From positions 1 through 64,000 of the forward strand of contig JAUHYW010000007.1 in the NCBI GenBank assembly GCA_030426085.1: a stretch of 64,000 nt of DNA. Reading direction: 5' to 3'. Numbering within the stretch: the first letter of the stretch is position 1; every line of letters starts with the position of its first letter. This stretch comes from a bacterium. GTDB lineage: Bacteria; Myxococcota_A; Bradymonadia; UBA7976; UBA1532. Below are positions 1 to 64,000 of the stretch, piece after piece. Position numbers and translations under genes: made by a program. The notes beneath the pieces were generated by a model. The model worked only from the letters and a program-made list of their open reading frames with translations, did not search any database and was not told the origin of the DNA.

Positions 1-187
1 TTCCGCCGCAGCCGCTGCGCGCCGACAGAGGCCGCCCCCCGCCTTCGGCCGCAGCCGCTGCGCGCCGACAGAGGCCGCCCCCCGCCTTCGGCCGCAGCCG
101 CTGCTCTTCGACAGAGGCCGCCCCCCGCCTTCCGCCACAGCCGCTGCTCTTCGACAGAGGTCGCCCCCCGCCTTCGGCCGCAGCCGC
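1..187. repeat. 43-bp tandem repeat array (left edge)
   Basis: Four full copies and part of a fifth of a 43-bp unit begin at about 5, 48, 91, 134 and 177. The core of each unit contains CGACAGAGG followed by a C-rich run. The first two copies are identical and the later ones drift by a few bases. The array is cut by the window edge. It lies upstream of the type I restriction operon. Aligned by eye, its core matches the 43/44-bp array at 33.9-35.1 kb in about 19 of 24 columns. Confidence 0.9.
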
Positions 188-240
188 GCCCCCGCCGCGC
201 CGCGTTGACAACCCCGGAGGCCGCGCACTCCGTTGGCCGC

Positions 241-503
241 ATGCGAGACGGCCGCGACATCTCGGGGCATCGGACCGTCACCCTGCGGGTGACCGGGCCC
301 GACATGCGACCGTCTCGGGTTCCCAGGGTGGACTCCCTGCGGCCGACGACCGCGCGGCGCGCAAGATCGTCGAGTACCTGACGGGCAGGGGCGAGTCGAT
401 CGACATCACCGTGCTCTCGGCGGCCGAGATCCTCGTGAAGGGCGACGTCCATGGCCTCGAGGCGTGGCACGTCGTGGGTCTGGCCCGACAGCTCTCCCTC
501 TGA
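241..503 (+). pseudogene. Possible gene remnant upstream of hsdM
   Basis: Two reading frames look coding in succession. From ATG 241 the frame reads RDISGHRTVTLRVTGPDM. From about 320 the next frame reads ARKIVEYLTGRGESIDITV and continues to a TGA at 501-503. Joined by one frameshift they would make a short alpha/beta-looking protein of about 85 residues, but no family is recognised. It could be a frameshifted gene, the 3' end of a deleted gene, or chance open frames in GC-rich DNA. There is no convincing ribosome-binding site. Confidence 0.25.
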
Positions 504-618
504 TCCACCCCGAGCCGCCTCGGGGTCGACCCCGCCCCCGCCGCGGTTGATCGGCCGGCGCCGGTCGGCGACGATGCCGCCGATCACGGCCGGCCGATGC
601 GATCGGCGAGAGGGTGCG

Positions 619-2313
619 ATGCGCGAGGCGAGCGGGGAGGCACAGGGCGAGCTGCCATTGGCGGCGGCGGGCGAGCGGCCGCGGCTGACGCTGGCCGGGT
701 TGCAGCGGCACCTGTGGGGGGCGGCGGACATCCTGCGGGGGTCGATCGACTCGGCGGATTACAAGCACTACATCTTCGGGCTGCTGTTCTACAAAAGGCT
801 GAACGACGTCTGGCGCGAGGAGTACGAGGCCCGGCTGGCCGAGTACGCCGACGCGGCGCTGGCCGCCGATCCCGAGGAGCACCGGTTCCATATTCCGCCG
901 GGCTGCTTCTGGGCCGACGTGCGGGAGAAGAGCGTCGACATCGGGACCGAGCTGAACATCGCGCTGCGGGCGATCGAGAACGAGAACCCCCGGCTGGCGG
1001 GGGTCTTCCAGGACGTCGACTTCGCCCACCGCGAGCGATTCCCCGATCACTTGATCGAGGCGCTGTTGCAGCACTTCGAAAAGCATCGGCTGCGGGTGGC
1101 CGACGTGCCGTCGACGATGATGGGGGACGCCTATGAGTACCTGATCGCGGAGTTCGCCGACGACGCGGGCAAGAAGGGCGGCGAGTTCTACACCCCCAAG
1201 GCGGTGGTGCGGCTGATGGTCGAGATCCTGCGGCCGACGCCGGGCATGACGGTCTACGACCCCACCTGCGGGGCGGGCGGCATGCTGCTCGAGGCGGTGC
1301 ACTACATGCAGCGGCGCGGCGAGGACCCCCGGTCGCTGGTGCTGTACGGGCAGGAGAAGAACCTCAACACCTGGGCCATCGGCAAGATGTCGCTGTTTCT
1401 GCACGACATCGACGACGCCTTCGTGGAGCGGGGCGATACGCTGCTCGACCCCAAGCATCTGGCGGCGGACAAGAGCGTGAAGGCGTTCGATCTGGTGCTG
1501 GCCAACCCGCCGTTCTCGCTCAAGGCGTGGGGCCACGAGGTGTGGAAGAAGGGTGATCCCTTCGGGCGGGATGTCTATGGCTGCCCGCCGAAGTCATACG
1601 GTGATCTGGCGTTCGTGCAGCACATGGTGGCGTCGATGGCGCCGGGCGGGCGGATGGCGGTGGTGGTGCCCCACGGGGTGCTGTTCCGGGGCGGGGCCGA
1701 GGGCCGGATCAGGGCCGGGCTGCTGAAGGCCGATCTGGTGGAGGCGGTGGTCGGGCTGGGGCCGAACCTGTTCTTCGGGACGGGCATCCCGGCGGCGGTG
1801 CTGTACCTGAACCGGGCCAAGCCGGCGGCGCGGGCGGGCAAGGTGCTGGTCGTCAACGGGGACAAGGACTTCGCGCCGGGCAAGAAGCAGAATGTGCTGT
1901 CCGGTGCGCATGTGGAGCGGCTGGCGGGCGCGGTGCATGCGTTCGAGGATGTGGATCTGTTCTGCCGGGTGGTCGGGCTGGATGAGCTGGAGGAGAACGG
2001 CTTCAACCTGAACCTGACCCGCTATGTGCAGACCGATCCCCCGCCGCCGCCGATCGACGTGCAGGCCGAGGCGGCGGAGCTGCGGCGGCTGATGGCCGAG
2101 CGGGACGCGGCCGAGGCCCGGATGATGGGCTGGCCGAGGTGCGCTCTGGGATCGCCAAGAACAAGAACCGGGCGCTGGTGGATCCGGTCGAGGTCGCCTA
2201 TCTTCGAGTCGCCAATGTGCAAGACGGCTACCTCGACCTCAGCGACGTCAAGACCATCCCGATCGAGCGGGCCGATATCGAGCGGTTCCGGCTCCGCGTC
2301 GGCGACGTGCTGA
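619..2313 (+). CDS. hsdM: Type I restriction-modification DNA methyltransferase subunit (HsdM), C-terminus out of frame
   Basis: HsdM is the N6-adenine methyltransferase subunit of a type I R-M complex. The N-terminal helical domain (about residues 25-150) precedes the SAM-binding motif DPTCGAGG (214-221) and the catalytic NPPF (296-299). ATG 619 is chosen because homology-like sequence begins there and GAGAGGG precedes it. Family-like sequence continues to about residue 503 (ERDAAEARMM, nt 2127). The frame then runs through hsdS out of frame to a stop at 2313, adding about 60 nonsense residues. The normal hsdM terminus and stop appear deleted. The methyltransferase fold itself is complete, so the protein may still be active. 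Confidence 0.9.
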   Translation: MREASGEAQGELPLAAAGERPRLTLAGLQRHLWGAADILRGSIDSADYKHYIFGLLFYKRLNDVWREEYEARLAEYADAALAADPEEHRFHIPPGCFWADVREKSVDIGTELNIALRAIENENPRLAGVFQDVDFAHRERFPDHLIEALLQHFEKHRLRVADVPSTMMGDAYEYLIAEFADDAGKKGGEFYTPKAVVRLMVEILRPTPGMTVYDPTCGAGGMLLEAVHYMQRRGEDPRSLVLYGQEKNLNTWAIGKMSLFLHDIDDAFVERGDTLLDPKHLAADKSVKAFDLVLANPPFSLKAWGHEVWKKGDPFGRDVYGCPPKSYGDLAFVQHMVASMAPGGRMAVVVPHGVLFRGGAEGRIRAGLLKADLVEAVVGLGPNLFFGTGIPAAVLYLNRAKPAARAGKVLVVNGDKDFAPGKKQNVLSGAHVERLAGAVHAFEDVDLFCRVVGLDELEENGFNLNLTRYVQTDPPPPPIDVQAEAAELRRLMAERDAAEARMMGWPRCALGSPRTRTGRWWIRSRSPIFESPMCKTATSTSATSRPSRSSGPISSGSGSASATC

Positions 2314-2708
2314 TGAACGAGGGTGGCGACATCGACAAGCTGGGGCGCGGCGACATCTGGGCCGGGCAGCTCCCGCTGTGCGTCAACCAGAACCACGTCT
2401 TCGCGGTGCGCTGTGGCGAGCGCCTCGAGCCCGAGTTCTTGTCGTATCTGGCCGAGAGTCCATACGGCAAAGCGTACTTCCTGCGAGCGGGCAAACAGTC
2501 GACGAACCTGGCGTCGATCAACAAGACCCAGCTCCGGGCGCTGCCCGTGTTGCTGCCTCCGATGAGCGAGCAGACCGCCATCGTCGAGCGAATCGACGCC
2601 GTCCAGCGAGCGGTCGAACGATACGAAAGTCAGAGCGAGGGCCTGATGAGACTCAAAGCCGGCCTCCTGCAAGACCTGCTCACCGGCAAGACACGGGTGA
2701 CCCCATGA
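2139..2708 (+). CDS. hsdS: Half-length type I specificity subunit (HsdS), N-terminal part missing
   Basis: HsdS recognises the DNA target and holds HsdM and HsdR together. Normal subunits are about 400-450 residues with two target-recognition domains (TRDs). This one has about 189 residues with a single TRD, from RSGIAKNKNRALVDP through YLRVANVQDGYLDLSDVKT, then the C-terminal conserved helix (LPPMSEQTAIVERID, LLQDLLTGK). The frame is also open upstream, where it reads GLAEV. The only start seen is GTG 2139, without a strong Shine-Dalgarno. It overlaps hsdM in another frame and its TGA overlaps the hsdR ATG. Half-length HsdS proteins can dimerise in known systems, so activity is possible but unproven. 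Confidence 0.8.
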   Translation: MRSGIAKNKNRALVDPVEVAYLRVANVQDGYLDLSDVKTIPIERADIERFRLRVGDVLMNEGGDIDKLGRGDIWAGQLPLCVNQNHVFAVRCGERLEPEFLSYLAESPYGKAYFLRAGKQSTNLASINKTQLRALPVLLPPMSEQTAIVERIDAVQRAVERYESQSEGLMRLKAGLLQDLLTGKTRVTP

Positions 2709-5700
2709 CGACCCCCACCGAAGAGACCCTGGTCGAGCTGCCCGCGATCCGCACCTTGCGGTCGCTCGGCTACCGGGTCATCGATCCCGCCGACCACCCC
2801 ACCCTGCGTCCGCGGGAGAGCGACGTGCTCTTCACCCCGCTGCTCGTCGACGCCCTGATGCGGCTCAACGACATCGACGAGGGCACCGCGCGCAGCCTCG
2901 CGGCGCAGTACGCCGCCATCGACGACAACCAGACGTGGCTGGCGCGGCTGCGCAATCAGTCGTCGCTCAAGCCGCCCGAGGAGCGCGATCACCGCACGAT
3001 GCGGCTGGTCGACTTCGACGACCCCGACAACAACGACTTCGCGGTGACCCGGCAGCTCCGGGTCAGGGGGTCGGCGGTCCGCAAGCCCGATCTGGTGGTC
3101 TACCTCAACGGGGTGCCGGTGGTGGTCATCGAGCTGAAGAGCCCGCTGAGCCCGGCGCAGGACACCTTCGAGGCCATCCAACAGATCCGGTCGGCCGAGC
3201 GCGAGGTGCCCCGGCTCTTCCGCTCGAACCTGTTCAACATCGCCAGCAATGACCTCGCCTTCCGCTTCGGCGCGACGGGGGCTCCGGTCGAGTTCTGGTC
3301 CGACTGGCGCGATCCGTGGCCCCGCGATCGGTCGGAGTTCGCCGACGCGACGGCCCGGGGGCTGTACGCGCTGCTCGAGCCCCGGCGGCTGCTCGACATT
3401 CTGGCCCATTACATCGTCTTCGAGACCCGCGACGGCAAGACGGTGAAGAAGGTGTGTCGCCATCAGCAGTATCGGGCGGTGTCGAAGATGGCGCAGCGGG
3501 TGGCCGAGGGGCGCCACCGGGCGGGGCTGGTGTGGCACACTCAGGGCAGCGGCAAGAGCCTGACGATGGTGTTCGCGGCGCTCAAGCTGAAGCTGCGCCG
3601 GGGCACGGCCGATCCCCGCATGCCCAACCCCGATCTGCTGGTGGTGACCGATCGGGTGGCGCTGCACGATCAGCTCACGAAGACCTTCCACGCGGCGGGC
3701 GTGCCCAACGTGCAGAGCGCCGACGCCATCGATCGGCCGACGGACGCCGAGGGGCGGCCGATCCACCCGCCCGAGGGCAAGAAGGAGACGAAGGTCTATC
3801 TGCGCGAGGCGCTGCGCGCGCCGGGCAATGGGCGGGTGCTGCTGTCGACCATCTTCAAGTTCCATTGGGGCGATGCCCGGCTGACCGAGGGGTCGCCGGC
3901 CGAGCGGGCGGCGGCGCTGGAGGCCCTGGCGGCGCCGGGGTCGGGCGGCTGGATCGTGCTGGTCGACGAGTGTCATCGCACCCAGGAGAAGGATCTGGGG
4001 GCCTATCTGCGGGCCATCCTGCCCGACGCGGTGCGCTTCGGCTTCACCGGCACCCCGGTCGAGAAGGGTGATCGGGATACGTTCGAGAACTTCGGCGCGC
4101 CCGGTGAGCGGTACCTGGACAAGTACGGCATCGACGACGCGGTGGCCGACGGGGCGACGGTCCCGGTGCTGTATCAGGCGCGGTGCACCGAGTGGCACCT
4201 GCACGACATCGGGCTGGACGTCGCCTTCGATCAGCAGTTCGCCGATCTGCCCGAACGGCACCTCGCAGAGCTGAGGCGGCGGGGGGTGACGAAGGGTGAT
4301 GTGGCGCGCCTCGAGTCGCGCATCAAGGTCATCGCGCTCGATATCTGGCTCCACTACACCGCCCATGTGATGCCCGATGGCTACAAGGGTCAGGTGGTGG
4401 CCATCGATCGCCGGGCGTGCGTGGCCTACAAGCAGGCGCTCGATTTCATCATCACGACGTGGCTGGTCGAGTGCGATGGCATGGGCGAGGCCGAGGCGGC
4501 GGCCGCGGCGAAGGCGATGAGCGTGTGCGTCTACAGCCCGGCGCAGCACGACAAGGAGAAGTACCCCGAGCTGGTGGCCTATCAGCTCGATGAGAAGGAG
4601 ACTCAGCGGGCGGTGGACGACTTCCGGGATCCGAGTCATCCGCTGCGGCTGCTCATCGTGTGCAACAAGCTGCTGACCGGCTTCGACGCGCCGGTCGAGC
4701 AGGTGATGTATCTGGACAACCCGCTGACCGATCACAACCTGCTGCAAGCCGTCGCCCGCACGAACCGCGTCTTCACCGGCGGTGGGGGGCGCAAGCCGCA
4801 CGGGATGGTGGTGGATTACATCGGGGTGACGCATAAGCTGGACGCGGCGCTGGCGGCGTATCGCAAGTCGGATGTGGCCGGGGCCCTGCGCGATCACTCG
4901 GCGCTGGCGGGTCGGCTCGCGGCGGCCCATCGGGCGTGCATGGATCTGATCCGCCAGGTGCCGCTGGATGATGATCCGAAGGCGGACGCCCTGGCCATCG
5001 TGCGCCACCTGGGGTCGCTGGATCGGTGGTATCTCTTCCGGGGCGAGGTGGATGGCTTCGTCCGGGCGTATCAGGCGCTGGCCCCCGATTCGCGGGTGCT
5101 GATGTACAAGGGCGATCTGTTGCGGGTGACGGCGGCCATCCCCTACGGGCGGCTGGAGATCGAGAAGGTCGAGCCGGATCCCGACTGGAAGCGCTACAGC
5201 GCCAAGGTGCGGGGCATGCTGCGGGCCCACCTCGAGGTGACCGGGCTGGCGACGACGTGCAAGGTGCGCGATCTGTCCGATCCGCGGTTCATGGACGACT
5301 TCGAGGTCGACGCTCGGGATGAGGCGGCGCTGCATACGGCGGCGGTGCGCAAGCTGACCGAGCTGAAGTCGATCACCCGCGAGCGGGCGGCGCTGGATCC
5401 GGCGCGCTACGGCAAGTTCAGCGATCGGGTGAAGCAGCTCATCCGCGATTTCGAGATGGGGGTCGTCGACGAGCGGGCGGTGCTGACGGAGGCCCGCTCG
5501 CTCGTGGATGGGGTGCAGGGTGAAGACCGGGCGCACCTGGGCACCGGGCTGGGGCCGCGGGCGTATTCGATCGCGATGATCCTGCGCCAGTTCGCGCCGG
5601 CGGGCGCTGGGGGTGCCGGGGGCGCTGAGGGCGCTGAGGGCGCTGAGGGCGCTGAGGGCGCCGGGGGTTCGGGTCCGTCGGCGCTGGCCGAGGCGGCGGC

Positions 5701-5896
5701 GGCGATCGACGCGCTGTACGCTTCGGACGCGTCGGCCCCCCGGCTGTGGCAGGTGCGTGAGGAGCTGCGCCGGGGGCTGCGGCGTCAGGTGCGCCAGTTG
5801 GTCCTGCCGCTGGGGTTGGAGGGCTGGCAGAAGCGGGTGCCCAACGCGGTGGAGGCTTTCGCCCTGCGTCACTACGCGAAGGAAGAGAAGCCATGA
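2705..5896 (+). CDS. hsdR: Type I restriction endonuclease subunit (HsdR)
   Basis: HsdR translocates DNA by ATP hydrolysis and cleaves it. The 1063-residue protein has the N-terminal PD-(D/E)XK nuclease (D129, E143, K145 in KPDLVVYL...VVIELKS), Walker A HTQGSGKS (278-285), DECH (421-424), TGTP (448-451) and motif VI QAVARTNR (near 680). A C-terminal assembly domain follows. ATG 2705 overlaps the hsdS stop as ATGA and matches family N-termini. Near residue 970 lies a low-complexity Gly/Ala/Glu stretch made by a 9-bp DNA repeat (about 5613-5667). All catalytic motifs are present, so this subunit looks intact although its HsdS partner is truncated. Confidence 0.95.
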   Translation: MTTPTEETLVELPAIRTLRSLGYRVIDPADHPTLRPRESDVLFTPLLVDALMRLNDIDEGTARSLAAQYAAIDDNQTWLARLRNQSSLKPPEERDHRTMRLVDFDDPDNNDFAVTRQLRVRGSAVRKPDLVVYLNGVPVVVIELKSPLSPAQDTFEAIQQIRSAEREVPRLFRSNLFNIASNDLAFRFGATGAPVEFWSDWRDPWPRDRSEFADATARGLYALLEPRRLLDILAHYIVFETRDGKTVKKVCRHQQYRAVSKMAQRVAEGRHRAGLVWHTQGSGKSLTMVFAALKLKLRRGTADPRMPNPDLLVVTDRVALHDQLTKTFHAAGVPNVQSADAIDRPTDAEGRPIHPPEGKKETKVYLREALRAPGNGRVLLSTIFKFHWGDARLTEGSPAERAAALEALAAPGSGGWIVLVDECHRTQEKDLGAYLRAILPDAVRFGFTGTPVEKGDRDTFENFGAPGERYLDKYGIDDAVADGATVPVLYQARCTEWHLHDIGLDVAFDQQFADLPERHLAELRRRGVTKGDVARLESRIKVIALDIWLHYTAHVMPDGYKGQVVAIDRRACVAYKQALDFIITTWLVECDGMGEAEAAAAAKAMSVCVYSPAQHDKEKYPELVAYQLDEKETQRAVDDFRDPSHPLRLLIVCNKLLTGFDAPVEQVMYLDNPLTDHNLLQAVARTNRVFTGGGGRKPHGMVVDYIGVTHKLDAALAAYRKSDVAGALRDHSALAGRLAAAHRACMDLIRQVPLDDDPKADALAIVRHLGSLDRWYLFRGEVDGFVRAYQALAPDSRVLMYKGDLLRVTAAIPYGRLEIEKVEPDPDWKRYSAKVRGMLRAHLEVTGLATTCKVRDLSDPRFMDDFEVDARDEAALHTAAVRKLTELKSITRERAALDPARYGKFSDRVKQLIRDFEMGVVDERAVLTEARSLVDGVQGEDRAHLGTGLGPRAYSIAMILRQFAPAGAGGAGGAEGAEGAEGAEGAGGSGPSALAEAAAAIDALYASDASAPRLWQVREELRRGLRRQVRQLVLPLGLEGWQKRVPNAVEAFALRHYAKEEKP
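5613..5667 (+). repeat. 9-bp tandem repeat inside hsdR
   Basis: About five copies of GAGGGCGCT stand in tandem and are read in frame as repeated Gly-Ala-Glu. Because the unit is a multiple of three, copy-number changes would keep the frame. It lies in a linker before the last ~90 residues of HsdR. Confidence 0.8.
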
Positions 5897-6618
5897 GCGG
5901 TGTGCTTCACATCGGCGAGCTGAGCGTCCCCTACGCGGTGAGGGCGTCGGCCCGCGCCCGGCGCAAGCGCATCGAGGCGACGGCCGACGGGGTGCGGGTG
6001 GTGGTGCCCGAGGGGACCCCGCCGGGCGAGGTGGCGGCGTTCGTCGAGGCCCGGCGGCGGTGGGTGTTCGACGCGGTGCAGGCGGCGGCCGAGCGGCGGC
6101 GCATGATGCGGGTTCAGCGGTACGCCTCGGGGGCGAAGCTTCAGTATCGCGGGCGCTGGCTGATGCTCGAGGTGGCGCCGGGTCGGGTCGAGGCGGCGCG
6201 GGTGGTCTGTCGGTCGCGGTTCCAGGTGACGGTGCCCGAGGGGCTGGACGGGCCGGCGCAGGCCGAGGCGGCCCGGGCGGCGCTGGATGGCTGGCTGCGC
6301 GATCGGGCGCTGCGCGCGCTCCGCCGCTTCGCCCGGGTGCACGCGGCGGGGCTGGGGGTGGCGCCGGCGGGGGCGCGGCTGTCGGAGAGCCGGTCGCGCT
6401 GGGGGTCGTGCGGTCGGGATGGTGTCATCCGGGTGCATTGGCGGCTGGTTCAGGCGCCGACGGCGGCGATGGAGTATGTGGTGGCCCATGAGCTCGCGCA
6501 TCTGATCGAGCGGCATCACGGTCCGGCGTTCTGGGCGACGCTGGCCCGCACGCTGCCCGATTGGGCGCTGCGCAAGTCGATGCTCGAGCGGTGGGAGTCG
6601 GCGCCCCGGGCGGTGTGA
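5893..6618 (+). CDS. DUF45/YgjP-SprT-like zinc metallopeptidase (M48-like)
   Basis: This 241-residue protein has the layout of COG1451 (YgjP/DUF45): a basic beta-rich N-terminus, a central helical part (ESRSRWGSC), and the zinc motif HELAH at 199-203 followed by ERHHGPAFW, which supplies the third ligand. Start ATG 5893 overlaps the hsdR stop as ATGA, so it is translationally coupled and is the last gene of the type I operon. Members of this family are often found at the ends of type I R-M operons; the role there is not established, and protein turnover or autoimmunity control would be guesses. No signal peptide is seen, so it is probably cytoplasmic. Confidence 0.85.
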   Translation: MSGVLHIGELSVPYAVRASARARRKRIEATADGVRVVVPEGTPPGEVAAFVEARRRWVFDAVQAAAERRRMMRVQRYASGAKLQYRGRWLMLEVAPGRVEAARVVCRSRFQVTVPEGLDGPAQAEAARAALDGWLRDRALRALRRFARVHAAGLGVAPAGARLSESRSRWGSCGRDGVIRVHWRLVQAPTAAMEYVVAHELAHLIERHHGPAFWATLARTLPDWALRKSMLERWESAPRAV

Positions 6619-6697
6619 GGGGCAGCAGGAGGCGGTGCGGAGCGGGTCTCCGGTGGTCGGGTCGGCCGGGGGCGTCGCACCGGGCGGGGCCGCGGGT

Positions 6698-8356
6698 TCA
6701 CGGTGAAGCGGGGGGCCTCGATCGCAGCCACTGCACCAGCCGGGCGTAGTCATCGGCGGGCGCGTCGCGCCCGGCGGGGCAGGTCAGGCCCCGGTCGACG
6801 AACACGCCCACGTCGAAGGCGTCGTGGTAGGCCGGCGCGGCGTAACACTGCGCGGCGGCGTCCAGGGCGGGCAGCACCAGGAAGACGCCGTCGGGCCGAC
6901 GCCCGCCCAGCCGCAGCCCGTCGCGATAGTGATGGGTCACCGGCAGGTGATCGGTCTCGACGGTGTGCTTCGAGGCGGTGAACTTGGCGTCGAGCACCAG
7001 CCAGCGGATCGCGCCCTCGGGCGAGGTGATCTCGACGGTCACGTCCGGGCGTCGCTTGCAGTGCAGGCTGAACCGCCCGTCGGACCAGTCCCCGCCGGCT
7101 TCGCGGTGGGCCGAGGCCGCGATGAACTCGATCTGGTTGCCCACCCGGACCGTCCAGCCGCCGCGGCGGGCCTCGGCGAAGGCGTCCTCTGCGGGGCCGA
7201 CGCACAGGCCGGTGGCCGCGAACCGGGGCGGCGTCCAGCGCCAGCCGGGGCCGAGCGCGGCGCGCACGACCCGGACGACGCGGCACCAGACGTACTGCTC
7301 CCACAGGTCGTAGGCCGGGCGCAGGTGCGCGTCGACGAGCCCGGTGATCGCGGGGCGCACGGCCGGGCGCTGCAAGCGGCGGATGATGCGCATCGCCTCG
7401 CCGTACAGCGGGTCGTCGGCGAAGACCTGCTCCGCGCCCGGCGTGGGGCGCGCCGGCTGTACACCGCGCCAGATCGGGCGCCTCGCGGCGCGCTCGATCT
7501 CGCCTCGGGCCCACGCCAGCCGCGCGGTGCGTCGGGCGACCTCGGCCCGCTGCGCTTTGACCCCCGGCGTGCCCTTCCGGCTCTCGATGAAGGCGTCGAA
7601 GGCCGCCCGGCTCTCGTCGACGCGGCGCAGGAGCCCCTTCAGCGCGTGCAGCAGCGCCCGGTTCGCCGGGTGGTCCAGCGTCGACCGGGCGACCGGCACG
7701 TCGAGCCGGGGGTGACCGCCCGGGGCCGGCGCCCGGCGGATCGCCGCCGCCACGGCCGGTTGGCGGGCCAGCGCGGTCAGCGTGCGGGTGTCGACCTGGC
7801 CGACGTGCTCGATGTGGCGGCTGCCCCGGCCGGGGCGCAGCATGCGCAGGGGTTGGCGCTCGATGCGCCCCAGCGCCGTCAGCAGCCGGGGCAGCCACAC
7901 GTCGAGCGCGGCGATGTGCAGCCGGGGCGGGGGCGGCGCGTCGGCGTCGGCCCCGTCGAGGTCGCCCGACCGCGCGCCGCCGGTCGCGCCCCACGGCAGG
8001 TGGGCGTGCGCGTCGACGAGGTGCCGGACGAGGCGCTCGATGGCGGTCCGCCCGTCGGGGAAGATGGCGCCGTCGGGCAGGACCTCGGTCGCCAGGGGCA
8101 GGTCGCGATCGGCCAGACGCACCACGATCGAGACGGTGCCGACCCAGCAGCCGGCGTCGAAGGCGGTCGTCCACCACAGCGCGGGCGCCCGCCCCTTCTT
8201 CGCGAATTCGGCCGCCCGCCACTGTCCGTCGACCATGAGGCCCCGGGGCGCGGCGTCGCCCTGGACCGCGAGCAGGATGCGCGATCCGCAGTGCCCGACA
8301 GCGGTGGCTTCGAACGGCGGGCCCTTGCGGCCGACGACCCGGAGGATGGCGCTCAC
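6698..8356 (-). CDS. McrC-like / DUF2357 PD-(D/E)XK nuclease of a McrBC-type system
   Basis: This 552-residue protein is the likely nuclease of a two-gene McrBC-type module. The C-terminal region shows a PD-(D/E)XK core with D438 (RPDVTVEI) and DAK at 456-458 (LVLDAKF). Ahead of it is a helical middle section (LYGEAMRIIRRL, LWEQYVWCRVV) as in DUF2357 proteins. The start is GTG 8356, overlapping the stop of the upstream AAA+ gene as GTGA; this removes a spurious Arg-rich extension. It converges on the metallopeptidase gene with about 80 bp between. Known McrC partners cut DNA when the NTPase is stimulated by modified DNA; the target here cannot be read from sequence. Confidence 0.75.
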   Translation of the reverse strand: MSAILRVVGRKGPPFEATAVGHCGSRILLAVQGDAAPRGLMVDGQWRAAEFAKKGRAPALWWTTAFDAGCWVGTVSIVVRLADRDLPLATEVLPDGAIFPDGRTAIERLVRHLVDAHAHLPWGATGGARSGDLDGADADAPPPPRLHIAALDVWLPRLLTALGRIERQPLRMLRPGRGSRHIEHVGQVDTRTLTALARQPAVAAAIRRAPAPGGHPRLDVPVARSTLDHPANRALLHALKGLLRRVDESRAAFDAFIESRKGTPGVKAQRAEVARRTARLAWARGEIERAARRPIWRGVQPARPTPGAEQVFADDPLYGEAMRIIRRLQRPAVRPAITGLVDAHLRPAYDLWEQYVWCRVVRVVRAALGPGWRWTPPRFAATGLCVGPAEDAFAEARRGGWTVRVGNQIEFIAASAHREAGGDWSDGRFSLHCKRRPDVTVEITSPEGAIRWLVLDAKFTASKHTVETDHLPVTHHYRDGLRLGGRRPDGVFLVLPALDAAAQCYAAPAYHDAFDVGVFVDRGLTCPAGRDAPADDYARLVQWLRSRPPASP

Positions 8357-10065
8357 GACCAGAAGCGGGCCACGCCGATGGGGCCGTTCAGCGCGTCGAC
8401 CATGCGCCGGGCCCGGGCGCCGGCGCGCTCCAGGCCCTTGGCGTCGCAGATCTCGACGACGGCCTCCAGCGCCGCGCCGAGGTGGCCGTGGTCGTCCCCC
8501 CGGAGACGGGGCAGGATCTTGGAGAAGGTCACGCTGTCGAGCGTGCCCGCGTCGGCCCGGCCGGCGGCGCGGCAGATCGCCAGGACCTCGTCGCAGATCC
8601 GGTAGCCGAAGTGGCGCCCGGCCGCCTCGAGCGGGGTGTACAGCGCGGCGAGCAGATCGGCGACCGGGTCGAGCAGCTCGGCGTCGGTCTGCCGGGCCCG
8701 CCACGCGCCGATGTCGATGGCGCTCATCTCCCACACGAAGGCCCGGTCGAGCACCTTGTCGGAGAGCGCCTGGGTCGTGGCGTCCATGTTCACCGTGCCG
8801 ATGACGAACAGGTTGCGCGGCCAGCGGACGACCGGCGGCACGCCCTGGATCGGGCGCCCCAGGTCGTGCAGGCGCAGCCCGGCGTCGGGGTTCTCCATGG
8901 CGGTGAGCAGCGGCGCCATGTAGTGCTCGACCCGGGCGAGGTTCATCTCTTCGAGCACCAGGACGTGGGGCAGCGTCGGGCGCCGGGCGGCGCTCAGCAG
9001 CAGGGTCAGCGCGCCGGAGCGGTGCCACCGGGGCGGTTTGAAGAGCAGGTTGGGGTGGCCGAGCAGGCCGCTGGGGTCGGTCCAGTCGGGGCGCACCGCG
9101 ACGAACCGCCGGTGGCTCTCGGGGGCCTCGACCCCGGCGACGGCGCACACGGCGGCGGCGTAGAGCCGGGCGAAGGTGGACTTGCCGGTGCCCGAGAGGC
9201 CGCCGATGACGGCGAACCGCCGGTGCGGCAGCGCGGTGAGCGCGGCGTGCAGCATGGGCAGCATGTCGTCGGGCCAGACATGCCGGTCGCCGTCGGCGGC
9301 GTCGAATGCGGCCTGCACGGCGTCGAGCGGCAGGTCGACGAGGTCGCCGGCGGGCCACGTCGCGAGCCAGTGGGCGGGATCGTGGATCTCGACAGTGCTG
9401 GTGGCTTCGGTGGGGCCGTCGACCGGCTCGGCGGGCGCGTCGACGACGGTGCCTTCGGGCAGCGGCAGGTCGCTGATGTGATGGGCGAGCAGGCTGTACC
9501 AGATCTGTTCATCGAGGGTGTCGGGCTTGCCCAGGCGATCCCACAGCGCGTCGAGGAGCAGGCGGTGCTTCTGCATGACGCCGGCCTTGGGGGGCATGAG
9601 GCCGAGGCGGGCGAAGGATCGGTCGAGGCGGGGCTCGTAGACGATGCAGGTGACGTCCCATGGGCGGAGGACGGCGAAGATGCGGATGAGGCGGGCTTTG
9701 GGGCGGATGGTGACGAGGTTGCGGCGGAGCATGTACTCGAGGATGGCAGTCAGAGCGTCGTCGAGATCCGCGTTGTCGGGGTTCGGCGAGGAGTCGCGCA
9801 GCGCCATGATCTGGACGGCCAGGTCCTTGTCGCTGAAGGCTTGATCTTTGACGACGGCACGTCGCCCCGCCCCGACAGCGATGGTCGTCTCGGGCAGCTC
9901 CCACAGCGTCCTCATGAAATCGTATGAACTGCTCTGGCCATGGCTCGGGGGGATGCCACCATCTCCTCTTGCCTTCTGCGCCCGCTGCACAACGTCCAGA
10001 TAGGAGGCATGCTGTCTCCCCCGCTTGCTCTTGACCGCAGCCAGTTCGGCCTTCAGATCGATCAT
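8353..10065 (-). CDS. McrB-like AAA+ NTPase of a McrBC-type system
   Basis: The 570-residue protein has a ~270-residue N-terminal region of unknown fold, probably the recognition part. An AAA+ domain follows with Walker A GGLSGTGKST (288-297), Walker B VLVLEEMN (368-375) and a sensor region TVNMD...SDKVLDRA (424-442). McrB GTPases carry a related Asn-rich signature; here it reads NMD rather than the classical NTAD, so nucleotide preference is uncertain. ATG 10065 is preceded by GGAGG eight bases upstream. It overlaps the nuclease gene by 4 bp. The first ~250 bases are visibly less GC-rich than the surroundings, consistent with horizontal acquisition. Confidence 0.8.
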   Translation of the reverse strand: MIDLKAELAAVKSKRGRQHASYLDVVQRAQKARGDGGIPPSHGQSSSYDFMRTLWELPETTIAVGAGRRAVVKDQAFSDKDLAVQIMALRDSSPNPDNADLDDALTAILEYMLRRNLVTIRPKARLIRIFAVLRPWDVTCIVYEPRLDRSFARLGLMPPKAGVMQKHRLLLDALWDRLGKPDTLDEQIWYSLLAHHISDLPLPEGTVVDAPAEPVDGPTEATSTVEIHDPAHWLATWPAGDLVDLPLDAVQAAFDAADGDRHVWPDDMLPMLHAALTALPHRRFAVIGGLSGTGKSTFARLYAAAVCAVAGVEAPESHRRFVAVRPDWTDPSGLLGHPNLLFKPPRWHRSGALTLLLSAARRPTLPHVLVLEEMNLARVEHYMAPLLTAMENPDAGLRLHDLGRPIQGVPPVVRWPRNLFVIGTVNMDATTQALSDKVLDRAFVWEMSAIDIGAWRARQTDAELLDPVADLLAALYTPLEAAGRHFGYRICDEVLAICRAAGRADAGTLDSVTFSKILPRLRGDDHGHLGAALEAVVEICDAKGLERAGARARRMVDALNGPIGVARFWS

Positions 10066-10268
10066 CCTGCCCTCCGCATGAAGCCCCGCCGTCATCCCAC
10101 GGCGCCCGTCCCTTGGCAACAGCCCCGTCAGCCAGCGTCACCGACCCCGCCCACCGATCCGGGCGACGTTCCGGGATCGTGCGCCGCGGGCACGGCGCCG
10201 CGCGGGCGGGGCGGCGGCACGCGATCTGCAATCGGACGGGGCCCATGACACGACCTGGGAGTCTGCCG

Positions 10269-10715
10269 ATGCGGGGGATCCTCCGAGTCTGCCTCGCGCT
10301 GGGTCTGGCGGGCGCCGTCGGGTGCTCGACCGCCGCCCGCGTCCGGCTGGACGATCGGACGCGAGTCTCGGGGCGCATCGTCGGGGGCGACGCCGAGGTG
10401 ATCCGCGTCGAGACCGCCGACGGGCCGACCGTGATCCCCCGCGACCGCGTCGCCGCGATCGCCCACCCGGGCAAGGGCGCCTTCATCTACGGCGTCGTCG
10501 GCCTGGTCGTCGCGCTGGGCCTGGTCGGCCTCGGGAGCTACGCGGTGTATCAGGTCGAGACCAGCGCCGACAGCGACCCCCAGGACGGCCTGGCGTCCCT
10601 GCCGCTGGTCGCGGGCGGCGTCGGGCTGCTGGTCCAGTCGTCGGTGGCCGGCTGGGGCTGGCGGACGTGGCAGAGATCGCTGGAGGCGGCCGAGCCGCCG
10701 GGCGGGCGCCATTGA
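10269..10715 (+). CDS. Small membrane lipoprotein, unknown function
   Basis: The 148-residue protein begins with a lipoprotein signal (LALGLAGAVGC) and then a compact domain (RVRLDDRTRVSGRIVGGDAE, VIPRDRVAAIAH). That domain resembles small beta-barrel domains that end in a fixed Arg-Val-Ala motif. Two hydrophobic segments follow: YGVVGLVVALGLVGLGSYAV and LPLVAGGVGLLVQSSVAGWG. ATG 10269 is preferred because TGGGAG lies seven bases upstream; ATG 10245, eight codons earlier, is also possible. It stands alone between the McrBC-like module and the next secreted protein. No function is assigned. Confidence 0.7.
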   Translation: MRGILRVCLALGLAGAVGCSTAARVRLDDRTRVSGRIVGGDAEVIRVETADGPTVIPRDRVAAIAHPGKGAFIYGVVGLVVALGLVGLGSYAVYQVETSADSDPQDGLASLPLVAGGVGLLVQSSVAGWGWRTWQRSLEAAEPPGGRH

Positions 10716-10769
10716 TCGGCGGGGCGCGGTCCCCCACCCTGGAGCGGAGGACGCCCGACGAGGTCACCC

Positions 10770-11870
10770 ATGCGCATCGCGCCCACCCTGCTCGCCCTCG
10801 GCCTGCTCTGCCCGGCCGCCTTCGCCCAGAGCCCGCCGTGCAGAGAGTTCACCAACGCCCAGGGCAAGCGGGAGACCCGCTGCTCGTGGGAGGACTTCGA
10901 CGCCGACAAGCCCTTCGCCGGGGTGCATCGGACCAAGAGCGGGAGCAAGCAGTTTCGAAAGTGCGTGCGCTACCTGGAGAAGCTGCACGGGGGCAAGGCG
11001 GCGGGGCGGGCGCCGAAGTGCAACAACATGATGAAGTGCGAGATGGCCGCCCGGAAGCCGGGTCCGTTCGACGCGGCGGGCTGCCTGCGCAGCGCGTCGT
11101 GGGATGGGCGGTCGGGCACGGCGCGCGGCCGGGCGACCGGGCCGAGCCGGGGGGCGAAGCCGGCGATCCCCCGGGTGTCGAAGGCCGAGAAGGCGTACCG
11201 CGCGGCCGACGCGCCGCTGCGCAAGCGTTGCCTGGACGGCGACAAGGCGGCGTGCCGCGCGCGGGAAGAGCTGCTCCAGCGCGAGCAGATGCGCGAGGCG
11301 CTGGAGTTGTGCGAGAAGCGCCAGCGGGGCTGCGTGAAGGCGAAGCGGCTGGTGCAGCAGGTGTGCGGCGACGACGCGACCTGCGCCGGGCGCAAGCGCT
11401 GGGCGAGGATCGAGGCCGACCGCGCGCGGCGGTCGCGCAAGTCCCAGCTCGCGCGGGCGAAGCGCAAGCGCGCGGCGCAGGGCCGGAAGGGCGGGTCGAA
11501 GAGCGGGTCGAAGGCGCCGGCGAAGGCGGGCAATGGCCCGCTGGTGGCGCTGGATCCCGGCGCGCGGCCGTGGACCAAGGCGCTGTACCGCGACGGCGAT
11601 CGGCTGCTGCCGGGCACCTTCCGCGACACCAAGGCGAAGCAGCCGGGGCACGCCCGGATGCGGGTGGCCGACAAGCAGACGATCGAGGTGCCGCTGGCCG
11701 GGGTGTACGTCAACGACTGGACCGTGGGCAGCGCGGTGGAGTGTCGGGCGACGGGCGACGACGCCTACACCCCGGGCGTGATCCGGATGATGTCGGGCTA
11801 CGACATCGAGCTGGATGGCAGCCGGGTGGCGTCCTATTGGGACTGCCGCGACCCGCGGCCGGTGCCTTGA
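10770..11870 (+). CDS. Secreted Cys-rich basic protein with C-terminal Tudor-like segment
   Basis: The 366-residue protein has a cleavable signal peptide (MRIAPTLLALGLLCPAAFA, cut before QSPPC). A Cys-containing N-terminal region follows, then a central part with paired Cys and charged helices (LRKRCLDGDKAACRAREELL, ELCEKRQRGCVKAKRL) that recalls Sel1-like or Cys-paired helices. Next is a very basic Lys/Arg/Ser linker. The C-terminal ~90 residues (VGSAVECRATGDDAYTPGVI...YDIELDGSRVASYW) look like a small beta-barrel of Tudor/agenet type. GAGG lies about ten bases upstream of the ATG. I recognise no named family; the basic linker suggests binding to an acidic polymer. Confidence 0.65.
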   Translation: MRIAPTLLALGLLCPAAFAQSPPCREFTNAQGKRETRCSWEDFDADKPFAGVHRTKSGSKQFRKCVRYLEKLHGGKAAGRAPKCNNMMKCEMAARKPGPFDAAGCLRSASWDGRSGTARGRATGPSRGAKPAIPRVSKAEKAYRAADAPLRKRCLDGDKAACRAREELLQREQMREALELCEKRQRGCVKAKRLVQQVCGDDATCAGRKRWARIEADRARRSRKSQLARAKRKRAAQGRKGGSKSGSKAPAKAGNGPLVALDPGARPWTKALYRDGDRLLPGTFRDTKAKQPGHARMRVADKQTIEVPLAGVYVNDWTVGSAVECRATGDDAYTPGVIRMMSGYDIELDGSRVASYWDCRDPRPVP

Positions 11871-11882
11871 TGCCGTGGGCCG

Positions 11883-13106
11883 TCAGCGCGGCGCGGCGAT
11901 CACCCCCACGTTGCGCGGGCTGATCGCCAGCGGCCACAGCCGGCCCAGCGCGGCGCGGTGGCCTCGGCGGACGAGGTACAGCGCGCGGTCGCAGTTGATC
12001 TGGATCTCGAGCACCCGTCCGAGCGGCTGGCGGGCGATGGACCAGCGGCGGGTGCGGCCGTAGTCGGCGCGGCCGATGGCTTCGAAGCGGCGCAGCTCGG
12101 CGGCGGTGGGGGGATCGAGGCCGCGGTGGGCCAGCACCCGGGCGGCGAGATCGGGGAAGGCGTCTTGTGACCGGCGGCGGTTGAGGCCGCGCAGCGCGTC
12201 GCCCGACTCCAGGTCGAGGCCCCGGCTGCGCAACAGCGCCAGGACGCCGGCCCGGCGGGCGCGGGCCGCGATGTTGGCCCGCAGGCTGACCTCGATGCCG
12301 TGGGGGCCGACGCTGATGTTGGCCAGCCCGAGGCGGTCGCGGGTGAGTGGGACGTCGGCGAGGGGGCCGCCGGGCACGAGCGGGGCCCGGGCGGGCTCGG
12401 GGCGCTTCTGGAGGCAGCACGAGGCGAAGGCGACGGCGGCGCCGACCTCGGCGGCGCGGGCGACGAGGCGGTCGGTCAGGGCGCCGCAGGCGTGCAGGCC
12501 CACCAGCAAGTCATCGGATGTGATGGCATCGGTCGAGCCATCGGCGAAGACATCCACCGCTTCGAAGCGGGCCCGATCGCCGGCCAGGGCCCGGGCGGTG
12601 GCGACCCGGACGGGGTCCAGCTCGAGGCCGAGGGCTTCGACGCGCAGGGCGTCGGCGAGGTGCCGGGTGAGGTGGCCGTGGCCGGCGCCGACGTCGACGA
12701 TACGCCGGGCGGCGGGGCGGCGGTGCAGGAGCGCGGCGGCGAAGGCGGCGAGCTGGGCCCGCTTGCGCAGGGAGACCCGGCGGGTCGGGGCGCCTTCGGA
12801 GTCCACGTCCGGTGGGCCGAGCGGGGGCAGCGCGCAGATCGCGTCGGCTTCGGCGAGCATCGCCCGCAGGTCGGCCGGGGCCCCGAGCGCGGCGGCGTGG
12901 GCCGCGAGGCCGTCGTCTTCGCAGGCGACGAGGGCGTCCTCGGGCAGCGATCCGAGGAATTCATGCCATCCCCGAGCGGTGACCCAGCCCGGCGGCTCGA
13001 CCCGGGGGCGCTCGCAGACGATGTCCCAGTGATCGCGCAAGAGGCGCCCGGCGCGCTGCCATCGCTCTTCGATGGCATCGGATGCCAGCGGCGTGGGTTC
13101 ACTCAT
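11883..13106 (-). CDS. METTL25/RRNAD1-type SAM-dependent methyltransferase
   Basis: The 407-residue protein has SAM motif I VDVGAGHGHL (137-146) preceded by a basic helix (VSLRKRAQL). Further motifs are LELDPVRVATA and GLHACGALTD, the latter typical of the Methyltransf_32/METTL25 group, where the usual form is HaCGdL. AFASCCLQKR follows. A divergent C-terminal half ends in a strand-rich segment. The substrate is not predictable; relatives are annotated as RNA or protein methyltransferases without firm assignment. Its ATG overlaps the stop of the upstream SPFH-like gene by 8 bp (ATGAGTGA), so the two are almost certainly co-translated. Confidence 0.8.
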   Translation of the reverse strand: MSEPTPLASDAIEERWQRAGRLLRDHWDIVCERPRVEPPGWVTARGWHEFLGSLPEDALVACEDDGLAAHAAALGAPADLRAMLAEADAICALPPLGPPDVDSEGAPTRRVSLRKRAQLAAFAAALLHRRPAARRIVDVGAGHGHLTRHLADALRVEALGLELDPVRVATARALAGDRARFEAVDVFADGSTDAITSDDLLVGLHACGALTDRLVARAAEVGAAVAFASCCLQKRPEPARAPLVPGGPLADVPLTRDRLGLANISVGPHGIEVSLRANIAARARRAGVLALLRSRGLDLESGDALRGLNRRRSQDAFPDLAARVLAHRGLDPPTAAELRRFEAIGRADYGRTRRWSIARQPLGRVLEIQINCDRALYLVRRGHRAALGRLWPLAISPRNVGVIAAPR

Positions 13107-14538
13107 CCGGGCTCAGGTGCACGTGGGGCGTGCCGCCGCCGCGGACCTCGATGGTCCGATCGGCGACGCCCCGGGTGAGGTAGGCGGTCAGGTCGACGCC
13201 CATCTCGGCCAGCGCGGCGAGGTGGGTCCGGCGGGCGGACTGGCGGCGGGCCTCGACGTCGGCGCTCAGATCGGCGTCGCGCCGGGCCTGGGTCCGCTCG
13301 GCGTCCCGCCGGTCGCCCTCGGCCCGCAGCCGGGCCTCGGCCTCGCGGCGCTCGACCTCGAGGCGCTGTTCGAAGGCGCTCAGCTCGGCCTTGCGCTCGT
13401 GGTCGGCCCGGGCCAGCGTGCGCTCGAGCTTGAAGTCGGAGAGCTCCTGGGCCTGCTGCTCGGTCTGGCGCTCGAGCTGGAGCCGGGTCCGGGTCTGGAT
13501 GGCTTCGTCGTGCATCTTCTGGAGCGCCGGCGGGGCGCCGTAGCCCCGGTAGACGACCTTGTGCATGCGGTAGCCGCACTGCTCGGCCCGGGCGGTGAGC
13601 TGGCGGTAGGTCGAGAGGTCGTTGAGCTTGTCGGTGTGGGCCTTGAACGCCTCGAAGTCGTGGCGGCTGAGGAACTCGACGGTGTCCGAGGTGGCGGCGT
13701 TGACGAAGTCGCCGATGGGGTCGTGGCTGGTGACCAGCATCTTCTCGATGTCGACCAGCTCGAAGAAGAGCATCAGCTTGATGGTGAGCACCGCGTCGTC
13801 GGCCGTCCGCACGTCGGTGACGTCGTGGTACATCTGGTCGGGCATCATCCACAGCTTCTGGAAGACGAGCGCGTTGGGCACCTTGGCCCCGCCGACCGAT
13901 CCGTGCCACGAGAAGGTGTGCAGCCACTCGCCGGGGGATGGCATGAAGACCGCCGGGCCGTGCTCGATGCGCCGGGTGACGGCGCCCTCGGCCTCGCTGT
14001 AGACGACGACGGCCTCCTTGTCGGCGATCTGGAGGGTCTCTTCGCGGGTGATCGAGCGGTGCACCCGGGGGTCGAGCCAGCAGTGGGCCGGGCCGACGAG
14101 GTGCTCCTGACTGCCGTCGCGGAAGCGCACGACGAGGAACTCGCCGGGGTGGGCGATGTAATGCTGCATCGGCTCGAAGCGCCGCCCGATGCGCCAGATG
14201 CGGCGGGGGCCCTCGGCGACCTCGATGTCGCCGCCGCGGCGGGTCACCAAGACCCGCTGTCCGTCTTCGACCGTGTACCAGAACATGCTGTAGCGCCCCC
14301 GTCGGGTGGTGTCGCGTCCGTCGCCGCCGTGGGCCCCGCCCTGTCCCGGCGGAGCGCCGCCGCGGCGCCGCGACTGGGCGAGGCCTGGCGACATCTCCGG
14401 CGGCAGGGTGGTCAGGTCGGTCTGGGTGCCGTGGGCGTCGGCGTAGCTCGCCGCCCGGGCCTTCATGGGGGCGGGCGCGCTGACCATGGCCTCCTGCAGC
14501 GCGCCGGCCTTCTTGTTGTAGCGGTATTGGCGCTCCAT
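13099..14538 (-). CDS. SPFH/Band-7-like protein with vault-like N-terminal repeats
   Basis: The 479-residue protein starts at ATG 14538 behind GAGGAGGA. After a Gly/Arg-rich leader of about 70 residues it has beta-rich segments (RVLVTRRGGDIEVAEGP, LVGPAHCWLDPRVHRSI). These resemble the repeats of major vault protein. An SPFH/shoulder-like domain follows (QMYHDVTDVRTADDAVLTIK, FFELVDIEKMLVTSHDPIGD). A long coiled coil rich in Arg, Glu and Ala (about 320-440) and a short tail complete it. Such proteins form large oligomeric shells or membrane-domain scaffolds. No signal peptide or membrane segment is seen. It is the first gene of a two-gene operon with the METTL25-like methyltransferase. Confidence 0.75.
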   Translation of the reverse strand: MERQYRYNKKAGALQEAMVSAPAPMKARAASYADAHGTQTDLTTLPPEMSPGLAQSRRRGGAPPGQGGAHGGDGRDTTRRGRYSMFWYTVEDGQRVLVTRRGGDIEVAEGPRRIWRIGRRFEPMQHYIAHPGEFLVVRFRDGSQEHLVGPAHCWLDPRVHRSITREETLQIADKEAVVVYSEAEGAVTRRIEHGPAVFMPSPGEWLHTFSWHGSVGGAKVPNALVFQKLWMMPDQMYHDVTDVRTADDAVLTIKLMLFFELVDIEKMLVTSHDPIGDFVNAATSDTVEFLSRHDFEAFKAHTDKLNDLSTYRQLTARAEQCGYRMHKVVYRGYGAPPALQKMHDEAIQTRTRLQLERQTEQQAQELSDFKLERTLARADHERKAELSAFEQRLEVERREAEARLRAEGDRRDAERTQARRDADLSADVEARRQSARRTHLAALAEMGVDLTAYLTRGVADRTIEVRGGGTPHVHLSPDE

Positions 14539-14596
14539 CGGTCCTCCTCGCGGCGCTCCCCCGCGGCCGGCGGCAGTGTACCGCACGGCGCGCGGG

Positions 14597-14838
14597 GTAA
14601 GGGCCTGGAAGCAAATTACTCGGATAGGCGAGGGCGTGAGGTCGGCCCCCAGTCGCCAGCGCCCCCGCAGCCGGCGACGCAGTCGCACCCGGGGTGCGGC
14701 GAGGGGGCCAAGCCCACGACCCGACGGGGCGTAGGCCCGGGTCGAGGCGCGCAGCGCGGAGAGCTGGCGAGGAGGAGAGCGGCGAATGGGGGTCGAGATC
14801 GCGGCCGCAGCCCGAGAAATTTGCTGACGGGCCCTAAC
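14597..14838. mobile_element. MITE-like imperfect palindrome, 242 bp
   Basis: Left end 14597-14624 and right end 14811-14838 are imperfect inverted repeats matching in 22 of 28 positions, with outermost bases GTAAGGGCC and GGCCCTAAC and an inner AGCAAATT/AAATTTGCT. Complementarity continues inward: about 14636-14657 resembles the complement of about 14780-14800. No open frame with coding character lies inside, which fits a non-autonomous miniature element or a long hairpin. No clear target duplication is seen. It fills the gap between the SPFH-like gene and the DUF1223 gene. Confidence 0.5.
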
Positions 14839-14889
14839 AACATCGGCGGCGACCCGTAGGCCGGGGCACACATCTCGTCGGAGGTCGCC

Positions 14890-15621
14890 ATGTCCCGCAT
14901 CGTCCTGCTCTGCGCGCTCGCGCTGGCCGTCATCATCGTCTCGGGGGGCGACGCCCGGGCCGAGGCCCGCCCGGTGGTCGTCGAGTTGTTCACGTCCGAG
15001 GGCTGCTCGTCGTGCCCCCCGGCCGACGACGCGCTGGCCGAGCTGGCCCGCAGCGGCGCGGCGGCGGGGCGGCCGATCATCGCGCTGGCGTGGCACGTCG
15101 ACTATTGGGATCGCCTGGGCTGGCCCGATCCGTTCGCCCGCCACGCGTACACCCAGCGGCAGACGGCCTACGCCCGGGCGCTGGGCGCGCGGGGGCTGTA
15201 TACGCCGCAGGCGGTGGTCGACGGGCGGACCGATGTGGTCGGCAGTCGGAAGGGGCGGCTGGTGCAGGCGATCGAAGCGGCGCGGGCGCGGGCGCCGGCG
15301 GCGACGGTCACGGCGAAGGTGGCCCGCGCGGGGCGGCGGTTCACAGTGACCCCGGCGGTGGTCGGCGCGCCCGAGGGGGCCCGGGTGCTGGTGGCGCTGA
15401 CCGAGAGCGGGCTGTCGGTGAAGGTGCCCCGGGGCGAGAACGCGGGGCGTACGCTGCAACACGATCACGTCGTGCGGGCCTTCGTCGAGGGCGCGCCGGG
15501 CGCGGCGCTGGCGTTCGAGGCGCCGGCCGGGGTGCGGCTGGCCCGATCCCGGGTGGTGGTGCTGGTGCAGGCGCCCGATCGGTCGATCGTCGCCGCGACT
15601 TCGGTGCGCCCCGCCGGTTGA
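14890..15621 (+). CDS. DUF1223 family secreted thioredoxin-like protein
   Basis: The 243-residue protein has an N-terminal signal peptide (residues 1 to about 24). The DUF1223 signature follows: VVELFTSEGCSSCPPAD, containing the redox-type CxxC C39-x-x-C42, then WHVDYWDRLGWPDPFA and YTPQAVVDGRTDVVGS. A C-terminal beta-sandwich-like domain (about 135-243) completes it. The family is periplasmic with a thioredoxin-like fold; its physiological role is not established. GGAGG stands six bases before ATG 14890. It precedes, on the same strand, a cytochrome c peroxidase-like gene that has its own promoter. Confidence 0.85.
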   Translation: MSRIVLLCALALAVIIVSGGDARAEARPVVVELFTSEGCSSCPPADDALAELARSGAAAGRPIIALAWHVDYWDRLGWPDPFARHAYTQRQTAYARALGARGLYTPQAVVDGRTDVVGSRKGRLVQAIEAARARAPAATVTAKVARAGRRFTVTPAVVGAPEGARVLVALTESGLSVKVPRGENAGRTLQHDHVVRAFVEGAPGAALAFEAPAGVRLARSRVVVLVQAPDRSIVAATSVRPAG

Positions 15622-15770
15622 CGGGATCGAGGGGTGTCGGGTCGACGCGACACCGCCCGCTGTCGCCGCTGCCTGACTGTCAGGCGGCCGAAGTGCAGAT
15701 TCCGCACGTCCCCCACCCCGCGGGCGCCGCCGCCCCACGTATTTCTGCCTGTAAACCGGATTCGGGTCGT

Positions 15771-15786
15771 TGGCATCGCGCTTGCT
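15771..15786 (+). promoter_or_regulatory. Sigma-54 (RpoN) promoter
   Basis: The sequence TGGCATCGCGCTTGCT fits the -24/-12 consensus TGGCAYR-N4-TTGCW with one mismatch. GG (15772-15773) and GC (15784-15785) are separated by exactly ten bases. The predicted start of transcription near 15797 gives a leader of about 25 nt carrying GGAGGAG before ATG 15822. Activation would need an AAA+ enhancer-binding protein, not seen in the window. Confidence 0.6.
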
Positions 15787-15821
15787 CTTCTGTCGGGCAC
15801 ACCCCACGGAGGAGACATCTC

Positions 15822-17366
15822 ATGAAGCGTGCGACCCAGCGCATGTGGCTCACCCTCGGTCTGGCCTTCGCGGTCACCGGGTGCGCCACCGAGGAAGAGC
15901 TGAACGACTTCGGCGACCAGGTCGAGGCCGAGCTCGCCGCCCAGCGCGGCGGCGCGAACCCCGAAGGCGACGCGCAGCAGGACGGGCGCCAGAACCGCGG
16001 TGACCGGGATGGCCGCCAGGGCGACGATCGCCAGCCGCCGCCCCCGCCGGGCGACGACGGCGACGTGGAGCGCTTGCCCCCGCCGGAGGATGGCCCCGAC
16101 GGCCCGGACGGCCGCCAGCCGCCCCCGCCGCCCGCCGGTGACGACGGGGACGATCGCCAGCCGCCGCCCCCGCCCCCGGGCGAGGATCCCATCGACGAGG
16201 GTCCCATCGACGAGGGCCCCATCGACGACGAAGGTCCCATCGACGACGAGGATCCCATCGACGACGGGGATCCCATCGACGACGGGGATCCCATCGACGA
16301 CGGCCCGGATGACTTCGCCCGGCCCCTCGCCCCGAGCCCGGCCGACAACCCGATCAGCGCCGACAAGGTCGAGCTGGGCCGGCTGCTGTATTGGGATCCC
16401 ATCCTGTCGGGCGACGGCGACGTGTCCTGCGCGACCTGCCACCACCCGGACTTCGGCTACGCCGACGCGCTGCCGCTCTCGATCGGCGTGGGCGGCGACG
16501 GCGTCGGCCCGAACCGCCGTGGCGCCACCCGGGCCGGGCGCAACGCGCCGACGGTGCTCAACACCGGGCTCAACGGCTGGCTCGACGAGGACACGCTGCC
16601 CAACCCGAGCACCGCGCCGATGTTCTGGGACGTGCGGGCCCGCAGCCTCGAGACCCAGGCGCTGGGGCCCATCGTCAACGCCGAGGAGATGCGGGGTGAC
16701 GCCTACAGCGAAGAGGACGCCCTCGACGTGGTCGTCGGCCGGCTGCTGGACAACGACACCTACGTGGCGCTGTTCAGCGAGGTCTTCGGCGGCGCGCCGG
16801 AGGACGCGGTGACCGCCGAGAACCTGGGCAAGGCCATCGCCGCCTTCGAGCGGCACCTGTCGCGGCCGAACAGCGCCTTCGACCGGTGGCTGGCCGGGGA
16901 CGACCGGGCGATGACCGCCCAGCAGGTGCGCGGGTTCAACACCTTCAACCGGGTCGGCTGCGACCGGTGCCACACCGGGCCGATGTTCAGCGACTACCGG
17001 CTGCGCCGCATCGGGGCCCCGAACAACACCGGCAACCCGACCGACGCCGGCGACGGCGACCACCGCTACCGCACCGCGAGCCTGCGCAACATCGCCGAGA
17101 CGGGGCCCTACATGCACGGCGGCACCTTCGCCACGCTGGGCCAGGTCTTCGCCTTCTACCGCCGCCCGGGCACCCAGCCCCCGCCGGGCCAGGGCGTGCT
17201 GCCCCGCGACCTGGGGCCGGTCGACCGGCTGGTGCTCGGCCTGCGCTTCAACGGGCAGGACGAGGCCGACATGACCGCCTTCCTCCGGGCGCTGAGCGAC
17301 GACGGCGTCGACACCGCCCGCCCGATCACCGTGCCCAGCGGGCTGCCCGTCGGGGGCAACCTCTGA
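15822..17366 (+). CDS. Lipid-anchored di-haem cytochrome c peroxidase / MauG family protein
   Basis: The 514-residue protein starts behind GGAGGAG. A lipoprotein signal ends at C21 (AVTGC). Residues 50-165 are low-complexity: Pro/Asp-Gly runs, then repeated P-I-D-D/E-G units. The catalytic part has CATCH (203-207) and CDRCH (380-384) haem motifs, with family blocks [28 protein letters not shown] and [17 protein letters not shown]. Di-haem CCP enzymes reduce hydrogen peroxide and MauG-like members oxidise substrates; which applies here is unknown. The long acidic linker should hold the enzyme away from the membrane. A sigma-54 promoter lies about 25 nt upstream of the leader. Confidence 0.92.
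16185..16305 (+). repeat. In-frame tandem repeats coding Pro-Ile-Asp-Asp linker
   Basis: Six to seven units of 15-18 bp built on CCCATCGACGA are repeated in the linker of the di-haem peroxidase, alternating GAG/GAC/GGG codons. All lengths keep the reading frame, so the linker can lengthen or shorten without breaking the enzyme. Confidence 0.8.
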
Positions 17367-17484
17367 GCCCGCCCGAGCGGCCCCGCCCGGGGCCCGCCGT
17401 CTCCTCTGTCCTTCCGTATTGCGCTGCCCGGCTGCGGTCTACCGCGTCGTTGCCCGCCGCCGCCCCCGGCGGCATGATGGGCCC

Positions 17485-17718
17485 ATGCAGCGCTTCGTCT
17501 TCGACCTCACCATCACCGCCGACGAGTGGCTGGCGTACTACCGCGGCGCCGCCCGGCACGTCGTGGCCACCGCCCGCGACGGCCGGCGGGTGAAGTTCGC
17601 CGCGAGGCACCTCCAGCGCTTCGTCACCCGGGGCGGGGTGCGGGGCACCTTCGAGATGGTCGTCGACGACGCCCACGATCTGGTCCGCTTCGAGCGGGTC
17701 GGGCCGGCCGGGCGATGA
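17485..17718 (+). CDS. DUF2835 family protein
   Basis: This 77-residue protein matches DUF2835 along its whole length: an N-terminal RFVFDLTITADEWLAYYRG, then VVATARDGRRVKFAARHLQ and FVTRGGVRGTFEMVVDD. The family is small, basic and single-domain, of unknown function and found mainly in Gammaproteobacteria; a nucleic-acid role is only a suggestion. ATG 17485 is chosen because the family starts with M-x-R-F/Y. The stop is 5 bp before the next gene, a Ser/Thr kinase, so they are probably co-transcribed. Confidence 0.8.
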   Translation: MQRFVFDLTITADEWLAYYRGAARHVVATARDGRRVKFAARHLQRFVTRGGVRGTFEMVVDDAHDLVRFERVGPAGR

Positions 17719-17722
17719 GCCG

Positions 17723-19441
17723 ATGATCTGCGCCCGCTGCGGAGCCGACACCGCCGACGAGACCTGCACCGCCTGCGGGGCCGACGCCCGGCTGGACGGG
17801 CGCTATCGGCTCCAGGCGCTGCTGGGTCAGGGCACCCACGGCATGACCTGGAGGGCGCTGCGGCCGGACGACACCCCGGTGGCGGTCAAGATGGTCAACC
17901 TGGGCGCGGGGCTGGCCGGCGAGCGGCGGGCGGCGCTGGACCGCGAGGTGGCGGTGCTGCGGGCGCTGGATCACCCCCGCATCCCGGCGATGCTCGACGA
18001 CTTCACCACCCGCAGCGGCATGACCCGCTACCGGTGCATCGTGCAGACCTTCGTCGACGGGCCCGATCTGGCGGCGGTGGTCGCCGGGCGCCGGGCCTCG
18101 GTGGTCGACGTGCTGGGCTGGATCGCCGACATCGCCGACGTGCTCGACTGGCTGCACGGCCTCGCCCCGCCGATCATCCACCGCGACATCAAGCCGCAGA
18201 ACATCCTGCGCCGCAGCGACGGGGCGCTGGTGCTCATCGACTTCGGCTCGGTGCGGGACACCGTCGTCGAGACGCTGGGCGGCACGATGGGCATCGGCAC
18301 GGCGGGCTACATGGCGCCGGAGCAGATCACCGGCGACGTGGGGCCCCGCAGCGACGTGTTCGCGCTGGGGGCGACGGCCATCGAGCTCTTGATCCGGCGG
18401 CCGCCGCACGAACTGCGCGAGCGCGGGGGGCGGCTGGTGTGGCCCGGGGAGCAGTTCCCCCCGGCGGTGACGGCGCTGGTCGATCGCATGGTCGACCCCG
18501 ACCCGACGCGGCGCCCGACGGCGGCCGCGGTGCGCGAGGCGGCCCGGCGGCTGGCGGCCGATCCCGACGCACCGCCCGAGCGGCCGCCGGTCCGGCTGGC
18601 GAAGGTGGTGGGGCCCGCGCCGCCCACGGGCGATGACCCGCCGTCCGGCGCGCTCGCGCCGGTCGAGCCGCCGCTGCCGGCCATCGCTCGCCGCAGCCGA
18701 GCGGATCGGGCGCGCAACGCCCTGGCGCTCCAGGTCTTCGGGGCCTTCGTCGGGCTGTGCGCGGCGCCGTTCGCCGCCGAGATCAGCGCCTGGGCCGGGC
18801 TGATCAGCGCCCCGCTCTCGCTCTACGCGGCCTACAACGGCTGGCGGGCGGGCTCGAGGTGGGCCGGCGGGGTCGCGCTGAGCGTCTTCGCGGTGATCCT
18901 GGGCCTCTTCGTCGTGGTCAACCTGTTCAGCATCGGCCCCCGCGATGCCCGGACCTTCTTCCCGATCGTGCTGGTGCCCTATTACCTGCTCGCCGCCCGC
19001 CCGACGGTGCGCGCGTTCGGGGAGCTGGCCGCGATCCGCGAGTCCCCGGAGACCGCCGCGCTGCCGGTCCCCGCGGTCGGGCTGCCCGCGCTGCGGCGGC
19101 GCGCGGTCCGCTGGAGCTGGCTCAGCGGGGCGGCGATGGTCGCCGCCGGGCTGGGCGCGTTCGAGGACATCGAGAGCTACATGATCTCGGCCCCGGTGGC
19201 GGCGGCGCTCGGCGTCTGGACTTTCAGCCGGGGGCGCCTGGCCCGCATGCCCGCGGTGCAGTGGCTGGGGCTGTCGATGCCGACGATGGCGCTGAGCCTG
19301 TTCGTGGCGCTCGAGTTCTTCCACATCAGCTATTGGGACCACCGGCACACCCTGGCGCCGCTGATGCTGATCTACGGGGTGCTGGTGGCCCTGGGGGCGA
19401 TCGCGATCGGCTTCACGACGCCGAAGGATCCCCCCGCCTGA
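17723..19441 (+). CDS. Zinc-ribbon Ser/Thr protein kinase with polytopic membrane domain
   Basis: The 572-residue protein begins with a zinc ribbon (C3, C6, C15, C18). A kinase domain follows (about 27-290) with LGQGTHGMTW, K56, HRDIKPQN (D155 catalytic), DFG (173-175) and GTAGYMAPEQ. After a Pro-rich linker the C-terminal ~240 residues hold about seven hydrophobic segments (for example VFGAFVGLCAAPFAAEISAW, GVALSVFAVILGLFVVVNLF). This is an inner-membrane eukaryotic-like kinase with a cytoplasmic catalytic head and no extracellular sensor. Its 3' end overlaps the convergent DUF2330 gene by 29 bp. Confidence 0.9.
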   Translation: MICARCGADTADETCTACGADARLDGRYRLQALLGQGTHGMTWRALRPDDTPVAVKMVNLGAGLAGERRAALDREVAVLRALDHPRIPAMLDDFTTRSGMTRYRCIVQTFVDGPDLAAVVAGRRASVVDVLGWIADIADVLDWLHGLAPPIIHRDIKPQNILRRSDGALVLIDFGSVRDTVVETLGGTMGIGTAGYMAPEQITGDVGPRSDVFALGATAIELLIRRPPHELRERGGRLVWPGEQFPPAVTALVDRMVDPDPTRRPTAAAVREAARRLAADPDAPPERPPVRLAKVVGPAPPTGDDPPSGALAPVEPPLPAIARRSRADRARNALALQVFGAFVGLCAAPFAAEISAWAGLISAPLSLYAAYNGWRAGSRWAGGVALSVFAVILGLFVVVNLFSIGPRDARTFFPIVLVPYYLLAARPTVRAFGELAAIRESPETAALPVPAVGLPALRRRAVRWSWLSGAAMVAAGLGAFEDIESYMISAPVAAALGVWTFSRGRLARMPAVQWLGLSMPTMALSLFVALEFFHISYWDHRHTLAPLMLIYGVLVALGAIAIGFTTPKDPPA

Positions 19442-21068
19442 CGGACGCCCGCCGGCCGAGGCCGATGAGCCCCAGGAGGACCAGGGTGAGGGCCGAGGGC
19501 AAGCCGCCGTCGGCGGCGTCGCAGGCGCAGCCGATGTCCATCTCGGGGACCGGGGCCCCCTGGGGGCCGAACTCGGGTGGCAGCGGCGCCTGGAAGCGCG
19601 CGGCGAGCAGATCGGCGTTCTCGGTGACCGTCTCGGGGGGGCCGGCGGCCATCATCCGCTCGACCCGCAGCGCCATCGGGCCCTCGCCGCGCACCGTCTC
19701 GCCGTCCTGCCGCTGCACCGCCCCGCCGTTCTGGAAGCCCGAGCTGTCGTAGCGCAGGCCGTCGACCTCGACGGTGCGGTCGCCCATGCAGCCGACGTAG
19801 ACCAGCGCCTCGCGGTTGGCGGGCACGTCGGGCAGGTCGCGGTTGAGCGCGAACATCGGGTCGATGATCATCTCGTCGGGGCTCATCGTGGTGAAGAGGC
19901 GGGTCACGTCGGGCAGCGCCTCGAAGAGGCCGTCCAGCCCCCGCCAGACGGGCAGCACCTCGTCGCGGATGTGAGCCACGAGCCCGACGCCGTCGAAGAG
20001 GACCGGCTGGTCGGGGAAGGGCGTGGAGCAGTCCGCGATATCGGCCGCGGTCATGCCCGCGGGCGGGGTGATGAAGCGCTCGACCGCCGGCGCGACGTCG
20101 GGGTGGCACACGAGGGACACCCACGGGCGGATACCCTGCCAGTCTTCGAGCGCGGCGAGCCCGTCGAGGTCCATGTTGGCGGGCTCGAAGGCGAACTGAC
20201 CCCGGTGAGGCCCGGACATGTCGGTCACGAACGCCCGCCCGCCGGCCTCGTCCACCGCCGCCGAGACGAGATCGACGTAGTTGCTCGCGCCCCGATCCCA
20301 GTCGAGCAGCGCCGGGTTGATCTCGACGTGCAGGTAGTTGGTCGGCACCGCCCGGCCCTCGCCGAGCACGTAGATCAAGACGCCCATGTCGCGGGACGCG
20401 GCGACCGAGGTCGGGCGCAGGGGCACCGCCATGGTCGGCGCGCTGTACCGGAAGCGGATGGGGCGGATGTCGCGCACGTCGGCGTCGGCCAGCAGCTTGA
20501 GCGCCACGAAGACCGACGTGTCGACGTAGTCGGCGAGGATGGCCTCGGCCCCGGCCGGCCGCTGGAAGCCGTTCTCGTCGAGCCACTCGACCAGCGCGTC
20601 GACGTCGTCGGCCCGGATGATCGCCTGATCGAAGGGCCCCAGCGCGCGGCGCTCGAGCACGTCGACCCCGGGGCCTTCGCCCTCCCCTTCGCCCTCGCCC
20701 TCGCCGCCGAAGCCACCCGCGCCGCCGGCGCCGCCCTGCCCGGCGAAGCCACAGTCGGCGAAGCGGGCGGTCAGGTTGAACCGGGGCCGCAGCGCCGTGT
20801 CGAGCGCGGGGAAGAGCGCCTGGCTCGACAGGCCGACGTCGACGTCGGGCGGGGCCGGCAGCAGCCAGCCGAACTCGCTGGGCGGGCCGTCGTAGACGAT
20901 CTGGACGTGCATCTCGGTCTGCGCGCCGTCGGCGGCGAACAGGATGCGCTCCCCGGCCTGGATGACCGGCTGGGCGTTGTTGCAGAAGAAGCCGCCGCAC
21001 GCCATCGCGGCGGCGGGCAGGCACAGCGCCGCGAGGGCGCAGGACAGACGGATGGCATCATGCCTCAT
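19413..21068 (-). CDS. DUF2330 exported protein with CTERM-like anchor (copy 1)
   Basis: The 551-residue protein has a signal peptide cut before CGGFFCNNAQPVIQAGERI, the DUF2330 hallmark. The domain continues with EMHVQIVYDGPPSEFGWLLP, a short Gly and (Glu-Gly) run near residue 120, GVDVLERRALGPFDQAI and PIRFRYSAPTMAVPLRPTS. The C-terminus is Cys-Ala-Cys-Asp, a hydrophobic stretch (ALTLVLLGLIGLG) and Arg residues, a MYXO-CTERM-like sorting signal, though with a 9-residue extra tail. GGAGAG precedes ATG 21068. The function of DUF2330 is unknown. It is a clear paralogue of the adjacent gene, and its 3' end overlaps the kinase gene on the other strand. Confidence 0.85.
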   Translation of the reverse strand: MRHDAIRLSCALAALCLPAAAMACGGFFCNNAQPVIQAGERILFAADGAQTEMHVQIVYDGPPSEFGWLLPAPPDVDVGLSSQALFPALDTALRPRFNLTARFADCGFAGQGGAGGAGGFGGEGEGEGEGEGPGVDVLERRALGPFDQAIIRADDVDALVEWLDENGFQRPAGAEAILADYVDTSVFVALKLLADADVRDIRPIRFRYSAPTMAVPLRPTSVAASRDMGVLIYVLGEGRAVPTNYLHVEINPALLDWDRGASNYVDLVSAAVDEAGGRAFVTDMSGPHRGQFAFEPANMDLDGLAALEDWQGIRPWVSLVCHPDVAPAVERFITPPAGMTAADIADCSTPFPDQPVLFDGVGLVAHIRDEVLPVWRGLDGLFEALPDVTRLFTTMSPDEMIIDPMFALNRDLPDVPANREALVYVGCMGDRTVEVDGLRYDSSGFQNGGAVQRQDGETVRGEGPMALRVERMMAAGPPETVTENADLLAARFQAPLPPEFGPQGAPVPEMDIGCACDAADGGLPSALTLVLLGLIGLGRRASVRRGDPSAS

Positions 21069-21134
21069 GGCATCTCTCCGTGAGTGTGGGGGGGTGCAGT
21101 CGTTCGGATGGGGCGCGCCGCGGGGCGCGCGCGG

Positions 21135-22859
21135 TCAGCGGCGGCGGCGGATGAGGCCGGGCAGCATCAGCAGGGCGAGGAGCCAGGACGCCCCGGGGTC
21201 GTCGGCCGCGTCGCAGGCGCAGCCGCCGCCCCCGCCGCCGCCGCCCGTGACGCCGCTGTCGCCGCCGATCCCGGCGTCCTGGTCGCCTTCGCCCTCGCCC
21301 TCGCCCTCACCTTCGCCTTCGCCTTCACCCTCGCCCTCGCCCTCGCCCCCGGGCATGTCCTCGAAGCCCTCGGGCAGCGGCGCGGCGAAGGCGGCCTGGA
21401 TGTCATCGGTGTTGTCGGCGACGACCTCGGGCTGGCCCGCCGCCATCATGCGCTCGACCTTGGCCGCCGCCGGCATGCCGCCGCGCACGGTCATGCCGTC
21501 CTGCCGCACGATCTGCTCGGGGTTGTCCCCGCCGAGGGTGGTGGCGTAGCGGGCGCCGTCGACCTCGACCGTGGCGCCGCCGTCACAGCCGACCCAGACG
21601 GTCGCCCAGCGGGTGCGTTCGACGTCGGGCAGATCGCGGTTGATCGTGAAGACCGGGTCGAGGGTCATCTCGCCGGGGTCCATCGTGGTGTAGAGCCGGG
21701 TCAGGTACGGCAGGCGGGCGAAGAGCGCGTTGATGGCGTTCCACGCCGGCAGGACCTCGTCGGCGATGCGGGCGGCCAGCGTCTCGCCGTCGACCGGGAT
21801 GATCTGGGGCTCGAAGCAGCCGGGGCAGGTCAGCACCTCTTCGGCCGTCGCGCCGTCGGGCGGGGTGATGACGTCCCGCAGGATGGGCCGGATGCTGGGG
21901 TCGGAGAGCCGGTTGAGGTATCGCAGCAGGTCGGCGAACGTCTCGACCTGCCTCAGCACATCGAGGTCGACGCCGAGCCGCAGCCCGACCCACTGCCCAC
22001 GGTGGGGGCCAGCCGCATCGGTGGCGAACGCCCGCCCGCCGGCCTCGTCCACCGCGGCCGCCACCAGATCGGGGTAGCCCTGCCCCCCGCCGAACCAGTC
22101 GAGCAGCGCGAGGTTGGGGGTGACGTGCAGGTAGTTGGCGGGCACCGCCCGGCTCTCGCCGAGCACGTAGACCAGGATGCCCATGTCGACCGCCGCCGCC
22201 ACCGAGGTCGGGCGCAGCGGGATGGCCATGGTGGGCGCCGTGTAGCGGAAGCTGATCGGGGTGATGTCGCTCACGTCGGCGTCGGCCAGCAGCTTGAGCG
22301 CCACGAAGACCGACGTGTCGACGTAGTCGGCGAGGATCTCCTCGGCGCCGATCGGCCGCTGGAATCCGTTCTCGTCGAGCCACAGGACGAGGACCTCGAC
22401 GTTGTCCGCCCGCAGGATGGCTTGATCGAAGGGCCCCAGCGCCCGGCGCTCGAGCACGTCGACCCCCGGCCCCTCGCCCTCGCCTTCACCCTCGCCCTCA
22501 CCCTCGCCTTCACCCTCACCCTCGCCTTCGCCCTCGCCACCGCACGGCGCGAAGACCGGGTCCAGGCGGAACACCGGCTGAGTGCTCGTATCGAGCCGGC
22601 TGAAGAGCGCGGCGGTCGACAAGCCCACCTGGACATCGGGCGGGGCCGGCAGCAGCCAGCCGAACTCGGTGGGCGGGCCGTCGTAGGTGATCTGGACGTG
22701 CATCTCGGTCTGCTCGCCGTCGGCGGCGAACAGGATGCGCTCGCCGGCCTGGATGACCGGCTGGGCGTTGTCGCAGAAGAAGCCCCCGCAGGCGAGGGCG
22801 AGGCCGGGCGTGAGCAGCCCGGCGGTGAGCAGCGTGGCGGTCGCGCGACGTGGATTCAT
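21135..22859 (-). CDS. DUF2330 exported protein with CTERM-like anchor (copy 2)
   Basis: The 574-residue paralogue of the neighbouring gene has the same signal peptide and CGGFFCDNAQPVIQAGERI start. Near residues 108-130 is a long run of Glu-Gly dipeptides. A second run of about 11 Glu-Gly dipeptides lies near 505-525. A Gly run and CACDAADDPGAS with a hydrophobic helix and Arg4 end it, a textbook MYXO-CTERM-like signal. It is expected to be surface-exposed and anchored or processed at the outer membrane. It lies 66 bp upstream of copy 1 on the same strand, so the pair arose by tandem duplication followed by divergence of the repeats. Confidence 0.87.
   Translation of the reverse strand: MNPRRATATLLTAGLLTPGLALACGGFFCDNAQPVIQAGERILFAADGEQTEMHVQITYDGPPTEFGWLLPAPPDVQVGLSTAALFSRLDTSTQPVFRLDPVFAPCGGEGEGEGEGEGEGEGEGEGEGEGPGVDVLERRALGPFDQAILRADNVEVLVLWLDENGFQRPIGAEEILADYVDTSVFVALKLLADADVSDITPISFRYTAPTMAIPLRPTSVAAAVDMGILVYVLGESRAVPANYLHVTPNLALLDWFGGGQGYPDLVAAAVDEAGGRAFATDAAGPHRGQWVGLRLGVDLDVLRQVETFADLLRYLNRLSDPSIRPILRDVITPPDGATAEEVLTCPGCFEPQIIPVDGETLAARIADEVLPAWNAINALFARLPYLTRLYTTMDPGEMTLDPVFTINRDLPDVERTRWATVWVGCDGGATVEVDGARYATTLGGDNPEQIVRQDGMTVRGGMPAAAKVERMMAAGQPEVVADNTDDIQAAFAAPLPEGFEDMPGGEGEGEGEGEGEGEGEGEGEGDQDAGIGGDSGVTGGGGGGGGCACDAADDPGASWLLALLMLPGLIRRRR
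21287..21350 (-). repeat. Hexanucleotide repeat coding (Glu-Gly)n, 3' array
   Basis: Tandem GAGGGC/GAAGGC/GAGGGT hexamers are read as Glu-Gly in the DUF2330 copy-2 gene, just before the Gly run and CTERM-like tail. Hexamers keep the frame when they expand or contract. Confidence 0.9.
22468..22543 (-). repeat. Hexanucleotide repeat coding (Glu-Gly)n, 5' array
   Basis: About twelve Glu-Gly hexamers lie between the N-terminal Cys-rich domain and GVDVLERRALG of DUF2330 copy 2. The same position in copy 1 (about 20669-20703) has only about five, showing length change since duplication. Confidence 0.9.
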
Positions 22860-22943
22860 CGATCTCCCCCGGTGGATGCGTGGGCGCGGGTCGAGCCCGC
22901 ACCGGCGTAGTATGCCGGAGCGGGCCGATCTTTCAGCGGCAGC

Positions 22944-25214
22944 TCATTCCAGGACGGTGAAGCGCACCGGGGGGCTGGCCTCGTCGGGGCGGCCGGCGGG
23001 CCACACCCGGATGGTGTGCTCGCCGGGGGCGGCGTCCCACCAGCGCTGCGGGGGCCCGGCGGCTGGCGGGTGATCGTCGATGGCCCAGATCAAGCCACCA
23101 TCGGCGTCGTCGAGAAGGCCGTCGGGGACCTCGACCCGGAGCTGCAGCCGGGCGTAGCGCTGCGGGGTGTCGGCGTCGAGCTGGAAGACGTCGCCCGCGC
23201 CGGGGAAGCTCACCCGCAGGCGGTCGACGGCGCGCCGGGGGGTCTCGGGCGCGTGATCGGGGCGGAAGAGCTCATCGACGGCGTGGGCGCAGTCATCGGG
23301 GGCGTGGGTGGCCCCGGCGGTCTCTGCCGGCGGAGGCTGCCCGGTGTCGGCGCACAGCCGCCGCCGCACGAGCCCGGCGGTCGAGAAGCGGCCCCGACCC
23401 CGGCGCAGCGCCGCCGCGGCCCGCATCACCCGATGCCACAGCCGGCCGGCGCCGGTGACCCCGCTGACCCCCTCCATCGGGCGCCCGTCGAAGTTGCCGA
23501 CCCACACCGCCACCGTCACGTCGGGGGTGTAGCCGGCGGTCCAGTTGTCGGTGAAGTCGGTGCTGGTGCCGGTCTTGGCCGCGGCGGGGAACGGCAGCGT
23601 GAGGCTGTTGCGCCGCCCGAACGCCGGGATGCGGGCCACCGGATCGGCGAGGATGTCGGTCAGCAGCCGGGCGACGTCGGCCGGCATGACCCGCGCGCCG
23701 CGCGCCGCCGGCACATCGCGCCGCCAGCGGATCGGGGACCACAGGCCCTCGTTGGCCAGCGCGCGGTAGGCGTTGGCCAGCTCGAGGAGCTGCACCTCGC
23801 CGTTGCCCAGCGCGAGCCCCAGGCCGTAGTGATCGGCCGAGCGGGTGAGGCTCTCGAAGCCCAGCCGGCGCAGGCGGCGCAGCAGATCGGCGGGGCCCAG
23901 GCGGTGGGCCATCCAGACGGCGGGCACGTTGTAGCTGTTGGCCAGGGCGGTGCGCAGGCTCACCCAGCCGTGGAAGCGGCGGTCGTAATTGCGCGGGCGG
24001 TAGTCGCCGAGGCCGGTCGGGAACCACAGCGGCAGGTCGGGCAGGCGGTCGGCGGCGGTGAAGCCCCGCTCGAGGGCCAGGCCGTAGACGAAGGGCTTGA
24101 GCGTCGACCCCGGCTGGCGGCGGCCGATCACCATGTCGACCTGCCCCTCGGCGGGGTCGAAGAAGTCGACGCTGCCGACCCAGGCCAGCACGTCGCCCGA
24201 GGCGTTGTCGAGCACCACCGCCGCCGCCTGCCCCACCCGCTTGTCGGCCAGCGCGCGCACGACCTGCCGGGCCAGCCGCTCGACCTCGGCCTGCAAGCCG
24301 CCGTCGAGGGTGGTCGGCAGCGTGCCCGGCGCGGGGGCCCGGGCCAGGGCGAAGGTGGTGAAGTGCGGCGCGGCGAACTGCACCTCGCGGCTGACGACCC
24401 GGACCTCTTGAGCCAGCGCCTCGGCCTCTTCGGCGGGGGTGATGGCGCCGGTCTCCCGCATTCGGGCCAGGACGAACCGCCGCCGGGCCTCGGCCCGCGC
24501 CGGGTCGACGTAGGGGTTGTCCCGGCTCGGCGCCCGGGGCAGGCCGGCGAGCAGCGCCGCTTCGCCCAGGCTCAGGGCCCGGGCCGGCTTGTCGAGGTAG
24601 AGCCGGGCGGCGGCCTCGACGCCGGTCGCGCCGTGGCCGAACGGGGCCCGGTTGACGTACTGCTCGAGGATGGCCCGCTTGCCGACGGCCCGCTCGAGCC
24701 GCAGAGCCCACAGCGCCTCGACCGCCTTGCGCCACAGCCCGCGCCCGGCCCCCTGGCCCGCCGCCTGCCGCGCGAGCTTGACGACCTGCTGGGTGAGCGT
24801 GCTGCCCCCGGCGACGACCCGGCCGGCGGCGAGGTTGTCCCGCAGCGCCCGGGCGATGCCCTGGGCGTCGAGGCCGCTGTGGCCGTGGAAGCGGCGATCT
24901 TCGATGGCGACGAACGCCTTCGGGACCCACGGCGAGATGCGGTCGAGGGGGGTCCAGACCCCGCGGCCCTCGATGTCGCTGAGGGCCTCGCGCAAGAGGT
25001 GCCCATGGCGATCGACGACCCGCCGGCTCTCGACCCGGGTCGGCGCGAGCCACTCGGCGGGGAACGGCACCAGGACGACGAGCAGCCACAGGGTCAGGGC
25101 GGCCAGCGCGGCGAGGCCGGCGAGCGCGAGCGCGATCCGGCGCAGGCGGCGCCAGCGGGGCGCCGACGGCGGCGGCTCGGGCGGCGGGGCGGCGGGCGGC
25201 GGGGCGTCGGGCAT
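22944..25214 (-). CDS. pbpC: Penicillin-binding protein 1C (bifunctional glycosyltransferase/transpeptidase)
   Basis: The 756-residue inner-membrane protein has a Pro-rich cytoplasmic tail and one membrane segment (about 26-50). A family-51 glycosyltransferase domain follows, with EDRRFHGHSGLD (from 105) and GGSTLTQQVVKLARQ. The transpeptidase has the three motifs SxxK (GSTLKPF), SxN (SYN in LANSYNVPAVW) and KTG (AKTGTSTDF). A C-terminal BiPBP_C-type beta domain completes the PBP1C layout. ATG 25214 is chosen as the first start after the upstream stop. It makes or repairs peptidoglycan in the periplasm. It lies 14 bp after the YARHG gene and is probably co-transcribed. Confidence 0.9.
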   Translation of the reverse strand: MPDAPPPAAPPPEPPPSAPRWRRLRRIALALAGLAALAALTLWLLVVLVPFPAEWLAPTRVESRRVVDRHGHLLREALSDIEGRGVWTPLDRISPWVPKAFVAIEDRRFHGHSGLDAQGIARALRDNLAAGRVVAGGSTLTQQVVKLARQAAGQGAGRGLWRKAVEALWALRLERAVGKRAILEQYVNRAPFGHGATGVEAAARLYLDKPARALSLGEAALLAGLPRAPSRDNPYVDPARAEARRRFVLARMRETGAITPAEEAEALAQEVRVVSREVQFAAPHFTTFALARAPAPGTLPTTLDGGLQAEVERLARQVVRALADKRVGQAAAVVLDNASGDVLAWVGSVDFFDPAEGQVDMVIGRRQPGSTLKPFVYGLALERGFTAADRLPDLPLWFPTGLGDYRPRNYDRRFHGWVSLRTALANSYNVPAVWMAHRLGPADLLRRLRRLGFESLTRSADHYGLGLALGNGEVQLLELANAYRALANEGLWSPIRWRRDVPAARGARVMPADVARLLTDILADPVARIPAFGRRNSLTLPFPAAAKTGTSTDFTDNWTAGYTPDVTVAVWVGNFDGRPMEGVSGVTGAGRLWHRVMRAAAALRRGRGRFSTAGLVRRRLCADTGQPPPAETAGATHAPDDCAHAVDELFRPDHAPETPRRAVDRLRVSFPGAGDVFQLDADTPQRYARLQLRVEVPDGLLDDADGGLIWAIDDHPPAAGPPQRWWDAAPGEHTIRVWPAGRPDEASPPVRFTVLE

Positions 25215-25228
25215 CGGAGCGGCGGGGG

Positions 25229-25954
25229 TCAGTCGGCCTTGGCCCCGGCCTTGGCTTTGGCTTCGAGGGCCTTGATGAGCTGCACGTTGGCCGTGTCTTC
25301 GGCCGTCAGGGTCACCTTGCGGGTGTCGCCCTTCCGCGCGAGCGGCAGCAGCTTCGGCTCGCCGACCGCCTCCCGGGGGCCGTAGAAGAAGGTGTTCAGA
25401 TCGGGGGTCTTGAAGCGGTAGCCGTGGCGGGCGTAGGCCGCGTTGCGCAGCTTCCACAGGCTCAGCAGCGAGAGCGACAGCTCGGCGTGATCGGCGAAGA
25501 CCTCGGCCCGGGTCAGCTTCTGCCCGGCGAGCACCTTGCGCAGCGGGCCCTCGATGGAGCCGAGGTTCACGTCCTCGAAGATCCCCATCCGGCGCGACTT
25601 CATGCCGGTCAGCATCTCGTGGCCTCGGGCGCACTCGCTCTCGACCGGGGCCGCCTCGACATCGCACGCCTTCTCGACGTGGGCGATCATGCGGTCGAGG
25701 TCGGCGACGCTCAGCTTCACCTCGACCGGGTGGCCGTAGCCCGGGTCGAGGGTCATCAGCTCGGGGGTCGGCTTCTCGCCGTAGCCGTAGGTCAGGAAGT
25801 GGGTCAGGCAGGCCCAGGTCTTCTGGCGGTCGGCCGTCTTCGCCGCGGGCCAGGCCGTCTCGCACTGCTCGGCGATGCTCGGCGCGGCCTTCGGCTCGGC
25901 GGCGGCGGGGCTGGCGAGCAGGGCCAGCGCCAGCGGGACGATGATGCGGAACAT
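25229..25954 (-). CDS. YARHG-domain periplasmic protein
   Basis: The 241-residue protein has a signal peptide (cut after ASPAAA, about residue 19) and a Cys-containing helical middle. The YARHG motif is seen exactly (174-178) in LRNAAYARHGYRFKTPDL, followed by FFYGPREA. The domain is common in extracytoplasmic proteins and its binding partner is unknown. ATG 25954 has GGAGGAGGGGGAG upstream. The next gene in the same direction, 14 bp away, is pbpC, which suggests a cell-wall role. Confidence 0.75.
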   Translation of the reverse strand: MFRIIVPLALALLASPAAAEPKAAPSIAEQCETAWPAAKTADRQKTWACLTHFLTYGYGEKPTPELMTLDPGYGHPVEVKLSVADLDRMIAHVEKACDVEAAPVESECARGHEMLTGMKSRRMGIFEDVNLGSIEGPLRKVLAGQKLTRAEVFADHAELSLSLLSLWKLRNAAYARHGYRFKTPDLNTFFYGPREAVGEPKLLPLARKGDTRKVTLTAEDTANVQLIKALEAKAKAGAKAD

Positions 25955-26130
25955 GGGCTCCCCCTCCTCCGGTGCGGCGCTGATCGTGCCTGCAAAGCGG
26001 CCGCCGATCGAGGGCCGTGTTCGGCGGGGCATTGCACGGGGGCCCGCGGCGGCTTTTGCGGGACCCGTGCACCGAAGCCCGACCTGCCGTAATCTGCCCG
26101 GCGTCGCCCGTTTTCGACCGCGAGGACCCC

Positions 26131-26997
26131 ATGAGCGCCGAGAAGCCGACCGACCGCCCCGACCACCCGCTGACCTTCCTCGACCTCGACGTTGAGCAGA
26201 TCGGCGCCCACCCCGACCTGATCGAGCGCATGTTCGACGCGCAGCTCACCGGGGTGATCGTCCGCCGGGCCTTCCCCGAGACGCTGGTGAAGGCCGCGGT
26301 GGCGGCGATGGGTGGCGACGCGCTGGGCGAGCGGTGGGACTCGCCCAACAAGGGCATGCCGGGGGGCGAGATCCGGACCATCGGCGACGCGGCGACCCCC
26401 ACGTTCACCGCGATGCGGGGCCCGAGCCCCGAGCGCTACGCCGCGAGCGCCGGGCGGCACGCCGACAACACCCGGGCCATCTTCGGCGACGCCCGGCCGA
26501 CGGCGGCCATCGCCGAGGTGCTGAGCACGCTGTACGCCGGCCGGCCGGCGGGCCCGCCGGACTTCGAGGGCGGCGGGCGCTGGGCCCCGTACAACTACCG
26601 GGCGCTCGACCCGGGGGTACAGATCTACACCCACCACGACAATCACTATGGCCTGTCGGTCTACGCACACATGCCGAAGGCGCTCGATCGCTCGGGCCTG
26701 CTGAGCTGGTTCGTGACGGTGCAGGCCCCCGAGGCCGGCGGCGAGCTGGTGGTCTACGACCTGTGGGGCAGCGACCCGAACCCGCCGATGCTGCCGACCC
26801 GCTTCCTCGACACGGCGGCGCTCGAGCGCGACTGGGGCAAGGCGACGATCACCCTGGGGGCCGGCGATCTGATCGTGTTCGACGCCGGGCGGCACGTGCA
26901 CCGGGTGCGGCCGGTCGAGGGCGCTCGGCCCCGGCTGACCCTGGGCGGCTTCCTCACCCTCGACGTGGATCGCACCCGGCTGGCGTTCTGGAGTTGA
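26131..26997 (+). CDS. 2-oxoglutarate/Fe(II)-dependent oxygenase-like protein
   Basis: The 288-residue protein has a jelly-roll-type facial triad: H168-H169-D170 in QIYTHHDNHYG and a distal His (255 or 257) in DAGRHVHRVRPVEG, with R260 available for 2-oxoglutarate. GELVVYDLWGS and ITLGAGDLIVFDAGRHVHRV are typical of prolyl-hydroxylase-like or WelO5-like 2OG enzymes. Asp is present in the first motif, as in hydroxylases rather than halogenases. The substrate is unknown. It is divergent from the YARHG gene and convergent with the LiaF-like gene, so it looks monocistronic. GAGG precedes the ATG. Confidence 0.7.
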   Translation: MSAEKPTDRPDHPLTFLDLDVEQIGAHPDLIERMFDAQLTGVIVRRAFPETLVKAAVAAMGGDALGERWDSPNKGMPGGEIRTIGDAATPTFTAMRGPSPERYAASAGRHADNTRAIFGDARPTAAIAEVLSTLYAGRPAGPPDFEGGGRWAPYNYRALDPGVQIYTHHDNHYGLSVYAHMPKALDRSGLLSWFVTVQAPEAGGELVVYDLWGSDPNPPMLPTRFLDTAALERDWGKATITLGAGDLIVFDAGRHVHRVRPVEGARPRLTLGGFLTLDVDRTRLAFWS

Positions 26998-27003
26998 CCC
27001 GGC

Positions 27004-27675
27004 TCAGCGGTCGGGATCGACGGTCTTGATCTCGACCCCGCCCATCAGCGCGACCCCGTGCACCCGCAAGACGGGCTGCCCCGGCCGGGGCCCGCCGTCG
27101 CTGGTATTCTCGAACCCGCCGAGGATGCCGATCCCGTTGCTCTCGACCCGCACCCCGGGCGGCACCTTGATCTCGACGCCGCCCATCACCGACACGCAGT
27201 GCACGTCGGTCTCGGGCCCGAAGCGGGCCTGGGTGAAGTCCAGCTCACAGCCGCCGAGCAGGGCCACCGCCCGCAGCCGGCGGGGCACCGTCCACTGACC
27301 CTTGCGCACGCTGCCCCCGAGCACGCCGATGGCCCAGGCGGCGCGGGGCACCTCGCCCACGGCGAGCGCGGTGGACGGCGCAGCGGCCGGGGCCTCGGCC
27401 TCGCTCTGAGCGTCGGCTTCCACGATCTCGGCCAGCGCGGGGATGTCGACCAGGGCCGCGTCGATCGCGTCGGGGGTGCGGGCCTTGTTGACCTGCGCCA
27501 GCCGGATCTCGAGCGCGTCGAGGCCGATGAGATCACGCTCGAAGGCCTCCTGAAGCCGGGCCTCGGCCCGAGCCCGGGCGCCGATGGCCCGCCGCTCGGC
27601 GAGGTGCGCTTCATGGCGGGCCCGGCGCCGCTCGTCCTCGCTCTGGGGGCGCTCGGCGGTCTCCTCGATGCTCAT
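27004..27675 (-). CDS. DUF1707/LiaF-like protein with beta-repeat domain
   Basis: The 223-residue protein has a charged N-terminal helix and a DUF1707-like segment (LQEAFERDLIGLDALEIRL). The C-terminal strand repeats are GVLGGSVRKGQW, ALLGGCELDFTQA, SVMGGVEIKVPPG, GILGGFENTS and ALMGGVEIK. These hGG turns are those of the LiaF/VraT-like cell-wall-active antibiotic response domain. No membrane segment is seen, unlike LiaF, so it is probably cytoplasmic or peripheral. It is the last gene of a four-gene minus-strand operon. Confidence 0.75.
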   Translation of the reverse strand: MSIEETAERPQSEDERRRARHEAHLAERRAIGARARAEARLQEAFERDLIGLDALEIRLAQVNKARTPDAIDAALVDIPALAEIVEADAQSEAEAPAAAPSTALAVGEVPRAAWAIGVLGGSVRKGQWTVPRRLRAVALLGGCELDFTQARFGPETDVHCVSVMGGVEIKVPPGVRVESNGIGILGGFENTSDGGPRPGQPVLRVHGVALMGGVEIKTVDPDR

Positions 27676-27697
27676 CTGCGTCTCCGTCCCGGGCGGC

Positions 27698-28279
27698 TCA
27701 TTCGGGCGGGATCCAGGCCCGCCCGATGTCTTCGACCGTCATGGCATGAATCTCGACGTCGCGCCACGCCCCCCGCTGGAGGATGCGCCGCCGGGCGACC
27801 CCCTCGAACCGGAAGCCGCAGCGGGCGAGCACCGCCCGGGACGCCCGGTTGTCGGGCTCGACGCAGGCCTCGAGCCGGTGCAGCCCCATGCACCCCGGGC
27901 CCCGCCCGAAGCCCAGCTCGATCAGGCCGCCGAGCGCCTCGGTCGCCAGCCCCTGCCCGGTCAGGTGGTTGAAGACGTGGTAGCCCACGAAGCCGCTGTG
28001 GCTCGACCCCCGGGCGACGTCGAAGATCGTCACCGAGCCGGCGAGCTGACCGTCGGAGTTGCGCACGAGGAACCACACCGGGCGCTCCTCGGCCCGGCGG
28101 CGGGCCAGATCGGCGAGCAGCGCGTCGAAGTGGGCCCGGGTCCGCTGATCGGGCGCCCGGGGGGCGTGATCGTAGGGGCTGACGGGGGGAGCGGCGGCGG
28201 CGTGACCCGCGGCCCAGCCCGCGAAGTGGCGGGGGTCGGGCACGGCGAGCGTGAGGCGGGGTGTCTCGAGGTCGGCCAT
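27698..28279 (-). CDS. GNAT N-acetyltransferase (RimJ/RimL type)
   Basis: The 193-residue protein starts LETPRLTLAVPD, the usual first strand of this group. VTIFDVARGSSHSGFVGYHV and NHLTGQGLATEALGGLIELG form the acetyl-CoA loop, with Q/RxxGxG/A read as Q-G-L-A. LEACVEPDNRASRAVLARCGF and the last strand follow. Members acetylate protein N-termini, antibiotics or small molecules; the substrate here is unknown. The start lies 7 bp after the chalcone-isomerase-like gene, so it is in the same operon. Confidence 0.88.
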   Translation of the reverse strand: MADLETPRLTLAVPDPRHFAGWAAGHAAAAPPVSPYDHAPRAPDQRTRAHFDALLADLARRRAEERPVWFLVRNSDGQLAGSVTIFDVARGSSHSGFVGYHVFNHLTGQGLATEALGGLIELGFGRGPGCMGLHRLEACVEPDNRASRAVLARCGFRFEGVARRRILQRGAWRDVEIHAMTVEDIGRAWIPPE

Positions 28280-28286
28280 CGGGCGC

Positions 28287-28832
28287 TCAGCGGCCGAGCA
28301 GGCCGTCCTTGAGATCGTCGGTCGGCGGGTTGGCCCCGAGGTAGATGCCCCAGACCGCCTTCATGAAGGCCGCCCCGGCGATGGTGCCCTTGTCCTTGCC
28401 CTTGACCCGCACCGTGGTCCCCTTGCCCGGCACGTACTCCAGGACGATGCGGTCGTCCTCGTCGACGTCCTCCATCCACCCGGCGAGGGTGCCCGCGTTC
28501 TTGGCCGCCTCGCGGGAGCCGGCCTTCTCGATGGACTCTTTCATCGTCTCGGCGAGCTTGGACTTGCCCACGCTGCGGCGCATCACCATCTCGATGCGCT
28601 TGGGCACGTCGGCCGCGATCGCCTTGGCCGGGTCGCGGGTCTTCTCGGGCAGGTACAGCCCGGCCACGTAGACATCGATGAAGACCTTCTCCCGCAGGCC
28701 CATGCCGTTGAGGACCAGCGGCTGCCCGGCGACCGTGATGCGATCGGGCAGGGTGACCCCTTCGAGCTCGCCGGCGACGGCCGGGGCGGCGAGCAGGGCG
28801 ACGAGGGCGAGGGCGAGCAGGGCGCGGATCAT
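28287..28832 (-). CDS. Chalcone isomerase-like periplasmic protein (Chalcone_3)
   Basis: The 181-residue protein has a signal peptide (cut near AVAGE, residue 20) followed by the Chalcone_3 pattern: LEGVTLPDRITVAGQPLVLN, GMGLREKVFIDVYVAGLYLP, EYVPGKGTTVRVKGKDKGTI and FMKAVWGIYLGANPPTDDLK. Bacterial members are structural homologues of plant chalcone isomerase and fatty-acid-binding proteins and are not expected to isomerise flavonoids; a lipid-binding role is plausible. GGAGGA stands five bases before ATG 28832. It is the second gene of the operon. Confidence 0.85.
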   Translation of the reverse strand: MIRALLALALVALLAAPAVAGELEGVTLPDRITVAGQPLVLNGMGLREKVFIDVYVAGLYLPEKTRDPAKAIAADVPKRIEMVMRRSVGKSKLAETMKESIEKAGSREAAKNAGTLAGWMEDVDEDDRIVLEYVPGKGTTVRVKGKDKGTIAGAAFMKAVWGIYLGANPPTDDLKDGLLGR

Positions 28833-28859
28833 CGGGTCCTCCGGGGGGGATGGGGGCGG

Positions 28860-29618
28860 CTATTCGTCGGGGGCCTCTTCGACCTCGACCCCGGCCGAGG
28901 GGCGCGGCGGGCGGTCGGGCGGACCGGCGGCGGGCTCCACCGGGCGGCCGGGGTGGCTCACCGCGCGGTCGTCGGAGGTCACCGCGCTCACCAGCCGGTC
29001 GAGGTCGCCCCCGGCCGCGGCCACCGCCTCGAGGGCGTCGAGCAGCGCCGACTCGAGCGCCCGGCCGGCGGCGATGATCGCAGTGTCGCGCCCGTCGGGC
29101 AGCGGGCTCGACGCGCGGGCGGCGGTGTCGACGTCCTCGGAGAAGCGATCGAGGATCCAGGTCATGTGGCGCCCGCGCCCGGTGTTGTCGACGACGTTCT
29201 TGTCGAGCGCCTCGGCCAGCCCCCGCAGCCAGGCGAGGGCCGCGGGCCACGGCTGGTGGAGCTGATGCCCCACCCCGTCGGCCACGAGCTGCCGCCGCAT
29301 GTCGAGCATCGCCTGGGGCTCGTCGGCGAAGCGCCAGCCCGAGTCGAGCATGCGGAAGACGTGCACCGCGCTGCTCTCGAGCTGCTCCCGGGCGGCCGTC
29401 CGCTCGATGGCCAGCCCCTGCTCGGCCCAGCGGCAGGCCAGCGCGGTGGTGAAGGTCGACAGCGCGTCGCGGGCGGCGGCCCGGGTCGGGCCCGGCGGCA
29501 GCGCGGCCAGCAGGCGGGCGGTCACCGTCGGCGACGGCAGCGTGGGCAGCGGGGGCGGCGCGAGCGCGGGGCGGGCGTCGGTCGCGTCGGCATCGGGCGC
29601 CTGGGGCGCGTCGGACAT
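28860..29618 (-). CDS. Hypothetical helical protein
   Basis: The 252-residue protein has a Pro/Ala-rich N-terminus, a mostly alpha-helical middle (FTTALACRWAEQGLAIERTA, LRGLAEALDKNVVDNTGRGR) and a Pro-rich acidic tail. No signal peptide, membrane helix or known catalytic motif is seen. GGAAGG lies upstream of ATG 29618. It is the first gene of the operon that continues with the chalcone-isomerase-like, GNAT and LiaF-like genes (27-bp gap to the next). Confidence 0.65.
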   Translation of the reverse strand: MSDAPQAPDADATDARPALAPPPLPTLPSPTVTARLLAALPPGPTRAAARDALSTFTTALACRWAEQGLAIERTAAREQLESSAVHVFRMLDSGWRFADEPQAMLDMRRQLVADGVGHQLHQPWPAALAWLRGLAEALDKNVVDNTGRGRHMTWILDRFSEDVDTAARASSPLPDGRDTAIIAAGRALESALLDALEAVAAAGGDLDRLVSAVTSDDRAVSHPGRPVEPAAGPPDRPPRPSAGVEVEEAPDE

Positions 29619-29721
29619 CGGAGCCTTCCCCGTTCGGTCTTCGGTCGCCGGGTGGTCCGGCGATACGACACTTCACCCCGTCGGCCGGGCGACGTCAACC
29701 GGCAGGTGCCCACCGGGCGGC

Positions 29722-31671
29722 TCAGCGCACCGACGATCCCGTCGTTCCGGGGGCGGCGGCGTCGGGCGGACCGGCGTCTTCCACGTCTTCGGCGGCCGCG
29801 GCGGCCCGCGCGGCGCGGCGCTGCGCGGCGTAGAGCGTGCCCAGGGCCCGCTCGACGGCGTCGTCCATGCACAGGTTGTCGAAGAAGCCGGTGCGATCCT
29901 CCATGCGGCGGATGGGCCCGATGGCCTCGGGGTCGCCCAGCGCCCGCAGCCTGTCGACCGCGTGGCGCCGCATGTCGCAGTCGATGAGCCGCAGGTTGCG
30001 CACGTAGTACTTCAGCGCGGCGGCCTCCACGTCGACCCCGGCCTGCTCGATGATGCGGAAGGCCCGCCGTCGGGTGCGGTACTCATCGTGGTCGGTCAGC
30101 GCGTAGAGCCGCTCTTCGAGGGACGGGTCGACCTCGAGCATCACCGCCATCAGATCGACGAGGCCGTTGGCCCGCCGCTCGCCGAGCAGCCCCATCAGCG
30201 CCTCGCGCACCGGCACGTCCCGGGCCAGATCGGGCCGGCGGGTCAGCAGCGGGTCGAGGATCTCGAGGGCGTCGCCCACCTCGCCCCGGGCCAGGGTCAC
30301 CAGCCCTTCGAGCCGGCGCCGGGCGTCGGGGTGGCCCGCGTCGGGGTTGGCCGCCAGCCACTCGGCGGCCCGCTCGGCGTCGCCGCTGTCGAGGAAGGTC
30401 ACCGCGGCCGCCAGCGCGGGGTCGATCAGCGGCGGAGGCCCGGCGTCGGACGGGCGGCCGGCGTCTTCGGCGTCCGGGCTGGCCGACACCGCCGCCAGCG
30501 GGGCGCCGGCCCCGACCTGGGCCGACCGCTGGATGGACAGCCCGACGCCGATGCCCACCGCCAGCCCGACCAGCGCGCTGACGCCGGTGGGCAGCCAGCG
30601 GCGGATCGGGGGCCGGATGGCGAGCGCGGCGGTCTGCCCCGGCTCGGTGCGCGGGGCCTCGCGCCGCGGAGCCTCGGGGGCCGGCGGGATCACCGGGGCC
30701 AACGGGGCCTCGGCGGTGGGGCCGGTCTCGAGATCGGGGTCGGGCGTCAGCTCACCCGACGCCTGCATGCCCACGGTGGGATCGGTGCCGACCGCCGGCC
30801 GGGGCACGGCCCGGGGCTCGGCGACCGCGGCCAGCGCGTCGAGCCGCTCGAGCACCGCCGCCGCGTCGGGCAGCCGGACCTCGTGATCCTTCTCGAGGCA
30901 GGCGTCGACCAGCGCCCGGAAGCCCTCCGGCGCGCCGTCGAGCGGCGGGGCGGGCTTGTTGGTGATGTTGAACAGCGTCGCGGTGACGTGCGGCCCCCGG
31001 AACGGACACTCGCCGCTCACCATCTCGTGCAGCATCACCCCCAGCGACCACACATCGGCCGTCGGACCGGCGCCGAACTGCCCGGTGGCGTGCTCGGGGG
31101 CCATGTAGGCCGGGGTCCCGAAGATCTGCCCGGTGCGGGTGAGCCGCTGAGCGGTGGGCTCGTCCCAGGCGGCGATGCCGAAGTCGAGCAGCCGGAGCTG
31201 AGGGTCGAGCCCCGGGGCCCGCTGGATGAGGATGTTCTCCGGCTTGAGGTCGCGGTGCACGATGCCGACCCCGTGGGCCTCGGCGAGCGCGCCGGCGATG
31301 GGCCGCATCATGCGCACCGCCTCATCGGCGCTGAGCGGGCCGTGGGCCTCGAGGTGGGCCATCAGGCTGACGGCGTCGTCGACGAGCTCGAGCACCAGAT
31401 ACGGCAGCACGTTCGACGGGTCGTCGCCCCGGGTGAGGCCGTAGCCGTAGACCTTGACCACCGTCGGGTGGCGCAGGCGGCCCATGGTGCGGGCCTCGCG
31501 CTCGAAGCGGCCGGTGTGCTGCACGAGCGGCTCGCGCAAGAGCTTGAGGGCCACCTCGCGGCCGAGCGCCTCGTCGACCGCCCGGAAGACGCGGGACATC
31601 CCGCCCTGCCCCAGGCTCTCGCCCAGCCGGTAGCGGTCGTCGATCAATGCACCCGGACCGGTCTCGCTCAT
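29722..31671 (-). CDS. Eukaryotic-like Ser/Thr protein kinase with extracytoplasmic helical domain
   Basis: The 649-residue protein has an N-terminal kinase domain (about 12-280): LGQGGMSRVF, K43 (VALKLL), HRDLKPEN (D141 catalytic), DFG (163-165) and GTPAYMAPEH. A Pro-rich juxtamembrane linker and one membrane helix (about 361-380) follow. The periplasmic part has TPR/HEAT-like helices (about 405-620: LLTRRPDLARDVPVREALM, DPEAIGPIRRMEDRTGFF) and may sense protein partners. This is the standard single-pass Hanks kinase of Myxococcota. It is divergently transcribed from the glycosyltransferase gene. Confidence 0.92.
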   Translation of the reverse strand: MSETGPGALIDDRYRLGESLGQGGMSRVFRAVDEALGREVALKLLREPLVQHTGRFEREARTMGRLRHPTVVKVYGYGLTRGDDPSNVLPYLVLELVDDAVSLMAHLEAHGPLSADEAVRMMRPIAGALAEAHGVGIVHRDLKPENILIQRAPGLDPQLRLLDFGIAAWDEPTAQRLTRTGQIFGTPAYMAPEHATGQFGAGPTADVWSLGVMLHEMVSGECPFRGPHVTATLFNITNKPAPPLDGAPEGFRALVDACLEKDHEVRLPDAAAVLERLDALAAVAEPRAVPRPAVGTDPTVGMQASGELTPDPDLETGPTAEAPLAPVIPPAPEAPRREAPRTEPGQTAALAIRPPIRRWLPTGVSALVGLAVGIGVGLSIQRSAQVGAGAPLAAVSASPDAEDAGRPSDAGPPPLIDPALAAAVTFLDSGDAERAAEWLAANPDAGHPDARRRLEGLVTLARGEVGDALEILDPLLTRRPDLARDVPVREALMGLLGERRANGLVDLMAVMLEVDPSLEERLYALTDHDEYRTRRRAFRIIEQAGVDVEAAALKYYVRNLRLIDCDMRRHAVDRLRALGDPEAIGPIRRMEDRTGFFDNLCMDDAVERALGTLYAAQRRAARAAAAAEDVEDAGPPDAAAPGTTGSSVR

Positions 31672-31804
31672 GATGCTCCCGCGGTGGACGGCGAGGCCCT
31701 ATCAAAGCGCAACCGGCGCCCGCTGTATACCGGGTCCGTGTATCGCGGGCGCCGATGGGGTGATACTCCGGGGCCACGACACCCCCGACCGGGAGGCCCA
31801 CCGG

Positions 31805-32899
31805 GTGCGCATCGTCTACATCGAGCCCTACGAGGGCGGCTCCCACGCCCGCTTCACCCGGGCCCTGACCGGGCGGGTGCCCGCGCAGTGGACGACGCTG
31901 ACCCTGCCCGGCCGACACTGGAAGTGGCGCATGCGGGGGTCGGGCGCGTGGTTCGCCCTGGCCCGGAGCGACGCCTTCGACCCGCCGCCCGATCTGCTCG
32001 TCGCCTCATCGTACCTGCCGCTGACCGACCTGCTCGCGCTGCGCCCCGCGCTCGCCGACGTGCCCCGGGTGCTCTACTTCCACGAGAACCAGCTCGCCTA
32101 CCCCACCCGCGGCGCGCCGGCCGAGCGGGACAACCACTTCGGCTTCACCCAGCTCGTCTCGGCCCGGGCCGCGACCCGCTGCGTCTTCAACAGCGCCTGG
32201 AACCGGGACAGCTTCTTCGAGGCCGGCGCCCGCCTGCTCGCCCGGCTGCCCGACGCGGTGCCCCCGGGCTGGATCGACGCCATCGCCGCCCGCAGCGTGG
32301 TGCTGCCGGTCCCGATCGAGCTGCCGGGGCTGCTCGGGCACGCCGCCGGGGATGACACCCCGGATGACACACCGGATGACACCCCCATCATCCTGTGGAA
32401 CCACCGCTGGGAGCACGACAAGGACCCCGCCGCCTTCTTCGAAGCCCTGTACGCCCTCGCCGACCGGGGCCTCCCCTTCCGGCTGGCGGTGTGCGGCGAG
32501 CGCTTCCGCGAGGCGCCGCCGGCCTTCGCCGAGGCCCGCCGGCGGCTGGCCGATCACATCGTGCACTGGGGCTTCCTGCCGTCCCGGGCCGACTACCACC
32601 GCCTGCTCGCCCGCTGCCACCTCGCGGTGTCGACCGCGCGCCACGAGTTCTTCGGCATCTCGATGCTCGAGGCCACCTGGTTCGGCGCCCGCCCGGTGGT
32701 GCCCGACCGGCTGAGCTACCCCGAGATCTTCCCCGCCCGCTACCGCTACCCCGAGGGCGCCCTGGTCGACACGCTCGCCCGCCTGTGCGCCGCCCCCGAG
32801 GCGCTGCGCGCCGACCGCCGGGCGCTCGTCGAGCCCTACGGCCCGGCGCTGATCGAGCGCTACACCGCGCTGTTCTCCGAGCTGGCCGGCCGGGCGTAG
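31805..32899 (+). CDS. tRNA-queuosine alpha-mannosyltransferase-like glycosyltransferase (DUF3524/QTMAN family)
   Basis: The 364-residue GT-B protein starts at GTG 31805 with GGGAGG nine bases upstream. The N-terminus RIVYIEPYEGGSHARF and LPGRHWKWRMRGSG are the DUF3524 signature shared with eukaryotic GTDC1/QTMAN. YFHENQLAYP and FGFTQLVSARAA follow. The C-terminal GT-1 half has ILWNHRWEHDKDPAAFF and VSTARHEFFGISMLEATWFG. The eukaryotic enzyme mannosylates queuosine in tRNA-Asp; bacterial relatives probably act on queuosine tRNA too, but this is inferred. Its last 40 bp overlap the convergent ttcA gene, also a tRNA-modification gene. Confidence 0.85.
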   Translation: MRIVYIEPYEGGSHARFTRALTGRVPAQWTTLTLPGRHWKWRMRGSGAWFALARSDAFDPPPDLLVASSYLPLTDLLALRPALADVPRVLYFHENQLAYPTRGAPAERDNHFGFTQLVSARAATRCVFNSAWNRDSFFEAGARLLARLPDAVPPGWIDAIAARSVVLPVPIELPGLLGHAAGDDTPDDTPDDTPIILWNHRWEHDKDPAAFFEALYALADRGLPFRLAVCGERFREAPPAFAEARRRLADHIVHWGFLPSRADYHRLLARCHLAVSTARHEFFGISMLEATWFGARPVVPDRLSYPEIFPARYRYPEGALVDTLARLCAAPEALRADRRALVEPYGPALIERYTALFSELAGRA

Positions 32900-33675
32900 C
32901 CTCGGCCGCCCGACCCGTAGAGCGCCTCGCGCACCGAGTCGTGCACCTCGGGCTGCATCGCCCGAAAGCGCTCGACGAGCGCCTTGAGATCGCGGCGCTT
33001 GCTGTCGGGCCAGGCGTCGCACACCGGGCACGGCACCGGCGCCAGCCCGCTGCGCTCGACCCACGCCCGGATGCGCCGCTCGTCGACCAGGATCAGCGGC
33101 CGGACGGTGCGCACCGCGGTGGCGGTGGACGGGGTCGCCGGCTTGAGCGGGTCGAGGCGGCGGCCGTAGAGCAGGTTGAGGAAGAACGTCTCGACCGCGT
33201 CATCGAGGTGGTGGCCCAGCGCCAGCGTGTCGAAGCCGTTCTCCCGGCACCAGCCATTGAGGATGCCCCGCCGCATACGCCCGCACAGCGCACACGGGAT
33301 CTGCCCCGGCTTCAGCTTGGACTCGACCACCGACCAGGTGTCCCGGCTGACGACGGTGCACGCGAACCCCAGCCGGGCGAGCGCCGCGTCGAACGCGTCC
33401 CGCTGAAAGCCGGGCTGATGTTGATCGAGGTGCACCAGTTCGAACGAGAAGTCGAGGTCGGCCCGCCGGGCGAGCTGGCGCAGCACCACCGCGAGCAGCA
33501 GCGAGTCCTTGCCCCCCGAGATCCCGACCGCGATGCGTGCGCCGGGGCGGATGAGGTCGAAGTCGCGCACCGCGCGGGCGGCGAGACCGAGGATCGGACG
33601 GCCGGGGTCGAGCGCCGGGTCGGCGGTCGGCGCGTCGTCGAGGTCTGCGCCGGGGATCCGGATCAAGGCGTCCAT
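32860..33675 (-). CDS. ttcA: TtcA-type tRNA 2-thiocytidine(32) synthetase
   Basis: The 271-residue PP-loop ATPase has SGGKDS (53-58). CALC (C128, C131) and CPVC (C216, C219) can bind the iron-sulfur cluster, and GHHLDDAVETFFLN is typical of the family. It thiolates C32 of certain tRNAs using ATP and a sulfur donor in the cytoplasm. Length is slightly short of the E. coli enzyme (about 310). The C-terminus is encoded on the strand opposite the mannosyltransferase-like gene with a 40-bp overlap. Upstream (beyond 33675) are a small hairpin and the large repeat array. Confidence 0.9.
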   Translation of the reverse strand: MDALIRIPGADLDDAPTADPALDPGRPILGLAARAVRDFDLIRPGARIAVGISGGKDSLLLAVVLRQLARRADLDFSFELVHLDQHQPGFQRDAFDAALARLGFACTVVSRDTWSVVESKLKPGQIPCALCGRMRRGILNGWCRENGFDTLALGHHLDDAVETFFLNLLYGRRLDPLKPATPSTATAVRTVRPLILVDERRIRAWVERSGLAPVPCPVCDAWPDSKRRDLKALVERFRAMQPEVHDSVREALYGSGGRGYARPASSENSAV

Positions 33676-33701
33676 GGGGGCTCCGACGGATCGCTAATGG
33701 G

Positions 33702-33718
33702 GCGGACGCGAAGTCCGC
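33702..33718. repeat. Small perfect hairpin
   Basis: GCGGAC and GTCCGC pair around a GCGAA loop. It lies in the 5' region of ttcA, between that gene and the repeat array. It is followed by no T-run, so it is not an obvious terminator. Confidence 0.5.
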
Positions 33719-33848
33719 GTGATAAGTCCGCGAGTCATTTCGACCCCGATCAAGGCGGGCCGACGAAGGCGTGCCAGGGGCACGTCGAGGAGAACCAACC
33801 CAGAGCGGGGGCGAAAGGGCCGTGGAATTGTCATGCGGATCTCGCGGA

Positions 33849-35115
33849 CGACCCACTGGCTCGGCGGTGTACCACGAGGCGCCGCGCCGGTGAAACGGCC
33901 GGAGGCCGCTCGCCGCGCTCACCGTCGCGCCCGGCCACCGACCCGAGGTGCTGCCTCGCTTCTCCGAACACGCCCGACCACCTCCCGGAGGTCCCTCGCC
34001 GCGTTCGTCGTCGCGCGCGCACCACCTCCCGGAGGTGCTTCCGCCGGTCTCGTTCTTCGAGCCCCCCACCGACCCGAGGCGGTCCCCCGCTGCTCGACCA
34101 TCGGCCCGACCACCAACCCGAGGCGCCCCCACGAGAACCGCGCCGCGCCCAACCACCGACCGGAGGTGCTGCCGCCCTCCTCGCCGTTCGCCCGCACCAC
34201 CGACCGGAGGTCCCTCGCCGCGCTCGCCGTCGCGCTCGACCGCCTCTGCTCGGCGGTCGAGCGCATCTCGGCTCTCGACCCCCCCACCGACCCGAGCGAC
34301 CTGCGCGAACCCGCCGCCGCGTCAGACCACCGGCCGGAGGGGGTCGAGCGCGTCTCGGCTCTCGACCCCCCCACCGGGCCGAGCGACCTGCGCGAGCTCG
34401 CCAGCGCGCGCCACCACCGAAGCGAGGCGGATCTGTGCGCGCAGCGTCGCGCCCGACCACCGACCCGAGGCGGTCCCCCGCTGCTCGACCATCGGCCCGA
34501 CCACCGACCCGAGGCGCCCCCACGAGAACCGCGCCGCGCCCAACCACCGACCCGAGGCGGTCCCCCCCTGCTCGACCGTCGGTCCGACCACCGACCCGAG
34601 GCGCCCCCACGAGAACCGCGCCGCGCCCAACCACCGACCCGAGGCGGTCCCCGCCTGCTCGACCGTCGGCCCGACCACCGACCCGAGGCGCCCCCACGAG
34701 AACCGCGCCGCGCCAAACCACCGACCCGAGGCGGTCCCCTGCTGCTCGACCATCGGCCCGACCACCGACCCGAGGCGCCCCCACGAGACCCGCGCCGCGC
34801 CCAACCACCGACCCGAGGCACCACCGCGAGGGCTGGGCCGCGCCAAGCCACCGGCCCGAGGCGCCTCCCCCCGCTTCGGGAACCCGCTCGACCGCCTCTC
34901 CGAGGTGATTTCGCCCGCTGTGGCGCGCCGAACTGCCCCCGGAGGGCGGTCCCGGCGCCCATCGTCACGCCGATCTGCCTCGGGAGGGTCCTGCCGGCGC
35001 CTGCCGACGCGCCGATCCGCCTCGAGAGGGTCCGCCCCGCGCGGGTCGAGGGCTCGATCCGCCTCCCGAGGGTGATCACCGTCGCCGGGACCCACCGCGC
35101 CGCCGGTCGGAGGTG
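33849..35115. repeat. Phased 43/44-bp interspersed repeat array (about 29 units)
   Basis: A 14-bp box, CCACCGACCCGAGG or a close variant, begins at 23 positions from 33935 to 34892, spaced 43 or 44 bp without a break; eleven copies are exact. Degenerate boxes extend the array to about 33849 on the left and about 35113 on the right. The 29-30 bp between boxes differ among many units. Some boxes are self-complementary (CACCTCCCGGAGGTG). Frames stay open on both strands only because the composite period is divisible by three, and the translations look non-coding. The array ends about 50 bp from the hsdR stop codon. Confidence 0.93.
34457..34847. repeat. Higher-order 87-bp tandem repeat within the array
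   Basis: Nine consecutive units alternate between two interbox sequences: one starting CGGTCCCC (44-bp unit) and one starting CGCCCCCACGAGA (43-bp unit). They form four near-identical 87-bp dimers plus one extra box. The same pair occurs once earlier at 34066-34152, separated from the main block, so segments of the array have been duplicated and shuffled. Confidence 0.9.
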
Positions 35116-35162
35116 GCCCGTCCCCGTCGAAGTCGCTCACCGCACCACGACGCGCGACGCGC

Positions 35163-38100
35163 TCAGGGGACGCCCGCCGGCTCACCGGCCGCGTGACGCA
35201 GCCGACCGTAGACCAGATCCAGCATCAGCTCCCGGAACGCCTGCCCGAACGCCGCGTCATCGTAGATGTGGGTCACGAACGCGCTGTGCCGCCCCACCCG
35301 ATCGAAGCTGTCGATCAAGACGTCGTCCAGCTCGGGCCCGAAGACGTGGCGGAAGTTGGCCTTGTCGTTGACCCGCGCCGCCTGCTGCAAGTCGCCGTCA
35401 CCCACCAGGCGCTCGGCCATCTCGTCGACGAGATCCTGAGCCTCGAAGTCGGTCGCGAAGCGGGTGTTGAGCGCCTCGATGATCGCCGACAGCTTCTCCA
35501 TCGGCGCCGCCCCGCCGCCGGTGCCGGTCGCGGTCGGCCCCTTGAGCTCACCCGGCTCGCCCTTCGCCATCAGCAGATCGCCCTGGGCCATCTTCTTGAT
35601 CTTCAGCGACTTCAGCGAGATGCCGTCACCCAGATCGATCGGGCCGCTGTCGGGCGGCCGGGGCAGCTTGCGGGCCAGCATGCGGGCGAAGACGTAGAGC
35701 TGCTCCAGGCGTGCGTCGGGGAACGGCACCACCTGGGCCATGAAGCCGTACAGGTTGACGAAGGCGCCCAACTGACCGCGGAATCGGCCCTGGGCCTCTT
35801 CCCCACCCTCGGCGTCGGCCAGGGCGACGAAGCGATCGACGGCCGGATCGAGCCAGTGGTTCAGCTCGCCGTGGTCGGCGATGTCGGCGTCGGGCTTCAG
35901 CGCGAAGAAGACCGCCGCGAAGCCCTGCACCTCGGACGCCGTCCACACCCGGGCCTGCTCGAGATCGTGCACCAGCCCGTAGAGCCGCTGGGGGTCGACC
36001 GCCTCGGCGATCGTCGTCGACTCGTAGTAGGCCTGGAAGCTCTTCAGGATGTCTTCGCGCCGGTTGACGAAGTCGAGCACCCGGGTCTGCTTGCCGGGGA
36101 AGCGCCGGTTCAACCGGGACAGCGTCTGCACCGCCTGGATGCCGTTCAGCCGCTTGTCGACGTACATCGCGCACAGCCGGGGCTCGTCGAAGCCCGTCTG
36201 GTACTTGCTGGCCACGATCAGCAACCGGAACGCCTTCGAGGCGAAGCGCTCGGGCAGGGCCGTCTCGGGGATGCCGCCGTTCATACCCGGCTCGGTGTAC
36301 GCCTCGCCCGGGATGTCGGGGTCCTTCACCTCGCCGGAGAACGCCGCCAGGCAGCCGATGGCGTAGCCCCGCTCGGAGATGTAGGCGTCGAACGCCTGCC
36401 GGTAGCGCACCGCCATCAGCCGGGAGTCGGTGACCACCATCGCCTTGGCCCGCCCGTCGAGCAGGTGGGCGACATGCGCCCGAAAGTGCTCGATGATGAT
36501 CGCCGCCTTCTGGCGGATGTGCTCGGGGTGCAGGTTGACGTAGCGGATCAGCGCCGCGGCGGCCTTGCGCTTGTCGACATCGGGGTCGCTGCCGAGGGCC
36601 TTCTGCAGCTTGTAGAAGCGCTGCCAGGTCACATAGCCCTTCAGCACGTCGACGATGAAGCCCTCTTCGATGGCCTGCCGCATCGAGTACAGGTGGAACG
36701 GCGCCGGCTTGCCGTCGTCGCCGGTGTGCCCGAAGATCACCAGGGTCTTGTACTTGGGCGTCGCGGTGAACGCGAAGAAGCTGAGGTTGCCGAGCGGCCG
36801 GCGCAGGATGGCGACCCGCAGGGCGAGCTGACCCGGCTCGGTCAGGACCTCGCCGTCGTCGATGGCCTCGGCGACCTCGGCCTCGACCTGGGCGTCGACC
36901 GCGCCGTCGGCGAGCAGGGCCCGCACGTCGAGCGCCATGTCGCCGGTCTGCGAGCTGTGGGCCTCGTCGACGATGACCGCGTAGCGCCGGTCGGGCAGCG
37001 CCGCGATCTTGTCGTGCAGGTAGCCGAACTTGTGGATCGTGCTGATGATGATCGGCACGCCCTTGGCCAGCGCCGCGGCGAGCTGCTTGGAGTGCTTGTC
37101 GACCTTCTCGACCACCCCGTCTTCGTGGTCGAACTGGAAGATCGTGTCTTGGAGCTGCTTGTCGAGCACCCGGCGATCGGTCAGCACGATGACCGAGTCG
37201 AAGACCTTGCGATCGTCGGCCCCGTGCAGGCTCGACAGCCGGTGGGCCAGCCACGCGATGGAGTTCGACTTGCCCGAGCCGGCCGAGTGCTGCACGAGGT
37301 AGTGATGCCCGGCCCCGTCGGCCCGCGCCGCGTCGACCAGCCGCCGCACGCAGTCGAGCTGGTGGTAGCGGGGGAAGATCACCCGCTCGGAGGTCGTGAC
37401 CTTGCCGGTGTCGGGGTCGGTCTCGACCTTGCGCTCGAGGTGCACGAAGCGGCGCACGAGGTCGAGCAGGCTCGCCCGGGGCCAGACCTCTTCCCACAGG
37501 TACGCCGTGCGCTGCTTGCCTTCGACGGGCGGGTTGCCCGCCCCGTGGCCGTGGCCCCGGTCGAACGGCAGGAAGACGGTCTTCGAGCCGCGCAGCCGGG
37601 TGGTCATCTTCACGCGCTCGGTGTCGACCGCGAAGTGCACCAGCGCCCGCGCCTTCCAGCGGAACAGCGGCGCGTGGGGATCGCGGCCGCGGTACTGCTT
37701 CACCGCGTGGGCGACCGTCTGCCCGGTGAGGGCGTTCTTCAGCTCGGCGGTGGCCACCGGCACGCCGTTGACGAACAGCGCGAGGTCGACCGACCGATCG
37801 CTGTCGGGGTCGAAGTGGAGTTGGCGGACCACGGTCAGCCGGTTGGCGGCGTAGCGGGCCTGGACGGCCGGGTTGCGGCCGTGGGTCGGGGCGAAGTACG
37901 CCATGCGCACGGTCTTGGCGTAGAAGTCGAAGCCATGCCGCAGGACGTGCAGGGTGCCCTGCTTGTCGAGGGCCCCGGCCAGCGCGGCGGCGAAGGTCTC
38001 GGGCAGGTCGGCGCCGAAGTGGCCCGCCCACTTCGCCCACTTCCTGGGTTGGGTGGCTTTGACGAAGGCGACGGCGGCGTCGGGCAGCAGCGCCCGGGCC

Positions 38101-38198
38101 CGGTCGTAGTCGGCGCTGTGGCCCCGGCCGTAGCCGGCGTGGGTGACGAGGTGGTGCTCGATGGCCTCCTCGAATGCGGTCTCGCTGTGCGCGCTCAT
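35163..38198 (-). CDS. hsdR: Type I restriction endonuclease subunit (HsdR), second system
   Basis: The 1011-residue protein has nuclease residues D138, E152 and K154 (SVDLALFVNG...ATAELKN), Walker A HSAGSGKS (304-311), DEAH (411-414) and FTATPK. The helicase C-terminal part has DKRLNGIQAVQTLSRLNR. A coupling/assembly domain follows to the end. It differs clearly from the other HsdR in the window, in N-terminus and motif II (DEAH against DECH), so this is a different type I family, not a duplicate. It lies 67 bp downstream of hsdS. Its 3' end faces the 43/44-bp repeat array. The gene appears complete. Confidence 0.95.
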   Translation of the reverse strand: MSAHSETAFEEAIEHHLVTHAGYGRGHSADYDRARALLPDAAVAFVKATQPRKWAKWAGHFGADLPETFAAALAGALDKQGTLHVLRHGFDFYAKTVRMAYFAPTHGRNPAVQARYAANRLTVVRQLHFDPDSDRSVDLALFVNGVPVATAELKNALTGQTVAHAVKQYRGRDPHAPLFRWKARALVHFAVDTERVKMTTRLRGSKTVFLPFDRGHGHGAGNPPVEGKQRTAYLWEEVWPRASLLDLVRRFVHLERKVETDPDTGKVTTSERVIFPRYHQLDCVRRLVDAARADGAGHHYLVQHSAGSGKSNSIAWLAHRLSSLHGADDRKVFDSVIVLTDRRVLDKQLQDTIFQFDHEDGVVEKVDKHSKQLAAALAKGVPIIISTIHKFGYLHDKIAALPDRRYAVIVDEAHSSQTGDMALDVRALLADGAVDAQVEAEVAEAIDDGEVLTEPGQLALRVAILRRPLGNLSFFAFTATPKYKTLVIFGHTGDDGKPAPFHLYSMRQAIEEGFIVDVLKGYVTWQRFYKLQKALGSDPDVDKRKAAAALIRYVNLHPEHIRQKAAIIIEHFRAHVAHLLDGRAKAMVVTDSRLMAVRYRQAFDAYISERGYAIGCLAAFSGEVKDPDIPGEAYTEPGMNGGIPETALPERFASKAFRLLIVASKYQTGFDEPRLCAMYVDKRLNGIQAVQTLSRLNRRFPGKQTRVLDFVNRREDILKSFQAYYESTTIAEAVDPQRLYGLVHDLEQARVWTASEVQGFAAVFFALKPDADIADHGELNHWLDPAVDRFVALADAEGGEEAQGRFRGQLGAFVNLYGFMAQVVPFPDARLEQLYVFARMLARKLPRPPDSGPIDLGDGISLKSLKIKKMAQGDLLMAKGEPGELKGPTATGTGGGAAPMEKLSAIIEALNTRFATDFEAQDLVDEMAERLVGDGDLQQAARVNDKANFRHVFGPELDDVLIDSFDRVGRHSAFVTHIYDDAAFGQAFRELMLDLVYGRLRHAAGEPAGVP

Positions 38199-38265
38199 GG
38201 CTGCCCCCCGGTCGGACGCTGGGGGGCAGTGTAGAGGGTCGGGCGGGGCGGGGGAAGGCGGGCGG

Positions 38266-39576
38266 TCAGGCGATGTCGAGCTGGCCGGTGACGGCGGCGG
38301 TGATCAGGGATTGGCGGTATTCTGCGAGGAGTTGGACTTCACCAGCAATCCACGCGCATGCGTCGTCGATCTCCGAGGTCACTCGTCTCGCCCACGAGAG
38401 CAACTCTCGTTGAACATCGAGCGGGGGTATAGCCAGCACGAGCTCACCGAGCGTCCCCATGTTCAGGCCGTCCATCGTTGCGCCCTGCGCCCGAAGAGCC
38501 AGGAATTCCTGGGAGCAGTGGGCCAGTATGGCCAGTTGCATGAACCGAGGATGGATGACCCTGTCGCTCGGCCGATAGCGCACGAGTCGAGGGTTCATTA
38601 TGCCGGGCTCCACGTCCGGCGGCACCACCGCGACCCGGCCCACCGTGCCCATGACACTGACCAGGACATCGCCCGGGTGGACTTCATAGCGACGCATTTC
38701 GGCGAACTTCGCATCCGATATGTAATAGTCACCAATCGTGAAATCATCTGGGATGACTTGTTGCTGACCGTAGACCCGGTAGCCGCTGTTCGTGTACATC
38801 GCCTTGGTCAGCGATGAGCCATACGGGCCGGCCATCGCCTCGTCGACGAGGTACTTCAGACGGCGCGTCTCCCAGTGCGCCGGAATCTCGCCGATCCACG
38901 GCACACCCGAGTCCTTCATCGGCACATCGGGGTCGAGCCCCCGGGTCACCGCCCGGTTGATGAGCGCCGCCCGCTTCTCGGCCAGCAGGTCGAGCAGCCG
39001 CTTCTTCTCGTCGATGAGCGCGTCGATAGCGGCGGTCTTCTCGTCGAGGAAGTCCGCGATGACCCGCTGAGCCGAACGAGGCGGGATGGGCAGCAACGCG
39101 TCTTTGATGCCCTGCAAGCCGACGCCGAAGCGGGTCACGCCGTTGGCCGCCAGCCAGAACTGTTCCCGCACGCCCGTGGCCTGGAGAGCGCGAAGAAGAA
39201 AACGCCCTTCGAGCATCGCTGCCACCGGCCGAAGAAGCGTGAGATGGTATCCGCAGACCACACCATCCAACGGCTCGGCCACACAGGCAGGGATCGCGAT
39301 GTCGTCCCACGACTCGGAGTCCTTGGTGATGATCACGTCCCCCGGCCTCAGCGTGAACCGCTCGATCTCCTGACGGGTCGCGGTCGCCCGCATGAGCGGC
39401 ATGTCATCGACGATGTACTCGTTGTAGTACACATCGGTGTAGTTGCAGAGCCGGACCGGCGTGCCATCCTCGTACGACTTCTTGTCGACGTTGCTGTTGT
39501 TGACGTCGGCCACATGCCGCAATCGCTGCGCAGACCACCCGGTGGGCAGGCGGTCGATCCATCCCGGTCGACTCAC
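38266..39576 (-). CDS. hsdS: Type I specificity subunit (HsdS), second system
   Basis: The 436-residue protein has two target-recognition domains with the standard linkers. TRD1 starts LPTGWSAQRLRHVADVNNS, and the central helix is IPPRSAQRVIADFLDEKTAA. A second start SGVPWIGEIPAHWETRRLKY leads TRD2, and the C-terminal helix is IPPLDVQRELLSWARRV. Start GTG 39576 overlaps the hsdM stop as GTGA. TRD1 and TRD2 DNA is noticeably more AT-rich than the rest of the window, as expected for exchangeable recognition domains. It should give this system a bipartite target different from the first one. Confidence 0.92.
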   Translation of the reverse strand: MSRPGWIDRLPTGWSAQRLRHVADVNNSNVDKKSYEDGTPVRLCNYTDVYYNEYIVDDMPLMRATATRQEIERFTLRPGDVIITKDSESWDDIAIPACVAEPLDGVVCGYHLTLLRPVAAMLEGRFLLRALQATGVREQFWLAANGVTRFGVGLQGIKDALLPIPPRSAQRVIADFLDEKTAAIDALIDEKKRLLDLLAEKRAALINRAVTRGLDPDVPMKDSGVPWIGEIPAHWETRRLKYLVDEAMAGPYGSSLTKAMYTNSGYRVYGQQQVIPDDFTIGDYYISDAKFAEMRRYEVHPGDVLVSVMGTVGRVAVVPPDVEPGIMNPRLVRYRPSDRVIHPRFMQLAILAHCSQEFLALRAQGATMDGLNMGTLGELVLAIPPLDVQRELLSWARRVTSEIDDACAWIAGEVQLLAEYRQSLITAAVTGQLDIA

Positions 39577-41630
39577 CCCAACACCCCCGCCAGCATGGTC
39601 TGGATCTTCTCCGCCGCCGCCCGCAGCTCGGCGTCGATCACGTCCAGCGGCCGGGGCGGCGCGTACACATAGAAATACCGGGTGAACGGGATCTCGTACC
39701 CGACCTTCGTCTTCGACGCGTCGACCCAGGCGTCGGGCACGAACGGCAGCACCTCCCGCTGCATATAGCCCGCCACCGACTCGGTCAGCGGCACGTTCTC
39801 GTAGTCCCGCAGGTCGGTGTCCGGCTCGGGTCGGCCCTTCTTCTTGCACACCGCCGCGTCCTCGTTGCGCTCCGACAGCGCGCCGAGCACCGCCCGCAGC
39901 GCGCCCGCGGGGATCTTGACCCCCTGCTTCTTCGCCTCGGCCTTCAGCGCCTTCACGAACGGCGGCCGGGCCATGTAGACGGTGTCATCCAAGGCATGCA
40001 GCACCCGGCTGATGGCGTCCTGCAACGCGACGCCGGCCTCGATCGCCTTCTGGCCCGCGGCGCCCTTCTTGCGGCTCTTGGCGAGGTTCTGCCACCCGCG
40101 CTCGTCCTCCAGCCGGGCGATGCGCTCTTCCGAGGCGCAGAAGTCGAGCTTCAGCGGGCGCTCGACGGTGATCCGGCGGAAGCCGAACGCCTCGTTGGGC
40201 AGGACCTTGACCGTCGGGCCGTCTTCGAAGGCGCCGTAGAGCTTCACCAGCGCGGCGGCGTGCTCGGGGGCCAGCTCTTTGCGCTTGTCGCCCAGCGACT
40301 TCCGCATCTTGCGGAACATGTCGCTGCCGTCGATGAGCTGCACCCGCCCCGCCCGCCGAGACGCCTTGCGGTTGGTGACCAGCCAGACATAGGTGCTGAT
40401 GCCGGTGTTGTAGAACATCTGGTCGGGCAGGGCGATGATGGCTTCGAGCCAGTCGTTCTCGATGATCCATCGCCGGATCTCGCTCTCGCCCGAGCCGGCG
40501 GCGCCGGTGAACAGCGGCGAGCCGTTGAAGACGATGGCCAGCCGGCTGCCGCCCTTCTCGGGGTCGCGCATCTTGCTGAGCATGTGCAGCAGGAAGAGCA
40601 GCGATCCGTCGTTCTTGCGGGGCAGCCCGGGGCCGAAGCGCCCGGCGTGGCCCCGCTCGTGCTCGGCGCGCACCGGGCCGTCGACCTTCGACCAGTCGAC
40701 GCCGAACGGTGGGTTCGAGATGAGGTAGTCCGCCTTCAGCTCGGGCAGGCCGTCCCGGCTGAACGAGTTGCCCAGCTTGATGTTCTCCGACCGCTGGCCC
40801 TTGATGAGCATGTCGGCCTTGCAGATGGCATAGGACTCGGGGTTGAGCTCCTGCCCGAAGACCTCGAGGCTCGCGGCGGCGTTGAGCCGGGCCAGGTGCT
40901 CTTCGGCGACCGAGAGCATGCCCCCGGTGCCGCAGGCCGGGTCGTACATGGTGCGCACCACCCTCGGCTTCTTGAGCAGCTCGTCGTCTTCGGCGAAGAG
41001 CAGATCGACCATCAGCCCGATGACTTCGCGGGGGGTGAAGTGCTCGCCGGCGGTCTCGTTGCTCTGCTCGGAGAACTTCCGGATCAGCTCTTCGAAGATG
41101 TACCCCATCTGGTGGTTGGTGACATTGGGCTCGGGCTGGCCGTCGGCGCCTTCCACCACGGCGCCGGTCTTGTCGCGGCGGTAGGGGTCGAGGTCGAAAG
41201 CGAGGACGCTGCGGGCCACCTTGTACAGCAGCCGGGCCTTGGCCAGCCGCTCGATCTGCGCCTGGAACCGGAAGTTGGCCATGATGTCGCGCACGTTCTG
41301 CGAGAAGCCGACGACGTAGGCTTCGAGGTCGGCGGCGACCTGCTCCTGGCCCTCGACCGCCCGGGTGAAGTCGAGCCGGCTTGTGTTGTAGAACGACAAC
41401 CCTGCGGCCCGCAGCAATACCTTGTGGCGCAGGGGCTCGGGGGTGCGGTCGGCGGGGTGCTTCTCGTCGGCGGCCCATACCTCGGCGCGGGTCGGGCGCA
41501 TGACGAGGTCCAGCCGGCGCAGCACCAGGAAGGGCAGCATCACCCGCCCGTATTCGGACTGCCTGAAGTCCCCGCGCAGCAGGTCGGCCACGCCCCAGAT
41601 CCGGCTGACGATCTCGCTGAAGCCCTGCAT
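39573..41630 (-). CDS. hsdM: Type I DNA methyltransferase subunit (HsdM), second system
   Basis: The 685-residue protein has an N-terminal helical domain, SAM motif DPACGTGG (230-237) and catalytic NPPF (306-309, YLISNPPFGVDW). A long C-terminal region (about 480-685) includes LKLDFCASEERIARLEDERG and GYEIPFTRYFYVYAPPRPLD. The extended C-terminus is typical of the larger HsdM group and not of the first system's ~500-residue subunit. GGAGG precedes ATG 41630. It is the first gene of hsdM-hsdS-hsdR on the minus strand and is divergent from the surface protein gene at 41811. Confidence 0.95.
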   Translation of the reverse strand: MQGFSEIVSRIWGVADLLRGDFRQSEYGRVMLPFLVLRRLDLVMRPTRAEVWAADEKHPADRTPEPLRHKVLLRAAGLSFYNTSRLDFTRAVEGQEQVAADLEAYVVGFSQNVRDIMANFRFQAQIERLAKARLLYKVARSVLAFDLDPYRRDKTGAVVEGADGQPEPNVTNHQMGYIFEELIRKFSEQSNETAGEHFTPREVIGLMVDLLFAEDDELLKKPRVVRTMYDPACGTGGMLSVAEEHLARLNAAASLEVFGQELNPESYAICKADMLIKGQRSENIKLGNSFSRDGLPELKADYLISNPPFGVDWSKVDGPVRAEHERGHAGRFGPGLPRKNDGSLLFLLHMLSKMRDPEKGGSRLAIVFNGSPLFTGAAGSGESEIRRWIIENDWLEAIIALPDQMFYNTGISTYVWLVTNRKASRRAGRVQLIDGSDMFRKMRKSLGDKRKELAPEHAAALVKLYGAFEDGPTVKVLPNEAFGFRRITVERPLKLDFCASEERIARLEDERGWQNLAKSRKKGAAGQKAIEAGVALQDAISRVLHALDDTVYMARPPFVKALKAEAKKQGVKIPAGALRAVLGALSERNEDAAVCKKKGRPEPDTDLRDYENVPLTESVAGYMQREVLPFVPDAWVDASKTKVGYEIPFTRYFYVYAPPRPLDVIDAELRAAAEKIQTMLAGVLG

Positions 41631-41810
41631 CGATCCTCCGTGGCCGTGGTGCGGTGGCCGGGCGAGGTGGGTAGCACTCCGGCGGCGCGCGGGCAACGGC
41701 GTCGACGACTGGGCCGATGGAGCGGGGCCCCCTGCGGGCGGCGATCGGCGACTTCGGGTCTGTGGGCCGACGCCCCGGTTGGGGTACGCTGCCCGGCGGG
41801 AGGTGGAGCC

Positions 41811-43766
41811 ATGACGACTGGTTTCGGAGGCGCTCGTTTCGGGGGCGCGCGGGCGCTCGGGTGGGCGGCGCTGGGGTGCGCGCTGTGGGCCGCGACGGCG
41901 TGGGGGCAGGGGCAGCCGCTGGGGCCCGATCCGGCGCTGGTGTTCGAGGGGCGGATGGGCTACGCGGCGACGGCGGATACGCTCATCGCCTGCGGGGGCG
42001 CGGCCTGCGGGCTGGGCGGGCCCGAGTGCCAGGGGCTGGACAGCTCGACGGTGACCCTGGACAGCTTCCCCGAGAGCGAGACGCTGCGGGTGGTGCACGC
42101 CCGGCTCAACTGGGCCGCGTCGACCCCGGCCGGGCAGATGCCCGACATGGCGGTGACGCTGACCCCGCCCGACGGCATGCCGATCCCGGTGATGGCCGAT
42201 CCGATGCTGTCGGAGGGGTTCGACGACGCGCTCGCCGCGGGCGAGTGCGGGCTGTTCGGCGGGGTGTGCCCGGTGCCGTTCGACTGCGCGCTCAGCTTCT
42301 ACTCGAACCACGCCGACGTCACCGCGGCGGTCGAGGGGCACCGGGTCGCCGGCGGGGCCCTCAACGGGCGGTGGACCTTCGCCGATGTCGAGATCCCGGG
42401 GTCGGACGATGATGATCCGGCGACCGCGGTGGCGGCGCTGGGCAGCCTGACCATCGGGGCGTGGTCGCTGCTGGTGGTCTACGAAGATCCGATGACCCAG
42501 CCCACCCGGCGCATCTACTACTATCAGGGCTTCGAGCTGAACGCGGGCACGCCCCGGCGGCTCTTCCCCCGGGGCTTCGACGCGCCGCCGCCCGATCCGG
42601 CGGTCGACCTGACGATCATGGTGCTCGAGGGCGACGTCGACGTGAGCGGCGATCAGCTCACGGTCAACGGGCGCCAGATCAGCGACGGGTGCAACCCGAT
42701 CAACAACCTCTTCAACTCGACGGTGAACACCGGCACGGCCGACGGGGCCTGCCGGCGGGGTGTCTTCGGCACCGATCTGGATCGGTTCACGGTGGTCGGC
42801 GCGGTGGAGGCGGGGGACGACGAGGCCGAGATCGTGCTCGAGATCCCGCGGGGCGACGGGCTCTTCACCCCCGGGGAGCAGCTCTTCACCAACTGGATGG
42901 TGCTGGCCTTCGACCACCTGCTGCCCGACTTCGAGGGGCTCAAGCCGGAGAAGGAGGCGGTGCCGGCCTCGGGGGCATTCGTGTCGCGGGGCGGGGCCAT
43001 CCAGTATCGCATCCAGGTGGAGAACGACGGCGACGGGCCGGCGCTGGGGGTCGTGGTGCGCGATCCGCTGTCGCCGCTGGTCGATTACGTCGCGGGCAGC
43101 ACGCTGCTGGACGGGCAGGCGGTGCCCGACGGGCCGGACGGGGCCTTCCCGTTGCAGGACGGGCTCGAGCTGACCGGGCTGCCCCAGGTGGGCGGGTCGA
43201 TCGACGTGGGCGAGGCGCACCGGCTGGCGTTCTCGGTCCAGGTGCGGCGGGACGCGCCCCACGGGGCGCAGATCGAGAACGTGGCGACCATCGAGGCCGA
43301 GCTGATCGATCCGCTGGAGACCGATCCGGTGGTGCACGTCGTGGCGGTGCCCGACGGGGGGCTGCCCCCGGACGCCGAGGTCGACGCGGCGCCGCTCGAT
43401 CCCGACGGGGGGGCCCGGCCCGACGCCGCGCCGCCGGCGCCCGACGGCGGCCCCCGGCCCGACGCGCGCCCGCCGACGGGCCGGGACGATGGGGGGCCGC
43501 TGCTGGCCGACGCCGATCGCAGCAACCCCTGCGGGCCGGGCACCCGCCTGGACGACGAGGGCTTCTGCGTCTCGATCTGCGGGGCGGGGCTGCGCTGGGA
43601 TGGGACCTGCGATCCGGGGCGCTGCGTGCACGAGGACGAGCCCGACTGCGACGACGAGGGCGGCGGATCGCCCGGCGGGGGCTGCGCCTGCGACGCGGGC
43701 GACGGGGGCGGCCCGGTCGCGTGGCTGGCGCTGCTGGTGCTCGTGGGCTGGCGCCGGCGGCGCTGA
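41811..43766 (+). CDS. DUF11-repeat surface protein with CTERM-like anchor
   Basis: The 651-residue protein has a signal peptide (cut after ATAWG, about residue 32). A Cys-containing N-terminal domain follows (TLIACGGAACGLGGPECQGL, LRVVHARLNWA) of the kind that reports extracellular DUF3344-like folds. One DUF11-type beta-sandwich lies near 383-500 (SRGGAIQYRIQVENDGDGPA, VRDPLSPLVDYVAGSTLLDG). An Asp/Pro-rich stalk and a Cys-rich module (CGPGTRLDDEGFCVSICGAG) follow. It ends GGCACDAGDG, a hydrophobic helix and Arg4, a MYXO-CTERM-like tail. A surface or outer-membrane location is expected; the ligand is unknown. Confidence 0.8.
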   Translation: MTTGFGGARFGGARALGWAALGCALWAATAWGQGQPLGPDPALVFEGRMGYAATADTLIACGGAACGLGGPECQGLDSSTVTLDSFPESETLRVVHARLNWAASTPAGQMPDMAVTLTPPDGMPIPVMADPMLSEGFDDALAAGECGLFGGVCPVPFDCALSFYSNHADVTAAVEGHRVAGGALNGRWTFADVEIPGSDDDDPATAVAALGSLTIGAWSLLVVYEDPMTQPTRRIYYYQGFELNAGTPRRLFPRGFDAPPPDPAVDLTIMVLEGDVDVSGDQLTVNGRQISDGCNPINNLFNSTVNTGTADGACRRGVFGTDLDRFTVVGAVEAGDDEAEIVLEIPRGDGLFTPGEQLFTNWMVLAFDHLLPDFEGLKPEKEAVPASGAFVSRGGAIQYRIQVENDGDGPALGVVVRDPLSPLVDYVAGSTLLDGQAVPDGPDGAFPLQDGLELTGLPQVGGSIDVGEAHRLAFSVQVRRDAPHGAQIENVATIEAELIDPLETDPVVHVVAVPDGGLPPDAEVDAAPLDPDGGARPDAAPPAPDGGPRPDARPPTGRDDGGPLLADADRSNPCGPGTRLDDEGFCVSICGAGLRWDGTCDPGRCVHEDEPDCDDEGGGSPGGGCACDAGDGGGPVAWLALLVLVGWRRRR

Positions 43767-43791
43767 GTCGGGCGCTGGGTCGGGCACTGGG

Positions 43792-45027
43792 TCAGGCGCC
43801 GACCTCGGTCTCGCCTTCGAGCGGGCTGCCCTGCCGCCGGATCACCATCAGCACCGCCCAGGCGGCGACGCCCAGCCCGAGCCCGACCCAGCCGCCCAGC
43901 GCGGCGTCGTCGGTGAGGTCGATGAGCAGCCCCGCGGCCAGCGCCATCGCCGCCTGTCCGCCTTGCAGGGTCATCAGGCTCAGCGCGCTCATCCGCCCCA
44001 GGATGCCCCCCGGGGTGCGGGCTTGCAGCTCGGCGGTGCTCGTCACCCAGTTGTGGCCGCTGCCCATGCCCCACAGCACCAGCGCCGGCAGGAAGACCCA
44101 CGGGCTGTCGAAGGCCAGGAAGAGCGCGAGGCCGACGAAGGCCAGCGGGGTGCCCAGGTTGGCCTCGCGGGGGATCCAGCGGGCGGGCAGCAGCGGACCG
44201 ACGCCGGTGCCGATGGCCCGCAGCGCGTGCATCACCCCCAGGGCCATGGCGGTCGGTCCGGCCATGCGGGGGCCAGCGACGAGGTTGAGGGTCACCCAGC
44301 CGGCGGCGTTGGCCACCGAGGGCGGGGTCTTGGCCAGCAGCGCGGCGAAGAGGCGCGGGCGGGGGCGGGCGTAGGTCCAGCCGACGAGGATGTCCCGCAG
44401 GCCGGGCCGGCTCGGGGCCTCGTCGCTCGGGGGCGGCGGCAGCGCGGGCAGCCGGGCGATGACCACCGCCGAGAGCAGGAAGGTGCCCGCGTCGACCATG
44501 ATGGCCTCCACCGGGCCGAACCACGCGGCGATGACCCCGCCGAGGGCCACGCCGGCGGTGAACATGACGCTCCAGGTGAGCCCCATCAGGGCGTTGGCCG
44601 GGTGCAGCTCGTCGGGCTCGACGAGCTGGGGCACGGCGGCCATCCGGGCGGTGAGCGCGATCCCCGACAGCCCGACCCGCAGCAGCAGGAAGAGCTGCAT
44701 GAAGAGGATCGCCTCGGCGGCCACCGCGGCGCACATCGCCAGCGTCAACAGCGAGGCGCCGATCTGGGCCCCGATCATGAGCCGGCGGCGGTCGAAGCGG
44801 TCGGCGAGCGTGCCCGCGAGCGGGCCGAGCAGCGCCATGGGCAGGGTGTGGGCCACCAGCACCATGCCCACCGAGACCGCCGACTCGCCCTTGTCGACGG
44901 CGACGAGGCTGACGGCGACGTAGCTCAGCCAGTCGCCGACGAGCGAGATCATGTTGCTGTACCACAGCCGGCGGAAGTCGGGGCGGGTCCGGATGAGGCG
45001 GCCGAGGGCCCCGCGATCTGCGCTCAA
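43792..45027 (-). CDS. MFS transporter (EntS/MFS_3-like exporter)
   Basis: The 411-residue protein has about twelve membrane segments. Its N-terminus LGRLIRTRPDFRRLWYSNMI and the loop GPLAGTLADRFDRRRLMIG are typical of the MFS_3 group that includes the enterobactin exporter EntS. The start is TTG 45027 with GGAGGAG four bases upstream; no ATG fits the family start. The cargo cannot be named. It is convergent with the surface protein gene (25-bp gap) and divergent from the Na/Pi transporter gene. Confidence 0.87.
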   Translation of the reverse strand: MSADRGALGRLIRTRPDFRRLWYSNMISLVGDWLSYVAVSLVAVDKGESAVSVGMVLVAHTLPMALLGPLAGTLADRFDRRRLMIGAQIGASLLTLAMCAAVAAEAILFMQLFLLLRVGLSGIALTARMAAVPQLVEPDELHPANALMGLTWSVMFTAGVALGGVIAAWFGPVEAIMVDAGTFLLSAVVIARLPALPPPPSDEAPSRPGLRDILVGWTYARPRPRLFAALLAKTPPSVANAAGWVTLNLVAGPRMAGPTAMALGVMHALRAIGTGVGPLLPARWIPREANLGTPLAFVGLALFLAFDSPWVFLPALVLWGMGSGHNWVTSTAELQARTPGGILGRMSALSLMTLQGGQAAMALAAGLLIDLTDDAALGGWVGLGLGVAAWAVLMVIRRQGSPLEGETEVGA

Positions 45028-45216
45028 GACTCCTCCGGGGGATCGACGGGGCGCTGAGGTGGGCGGGCGATGGGTGAGAGATGCCTCGGGCGCGCGCCGG
45101 TCGCGTGAGGGATCGGGGTGTAGGGGCAGGTTTCACGCCGGTCACGGCCCGGTGATTCCGTGGCAACGGGTGCCGGGGGCGGTGGCGCGGGCCTGCGGGG
45201 GGCGGTACGAGCAGCC

Positions 45217-46482
45217 ATGGCGAGCGAAGGACCAGCCGACGCGCGACCCCCCGCACCGCCCCCGCCGGGGCCCGGCCTGTGGGCCGGCTCGGTGGATGGG
45301 CTGTTCCGGGCGGCGAAGGTGCTCGCGCTGCTCTATGTCTTCCTGCTCAGCGTGCAGCTCATCGGCGACGGCTTCCGCCTGCTGGGCGGCGGCAGCGCGT
45401 CGAGCCTCTTCACGGGCATCGACAACCCCCTCGTGGCGCTGCTCATCGGGCTGCTGGCGACCGCGGTGTTGCAGTCGTCGTCGACGACCACGGCGATCAC
45501 GGTGGGGCTGGTGGCGGCCGAGGCGATCGATCTGCCGATGGCCATCCCGATGGTGATGGGGGCCAACATCGGCACCTCGGTGACCAACACCCTGGTCTCG
45601 ATGGGCCACGCCCGGGACGCGGCGGACTTCGAACGGGCCTTCGCCGGGGCCACGGTGCACGACATCTTCAACCTGCTCGCGGTGGCCATCCTGCTGCCGC
45701 TGGAGCTGCTGACCGGCTTCATCGAGCGGCTGTCGGGCTGGCTGGTCGCGCCGCTCGTCGAGCTGGGCGGGGCCCGCTTCGAGTCGCCGTTGCAAGCGGT
45801 CCTCCAGCCGGCGGCCAGGGCCCTGGTCCACATCGACAAGGCGCTCATCCAGCGGGCGGCGCTGGGGCAGCCGGTGGAGGGGTCGCTGGTCGACGGCGGG
45901 CTGCTGGCGGCGACCGGGCTGGGCGATCGGGCGCTGGGCGGGCTGCTGCTGGCCCTGGCGGCGACGCTGCTGGTGATGGCGCTGATGGGCATCGTGCGCA
46001 CGCTGAAGGCGCTGGTCGAGAGCCGGGCCGCCGAGTGGCTGCGGCGGGCGCTGGGGCGCAGCGCGATCGTGTCGATGGGCATCGGCGCGGGGGCCACGGT
46101 GGCGGTGCAGTCGAGCTCGATCACCACCTCGACGCTGGTCCCGATGGTCGGGGTGGGGCTGGTGACGCTGGAGGCGATGTATCCGCTGACGCTGGGGGCC
46201 AACGTGGGCACGACGGTGACCGCGCTGCTGGCGTCGATGGGCGCCGAGGGCCCGGGGGCGGTGCTCGGGCTCCAGATCGCGCTGTGTCATCTGCTGTTCA
46301 ACCTGCTGGGCATCGCGCTGCTCTATCCCCTGCCCGCCCTGCGCCCCGTCCCGCTGCGCATGGCCCGGGCGCTGGCGGCCCGGGTCGCCCGCCGGCCCCG
46401 GCTGGGGCTGGCCTATGTGGGCGGGGTGTTCTTCGCGCTGCCCCTGGCCGCCCTGGCGCTGTACGAGTGGCTCGCGGCGTGA
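45217..46482 (+). CDS. Na+/phosphate cotransporter (NptA/SLC34-like)
   Basis: The 421-residue inner-membrane protein has the duplicated Na/Pi-cotransporter motif QSSS: Q86SSSTTT in the first half and Q298SSSITT in the second. Each is followed by an inverted-repeat segment (MGANIGTSVTNTLVSMGHAR, LGANVGTTVTALLASMGAEG). It lacks the cytoplasmic PhoU-like tail of longer YjbB-type members. ATG 45217 is preferred over the upstream GTG at 45160, whose extra residues are Gly-rich and unlike the family. It takes up or exports phosphate with sodium. Confidence 0.9.
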   Translation: MASEGPADARPPAPPPPGPGLWAGSVDGLFRAAKVLALLYVFLLSVQLIGDGFRLLGGGSASSLFTGIDNPLVALLIGLLATAVLQSSSTTTAITVGLVAAEAIDLPMAIPMVMGANIGTSVTNTLVSMGHARDAADFERAFAGATVHDIFNLLAVAILLPLELLTGFIERLSGWLVAPLVELGGARFESPLQAVLQPAARALVHIDKALIQRAALGQPVEGSLVDGGLLAATGLGDRALGGLLLALAATLLVMALMGIVRTLKALVESRAAEWLRRALGRSAIVSMGIGAGATVAVQSSSITTSTLVPMVGVGLVTLEAMYPLTLGANVGTTVTALLASMGAEGPGAVLGLQIALCHLLFNLLGIALLYPLPALRPVPLRMARALAARVARRPRLGLAYVGGVFFALPLAALALYEWLAA

Positions 46483-46552
46483 CCTCGGCTCGACCCCCGA
46501 ATCGAACTCGGGCCGGGGGCGCGCGGCCGCCGGTGTCTGCCGCGGGGGTCCC

Positions 46553-48478
46553 ATGTTCTCGGAGTCACTCGATCCGGTCCTCACCCGGAGCGATCAACCC
46601 CTGATCCTCTTCGATCGGCTGGGGGACGTGGTCTTCGTCAACCCGGCCTTCTCCGAGCTGGCCGCCATCCGCCCGGGCGACATCCGGGCCGTCGACGGGC
46701 CGCTGCTCGAGCCGCCCATCCTGGTCGCCCGGGCCGTCGACCGCACCTGGTCGGTGCCCACCGGGCGGGTCTGGCTGCGCCGGGGCGACGGGAGGCGGAT
46801 CCGGGTGTGGGTCGACGCGCTGCCGATGCAGCTCGGCGGGCAGATGCATCACCTGTGCACCGTGCGGCCGACCACGCTGAAGGTGACGGCGCCCGAGGTC
46901 GGGCTGGACGACGCCCGCCTCAAGGAGCTGCTGGCCAACCTGCCCGGCGGGGTCTATCGCTGCAGCTACGATCGGCACTGGCGCACGGTGTTCCTCTCGG
47001 AGCGCTTCGCCGACATCTGCGGCTGCCCCTCGGCCGAGTTCCTCGAGCCGTACGGGCGCTCGTTCAAGGAGATCGTGCACCCCGACGACGTGCCGCTCAT
47101 CAAGGCGGCGGTGCAGGCGGCCGTCGAGCAGCGCGCGTTCTACGAGGTCGAGTTCCGCATCGTGCGGCCCGACGGCGCGGTGCGCTGGCTGCTCGACCGG
47201 GGCATGCCGGTCAAAGACCACCGGGGCCGGGTGCGCTGGCTCGACGGGGCGATGTTCGACATCACCGGGCAGAAGGCGGCCGAGGCCCGGGCCGAGGCGC
47301 TCGAGCTGGAGCGGGCGGCGGCCGAGGCGGCGTCGGCGGCCAAGAGCCGGTTCCTGGCGGTGATGAGCCACGAGATGCGGACCCCGCTCAACGCCATCGT
47401 GGGCATGACGACGCTGCTGGCCGACTCGGCGCTGGATGACGAGCAGCGGCGCTTCGTGGACACCGCCCGCACCTCGAGCGACGCGCTGCTCGACCTGATC
47501 AACGACGTGCTCGACTTCTCGAAGATCGACACCGGGCACATCGAGCTGGAGTCGGCGGACTTCGACCTGCGGGCCTGCGTGACCGGATCGCTGGATCTGC
47601 TGCGCCCCCGGGCCGAGGCGCAGGGGCTGGGGTTCGGCGCCCGGGTGGCCGACGACGTGCCCCAGTGGGTGGTGGGCGACGCGGGCCGGCTGCGGCAGGT
47701 GCTGGTGAACCTGCTGGGCAACGCGGTCAAGTTCACCGCCGCGGGCGAGGTGCGGGTCGAGGTCGACGCCGCGGCCGCCGACGAGGGCGCCGACGAGGTC
47801 CGGATCCGGTTCGCGGTCTCCGACACCGGCATCGGCATCCCGCTCGCGGAGCAGGACGCGATCTTCGAAGCGTTCAGCCAGGTCGACGCGTCGACGACCC
47901 GGCGCTTCGGCGGCAGCGGCCTGGGGCTGGCCATCAGCCGGCGGCTGGTGCGGCTGATGGGCGGCGATCTGACGGTCTCGAGCGCGCCCGGCGAGGGGGC
48001 CACCTTCTCGTTCGAGGTGACGCTGCCGCCGGGGCGGGCCCCGGCCCGCTCGGACGCGCCGAGCGCGGTGGACGTGCCCCCGCTGCGGATGCTGCTGGCC
48101 GAGGACAACCCGGTCAACCAGCGGGTCGGTCAGCGGCTGGTGCAGATGCTGGGCCTCGACTCCGATCTGGCCAGCGACGGCCGGCGGGTGCTCGCCGCCT
48201 TCGACGCGGCGGATTACGACGTGGTCCTGATGGACGTGCGCATGCCCGAGATGGACGGCCTGGAGGCCACCCGCCGCCTGCGGGCGTCGCTGCCGCCCGA
48301 TCGCCAGCCGCGGGTGATCGCGCTGACGGCCAACGCCACCCGGGAGGACGAGGCGGCGTGCTACGCGGCGGGCATGGACGCCTTCCTCAGCAAGCCGCTG
48401 CGCATCGACGCCCTGGGACGGCTGCTGAGGCGGCTCTTCCCCGACGGCGCGCCCGCCGCGACCCGCGGAGCGGAGTGA
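46553..48478 (+). CDS. Hybrid sensor histidine kinase (PAS-HisKA-HATPase-REC)
   Basis: The 641-residue cytoplasmic protein has a degenerate N-terminal PAS-like region (15-110) and a PAS/PAC domain (about 122-242, [11 protein letters not shown]...[15 protein letters not shown]). A short coiled coil leads to the HisKA with phospho-acceptor H273 ([15 protein letters not shown]). The HATPase has an N box (LLGNAVKFT) and G boxes ([17 protein letters not shown]). A C-terminal receiver carries D561 in [12 protein letters not shown], with the conserved Lys in FLSKPLR. No membrane segment or separate regulator gene is adjacent, so output must go through a phosphotransfer protein elsewhere. Confidence 0.95.
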
Positions 48479-48485
48479 GGCCGCT

Positions 48486-48542
48486 CTTCACGGGGTCCGC
48501 CGGGCCCGCCGCGACCCGTGACCTCTCGTCCGACCCCGTGAA
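48486..48542 (+). terminator. Possible terminator-like inverted repeat
   Basis: CTTCACGGGGTC (48486-48497) and GACCCCGTGAA (48532-48542) can pair over 11 bp around a 34-base GC-rich loop, eight bases after the histidine kinase stop. There is no T-run after it, so it may act as a structured 3' end rather than a classical intrinsic terminator. Confidence 0.4.
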
Positions 48543-48608
48543 AAGGACCGATTTCGGGTCACCGTCGGCCCGGTCGCGCGGCCCGGCGCGTTCGACCTCG
48601 TCGCTTTC

Positions 48609-48637
48609 TTGAATCACATGCTACGGTCGCGCTATCG
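48609..48637 (+). promoter_or_regulatory. Weak sigma-70-type promoter candidate
   Basis: TTGAAT (48609-48614) and CTATCG (48632-48637) are spaced by 17 bp in the only AT-richer stretch before the large lipoprotein gene. The -10 match is poor, so this is a candidate only. Confidence 0.3.
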
Positions 48638-48676
48638 AGCCTCCCGAATCTCCCAACCCTCGGCAGCGGAGGCGGC

Positions 48677-51046
48677 ATGAGACTGTTCGGCGCGGTGAGT
48701 GCGCTGGCGCTGATCGCGGCCGGTGCGGCCGGCTGTGACGGGGCCGTGGATCCCGATCCGGCCGACTCGACGATCATCCGCCACGACATGCAGCCCGATC
48801 CGCTGCCCGACGCCGAGGCCGGCGTACCGCCCGCCGACCAGGGGCCGCGCGACGCCGCCGCCGACCGGGGCGACGACACCCCCGACATGGCGCCGGCCGA
48901 CATGGCGCCGTCCGACATGGCCCCGTCCGACATGGCGCCGTCCGACATGGCCCTGTCCGACGGCGGCGACCGGTGCCCGACGCCCGGCGGGGTCGTGCCC
49001 GGCGAGCTGCCGCTCGTCGACCGGGCGTGGCGGCTCGAGGTCCCCCGGGCGACGGCCGCCGGGCGGCTCGATCCCGGCTGCGCGGCGGGCAGCGGCGGCG
49101 ACGAGCTGATCGTGCGGTTGCTGCCCGAGGCCGACGGGGCGCACCTCGTCGTCGTCGCCGGGCGCTACTCGTCGCTGTATCTCACCGACCCCTGCACCCC
49201 CGACGCGCCGCCCGAGGCGGGCCCGTGCGTCGACGTGGACACCCCGTTCGAGGACGGCGCGACCCGGGCCCGGCGCCTGGAGCTGGTCGCCGGCGAGCCG
49301 CTCGATCTGGTCGTCGACGCCCCCCCCGGCGAGCGGGCCGGGCCCCTGGTCGTGCTGGTCTACCCCCCGGTGCCCGAGGGCGGGTCGTGCGCCCCCATCG
49401 GCGACACCGGGGTCTCGCCGAGCTGCGGGCCGGCGCTGGGCTGCGTGGACGAGGTCTGCGTCTGGACCGGGCCGCCGGCGGTCGAGACGGCCCGGGCGTG
49501 GTCCGACGGTCAGTCGCTGCGCATGCAGCTCGCCCTGCGGGGCGTCGAGCTGGTCGCGGCGGTCTGGGCCCGCAGCGGCGGAGGCGACGCGCCGTTCGTG
49601 CAGCTCCAGACCACCGACTTCCGCACCGAGCCGACCCGCCTCGCGCTCCAGGGCTTCGTCGAGGATCCCGATCTGGCGGCGGCGGGCATGGTCGAGATCG
49701 AGGTCGTCGACGCCGACGGCCGCACCGCGCGGCGAGGGGTCGGCGTGGCCGGCCTCGAGCCGCTGCCGGCCGACGCGGCCTGCGATCCCGAGGGCATGCG
49801 CGACGTGTGCGCGGCGGGCGACGCGTGCGTGGGCGGGCGCTGCCGGTCGGCCGACGTCGGGGTCTGGCTGGGCGAGGCGGGGCTCAACATCGAGGTCGAG
49901 ATGCCCCAGGCGCCGCTGAATCATCCGCTGCTGCGGCCGGTGGTCCGCCCGGCGGATCCGGTCGACGCCCGCTGGACCCCCCTGTCCCCCCGGGCCGCCG
50001 AGCTGGGCCTGCGCTGGGCCGCGAGCGGGCTGGATGTCGAGCCTGAGGGGCTGTTGCTGCGCATGCAGGAGCCGGGGCTGCCGCCGGGGCTGCCCCGCGC
50101 GCTCGAGGCGGCGCCGCTGCCGGTGCGCGGCGAGGGCGAGCCGTGCGATGGGGAGCGCATCTCGGACACCTGCGGGCCGGAGCTGGCCTGCCGGGTCGCG
50201 CTGGACCGCGCCACCTGCGTGGCGATCGACCCGCCGCAGATCCTGTCGGCCCAGGCCACATTCGGGGCGGACGCGCTGGGGCTCAAGGTGGCGTTCAGCG
50301 ATCTTCAGGGGGACGCGGCCTTCTTCGATCTGAAGGTGCGCCGGGGGGACGATCTGCGCTTCGCGCTGCCCGCGCCGCGGCCGCTGCCGGCGGACGCCGC
50401 CGGGGGGCGGCTCCAGACCTCGTTCGCGGCCCCGTGGGGCCCGCAGCGGGGGGACGTCGCCGAGATCGTCCTGATCGACGCCGAGGGGCTGACGAGCGCG
50501 CCGGTCATCGCCCCGCTGAGGCCGGCGCCGATGGTGGGCGTGGGCACCGCCTGCGACCCGCTGGGGGCCCTCTTCGCCTGCGCCGGGGATGACGACGACG
50601 TCATCTGCGCGGTCGTCGAGGCCGGCGGCGACCCGGTCTGCGCGGTGTTCGAGGAGCCCTGCCCCGAGGCGTGGCGCCCGTTCCCGCTCGTCACCCCGGT
50701 GCGCCACGAGGACAACCACCGCAACGGGCCCGACCGCACCGCCGGCTCGTGCGGCGGCGAGGGCACCCCCGAGGCGATCTACACCCTGACCCCCCGCCAG
50801 GACGCACGGTGGATCATCTCGGTGCAGCCGGCGGGATCGGTGGTCTACGTGCGCTCCCACTGCCGGTTCGCGGTGCCCGACGTGTCGGAGCTCGCCTGCC
50901 GCAACGGCCCGTTCGTCCTGGATGTCGAGGGGGGAGAGACGTACTACGTGTTCGTCGACGGTCCAGGCGAGGGCGGGCGGTTCACGCTCGCGATCGACTC
51001 CGAGGCGCCGCCGGATGGGCCCGATCTGCCGGATGACCCCCGCTGA
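48677..51046 (+). CDS. Large Cys-containing surface lipoprotein
   Basis: The 789-residue protein has a lipoprotein signal ending at AAGAAGC (C20). An Asp/Pro-rich stalk contains repeats of Pro-Ser/Ala-Asp-Met-Ala (about 70-92). Next come three stretches of beta-rich domains punctuated by paired Cys (SCGPALGCVDEVCVW, MRDVCAAGDACVGGRCRSAD, ISDTCGPELACRVALD). The C-terminal beta-sandwich (TPEAIYTLTPRQDARWIISV, FVLDVEGGETYYVFVDGPGE) resembles pre-peptidase C-terminal (PPC) domains of extracellular proteins. The Cys motifs resemble the Myxococcales Cys-rich repeats. GGAGG lies before ATG 48677. It is probably outer-membrane anchored; function is unknown. Confidence 0.75.
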   Translation: MRLFGAVSALALIAAGAAGCDGAVDPDPADSTIIRHDMQPDPLPDAEAGVPPADQGPRDAAADRGDDTPDMAPADMAPSDMAPSDMAPSDMALSDGGDRCPTPGGVVPGELPLVDRAWRLEVPRATAAGRLDPGCAAGSGGDELIVRLLPEADGAHLVVVAGRYSSLYLTDPCTPDAPPEAGPCVDVDTPFEDGATRARRLELVAGEPLDLVVDAPPGERAGPLVVLVYPPVPEGGSCAPIGDTGVSPSCGPALGCVDEVCVWTGPPAVETARAWSDGQSLRMQLALRGVELVAAVWARSGGGDAPFVQLQTTDFRTEPTRLALQGFVEDPDLAAAGMVEIEVVDADGRTARRGVGVAGLEPLPADAACDPEGMRDVCAAGDACVGGRCRSADVGVWLGEAGLNIEVEMPQAPLNHPLLRPVVRPADPVDARWTPLSPRAAELGLRWAASGLDVEPEGLLLRMQEPGLPPGLPRALEAAPLPVRGEGEPCDGERISDTCGPELACRVALDRATCVAIDPPQILSAQATFGADALGLKVAFSDLQGDAAFFDLKVRRGDDLRFALPAPRPLPADAAGGRLQTSFAAPWGPQRGDVAEIVLIDAEGLTSAPVIAPLRPAPMVGVGTACDPLGALFACAGDDDDVICAVVEAGGDPVCAVFEEPCPEAWRPFPLVTPVRHEDNHRNGPDRTAGSCGGEGTPEAIYTLTPRQDARWIISVQPAGSVVYVRSHCRFAVPDVSELACRNGPFVLDVEGGETYYVFVDGPGEGGRFTLAIDSEAPPDGPDLPDDPR
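48885..48960 (+). repeat. 15-bp in-frame tandem repeat (Pro-Ser-Asp-Met-Ala)
   Basis: About five copies of GACATGGCGCCGTCC, with minor changes, lie in the stalk of the large lipoprotein. Length is a multiple of three. Confidence 0.85.
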
Positions 51047-51084
51047 GCGGGGCCGGTCGCGCGAGGCCCGGCGGCGGGTGGGCC

Positions 51085-51531
51085 TCAGTCGAGCGCGGCG
51101 TGCAGATCGGCGTAGTGGGCGATGACCTCGAACTCGTCGATGACCCGCGAGTGGTAGTGGCCCCAGACGTCGCTGAGCAGCACCATCGCGCCCTTGCTGA
51201 GCGCCTGGGTGCGATACAGCGCGTAGTAGCTCGCCCCGTGGGTGTCGTCGATGTCGTCGATCTTGTCGAGGGTCTTGCCGCTGACCGGGCAGAAGAGCAC
51301 GCACTTGGTGCCCGGCTCGATGTCGGTCATGCCCGCCTTGCGGGCGTCGCCGTGGATCGGGCTGAGGTGCACCAGCCCCTCCCGGCCGTCGGGCAGCCGC
51401 ACGCCGACGGTGATCGCCGGGTGCCCGTCGAAGGTCACGTCCTTGAGGCCCACCAGATCGTCTCCGGCGGGCCCGAAGAGCCGGTTGACGATGATCTGGA
51501 CCCCGGTCGGGTTCTTCTCGGGCGCGGTCAT
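51085..51531 (-). CDS. Hypothetical cytoplasmic protein
   Basis: The 148-residue protein shows no known motif. It has a mixed alpha/beta pattern (GVQIIVNRLFGPAGDDLVGL, VHLSPIHGDARKAGMTDIEP, GTKCVLFCPVSGKTLDKIDD) and ends with helix SRVIDEFEVIAHYADLHAAL. AAGGGGGACC precedes ATG 51531. A CxxxxxC pair (KCVLFCPVSG) might bind metal. No signal peptide is seen. It is monocistronic, convergent with the lipoprotein gene and divergent from the M48 peptidase gene. Confidence 0.7.
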   Translation of the reverse strand: MTAPEKNPTGVQIIVNRLFGPAGDDLVGLKDVTFDGHPAITVGVRLPDGREGLVHLSPIHGDARKAGMTDIEPGTKCVLFCPVSGKTLDKIDDIDDTHGASYYALYRTQALSKGAMVLLSDVWGHYHSRVIDEFEVIAHYADLHAALD

Positions 51532-51733
51532 TGGTCCCCCTTGTCGCGCGTCGGCCCGCGCCGACGTCGCTCGGAGTAGAGCAGGCTCGGGCGCTCCAGG
51601 CAAGCCGACGAGGCGCTTGCGGTGCGGGCGCGCAGGGCGGATGGTGAGCCGCGCGTCACCGGCGGGTCCCATCGGCCATCCAACGCCACGACGAGGCCCC
51701 GTTCACGGCCACCCCAGACGACCAGGAGTCCGC

Positions 51734-52597
51734 ATGAAGCTGAACCGCATCGCCTCGCTGTTCGCCCTCGCCGGGCTCGCCACCGGCTGCGGCGGCGCGC
51801 TCATCAGCAACCAGCAGGAGAAGCAGATCGGCGCCGGCGTCGACGAGCAGATCGAGAAGGAGTACCGCATCCTCGCGGCGAGCGACCCCGTCTCGAAGTG
51901 GGCGGTCGACTTCGTCAAGCCGTTCTCCAACGCCTCGAAGGCGTTCCGCCCGCCCAGCGAGTTCGGGGGCTACAAGGTCGAGGTCATCGCCGACGACGCG
52001 CTCGTCAACGCGTTCGCCGCGCCGGGGGGCTACGTCTACATCAGCACCGGGCTCATCAAGGCCGCCGACGACTGCGCCGAGATCGCGGGGGTCATGGGGC
52101 ACGAGCTGGCCCACGTCACCGAGCGCCACAGCGCCCGCCAGCTCGAGAAGGCGTTCGCCGCCCAGCTCGTCTCGGACTTCTTCCTCGAAGACGGCCTGAC
52201 CAAGACCGCTGCCGAGACCATCTTCGGGTTCTTGCAGGCGACCAAGTTCAGCCGGGATCACGAGCGGGAGGCCGACGCGGTCGGGCTCCAGATCAGCCAC
52301 GACGCGGGCTACGACCCCGACGGGCTGGCCCGCTTCTTCCAGAAGCTGCTCAAGCAGGGCGGCTCGCCGCCGGAGTTCCTGTCGTCGCACCCAGCGACCG
52401 ACGATCGCATCAAGGACGTGCGGGCGGCGATCAAGAAGCGCTACGGCTCGAAGCCCGGCGGGTCGAAGAGTTGCCGCACGTCGATGAAGCTGCCCCAGAT
52501 CAAGGCCCACCTCTCGGGGGGCAAGTCGCGCACCACGACCCGCAAGAAGGTCAGCCTGAAGTGGCTGCGCGAGCGCGAGGCCCACGCCCGCCGCTGA
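51734..52597 (+). CDS. M48-family lipoprotein metallopeptidase
   Basis: The 287-residue protein has a lipoprotein signal ending at C19 (GLATGC). The peptidase domain has HELAH (123-127) with E179 in SRDHEREADAVG as third zinc ligand. It is related to E. coli LoiP/YcaL/BepA, which degrade misfolded outer-membrane proteins in the periplasm. A basic C-terminal extension of about 50 residues (SKPGGSKSCRTSMKLP, TTTRKKVSLKWLRERE) is unusual. CAGGAG precedes the ATG. The stop is 19 bp from the convergent OmpA-fusion gene. Confidence 0.9.
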   Translation: MKLNRIASLFALAGLATGCGGALISNQQEKQIGAGVDEQIEKEYRILAASDPVSKWAVDFVKPFSNASKAFRPPSEFGGYKVEVIADDALVNAFAAPGGYVYISTGLIKAADDCAEIAGVMGHELAHVTERHSARQLEKAFAAQLVSDFFLEDGLTKTAAETIFGFLQATKFSRDHEREADAVGLQISHDAGYDPDGLARFFQKLLKQGGSPPEFLSSHPATDDRIKDVRAAIKKRYGSKPGGSKSCRTSMKLPQIKAHLSGGKSRTTTRKKVSLKWLREREAHARR

Positions 52598-52616
52598 CCC
52601 CGCGCCCGACCGCCCC

Positions 52617-55600
52617 TCACTCCGGCGCGGGGTCGGTGATGCGGAACTCGATCCGCGCGTTGGCCGCCCGTCCGGCGGCGGTGCGGTTCGACTCGATGGG
52701 CATGCGCTCGCCGTAGCCCACCGCCTCCAGCCGCCCGCCGTCGACCCCGGCCTCGACCAGCGCCGCCAGCACCGCCTTCGCCCGGGTCTCCGACAGGCGC
52801 AGGTTGGCCGCCTCGCCGCCCTCGCTGCTGGTGTGGCCCCCGATCTCGATGCGCTTGAGATCGGCCCGCCGGCCGAGCAGCGCCGCCAGCTCGCCCACCA
52901 GGGCCGCGCTGCGCGGGGCCAGCGCGCCGTCGGCGAACTCCAGCTTCTCGGTGAGGAAGATGAAGCCCCCCGACACCTCGACCCGCCCCAGGCGGGCGAT
53001 GGTCTCCTCGGGGCAGCCGTCGTCGTCCCGCACGCCGTTTTTGCTCTCGGGGCGGTTGGGGCACTGATCGACCGCGTCGGGGATGCCGTCGCGGTCGTTG
53101 TCGGCCTCGGGGCAGCCGTCGATGTCTTCGAAGCCGTCCCGATCCTCGGGATCGGCGGGGCACGGATCTTCGACGTCGTTGATGCCGTCCCCGTCGTTGT
53201 CCGGATCGGGGCAGCCGTCGAGATCCTCGTGATCGTCTTTGTCCTCGGCGTCCCGCGGGCAGCGGTCGACGTCGTCGAAGATGCCGTCGCCGTCGGTGTC
53301 CCGGGCGGCGGGCGGCGGCTCGACCTTCACCACCTCGATCTTCGGGGCCGCCGTCTGCGGGCAGCGGCGGGCGAGGCCCAGCAGCAGCCGCGCCGGGGCC
53401 GCCCCCACCGCGCCGTTGAGCGCCACCCCGGCCCCGACCCGGGCGACGAGGCACTCGGCGAAGCCCCACTCCACCAGGGCGTGCGTCTCGTAGGGCGAGG
53501 GCCCGCCGTCGGTCAGCCCGATCTCGCCGGCCAGGCTCCAGGCGACCGCCAGCGGCTGATCGGGCACGGCGTAGCGGGCGCCGAGCGCCGTGCGGAAGGC
53601 GTCGCCGAAGTCGGTGCCGTACAGCGCCTCGTCCGGGGCGACCCGGTAGCCCAGCTCGACGGTCAGGCTCACCGGGGCCACCTGCATCGGGGCCAGGTCG
53701 ACGTCGAAGAGCAGGCTCGGCGTCAGCCGCAGCCCGTCGGCGCCCAGCCAGCGATCGGGATCGCCCGTCGGCAGGTGCAGCGGCAGCCCCAGCCCCAGGG
53801 CCAGACCCTCGTCGGCCGCCCGCCAGACGGTCGCCTTGGCCAGCACCCGCAGATCGCCCAGGCCGCCGCTGTCGAGGCTCGATCCGTCGCGGGCCATGCC
53901 CTCGCGGACCAGCACCGCGGGCACCGCCAGCCCCAGCTCGACCCGATCGGCCAGCGCGAGCGCCAGCGTCGCGTCGAGCCGGGTCGACAGGCCCGACAGC
54001 GTCGCGTCGGATCCGTCGTCGAGCTGCCCGGCCATCGTGGCGCCGGCGACCCGGATCCACAGCCCGGTGCGCAGCTCGAGGTGCCCCTGCACGCCGGCCC
54101 GCTCGACGTCGATGATGCCCTCGCCGATGGCCGGCCCGAAGCGATCGGCCTCCACCGCCGCCGCCGGCCGGGCCACCGCCAGGGCCCCCACCGTCAGGGC
54201 CAGCGCCGCGAAGCGTCGGCGCCACCCGAGCAGCAGGATCACCGCCAGGGCCAGCCCCGTCGCGCCGCCGCCGCCGGTCGAGCAGCCCCCGTAGAGGCCG
54301 TCGATCGCCGGCGCCTCGATCGGCCCGGGGCCCGCGTCCGCTTCGGGCCCGACGTCGGCGAGGCCCAGGTCCACGGCCCCGGCATCCACCATCGCGTCCT
54401 CCTCCGGCAGCGGCCGGTCGTCGGCGGGGTCGAGCGGGTCGGTCTCGGCCGGCTCGCGCACCCCGTTGCGGTTCACGTCCTCCGCGCCGTCGGCGACCCC
54501 CCCGCCGTCGGTGTCGGCCCGCCGGGGATCGGTCGTCGTCGTCGGATCGCCGTCGGCCACGAAGACCGCCGGATCACTGTCCGCCGGGCGCGTCGAGACG
54601 CCGGCTTCGAGGCCATCGGGCAGCCCGTCGTCATCGGCGTCGGCGTCCAGCCCGTCGGGGATCCCGTCCATGTCGGTGTCGGCCCCGGGGGTCGGCTCAT
54701 CACCGTCGAGCAGCCCGTCGTCGTCGCTGTCGGCGTCGCCCGGATCGAGGCCCAGCGTCGCCTCGACGGCGTCGGTCAGGCCGTCCCCGTCGCTGTCCTC
54801 GGGCGGCGCGCCGTCGTCCGCGGGGTCTTCGGGGTCGGTCTCGCCGGGATCCACCCGCCCGTTGCGGTCGAGATCCTCATCGCCGTCGCGGGTCCCGCCG
54901 CCGTCGGTGTCGGCCCGCAGCGGATCGGTGACCGTCGTCGGATCGGCGTCGGCCACGAAGGCCCCCCGCCCGAGCACGGTGTCGGCGTGGGGATCGGTGT
55001 AGCCCATCTCGAGGCCGTCGGGCAGCCCGTCGTCGTCGCTGTCCGCGTCCCGCCCGTTGGGCAGCCCGTCGCCGTCGCTGTCGTGCCCCGGCGAGCGCTC
55101 CTCGCCGTCGGGCACCCCGTCGTCGTCGGTGTCGGCGTCCCGCGGATCGAGCAGGAGATCCCGCTCGGTGCGGGCGTCGAGGCCGTCGCCGTCGTCATCC
55201 CGGGCCAGATCGTCGGCCGCGTCGAGGGGGTCGGTCCCGTCGGTGACCTCCCGGCCGTCCCGGGTGCCGCCGCCGTCGCTGTCGCTGCGCACCGGGCTGG
55301 TGCCCAGGGCCACCTCGTCGCCGTCTTCCAGCCCGTCGTCGTCGGTGTCGGGGTCGCGGGGGTCGGTCTCGTAGTCGGCCTCGTCGCCGTCGTCGATGCC
55401 GTCCCGATCGGTGTCGGGATCCTGCCCGTCGGTGCCCAGCTCGGCCTCGGCCCGGGTCGACAGCCCGTCCCCGTCGGGATCGGCGTCGGGGTCGTCGAGC
55501 GGGTCGAGCGGGTCGGATCCGAACGCCACCTCGTTGCCGTCGCTGGTGCCGCCACCGTCGCTGTCGGTGCGCCGGGGGTGGGTCTCGTCCCGGTCGACCC

Positions 55601-56153
55601 GGCCGTTGCGGTTGGCGTCCTCCACCCCGTCGTCGAGCCCGTCGTTGTCGGTGTCGGCCGCGCCGGGGTCGGTCCCCAGGATGCTCTCGAGCCGGTTCGA
55701 GAGGCCGTCACCGTCGGGGTCCACCGTGTCGAAGTCGTCGGCCGGGTCGCCCGGGTCGGTGCCGTCGGCCGCCTCCCGCCCGTCGTCGGTGCCCCCGTCG
55801 TCGGTGTCGGCGTCGGCCGGGTCGCTCTCGCCGACGTCGAGCCGGCCGTTGCGGTCGCGATCCTCGGCGCCGTCGGCCAGCCCGTCGCCGTCGGTGTCGG
55901 CCCGGCGGGGGTCGGTGCGGGTGGCCGGATCGGCGTCCCCCACCCGGCCGACCTCGAGCCCGTCGAGCAGGCCGTCGCCGTCGGTGTCGCGCGCGTCGTC
56001 CCGGGTGCCGAGCAGCGCCTCCTCGGCGGCGGTGAGCCCGTCCCCGTCGGCGTCCTCCCCACCGCCGCCCTGGGCCGCGGCCGGCCCGGCGAGGGCCCAG
56101 AGGACGAGCGGGGCGATGACGAGCCCTCCCACGAACTGCGCAATGCGGGCCAC
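52617..56153 (-). CDS. Thrombospondin-type-3 repeat protein fused in frame to OmpA-like barrel protein
   Basis: The 1178-residue protein starts at GTG 56153 with GAGGGAGGG upstream. It has a signal peptide (1-25) and many DxDGDGLxDxxE calcium-binding TSP3 repeats (about 27-600). GGCSTGGGGATG with a hydrophobic helix and RRR (645-647), a CTERM-like end, follows but is not followed by a stop. A second signal-like helix comes next (FAALALTVGALAVARPAAA, about 648-668), then a beta-barrel region (about 670-950) and a second TSP3 block (DTDGDGIFDDVDRCPRDAED). A C-terminal OmpA domain (IEIGGHTSSEGGEAANLRLS) binds peptidoglycan. It reads as two genes joined without a stop codon. It is divergent from mazG. 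Confidence 0.88.
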   Translation of the reverse strand: MARIAQFVGGLVIAPLVLWALAGPAAAQGGGGEDADGDGLTAAEEALLGTRDDARDTDGDGLLDGLEVGRVGDADPATRTDPRRADTDGDGLADGAEDRDRNGRLDVGESDPADADTDDGGTDDGREAADGTDPGDPADDFDTVDPDGDGLSNRLESILGTDPGAADTDNDGLDDGVEDANRNGRVDRDETHPRRTDSDGGGTSDGNEVAFGSDPLDPLDDPDADPDGDGLSTRAEAELGTDGQDPDTDRDGIDDGDEADYETDPRDPDTDDDGLEDGDEVALGTSPVRSDSDGGGTRDGREVTDGTDPLDAADDLARDDDGDGLDARTERDLLLDPRDADTDDDGVPDGEERSPGHDSDGDGLPNGRDADSDDDGLPDGLEMGYTDPHADTVLGRGAFVADADPTTVTDPLRADTDGGGTRDGDEDLDRNGRVDPGETDPEDPADDGAPPEDSDGDGLTDAVEATLGLDPGDADSDDDGLLDGDEPTPGADTDMDGIPDGLDADADDDGLPDGLEAGVSTRPADSDPAVFVADGDPTTTTDPRRADTDGGGVADGAEDVNRNGVREPAETDPLDPADDRPLPEEDAMVDAGAVDLGLADVGPEADAGPGPIEAPAIDGLYGGCSTGGGGATGLALAVILLLGWRRRFAALALTVGALAVARPAAAVEADRFGPAIGEGIIDVERAGVQGHLELRTGLWIRVAGATMAGQLDDGSDATLSGLSTRLDATLALALADRVELGLAVPAVLVREGMARDGSSLDSGGLGDLRVLAKATVWRAADEGLALGLGLPLHLPTGDPDRWLGADGLRLTPSLLFDVDLAPMQVAPVSLTVELGYRVAPDEALYGTDFGDAFRTALGARYAVPDQPLAVAWSLAGEIGLTDGGPSPYETHALVEWGFAECLVARVGAGVALNGAVGAAPARLLLGLARRCPQTAAPKIEVVKVEPPPAARDTDGDGIFDDVDRCPRDAEDKDDHEDLDGCPDPDNDGDGINDVEDPCPADPEDRDGFEDIDGCPEADNDRDGIPDAVDQCPNRPESKNGVRDDDGCPEETIARLGRVEVSGGFIFLTEKLEFADGALAPRSAALVGELAALLGRRADLKRIEIGGHTSSEGGEAANLRLSETRAKAVLAALVEAGVDGGRLEAVGYGERMPIESNRTAAGRAANARIEFRITDPAPE

Positions 56154-56283
56154 GGATCCCTCCCTCACGTCTCCCGATGTGGCCGCCCGATCATGGAGGG
56201 TGGTCCCCTTCGGGGCAACCCCGATGCGCCGCCGGCCCCCGTGGGCGAGCCTGCGCCCCCCGGCCGACCCCCAGGAGGGCCCG

Positions 56284-56697
56284 ATGAGCGACCGAGTCGA
56301 TCCCCCGCGCCGCGCGCTGGCCGACCTCGATCGCGGGGCCCCGCCCCTGCGCCGGGCGGCCCACATCGGCGCGCTGGCGGCCGCGGTGGGCTTCGACTGG
56401 CCCGACATCGGCGGGGTGCTGGCCAAGATCGACGAGGAGCTGGCCGAGCTGCGGGCGGCGCTGGGCGGGGGTGATCCGAGCGCCGTCGAGGCCGAGATCG
56501 GCGACGTGCTGTTCAGCGTGGTCAACCTGTGCCGCCACGTCGCCGTCGACCCCGAGGCGGCGCTCGGGCGGACGATCACCGAGTTCGAGCGGCGGTTCCG
56601 GGCGGTGGAGGACGGCCTGCGGGCCGACGGGCGGGGCTTCGCCGACGAGGGCGTCGACGCCCTCGAGGCGCGGTGGCAGGCGGCCAAGCGCCGCTGA
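56284..56697 (+). CDS. MazG-type nucleotide pyrophosphohydrolase
   Basis: The 137-residue single-domain protein has the all-alpha NTP pyrophosphohydrolase motif E51-E52-x-x-E55 with E71-x-x-D74 (IDEELAEL, EIGDVLFSVVNLCRH), binding Mg2+. It hydrolyses NTPs to NMPs and limits damaged nucleotides and (p)ppGpp effects. E. coli MazG has two such domains, so this is the short single-domain form. AGGAGGG precedes ATG 56284. It is convergent with meaB. Confidence 0.88.
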   Translation: MSDRVDPPRRALADLDRGAPPLRRAAHIGALAAAVGFDWPDIGGVLAKIDEELAELRAALGGGDPSAVEAEIGDVLFSVVNLCRHVAVDPEAALGRTITEFERRFRAVEDGLRADGRGFADEGVDALEARWQAAKRR

Positions 56698-56715
56698 TGG
56701 CTCGGAGGCCGGGCC

Positions 56716-57684
56716 TCAGTCGAGGTCGGCCCGCAGCCCCATGGCTTCGAGGATGCGCACGGCGGCGCCGTAGGGCTCGACCTCCCGCCGCTCGAGGGCG
56801 TCGAGCAGCGGGTCGAGGCCGCCGCTGCGGGCGATGACCTCGCCCGCCTCGTGGCGCAGCATGGCGTAGATCCGATCGAGCAGCGCCGCCCGGTGGCGGG
56901 CCCGGGCCCGGCGGCGCCCCTCTTCGGCGTCGCGCAGGAAGGCCCCGTGGGCGGCGATGTGATCGGCCAGCGCGGCGACGCCTTCGCCCCGGGGGGCCAC
57001 CGTGGGCACGATGGGAACCGCCCAACCCCGCCGCTCGCGGCCTTCGAGGTCGAGCAGCATGTGCAGGTGACGCTCGGCCCGCTTCGCGTCGGGGTGATCG
57101 GCCTTGTTGACCACGAAGATGTCGGCGATCTCGAGCAGCCCGGCCTTGATCGCCTGCACCCCGTCGCCGAGGCCGGGCACGGTCACCACCACCGAGGTGT
57201 GCACCGTATTGGCCACGTCGACCTCGTCCTGGCCCACGCCCACCGTCTCGACGATCACCACGTCGAAGCCCATCGCGTCGAAGACGGTGATGACGTCCCG
57301 GGTGCTGGCGGTCAGCCCGCCGAGCACGCCCCGGGTGGCGAGGCTGCGGATGAAGACCCCCGGGTCGCCGGCGTGGGCCTGCATGCGGATGCGGTCGCCG
57401 AGGATGGCCCCCCCGCTGAACGGGCTGCTGGGGTCGATGGCCACCACCGCCACCCGCTTGTCTTCGGCGCGGTAGTGGCGGATGAGCTGGTCGGTGAGCG
57501 TGCTCTTGCCGGCCCCCGGGTTGCCGGTGATCCCCAGCAGCAGCGCCTTGCCGCTGTGCCCGTGCAGCCGGGCCAGCGCCTCCCGGGCGCCGGGCAGCTC
57601 GTCGTCCAGCGCCCGCATGAGCCGGGCGGCGGCCCGCACCTCGCCGGCCAGGACCCGATCGGCCAGGGCCAGGGCCCGGCTCAC
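56716..57684 (-). CDS. meaB: MeaB/ArgK-type G protein chaperone of methylmalonyl-CoA mutase
   Basis: The 322-residue GTPase has Walker A GNPGAGKST (54-62), DPSSPFSGGAILGDRIRM, ETVGVGQDEVDVA (G3-like) and NKAD (G4). It protects and reloads B12-dependent methylmalonyl-CoA mutase (or a related mutase) in the cytoplasm. Start GTG 57684 overlaps the acyl-CoA dehydrogenase stop by 4 bp (GTGA), so the two are co-translated. The mutase itself is not in the window. The pairing places the locus in propionyl-/branched-acyl-CoA catabolism. Confidence 0.92.
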   Translation of the reverse strand: MSRALALADRVLAGEVRAAARLMRALDDELPGAREALARLHGHSGKALLLGITGNPGAGKSTLTDQLIRHYRAEDKRVAVVAIDPSSPFSGGAILGDRIRMQAHAGDPGVFIRSLATRGVLGGLTASTRDVITVFDAMGFDVVIVETVGVGQDEVDVANTVHTSVVVTVPGLGDGVQAIKAGLLEIADIFVVNKADHPDAKRAERHLHMLLDLEGRERRGWAVPIVPTVAPRGEGVAALADHIAAHGAFLRDAEEGRRRARARHRAALLDRIYAMLRHEAGEVIARSGGLDPLLDALERREVEPYGAAVRILEAMGLRADLD

Positions 57685-58802
57685 GCGCCCGCCCGGGTCT
57701 CGAACAGCAGCGACGAGGCCACCCGCAGCCGCTGGAGGCCGTTGTGGGTCCCCTCGCCCACCGCCGCGGCGTAGGCGTCGCGCCAGTGCCGCTCGACCGG
57801 GTAGTCCCGGGTGTAGCCGTAGCCCCCGTGCATCTGCAGCGCCCGGTCGCACGCCGCCTGGGCCTTCTCGGTGGCGAAGACCCGGGCCATCGCGGCTTCG
57901 GCGGTCGCCGGCTCGTCGGCGTCGAGCAGCATCGCGGCCCGGCGGTACAGCAGCCGGGCCGCGTCCAGCTCGGTGGCCCCGTCGGCGATCATCCACTGGA
58001 TGGCCTGGAAGTCGGTCAGCGGCCGGCCGAACTGCCGGCGCTCGGCGGCGTAGGCGTTGCCCGCGTCGAAGGCGGCCCGGGCGATGCCCACCGCCAGCGC
58101 CGCCCGGCAGACGCGGGCCCCGTCGACGACCCGGGCGTCGAGCCCGCCGTGCCGCTCGCCGATGCGCCGGTCGTCGGCGATCTCGACCCCGTCGAGCACC
58201 ATCTCCCCCAGCCCGGCGGTGCGCAGGCCGAGGCTGTCGGCCGGGGCCGACCGCCACTCGCCCCGCTCCAGCAGGAACGCCGTCGCCGCGCCGGTGCGGG
58301 TCGCGGCCAGCACCACCGCGACGTCGGCCGCCCCGACCGCGGTCACCGCCGGCAGCGAGCCCTCGAGCCGCCAGCCGGCGCCGTCCTCGATCGCCCGGGC
58401 GGTCAGCGGCCCGCCGTCCACCCCGCCGCCGGCCCAGGTGCCCAGCACCTCGCCCCGAGCGAGGGCCGGCAGCCGGCGCTTCATCTGCTCGACGCTGCCC
58501 CGGCGGTTGATCTGGGCCGCGCACAGGGCGTTGTGGGCCAGGGCCGTCGCCGCCAGCCCGGCCTCGCCCACCGCCAACTCCTCGATCGCCAGGGCCAGCG
58601 CCCCGAGGCCCATGCCGGCCCCGCCGAACCGCTCGGGCAGGCACACCCCGAAGAGGCCCAGCTCGGCGACCCGCCCCCGCAGCGCGTCGGGCAGCGCCCC
58701 AGCCCCGTCCCACCCGCCGGCCGCGGGGGTCAGCGCGCTCCGGGCGAAGTCCCGGGTCATCTGGCGCAGCATCTCCTGATCTTCGGTCAGCTCGAAGCGC
58801 AT
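57681..58802 (-). CDS. Acyl-CoA dehydrogenase
   Basis: The 373-residue flavoenzyme has an N-terminal helical domain (MRFELTEDQEMLRQMTRDFA) and a middle FAD region that is more degenerate than usual (ALARGEVLGTWAGGGVDGGP). The C-terminal domain has AYAAERRQFGRPLTDFQAIQ and QMHGGYGYTRDYPVERHWRD. E350 in VGEGTHNGLQ sits at the usual catalytic glutamate position. It oxidises an acyl-CoA thioester to the 2-enoyl form and passes electrons to ETF. It is linked to meaB by a 4-bp overlap, so a branched or propionate-yielding acyl-CoA is the likely substrate. Confidence 0.9.
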   Translation of the reverse strand: MRFELTEDQEMLRQMTRDFARSALTPAAGGWDGAGALPDALRGRVAELGLFGVCLPERFGGAGMGLGALALAIEELAVGEAGLAATALAHNALCAAQINRRGSVEQMKRRLPALARGEVLGTWAGGGVDGGPLTARAIEDGAGWRLEGSLPAVTAVGAADVAVVLAATRTGAATAFLLERGEWRSAPADSLGLRTAGLGEMVLDGVEIADDRRIGERHGGLDARVVDGARVCRAALAVGIARAAFDAGNAYAAERRQFGRPLTDFQAIQWMIADGATELDAARLLYRRAAMLLDADEPATAEAAMARVFATEKAQAACDRALQMHGGYGYTRDYPVERHWRDAYAAAVGEGTHNGLQRLRVASSLLFETRAGA

Positions 58803-58863
58803 GCTCGCTCCTCGTCGATGGTCGGGGGGACGGTGTCCGGGGGGCGGGGTGCTGTCAAGGGCG

Positions 58864-60048
58864 TCAGTACCAGAAGCCCAGGCCCAGCCCCCAGTTGAGG
58901 TAGGCCGGGGCCCAGTCGACGACCGCGCCGACCTCCCAGTCCCAGATCAGCTCGCCCAGGTGCAGGTCGACGCCGGCGGTGGCGTGCACCCGCCCGTCGA
59001 AGGCGGCGTAGCGATCGGGCTCGAAGTAGCTGCCCGCCCGCAAGACGAGCACGTCGGCCCAGACCTCGGACTCGGCCCCCACCCTCAGCGACGGCGAGAC
59101 GTAACGCCCCGAGGGCCGCTCGTCCTCTCCGAAGAGCCCCCCGGGGCCCACCGCGCCCTCGGGCGCCGGGCCGGTCAGCACCAGATCCGCCGCCAGCAGC
59201 ACGTAGCGCCGCCCCGCCGGCGGCGTCGGGCGCGCGCCGCGCCCGAACGTCGGCCGCACGTTGCCCCCCCGGGGCCCGAAGACATAGCTCGCGCCGAGGC
59301 CGATCTCCCACGGCACCGCCACCGCGTCGGGCACCTCGAGCCCCGCGGGCACCGCGGCCGGATCGGGCGTGGAGTCGACCTCCTGGCCCACCACCCCGCT
59401 GCGCAGGGTCGCCCCCAGCCGCCAGCGGGATCCGGGCGGGGCGTACAGCCCGCCGAAGAGCAGGCCGCCGCCGATCACCTGGGCCGCGTCGTCGGCCCCG
59501 ATCAGCAGCTCCGCGCTGCCCCCGTAGAGCAGGCCGCCGACCCACCACCCGCCGCGGACGTGCAGCCCGTAGCCCAGCCCGAAGTAGGTCTGGCGGACGA
59601 CGATGGTCGTCTCCGGGCGCCCGAGGACGGTGAGCGTGCGATCGTAATCCTGGGTCCGCACCTGGATCCCGAAGCCGTGCTCCCCGAACTTGAGGTTGAA
59701 GCCGGCCTGCGCGAAGCGGGCGTCGTCGAAGCTCTGCTGACCGCCCTGCCCCACGTCGATCTGCTCGTCCCGGCTGACGTTGAGCGTCGACAGGGTGACG
59801 TCCCAGTCGAACCAGTCGTGGGCGAAGGGCGCCGCCCGCACCGCGAAGGCCGCCGGGTTGGCCAGGTGCCCCTCGGCGCCCTCGGCGACGCCGACGTAGG
59901 CCCCGCCGAGGCCGACGACCCGCCCCGAGGCGATGATCGGGCCCTGGAAGAAGTCGGCGACGACGTGGCGATCGACGACGAACTCCTGGGCGGCGGCGGG
60001 CGCGGCCAGGGCGGCCAGCGCGACGGCGATGACGGGGGGTGTCCTCAC
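58864..60048 (-). CDS. Outer-membrane beta-barrel-like protein
   Basis: The 394-residue protein has a signal peptide (cut after AAPAAA, about residue 20). The motif GPIIASGRVVGLGGAYVGVA resembles the start of PorV/FadL-like barrels, with EGHLANPAAFAVRAAPF next. Many alternating amphipathic strands follow, with a C-terminal aromatic residue (GLGLGFWY), typical of outer-membrane barrels. Start GTG 60048 matches the signal peptide but has no Shine-Dalgarno. TATACT ends seven bases upstream, so transcription may begin at the GTG (leaderless). Confidence 0.75.
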   Translation of the reverse strand: MRTPPVIAVALAALAAPAAAQEFVVDRHVVADFFQGPIIASGRVVGLGGAYVGVAEGAEGHLANPAAFAVRAAPFAHDWFDWDVTLSTLNVSRDEQIDVGQGGQQSFDDARFAQAGFNLKFGEHGFGIQVRTQDYDRTLTVLGRPETTIVVRQTYFGLGYGLHVRGGWWVGGLLYGGSAELLIGADDAAQVIGGGLLFGGLYAPPGSRWRLGATLRSGVVGQEVDSTPDPAAVPAGLEVPDAVAVPWEIGLGASYVFGPRGGNVRPTFGRGARPTPPAGRRYVLLAADLVLTGPAPEGAVGPGGLFGEDERPSGRYVSPSLRVGAESEVWADVLVLRAGSYFEPDRYAAFDGRVHATAGVDLHLGELIWDWEVGAVVDWAPAYLNWGLGLGFWY

Positions 60049-60055
60049 GGGCGGC

Positions 60056-60061
60056 AGTATA
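60056..60061 (-). promoter_or_regulatory. -10 box, likely leaderless promoter
   Basis: TATACT (minus strand) lies seven bases before GTG 60048, the right distance for a start of transcription at the first codon. The -35 candidate is weak. No Shine-Dalgarno lies between. Confidence 0.35.
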
Positions 60062-60079
60062 GCGTCTCGGGCGGCGCGA

Positions 60080-60598
60080 TCAGCCCCCCGGCGTGTGCCG
60101 CTCGACGACGGCGACGGTGATCCACCGCCCGTCGATCTCGCGCTCGATGCGCACCGGCATGCCCGGGATCTGGCGGGCGAAGCTCGAGCGCTGGCGGCCG
60201 GCCTCGGACTCGACGACGAAGACCACGCAGTCGAAGCGGCCGGCGGGCACCTCGCAGGGGCCCTCGCTGCGGATCGCGGCGGGCGGCTGGACCCCGTGGC
60301 TCTCGAAGTCGGCCCAGGTGAGCTGCGCCCGCTGCGCAGGGCCCGCCGGGCCGCCATCGGGTGTGGCGCTGATCTCGAGGGTCGCGCCCCGGGCGTCGAC
60401 CTCGGCGAAGCGGATCGTCACCGTGCTCGCCGGGCCATCGGGCGGGGTGAGCCGCTGCACGTAGGTCCGGCCGGGGGCGCTGGCGTCCCGGATCTCGGCG
60501 GCGGAGAACGGCGCGCGCGGCGCCGTCGGGGTGGGGGCCGGGGCGCCGCAGCCGACGAGCAGCAGCGCGGCGACGGCCCGCAGCGCGCCCCGGCTCAC
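60080..60598 (-). CDS. Small lipoprotein, unknown function
   Basis: The 172-residue protein starts at GTG 60598, overlapping the stop of the upstream small gene (GTGA). A lipoprotein signal ends at AALLLVGC (about C17). A compact domain with RTYVQRLTPPDGPASTVTIR, a single Cys pair (EGPCEVPAGRFDCVVFVVES) and a beta-rich C-terminus follow. No family is recognised. It lies 32 bp upstream of the barrel gene on the same strand, but that gene has its own -10 box. Confidence 0.7.
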   Translation of the reverse strand: MSRGALRAVAALLLVGCGAPAPTPTAPRAPFSAAEIRDASAPGRTYVQRLTPPDGPASTVTIRFAEVDARGATLEISATPDGGPAGPAQRAQLTWADFESHGVQPPAAIRSEGPCEVPAGRFDCVVFVVESEAGRQRSSFARQIPGMPVRIEREIDGRWITVAVVERHTPGG

Positions 60599-60816
60599 CG
60601 CACGGCCGAGAGCTCGACCCAGCGGATGGGCCCGGTGGGCTGCACCCCACGAGCCGGCGGGCGGAGAGTGGGCGGTCGGGGCGCGTCCAGGGTGCGGACG
60701 GCCTCCATCAGCGTGGGCGGCGGCGCGGCGAACCCCCCCAGCGGCGCGACGGCCAGCCGGGCGAAGATCCGGGCCATCCGACCGAGCGGCTTCGGGTCGG
60801 GGGCGTGAGTCTGCAT
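60595..60816 (-). CDS. Small hypothetical protein upstream of lipoprotein
   Basis: The 73-residue protein starts at ATG 60816 (an upstream ATG at 60909 would add 31 residues without coding character). It is Pro- and Arg-rich with one weakly hydrophobic stretch (MARIFARLAVAPLGGF). GGAG lies about eleven bases upstream. Its stop overlaps the lipoprotein start, the main support that it is real. Confidence 0.5.
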   Translation of the reverse strand: MQTHAPDPKPLGRMARIFARLAVAPLGGFAAPPPTLMEAVRTLDAPRPPTLRPPARGVQPTGPIRWVELSAVR

Positions 60817-60944
60817 CGGGGAGATGCTCCGGCGAATAAGAGCGGCCTTCCGGCCGATAACGCGCGGCGCGATACGTCCCGAGCCGCACGCAGCGACTAT
60901 TCGATACATTCCCTGTGAAAGTCAACATAGCCACCAAAACCAAC

Positions 60945-60978
60945 ACGGGTCGGCGTCAAACGTCCGACGCCGACCCGT
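60945..60978 (-). terminator. Intrinsic terminator hairpin
   Basis: ACGGGTCGGCGTC and GACGCCGACCCGT form a perfect 13-bp stem with an 8-base loop. It lies 40 bp after the stop of the minus-strand secreted-protein gene (61019) and is followed on that strand by GTTGGTTTTGG. It fits a terminator for that gene. Confidence 0.7.
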
Positions 60979-61018
60979 GATAGCTCAGCGGGGGCCCGCC
61001 GGCAACCGCGGGCGTCGC

Positions 61019-61843
61019 TCAGCGACTGCGCCCTCGCCCCCCGCGGTCCCCGTCGTCGTCGGCCATCGGGCTCGGGGGGAAGGTCAGGTAGTTGCGGGTG
61101 CTGAAGGTCAGCTCACCGCCCGGCCCGAACTTGGCCATCGAGGTGCCCGCGGCCTGCCCCGGCCCGTACATCGGGTGGCTCAGCTCGCAGATGAAGGTGA
61201 TGATGCCGGCCATGTCGGGGATGATCGGGCAGCCGGACTGATAGGTGATGTAGATCGGCTCGGGGCGGTACGAGCGGCCGCAGCGCTGGGGGATGCCGGT
61301 CGGCTCGATGTAGTACGATCCGAAGACCACGAACGAGTTGGCCGGCATCAGCACCCCGGCGAACTGCCCGCTGGGCAGCTCGACCCCCGCGGGATCGGTG
61401 ATCATGAGCTGCCAGCCGGTGTCGACGTTGTTCCAGCCCGCGCCGCTGACCGCCTCGCCGGAGACCGTCGTCGCCCGGTAGTCGCCGCCGGGGTTGACGA
61501 TGAACGGGTAGAAGATCGCCCGGCCCTCGGCCATGAGCTGCTCGCCGTCGAGGCCGAAGCGCTCTTCGAAGAAGGCCAGCGCGTCCTGCCGGTTCTGCTC
61601 GATGTCGTCGGCGTCCCAGCCGAGGGTGCCCATCCAGAAGTCGGTCGGGTCGAGCTGGGCGGTGAGGGCGTCGTCGATGGTGCCGTCCGAGATCATGGTG
61701 ATGGCCTTCATATAGCCATCGGGGGTTGGGCCTGCCGAGCACTTCTCGGGCAGGGATCGGTCGCGGTCGCGGTGGGCGTCGGCGACGGCGGGGCTGAGCG
61801 CGAGGGCGAGCAGGGCGATGGCGGACAGGTGGAGGAAGCGCAT
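61019..61843 (-). CDS. Secreted hypothetical protein
   Basis: The 274-residue protein has a signal peptide (cut after SPAVADA, about residue 23). It is mostly acidic with aromatic-rich segments (DPTDFWMGTLGWDADDIEQN, IFYPFIVNPGGDYRATTVSG, GSYYIEPTGIPQRCGRSYRP) and a short Arg/Asp tail. Two or more Cys may form disulfides. No family is recognised. GAGAGG precedes ATG 61843. A strong terminator follows the gene. The 5' side is an AT-richer intergenic region shared with leucine dehydrogenase. Confidence 0.7.
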   Translation of the reverse strand: MRFLHLSAIALLALALSPAVADAHRDRDRSLPEKCSAGPTPDGYMKAITMISDGTIDDALTAQLDPTDFWMGTLGWDADDIEQNRQDALAFFEERFGLDGEQLMAEGRAIFYPFIVNPGGDYRATTVSGEAVSGAGWNNVDTGWQLMITDPAGVELPSGQFAGVLMPANSFVVFGSYYIEPTGIPQRCGRSYRPEPIYITYQSGCPIIPDMAGIITFICELSHPMYGPGQAAGTSMAKFGPGGELTFSTRNYLTFPPSPMADDDGDRGGRGRSR

Positions 61844-62222
61844 GGGACCTCTCGGATCGGGCGCGCCGGTGCGCCCCGATTGAAGCGATGAAGAGCAGCG
61901 GACTGCGGTTGATAACCGACGCCGGGCGCGCCGTACATGCATAGGGTGGCCGCAGCGGCGAACGTCCGCCGGGCGATAGATAAGATAGGAATACGTTCTC
62001 CAGGATGATGGATTTGTGAGTTTCGGCCAATACGGATTGATACTTAACCGTAAATGGGAATCCGAAAGCGTCACAATCTGGCGCCTGAACGGCGGAGCGC
62101 CGCGCCCGACTCCGCGCACGGGGTGACCAGGGGGTCGAGCCCAGGTCCCGGCCAGATCGGCGTTGCCAAAGACGGCCGGTTTCTCCCACAGTGCGGGGGC
62201 GCAACCCGGTGAGGAACCCATC
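61844..62222. other. Intergenic region, AT-richer, divergent promoters
   Basis: The 379-bp gap lies between divergent genes for the secreted protein and leucine dehydrogenase. The stretch about 61960-62080 is markedly less GC-rich than anything near it (for example GATAAGATAGGAATACG, TTGATACTTAACCG). No clear -35/-10 pair, no riboswitch and no open frame could be supported. It presumably holds both promoters. Confidence 0.6.
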
Positions 62223-63323
62223 ATGAGCATATTCGACAGGCTCGCCCGGCGGGCCCACGAGCAGGTGATCTTCTGCCACGACGAGGTGACCGGCCTCCGG
62301 GCGATCATCGCCATCCACGACACCACCCTCGGCCCGGCGCTCGGCGGCACCCGCATGTGGAGCTACGCCAGCGACGAAGACGCCCTCGAGGACGCCCTGC
62401 GGCTCGCCCGGGGCATGACCTACAAGTCGGCGGCCGCCGGCCTCAACCTCGGGGGGGGCAAGGCGGTCATCATCGGCAACTCGAAGGCCGACAAGAACGA
62501 GATGCTGTTCCGGTCCTACGGCCGCTTCATCCAGGGGGTCGGCGGGCGCTACATCACCGCCGAGGACGTCGGCACCTCGGTGCAGGACATGGAGTGGGTC
62601 CGCATGGAGACCGACTTCGTGGTGGGCATCAGCCGGGCGCTCGGCGGATCGGGCGACCCCAGCCCGTTCACCGCGCTGGGGGTCTTCGAGGGCATGAAGT
62701 CGTCCCTCAAGTGGCAGACCGGCAGCGAGTCGTTCGAGGGGCGGGTGGTCGCGGTGCAGGGCGTGGGCCACGTCGGCTACCACCTCGTCGAGCACCTGCG
62801 CCACGCCGGGGCCCAGGTGCTCGTCGCCGACATCGACCGGGACAACCTCGCCCGGGTCACCCGCGACTTCGACGGGATCGAGGTGGTCGATCCGGCCCGG
62901 ATCCACGCCCAGGGCTGCGACATCTTCGCCCCGTGCGCCCTCGGCGCGGTGATCAACGACCACACCCTGCCCGAGCTGAAGTGCGGCATCGTCGCCGGCT
63001 GCGCCAACAACGTGCTCGCCGAGGATCGCCACGCCGCGGCGCTCGCCGAGCGGGGCATCCTCTACGCGCCGGACTACGTGGTCAACGCGGGCGGCCTGAT
63101 CAACGTGGCCAACGAGCTCGAGGGCTACAACACCGACCGGGCGACCCAGGCGGTGCATGGCATCCATGACATCACCACCCGCATCTTCGAGATCGCCCGG
63201 GACGAGGGCATCACGACCGCCGAGGCGGCCGACACCCTCGCCGAGCGGCGCATCGCCGCGTTGCAGCGGGTGAAGGATCACTACATCGCCCGCCCCCCGG
63301 CCCGCCTGCAGCGCCGCGTCTGA
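62223..63323 (+). CDS. ldh: Leucine dehydrogenase (Glu/Leu/Phe/Val dehydrogenase family)
   Basis: The 366-residue enzyme has LGPALGGTRMW, catalytic-region K68 (GMTYKSAAAG) and K80 (LGGGKAVIIG) at the numbering known for bacterial leucine dehydrogenase, and Rossmann motif VQGVGHVGYHL. VVNAGGLINVANE matches the branched-chain specificity region. It oxidatively deaminates leucine, isoleucine or valine with NAD+ in the cytoplasm. It may feed branched-chain keto acids towards the acyl-CoA dehydrogenase/MeaB route. GAGG precedes ATG 62223. It is transcribed alone, behind an AT-richer promoter region. Confidence 0.93.
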   Translation: MSIFDRLARRAHEQVIFCHDEVTGLRAIIAIHDTTLGPALGGTRMWSYASDEDALEDALRLARGMTYKSAAAGLNLGGGKAVIIGNSKADKNEMLFRSYGRFIQGVGGRYITAEDVGTSVQDMEWVRMETDFVVGISRALGGSGDPSPFTALGVFEGMKSSLKWQTGSESFEGRVVAVQGVGHVGYHLVEHLRHAGAQVLVADIDRDNLARVTRDFDGIEVVDPARIHAQGCDIFAPCALGAVINDHTLPELKCGIVAGCANNVLAEDRHAAALAERGILYAPDYVVNAGGLINVANELEGYNTDRATQAVHGIHDITTRIFEIARDEGITTAEAADTLAERRIAALQRVKDHYIARPPARLQRRV

Positions 63324-63332
63324 CGTCTGACC

Positions 63333-63641
63333 TCAGCCGGCGGCCCGCAGCGGGGCCGCCTCGGCGAGCGGCACCGCCTCCAGCACCGCGTAGAGCACCT
63401 GCGGGCCGTCCCCGGCGGCGGTCAGCGCCAGCAGCTCGTCATCGGCGATGTGGGGGTCGGCCCGGCTGCGCCCGGCGTCGTCGACCGGCCACCGGCGCAG
63501 CCCGCAGGTCAACGCGAGCGGCGGCGCGGCGGACGGCAGGCCCTGCATCAGCACCTCGCCGGTCGCCGGCCAGTAGAGACCCATGACCGGCGGGTGCCCG
63601 ATGCCATCGAGCGGCAGCAATACACAGATGGGATTCGACAT
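63333..63641 (-). CDS. Small hypothetical protein
   Basis: The 102-residue protein starts at ATG 63641 with GGAGG eight bases upstream. It begins SNPICVLLPLDGIGHPPVMG and has no motif I recognise, no signal peptide and no membrane helix. It is convergent with leucine dehydrogenase at 9 bp and divergent from the next secreted gene. The strong ribosome-binding site is the main support. Confidence 0.6.
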   Translation of the reverse strand: MSNPICVLLPLDGIGHPPVMGLYWPATGEVLMQGLPSAAPPLALTCGLRRWPVDDAGRSRADPHIADDELLALTAAGDGPQVLYAVLEAVPLAEAAPLRAAG

Positions 63642-63866
63642 GACATGCCTCCAAAGTGAGGGCCCGGTCGGCGCAGCGCCCGGACTGCGGCCTGCCTCCA
63701 CATCTACCGGAACCGCCGCCGCAGGTCGGTATCACCCCCATTTCACCGGCCCGCGGGGGCGTCGCGGGGCACGGCGGCCGGCGGCACCCCTTGTCCCGGG
63801 CCGGGCCGCTCTGATACACGGCGTTGCTGCGCGCTCGCGCCCGATGGCGCGCACGATGGAGGCCCC

Positions 63867-64000
63867 GTGATCCGCAGTCGAACGCCGCTCGCGCTGCTCG
63901 CCCCCCTCGCGGTCGGCCTGTGCGCCCCCGCCCCCGCCTCGGCCGCGGCGCTGCTCGGCTTCGACACCGCCCGCCCGGTGGCCCCCCAATACGTCGAGGC
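63867..64000 (+). CDS. N-terminus of a secreted protein (cut by window edge)
   Basis: From GTG 63867, with GGAGG four bases upstream, the frame reads a typical signal peptide (LALLAPLAVGLCAPAPASAA). The start of the mature protein (LLGFDTARPVAPQYVE) follows before the window ends. Only 44 residues are visible, so family and function cannot be judged. Confidence 0.65.
   Translation, partial: MIRSRTPLALLAPLAVGLCAPAPASAAALLGFDTARPVAPQYVE

Follow-up and report, generated by a model that had tools for sequence, protein, structure and literature searches.

The genome analysed (G000), which its MYXO-CTERM-like protein ends and the kind of genomes related to it place in the Myxococcota, comprises 10.1 Mb in 178 contigs with a GC content of 73%, and the window is the whole stretch of 64,000 nucleotides at the start of one of these contigs (G000:C17:1-64000). 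A phased array of short boxes lies in it between a type I restriction-modification (R-M) operon and a gene for a PP-loop ATPase, as follows:

1-187, forward strand: second 43-bp array, inside which the contig begins
32860-33675, reverse strand: gene for a PP-loop (TtcA/TilS-like) ATPase, on the other side of the main array from hsdR
33849-33934, forward strand: degenerate left edge, in which the boxes are weak (5 mismatches)
33935-34905, forward strand: main phased array, in which the 14-bp box CCACCGACCCGAGG or a variant of it occupies 23 positions
34444-34819, forward strand: 87-bp higher-order repeat in which two spacer types alternate, 4.3 copies at 95% match
34906-35115, forward strand: degenerate right edge of the array, period of about 42 bp at 34926-35042
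35163-38198, reverse strand: hsdR, type I restriction subunit, 3′ end toward the array
38266-39513, reverse strand: hsdS, in the same operon as hsdR
39573-41630, reverse strand: hsdM, in the same operon as hsdR and hsdS

The genes nearest to the main array encode the PP-loop ATPase, a glycosyltransferase, HsdR, HsdS and HsdM, and an MFS transporter. In the sister genome G001, polA adjoins the orthologous PP-loop gene on its upstream side, and both the array and the R-M genes are absent. The preliminary description had placed the array beside the R-M operon. Indeed, hsdR is followed by arrays both here and on contig C50, and the array at the window start precedes hsdM and hsdR, but the association is not specific: arrays also adjoin many ordinary genes, an R-M neighbour does not define them, and the most consistent partner is a protein family, U, described below. 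The array at 1-187 is probably continuous with one at the end of contig C61, to which it is 85% identical, and is followed at 619-6618 by a second type I R-M operon (HsdM, HsdR and a YgjP-like metallopeptidase). ARAGORN places a tRNA-Leu at 5602-5686, inside the second hsdR and over a 9-bp tandem repeat, which is probably a false call. Elsewhere in the genome, an 87-bp array lies 3′ of the DarG antitoxin gene darG on C38 (L191:1-1721), which together with the arrays behind hsdR genes hints at a possible association with defence genes.

When up to four mismatches to CCACCGACCCGAGG are allowed, 22 boxes are found between 33935 and 34905, separated by ten steps of 43 bp, ten of 44 bp and one of 87 bp. 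The long step crosses a degenerate box near 34241, so that the total is 23 positions, with spacers of 29-30 bp, and one further weak match stands to the right of the main array at 35092. The layout first reported, namely 23 boxes at 43 or 44 bp, degenerate boxes on both sides and an 87-bp higher-order repeat made of recurring spacer pairs, is thus confirmed, apart from the one degenerate position. The 87-bp repeat is a recent amplification. Only 13 exact copies of CCACCGACCCGAGG exist in the 10.1-Mb genome, 11 of them in this array and two in a related array on C31; with one mismatch there are 39 sites, against 7 for a reversed-pattern control. The array has a GC content of 77% and is traversed by long open frames on both strands, and our analysis agrees with the preliminary description that it is noncoding.

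The stretches between boxes do vary as spacers would. Units whose spacers have diverged to an identity of 0.43, close to the 0.34 expected at random, still agree at 0.88 in the box, and yet their spacers are invariably 29 or 30 bp long. Tandem copies under neutral decay would be expected to lose the box, the spacer sequence and the spacing together, whereas here the box and the length persist. Nothing else in the window speaks as strongly for constraint as the conserved box together with the fixed spacer length.

This array is not unique, since the same genome and its relatives carry many noncoding arrays with periods of 42-44 bp or multiples of that. Further arrays in G000 were found on contigs C31, C50, C11, C78, C154, C12, C27, C35, C37, C38, C41 and C43. 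A survey covered G000, its congener G001 and G006 of the same family, in sequence chosen for the most part by contig number. The 40 noncoding tandem arrays sampled included 22 whose period was at least 40 bp; among these, and so among all 40, there were 18 with periods of 41-44, 85-87 or 127-131 bp, although their sequences are unrelated. Arrays inside genes showed the usual spread of multiples of three in the same survey. Because some arrays display just the multiple (87 bp in C35 and C38, 129 bp in C37), a length of about 43 bp acts as the quantum of spacing. What the arrays have in common is geometry, not sequence. Many of them lie at the start or end of a contig, and 478 kb drawn mainly from the interiors of large contigs contained none. 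Short-read assemblies are therefore probably broken at such arrays and their number underestimated.

Most arrays occupy gaps at the 3′ ends of genes. Those on C31, C50 and C11 start within a few bases of a stop codon, and others sit between convergent genes. C154 carries a pair of oppositely oriented 42-bp arrays that share one sequence and are separated by a few hundred bp (L040:1000-1770). A separate dispersed family in G001, with the 34-bp repeat GGGCCTCGACCTGCCCGCCCCCCAGCCTCGTGGG in at least four arrays (L159:1342, L163:706, L171:1219 and L267:3961), is unlike the 43-bp class. When other species were scanned for paired CCTCCCGGAGG boxes, most of the 70 stretches obtained were single or coding matches, and a few were noncoding arrays, stepped at 42-43 or 21-22 bp, from other Myxococcota as well as from Thermoanaerobaculia and Verrucomicrobia. 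Palindromic noncoding arrays with steps of 21-22 or 42-43 bp were seen in Thermoanaerobaculia, Verrucomicrobia and Polyangium (L087:850-1340, L107:150-360, L073:1-126, L110:5350-5528 and L123:7320-7690), and no U gene lies within those stretches. A literature search of partial coverage found no report of such repeats in myxobacteria.

By BLAST, some of these arrays fall into families. The window array groups with those on C31, C50 and C11 and with the array on C78, which lies beside a U gene; the array on C38 groups with the U-linked array on C35, and in G001 that on C20 with the U-linked array on C87. Two U paralogues of G026, 80% identical, share the same box, and the arrays at the related U loci on C27 of G000 and C88 of G001 are 70% identical. 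From these sequence comparisons, a U-linked ‘home’ array with orphan relatives is a recurring pattern, and the window array is an orphan of the C78 family.

Family U was discovered as the homologous neighbours of the C27 and C78 arrays. Its members combine a helical domain, about 230 residues long, with a disordered tail. Searches of Pfam, NCBIfam, PHROGs and PDB sequences gave nothing significant for them, and the protein encoded next to the C35 array belongs to the family as a distant relative (hhalign E 5e-7). Of the 379 Myxococcota genomes sampled, 36 have U, with at most six scored copies in any one of them, and U was not found in phage or plasmid records; no third gene is conserved within 1.5 kb of it. 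Its predicted structure is a simple bundle of helices (pLDDT 88), and a fold search with it returned generic helical bundles only, below the level that is meaningful for bundles, so the absence of Nop or DNA-binding matches from that search is not evidence. No member has a Nop-domain Pfam match at E<=1, a threshold that divergent Tas proteins may escape. The window itself holds no U gene. Two more U-like genes of G000 lie at C17:205903-206205, where the far contig end cuts the gene, and at C162:40048-40833.

U genes are linked to arrays of the 43-bp class far above chance. Starting from a search seeded with the C27 and C78 loci, such an array was found within 1.5 kb at 15 of the 28 U loci with readable flanks, 5′ of the gene at 10 loci and 3′ at 5. 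None was found at 22 control loci in the family, where the controls for distant U genomes came from other genomes, or at 12 in G000 and G001, where a thirteenth control locus was excluded because it holds the window array itself. A more sensitive measure, a 43-bp periodicity score, exceeded all 34 controls at 20 of 27 U loci (p=4e-7, U versus controls), a comparison in which the U flanks may contain more intergenic DNA than the control flanks. The score is also raised at U loci with no detected array (p=0.003), as if decayed arrays there had retained the period. For example, the U protein of G029 is 88% identical to that of G032, and beside its gene, where TRF detects no array, half-sites ACCT...AGGT recur at 42, 43 and 85 bp. 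Most arrays found in G000 have no adjoining U gene.

The boxes are often dyad-symmetric. With alignment columns permuted, symmetry reaches p<=0.02 in 14 of 21 arrays; it is not significant in those of C31, C61 and C154 and is marginal in the window box (p=0.063). The short hairpins first noted in the boxes are not a general property of the window array, and an RNA role is not supported by folding, covariation or Rfam. RNA folds of 26 arrays showed no general excess of stability over shuffled units, RNAalifold on 22 window units gave -0.15 kcal/mol and no compensated pair, and no Rfam family lies inside the window array, the sole match being a chance one outside it. Across all arrays, compensated changes are rare: in the great majority of cases only one arm of the box has changed, which yields no covariation to favour an RNA helix. 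A symmetric site in double-stranded DNA fits the data better than an RNA stem does.

We favour the reading, poised slightly on the doubtful side of even, that the window array is an orphan of a family of phased putative protein-binding arrays whose candidate binder is U. Each unit of 42-44 bp would offer a single box, some 14 bp long and in most arrays with dyad symmetry, and successive boxes would lie about four helical turns apart, so that a dimeric protein could sit on many sites in near register. Several points count against this: the mean spacing, 43.5 bp, does not correspond to an integral number of 10.5-bp turns, the symmetry of the window box is marginal, U shows no recognisable DNA-binding fold, and U genes are missing from the window and from beside most arrays of G000. 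Many bound sites would build a large nucleoprotein patch, as ParB does on the 43-bp repeats of sopC in the F plasmid. The likeliest binder would be the U protein encoded beside the home array of each box family, and for the window array the candidate is the U gene at G000:C78:19265-20218, which would act in trans. The patch might serve chromosome organisation, segregation or silencing at gene ends, while copies of the array would expand and spread in the manner of a satellite. We infer the identity of the binder, its action in trans on orphans and the role of the patch alike, and binding by U is a conjecture.

The nearest known parallel is parS_F/sopC of the F plasmid, in which twelve 43-bp repeats carry ten 16-bp inverted repeats bound by ParB (PMC6238139). 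Both systems consist of a dozen or so tandem 43-bp units with one short element each, an inverted repeat in sopC and a dyad-symmetric box in most of the present arrays. The spacing is the same, and the symmetry of the window box is marginal where that of most similar arrays is significant. In contrast to sopC, the present arrays are chromosomal, many per genome, with differing boxes and no adjoining ParA or ParB, and U has no detectable relation to ParB. Because neither ParA nor ParB is among the genes nearest to the window array, we do not file it as a sopC-type member; by analogy, there is about an even chance that it works like sopC.

The strongest competing explanation, rather doubtful in our judgement, is that the array is a selfish or neutral satellite with no host function, in which slippage or unequal exchange multiplies a unit of 42-44 bp and copies pass from one intergenic site to another. 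The fixed period would then come from the copying mechanism, and U would be a spreading factor or would merely share unstable regions. The recent 87-bp amplification, the related arrays at many loci of one genome and the orthologous ttcA-like locus of G001 without an array all suit this explanation. So does the same glycerate kinase gene, which is flanked by a 43-bp array in both G000 and G001 although the two arrays are unrelated in sequence, as does the preference for gene 3′ ends, where insertions are tolerated. A satellite does not by itself account for the linkage to U, nor for a box and spacer length that outlast the decay of the spacers, and we know of no copying mechanism that fixes 43 bp. 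Like minisatellites or VNTRs, the arrays are tandem, intergenic, variable in length and recently expanded, but they hold a period of 42-44 bp across unrelated sequences and species, conserve the box and not the spacers, and are linked to one protein family. REP/BIME elements with their RAYT genes are likewise palindromic intergenic repeats dispersed in the genome, with a gene beside some copies, but REPs do not form 43-bp phased arrays of 20 units, and no library match identifies U as a Y1/HUH protein. No Y1_Tnp match (RAYT, PF01797; TnpA_REP) was found in the whole genome, whereas control genomes were positive. A protein-binding array and an expanding satellite were both among the candidates first put forward, and both fit, the former the box and the locked spacing, the latter the 87-bp amplification and the dispersal. 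The preliminary description would have called it an ordinary satellite if arrays were scattered at random over dozens of intergenic regions without transcription or conserved spacing: arrays do occur in many such regions, but spacing is precisely what is conserved.

Improbable, in our view, is a guide-RNA or structured-RNA array, the transcript of which would be cut into unit-length RNAs carried by U or another protein. The plan of the locus resembles TIGR-Tas, where long tandem arrays lie up- or downstream of one protein gene, here a mostly helical one. TIGR units of about 36 nt contain two alternating repeats of 8-12 nt and two spacers of about 9 nt, the repeat sequence differs between loci as it does here, and the stem-loop subtype has palindromes (PMC12045711). 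The present units instead have one box and one spacer (29-30 bp in the window, generally about 28 bp), and no Nop protein is encoded beside the window array. The scarcity of compensated changes and the unexceptional folds also weigh against guide RNAs, as do spacers that within one array resemble diverged copies of each other. Spacers matched no phage, and a single weak match of 89 bp at 75% fell on a Streptomyces plasmid, at a place with no annotated feature. In CRISPR arrays the repeats measure about 25-36 bp, the spacers are unrelated to one another and cas genes accompany them. A conserved repeat alternating with variable spacers of fixed length is common to both, but the box here is 14 bp and degenerate, spacers recur in order and resemble one another, and no cas gene is among the neighbours, so the initial judgement that this is not a CRISPR was sound. 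Very improbable are REP/BIME-like hairpin arrays acting as transcription terminators or 3′-UTR stabilisers, for which the starts near stop codons and the sites between convergent genes speak, since U-linked arrays are mostly 5′ of their gene, the window array shows no hairpin gain, gene 3′ ends tolerate any insertion and the genome has no RAYT gene.

Beyond the window, the protein-binding reading might extend to an undescribed DNA-organising system of Myxococcota, a tentative proposal with the balance somewhat against it. Each U paralogue would read its own box in home and orphan arrays, box and protein would co-evolve, and the spacing of 42-44 bp would stay constant across the phylum. None of the known families tested fits these period-locked arrays with their unnamed protein family, a claim less secure than the observations because the literature coverage is partial and the function putative. 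If the proposal is true, the arrays would be a multi-copy chromosomal analogue of a plasmid centromere with its own protein, spread over a phylum noted for the great size of its genomes. Should U be no more than a passenger, unrelated satellites that share a period of 42-44 bp would still pose a clean and testable problem of how bacterial repeats arise or persist.
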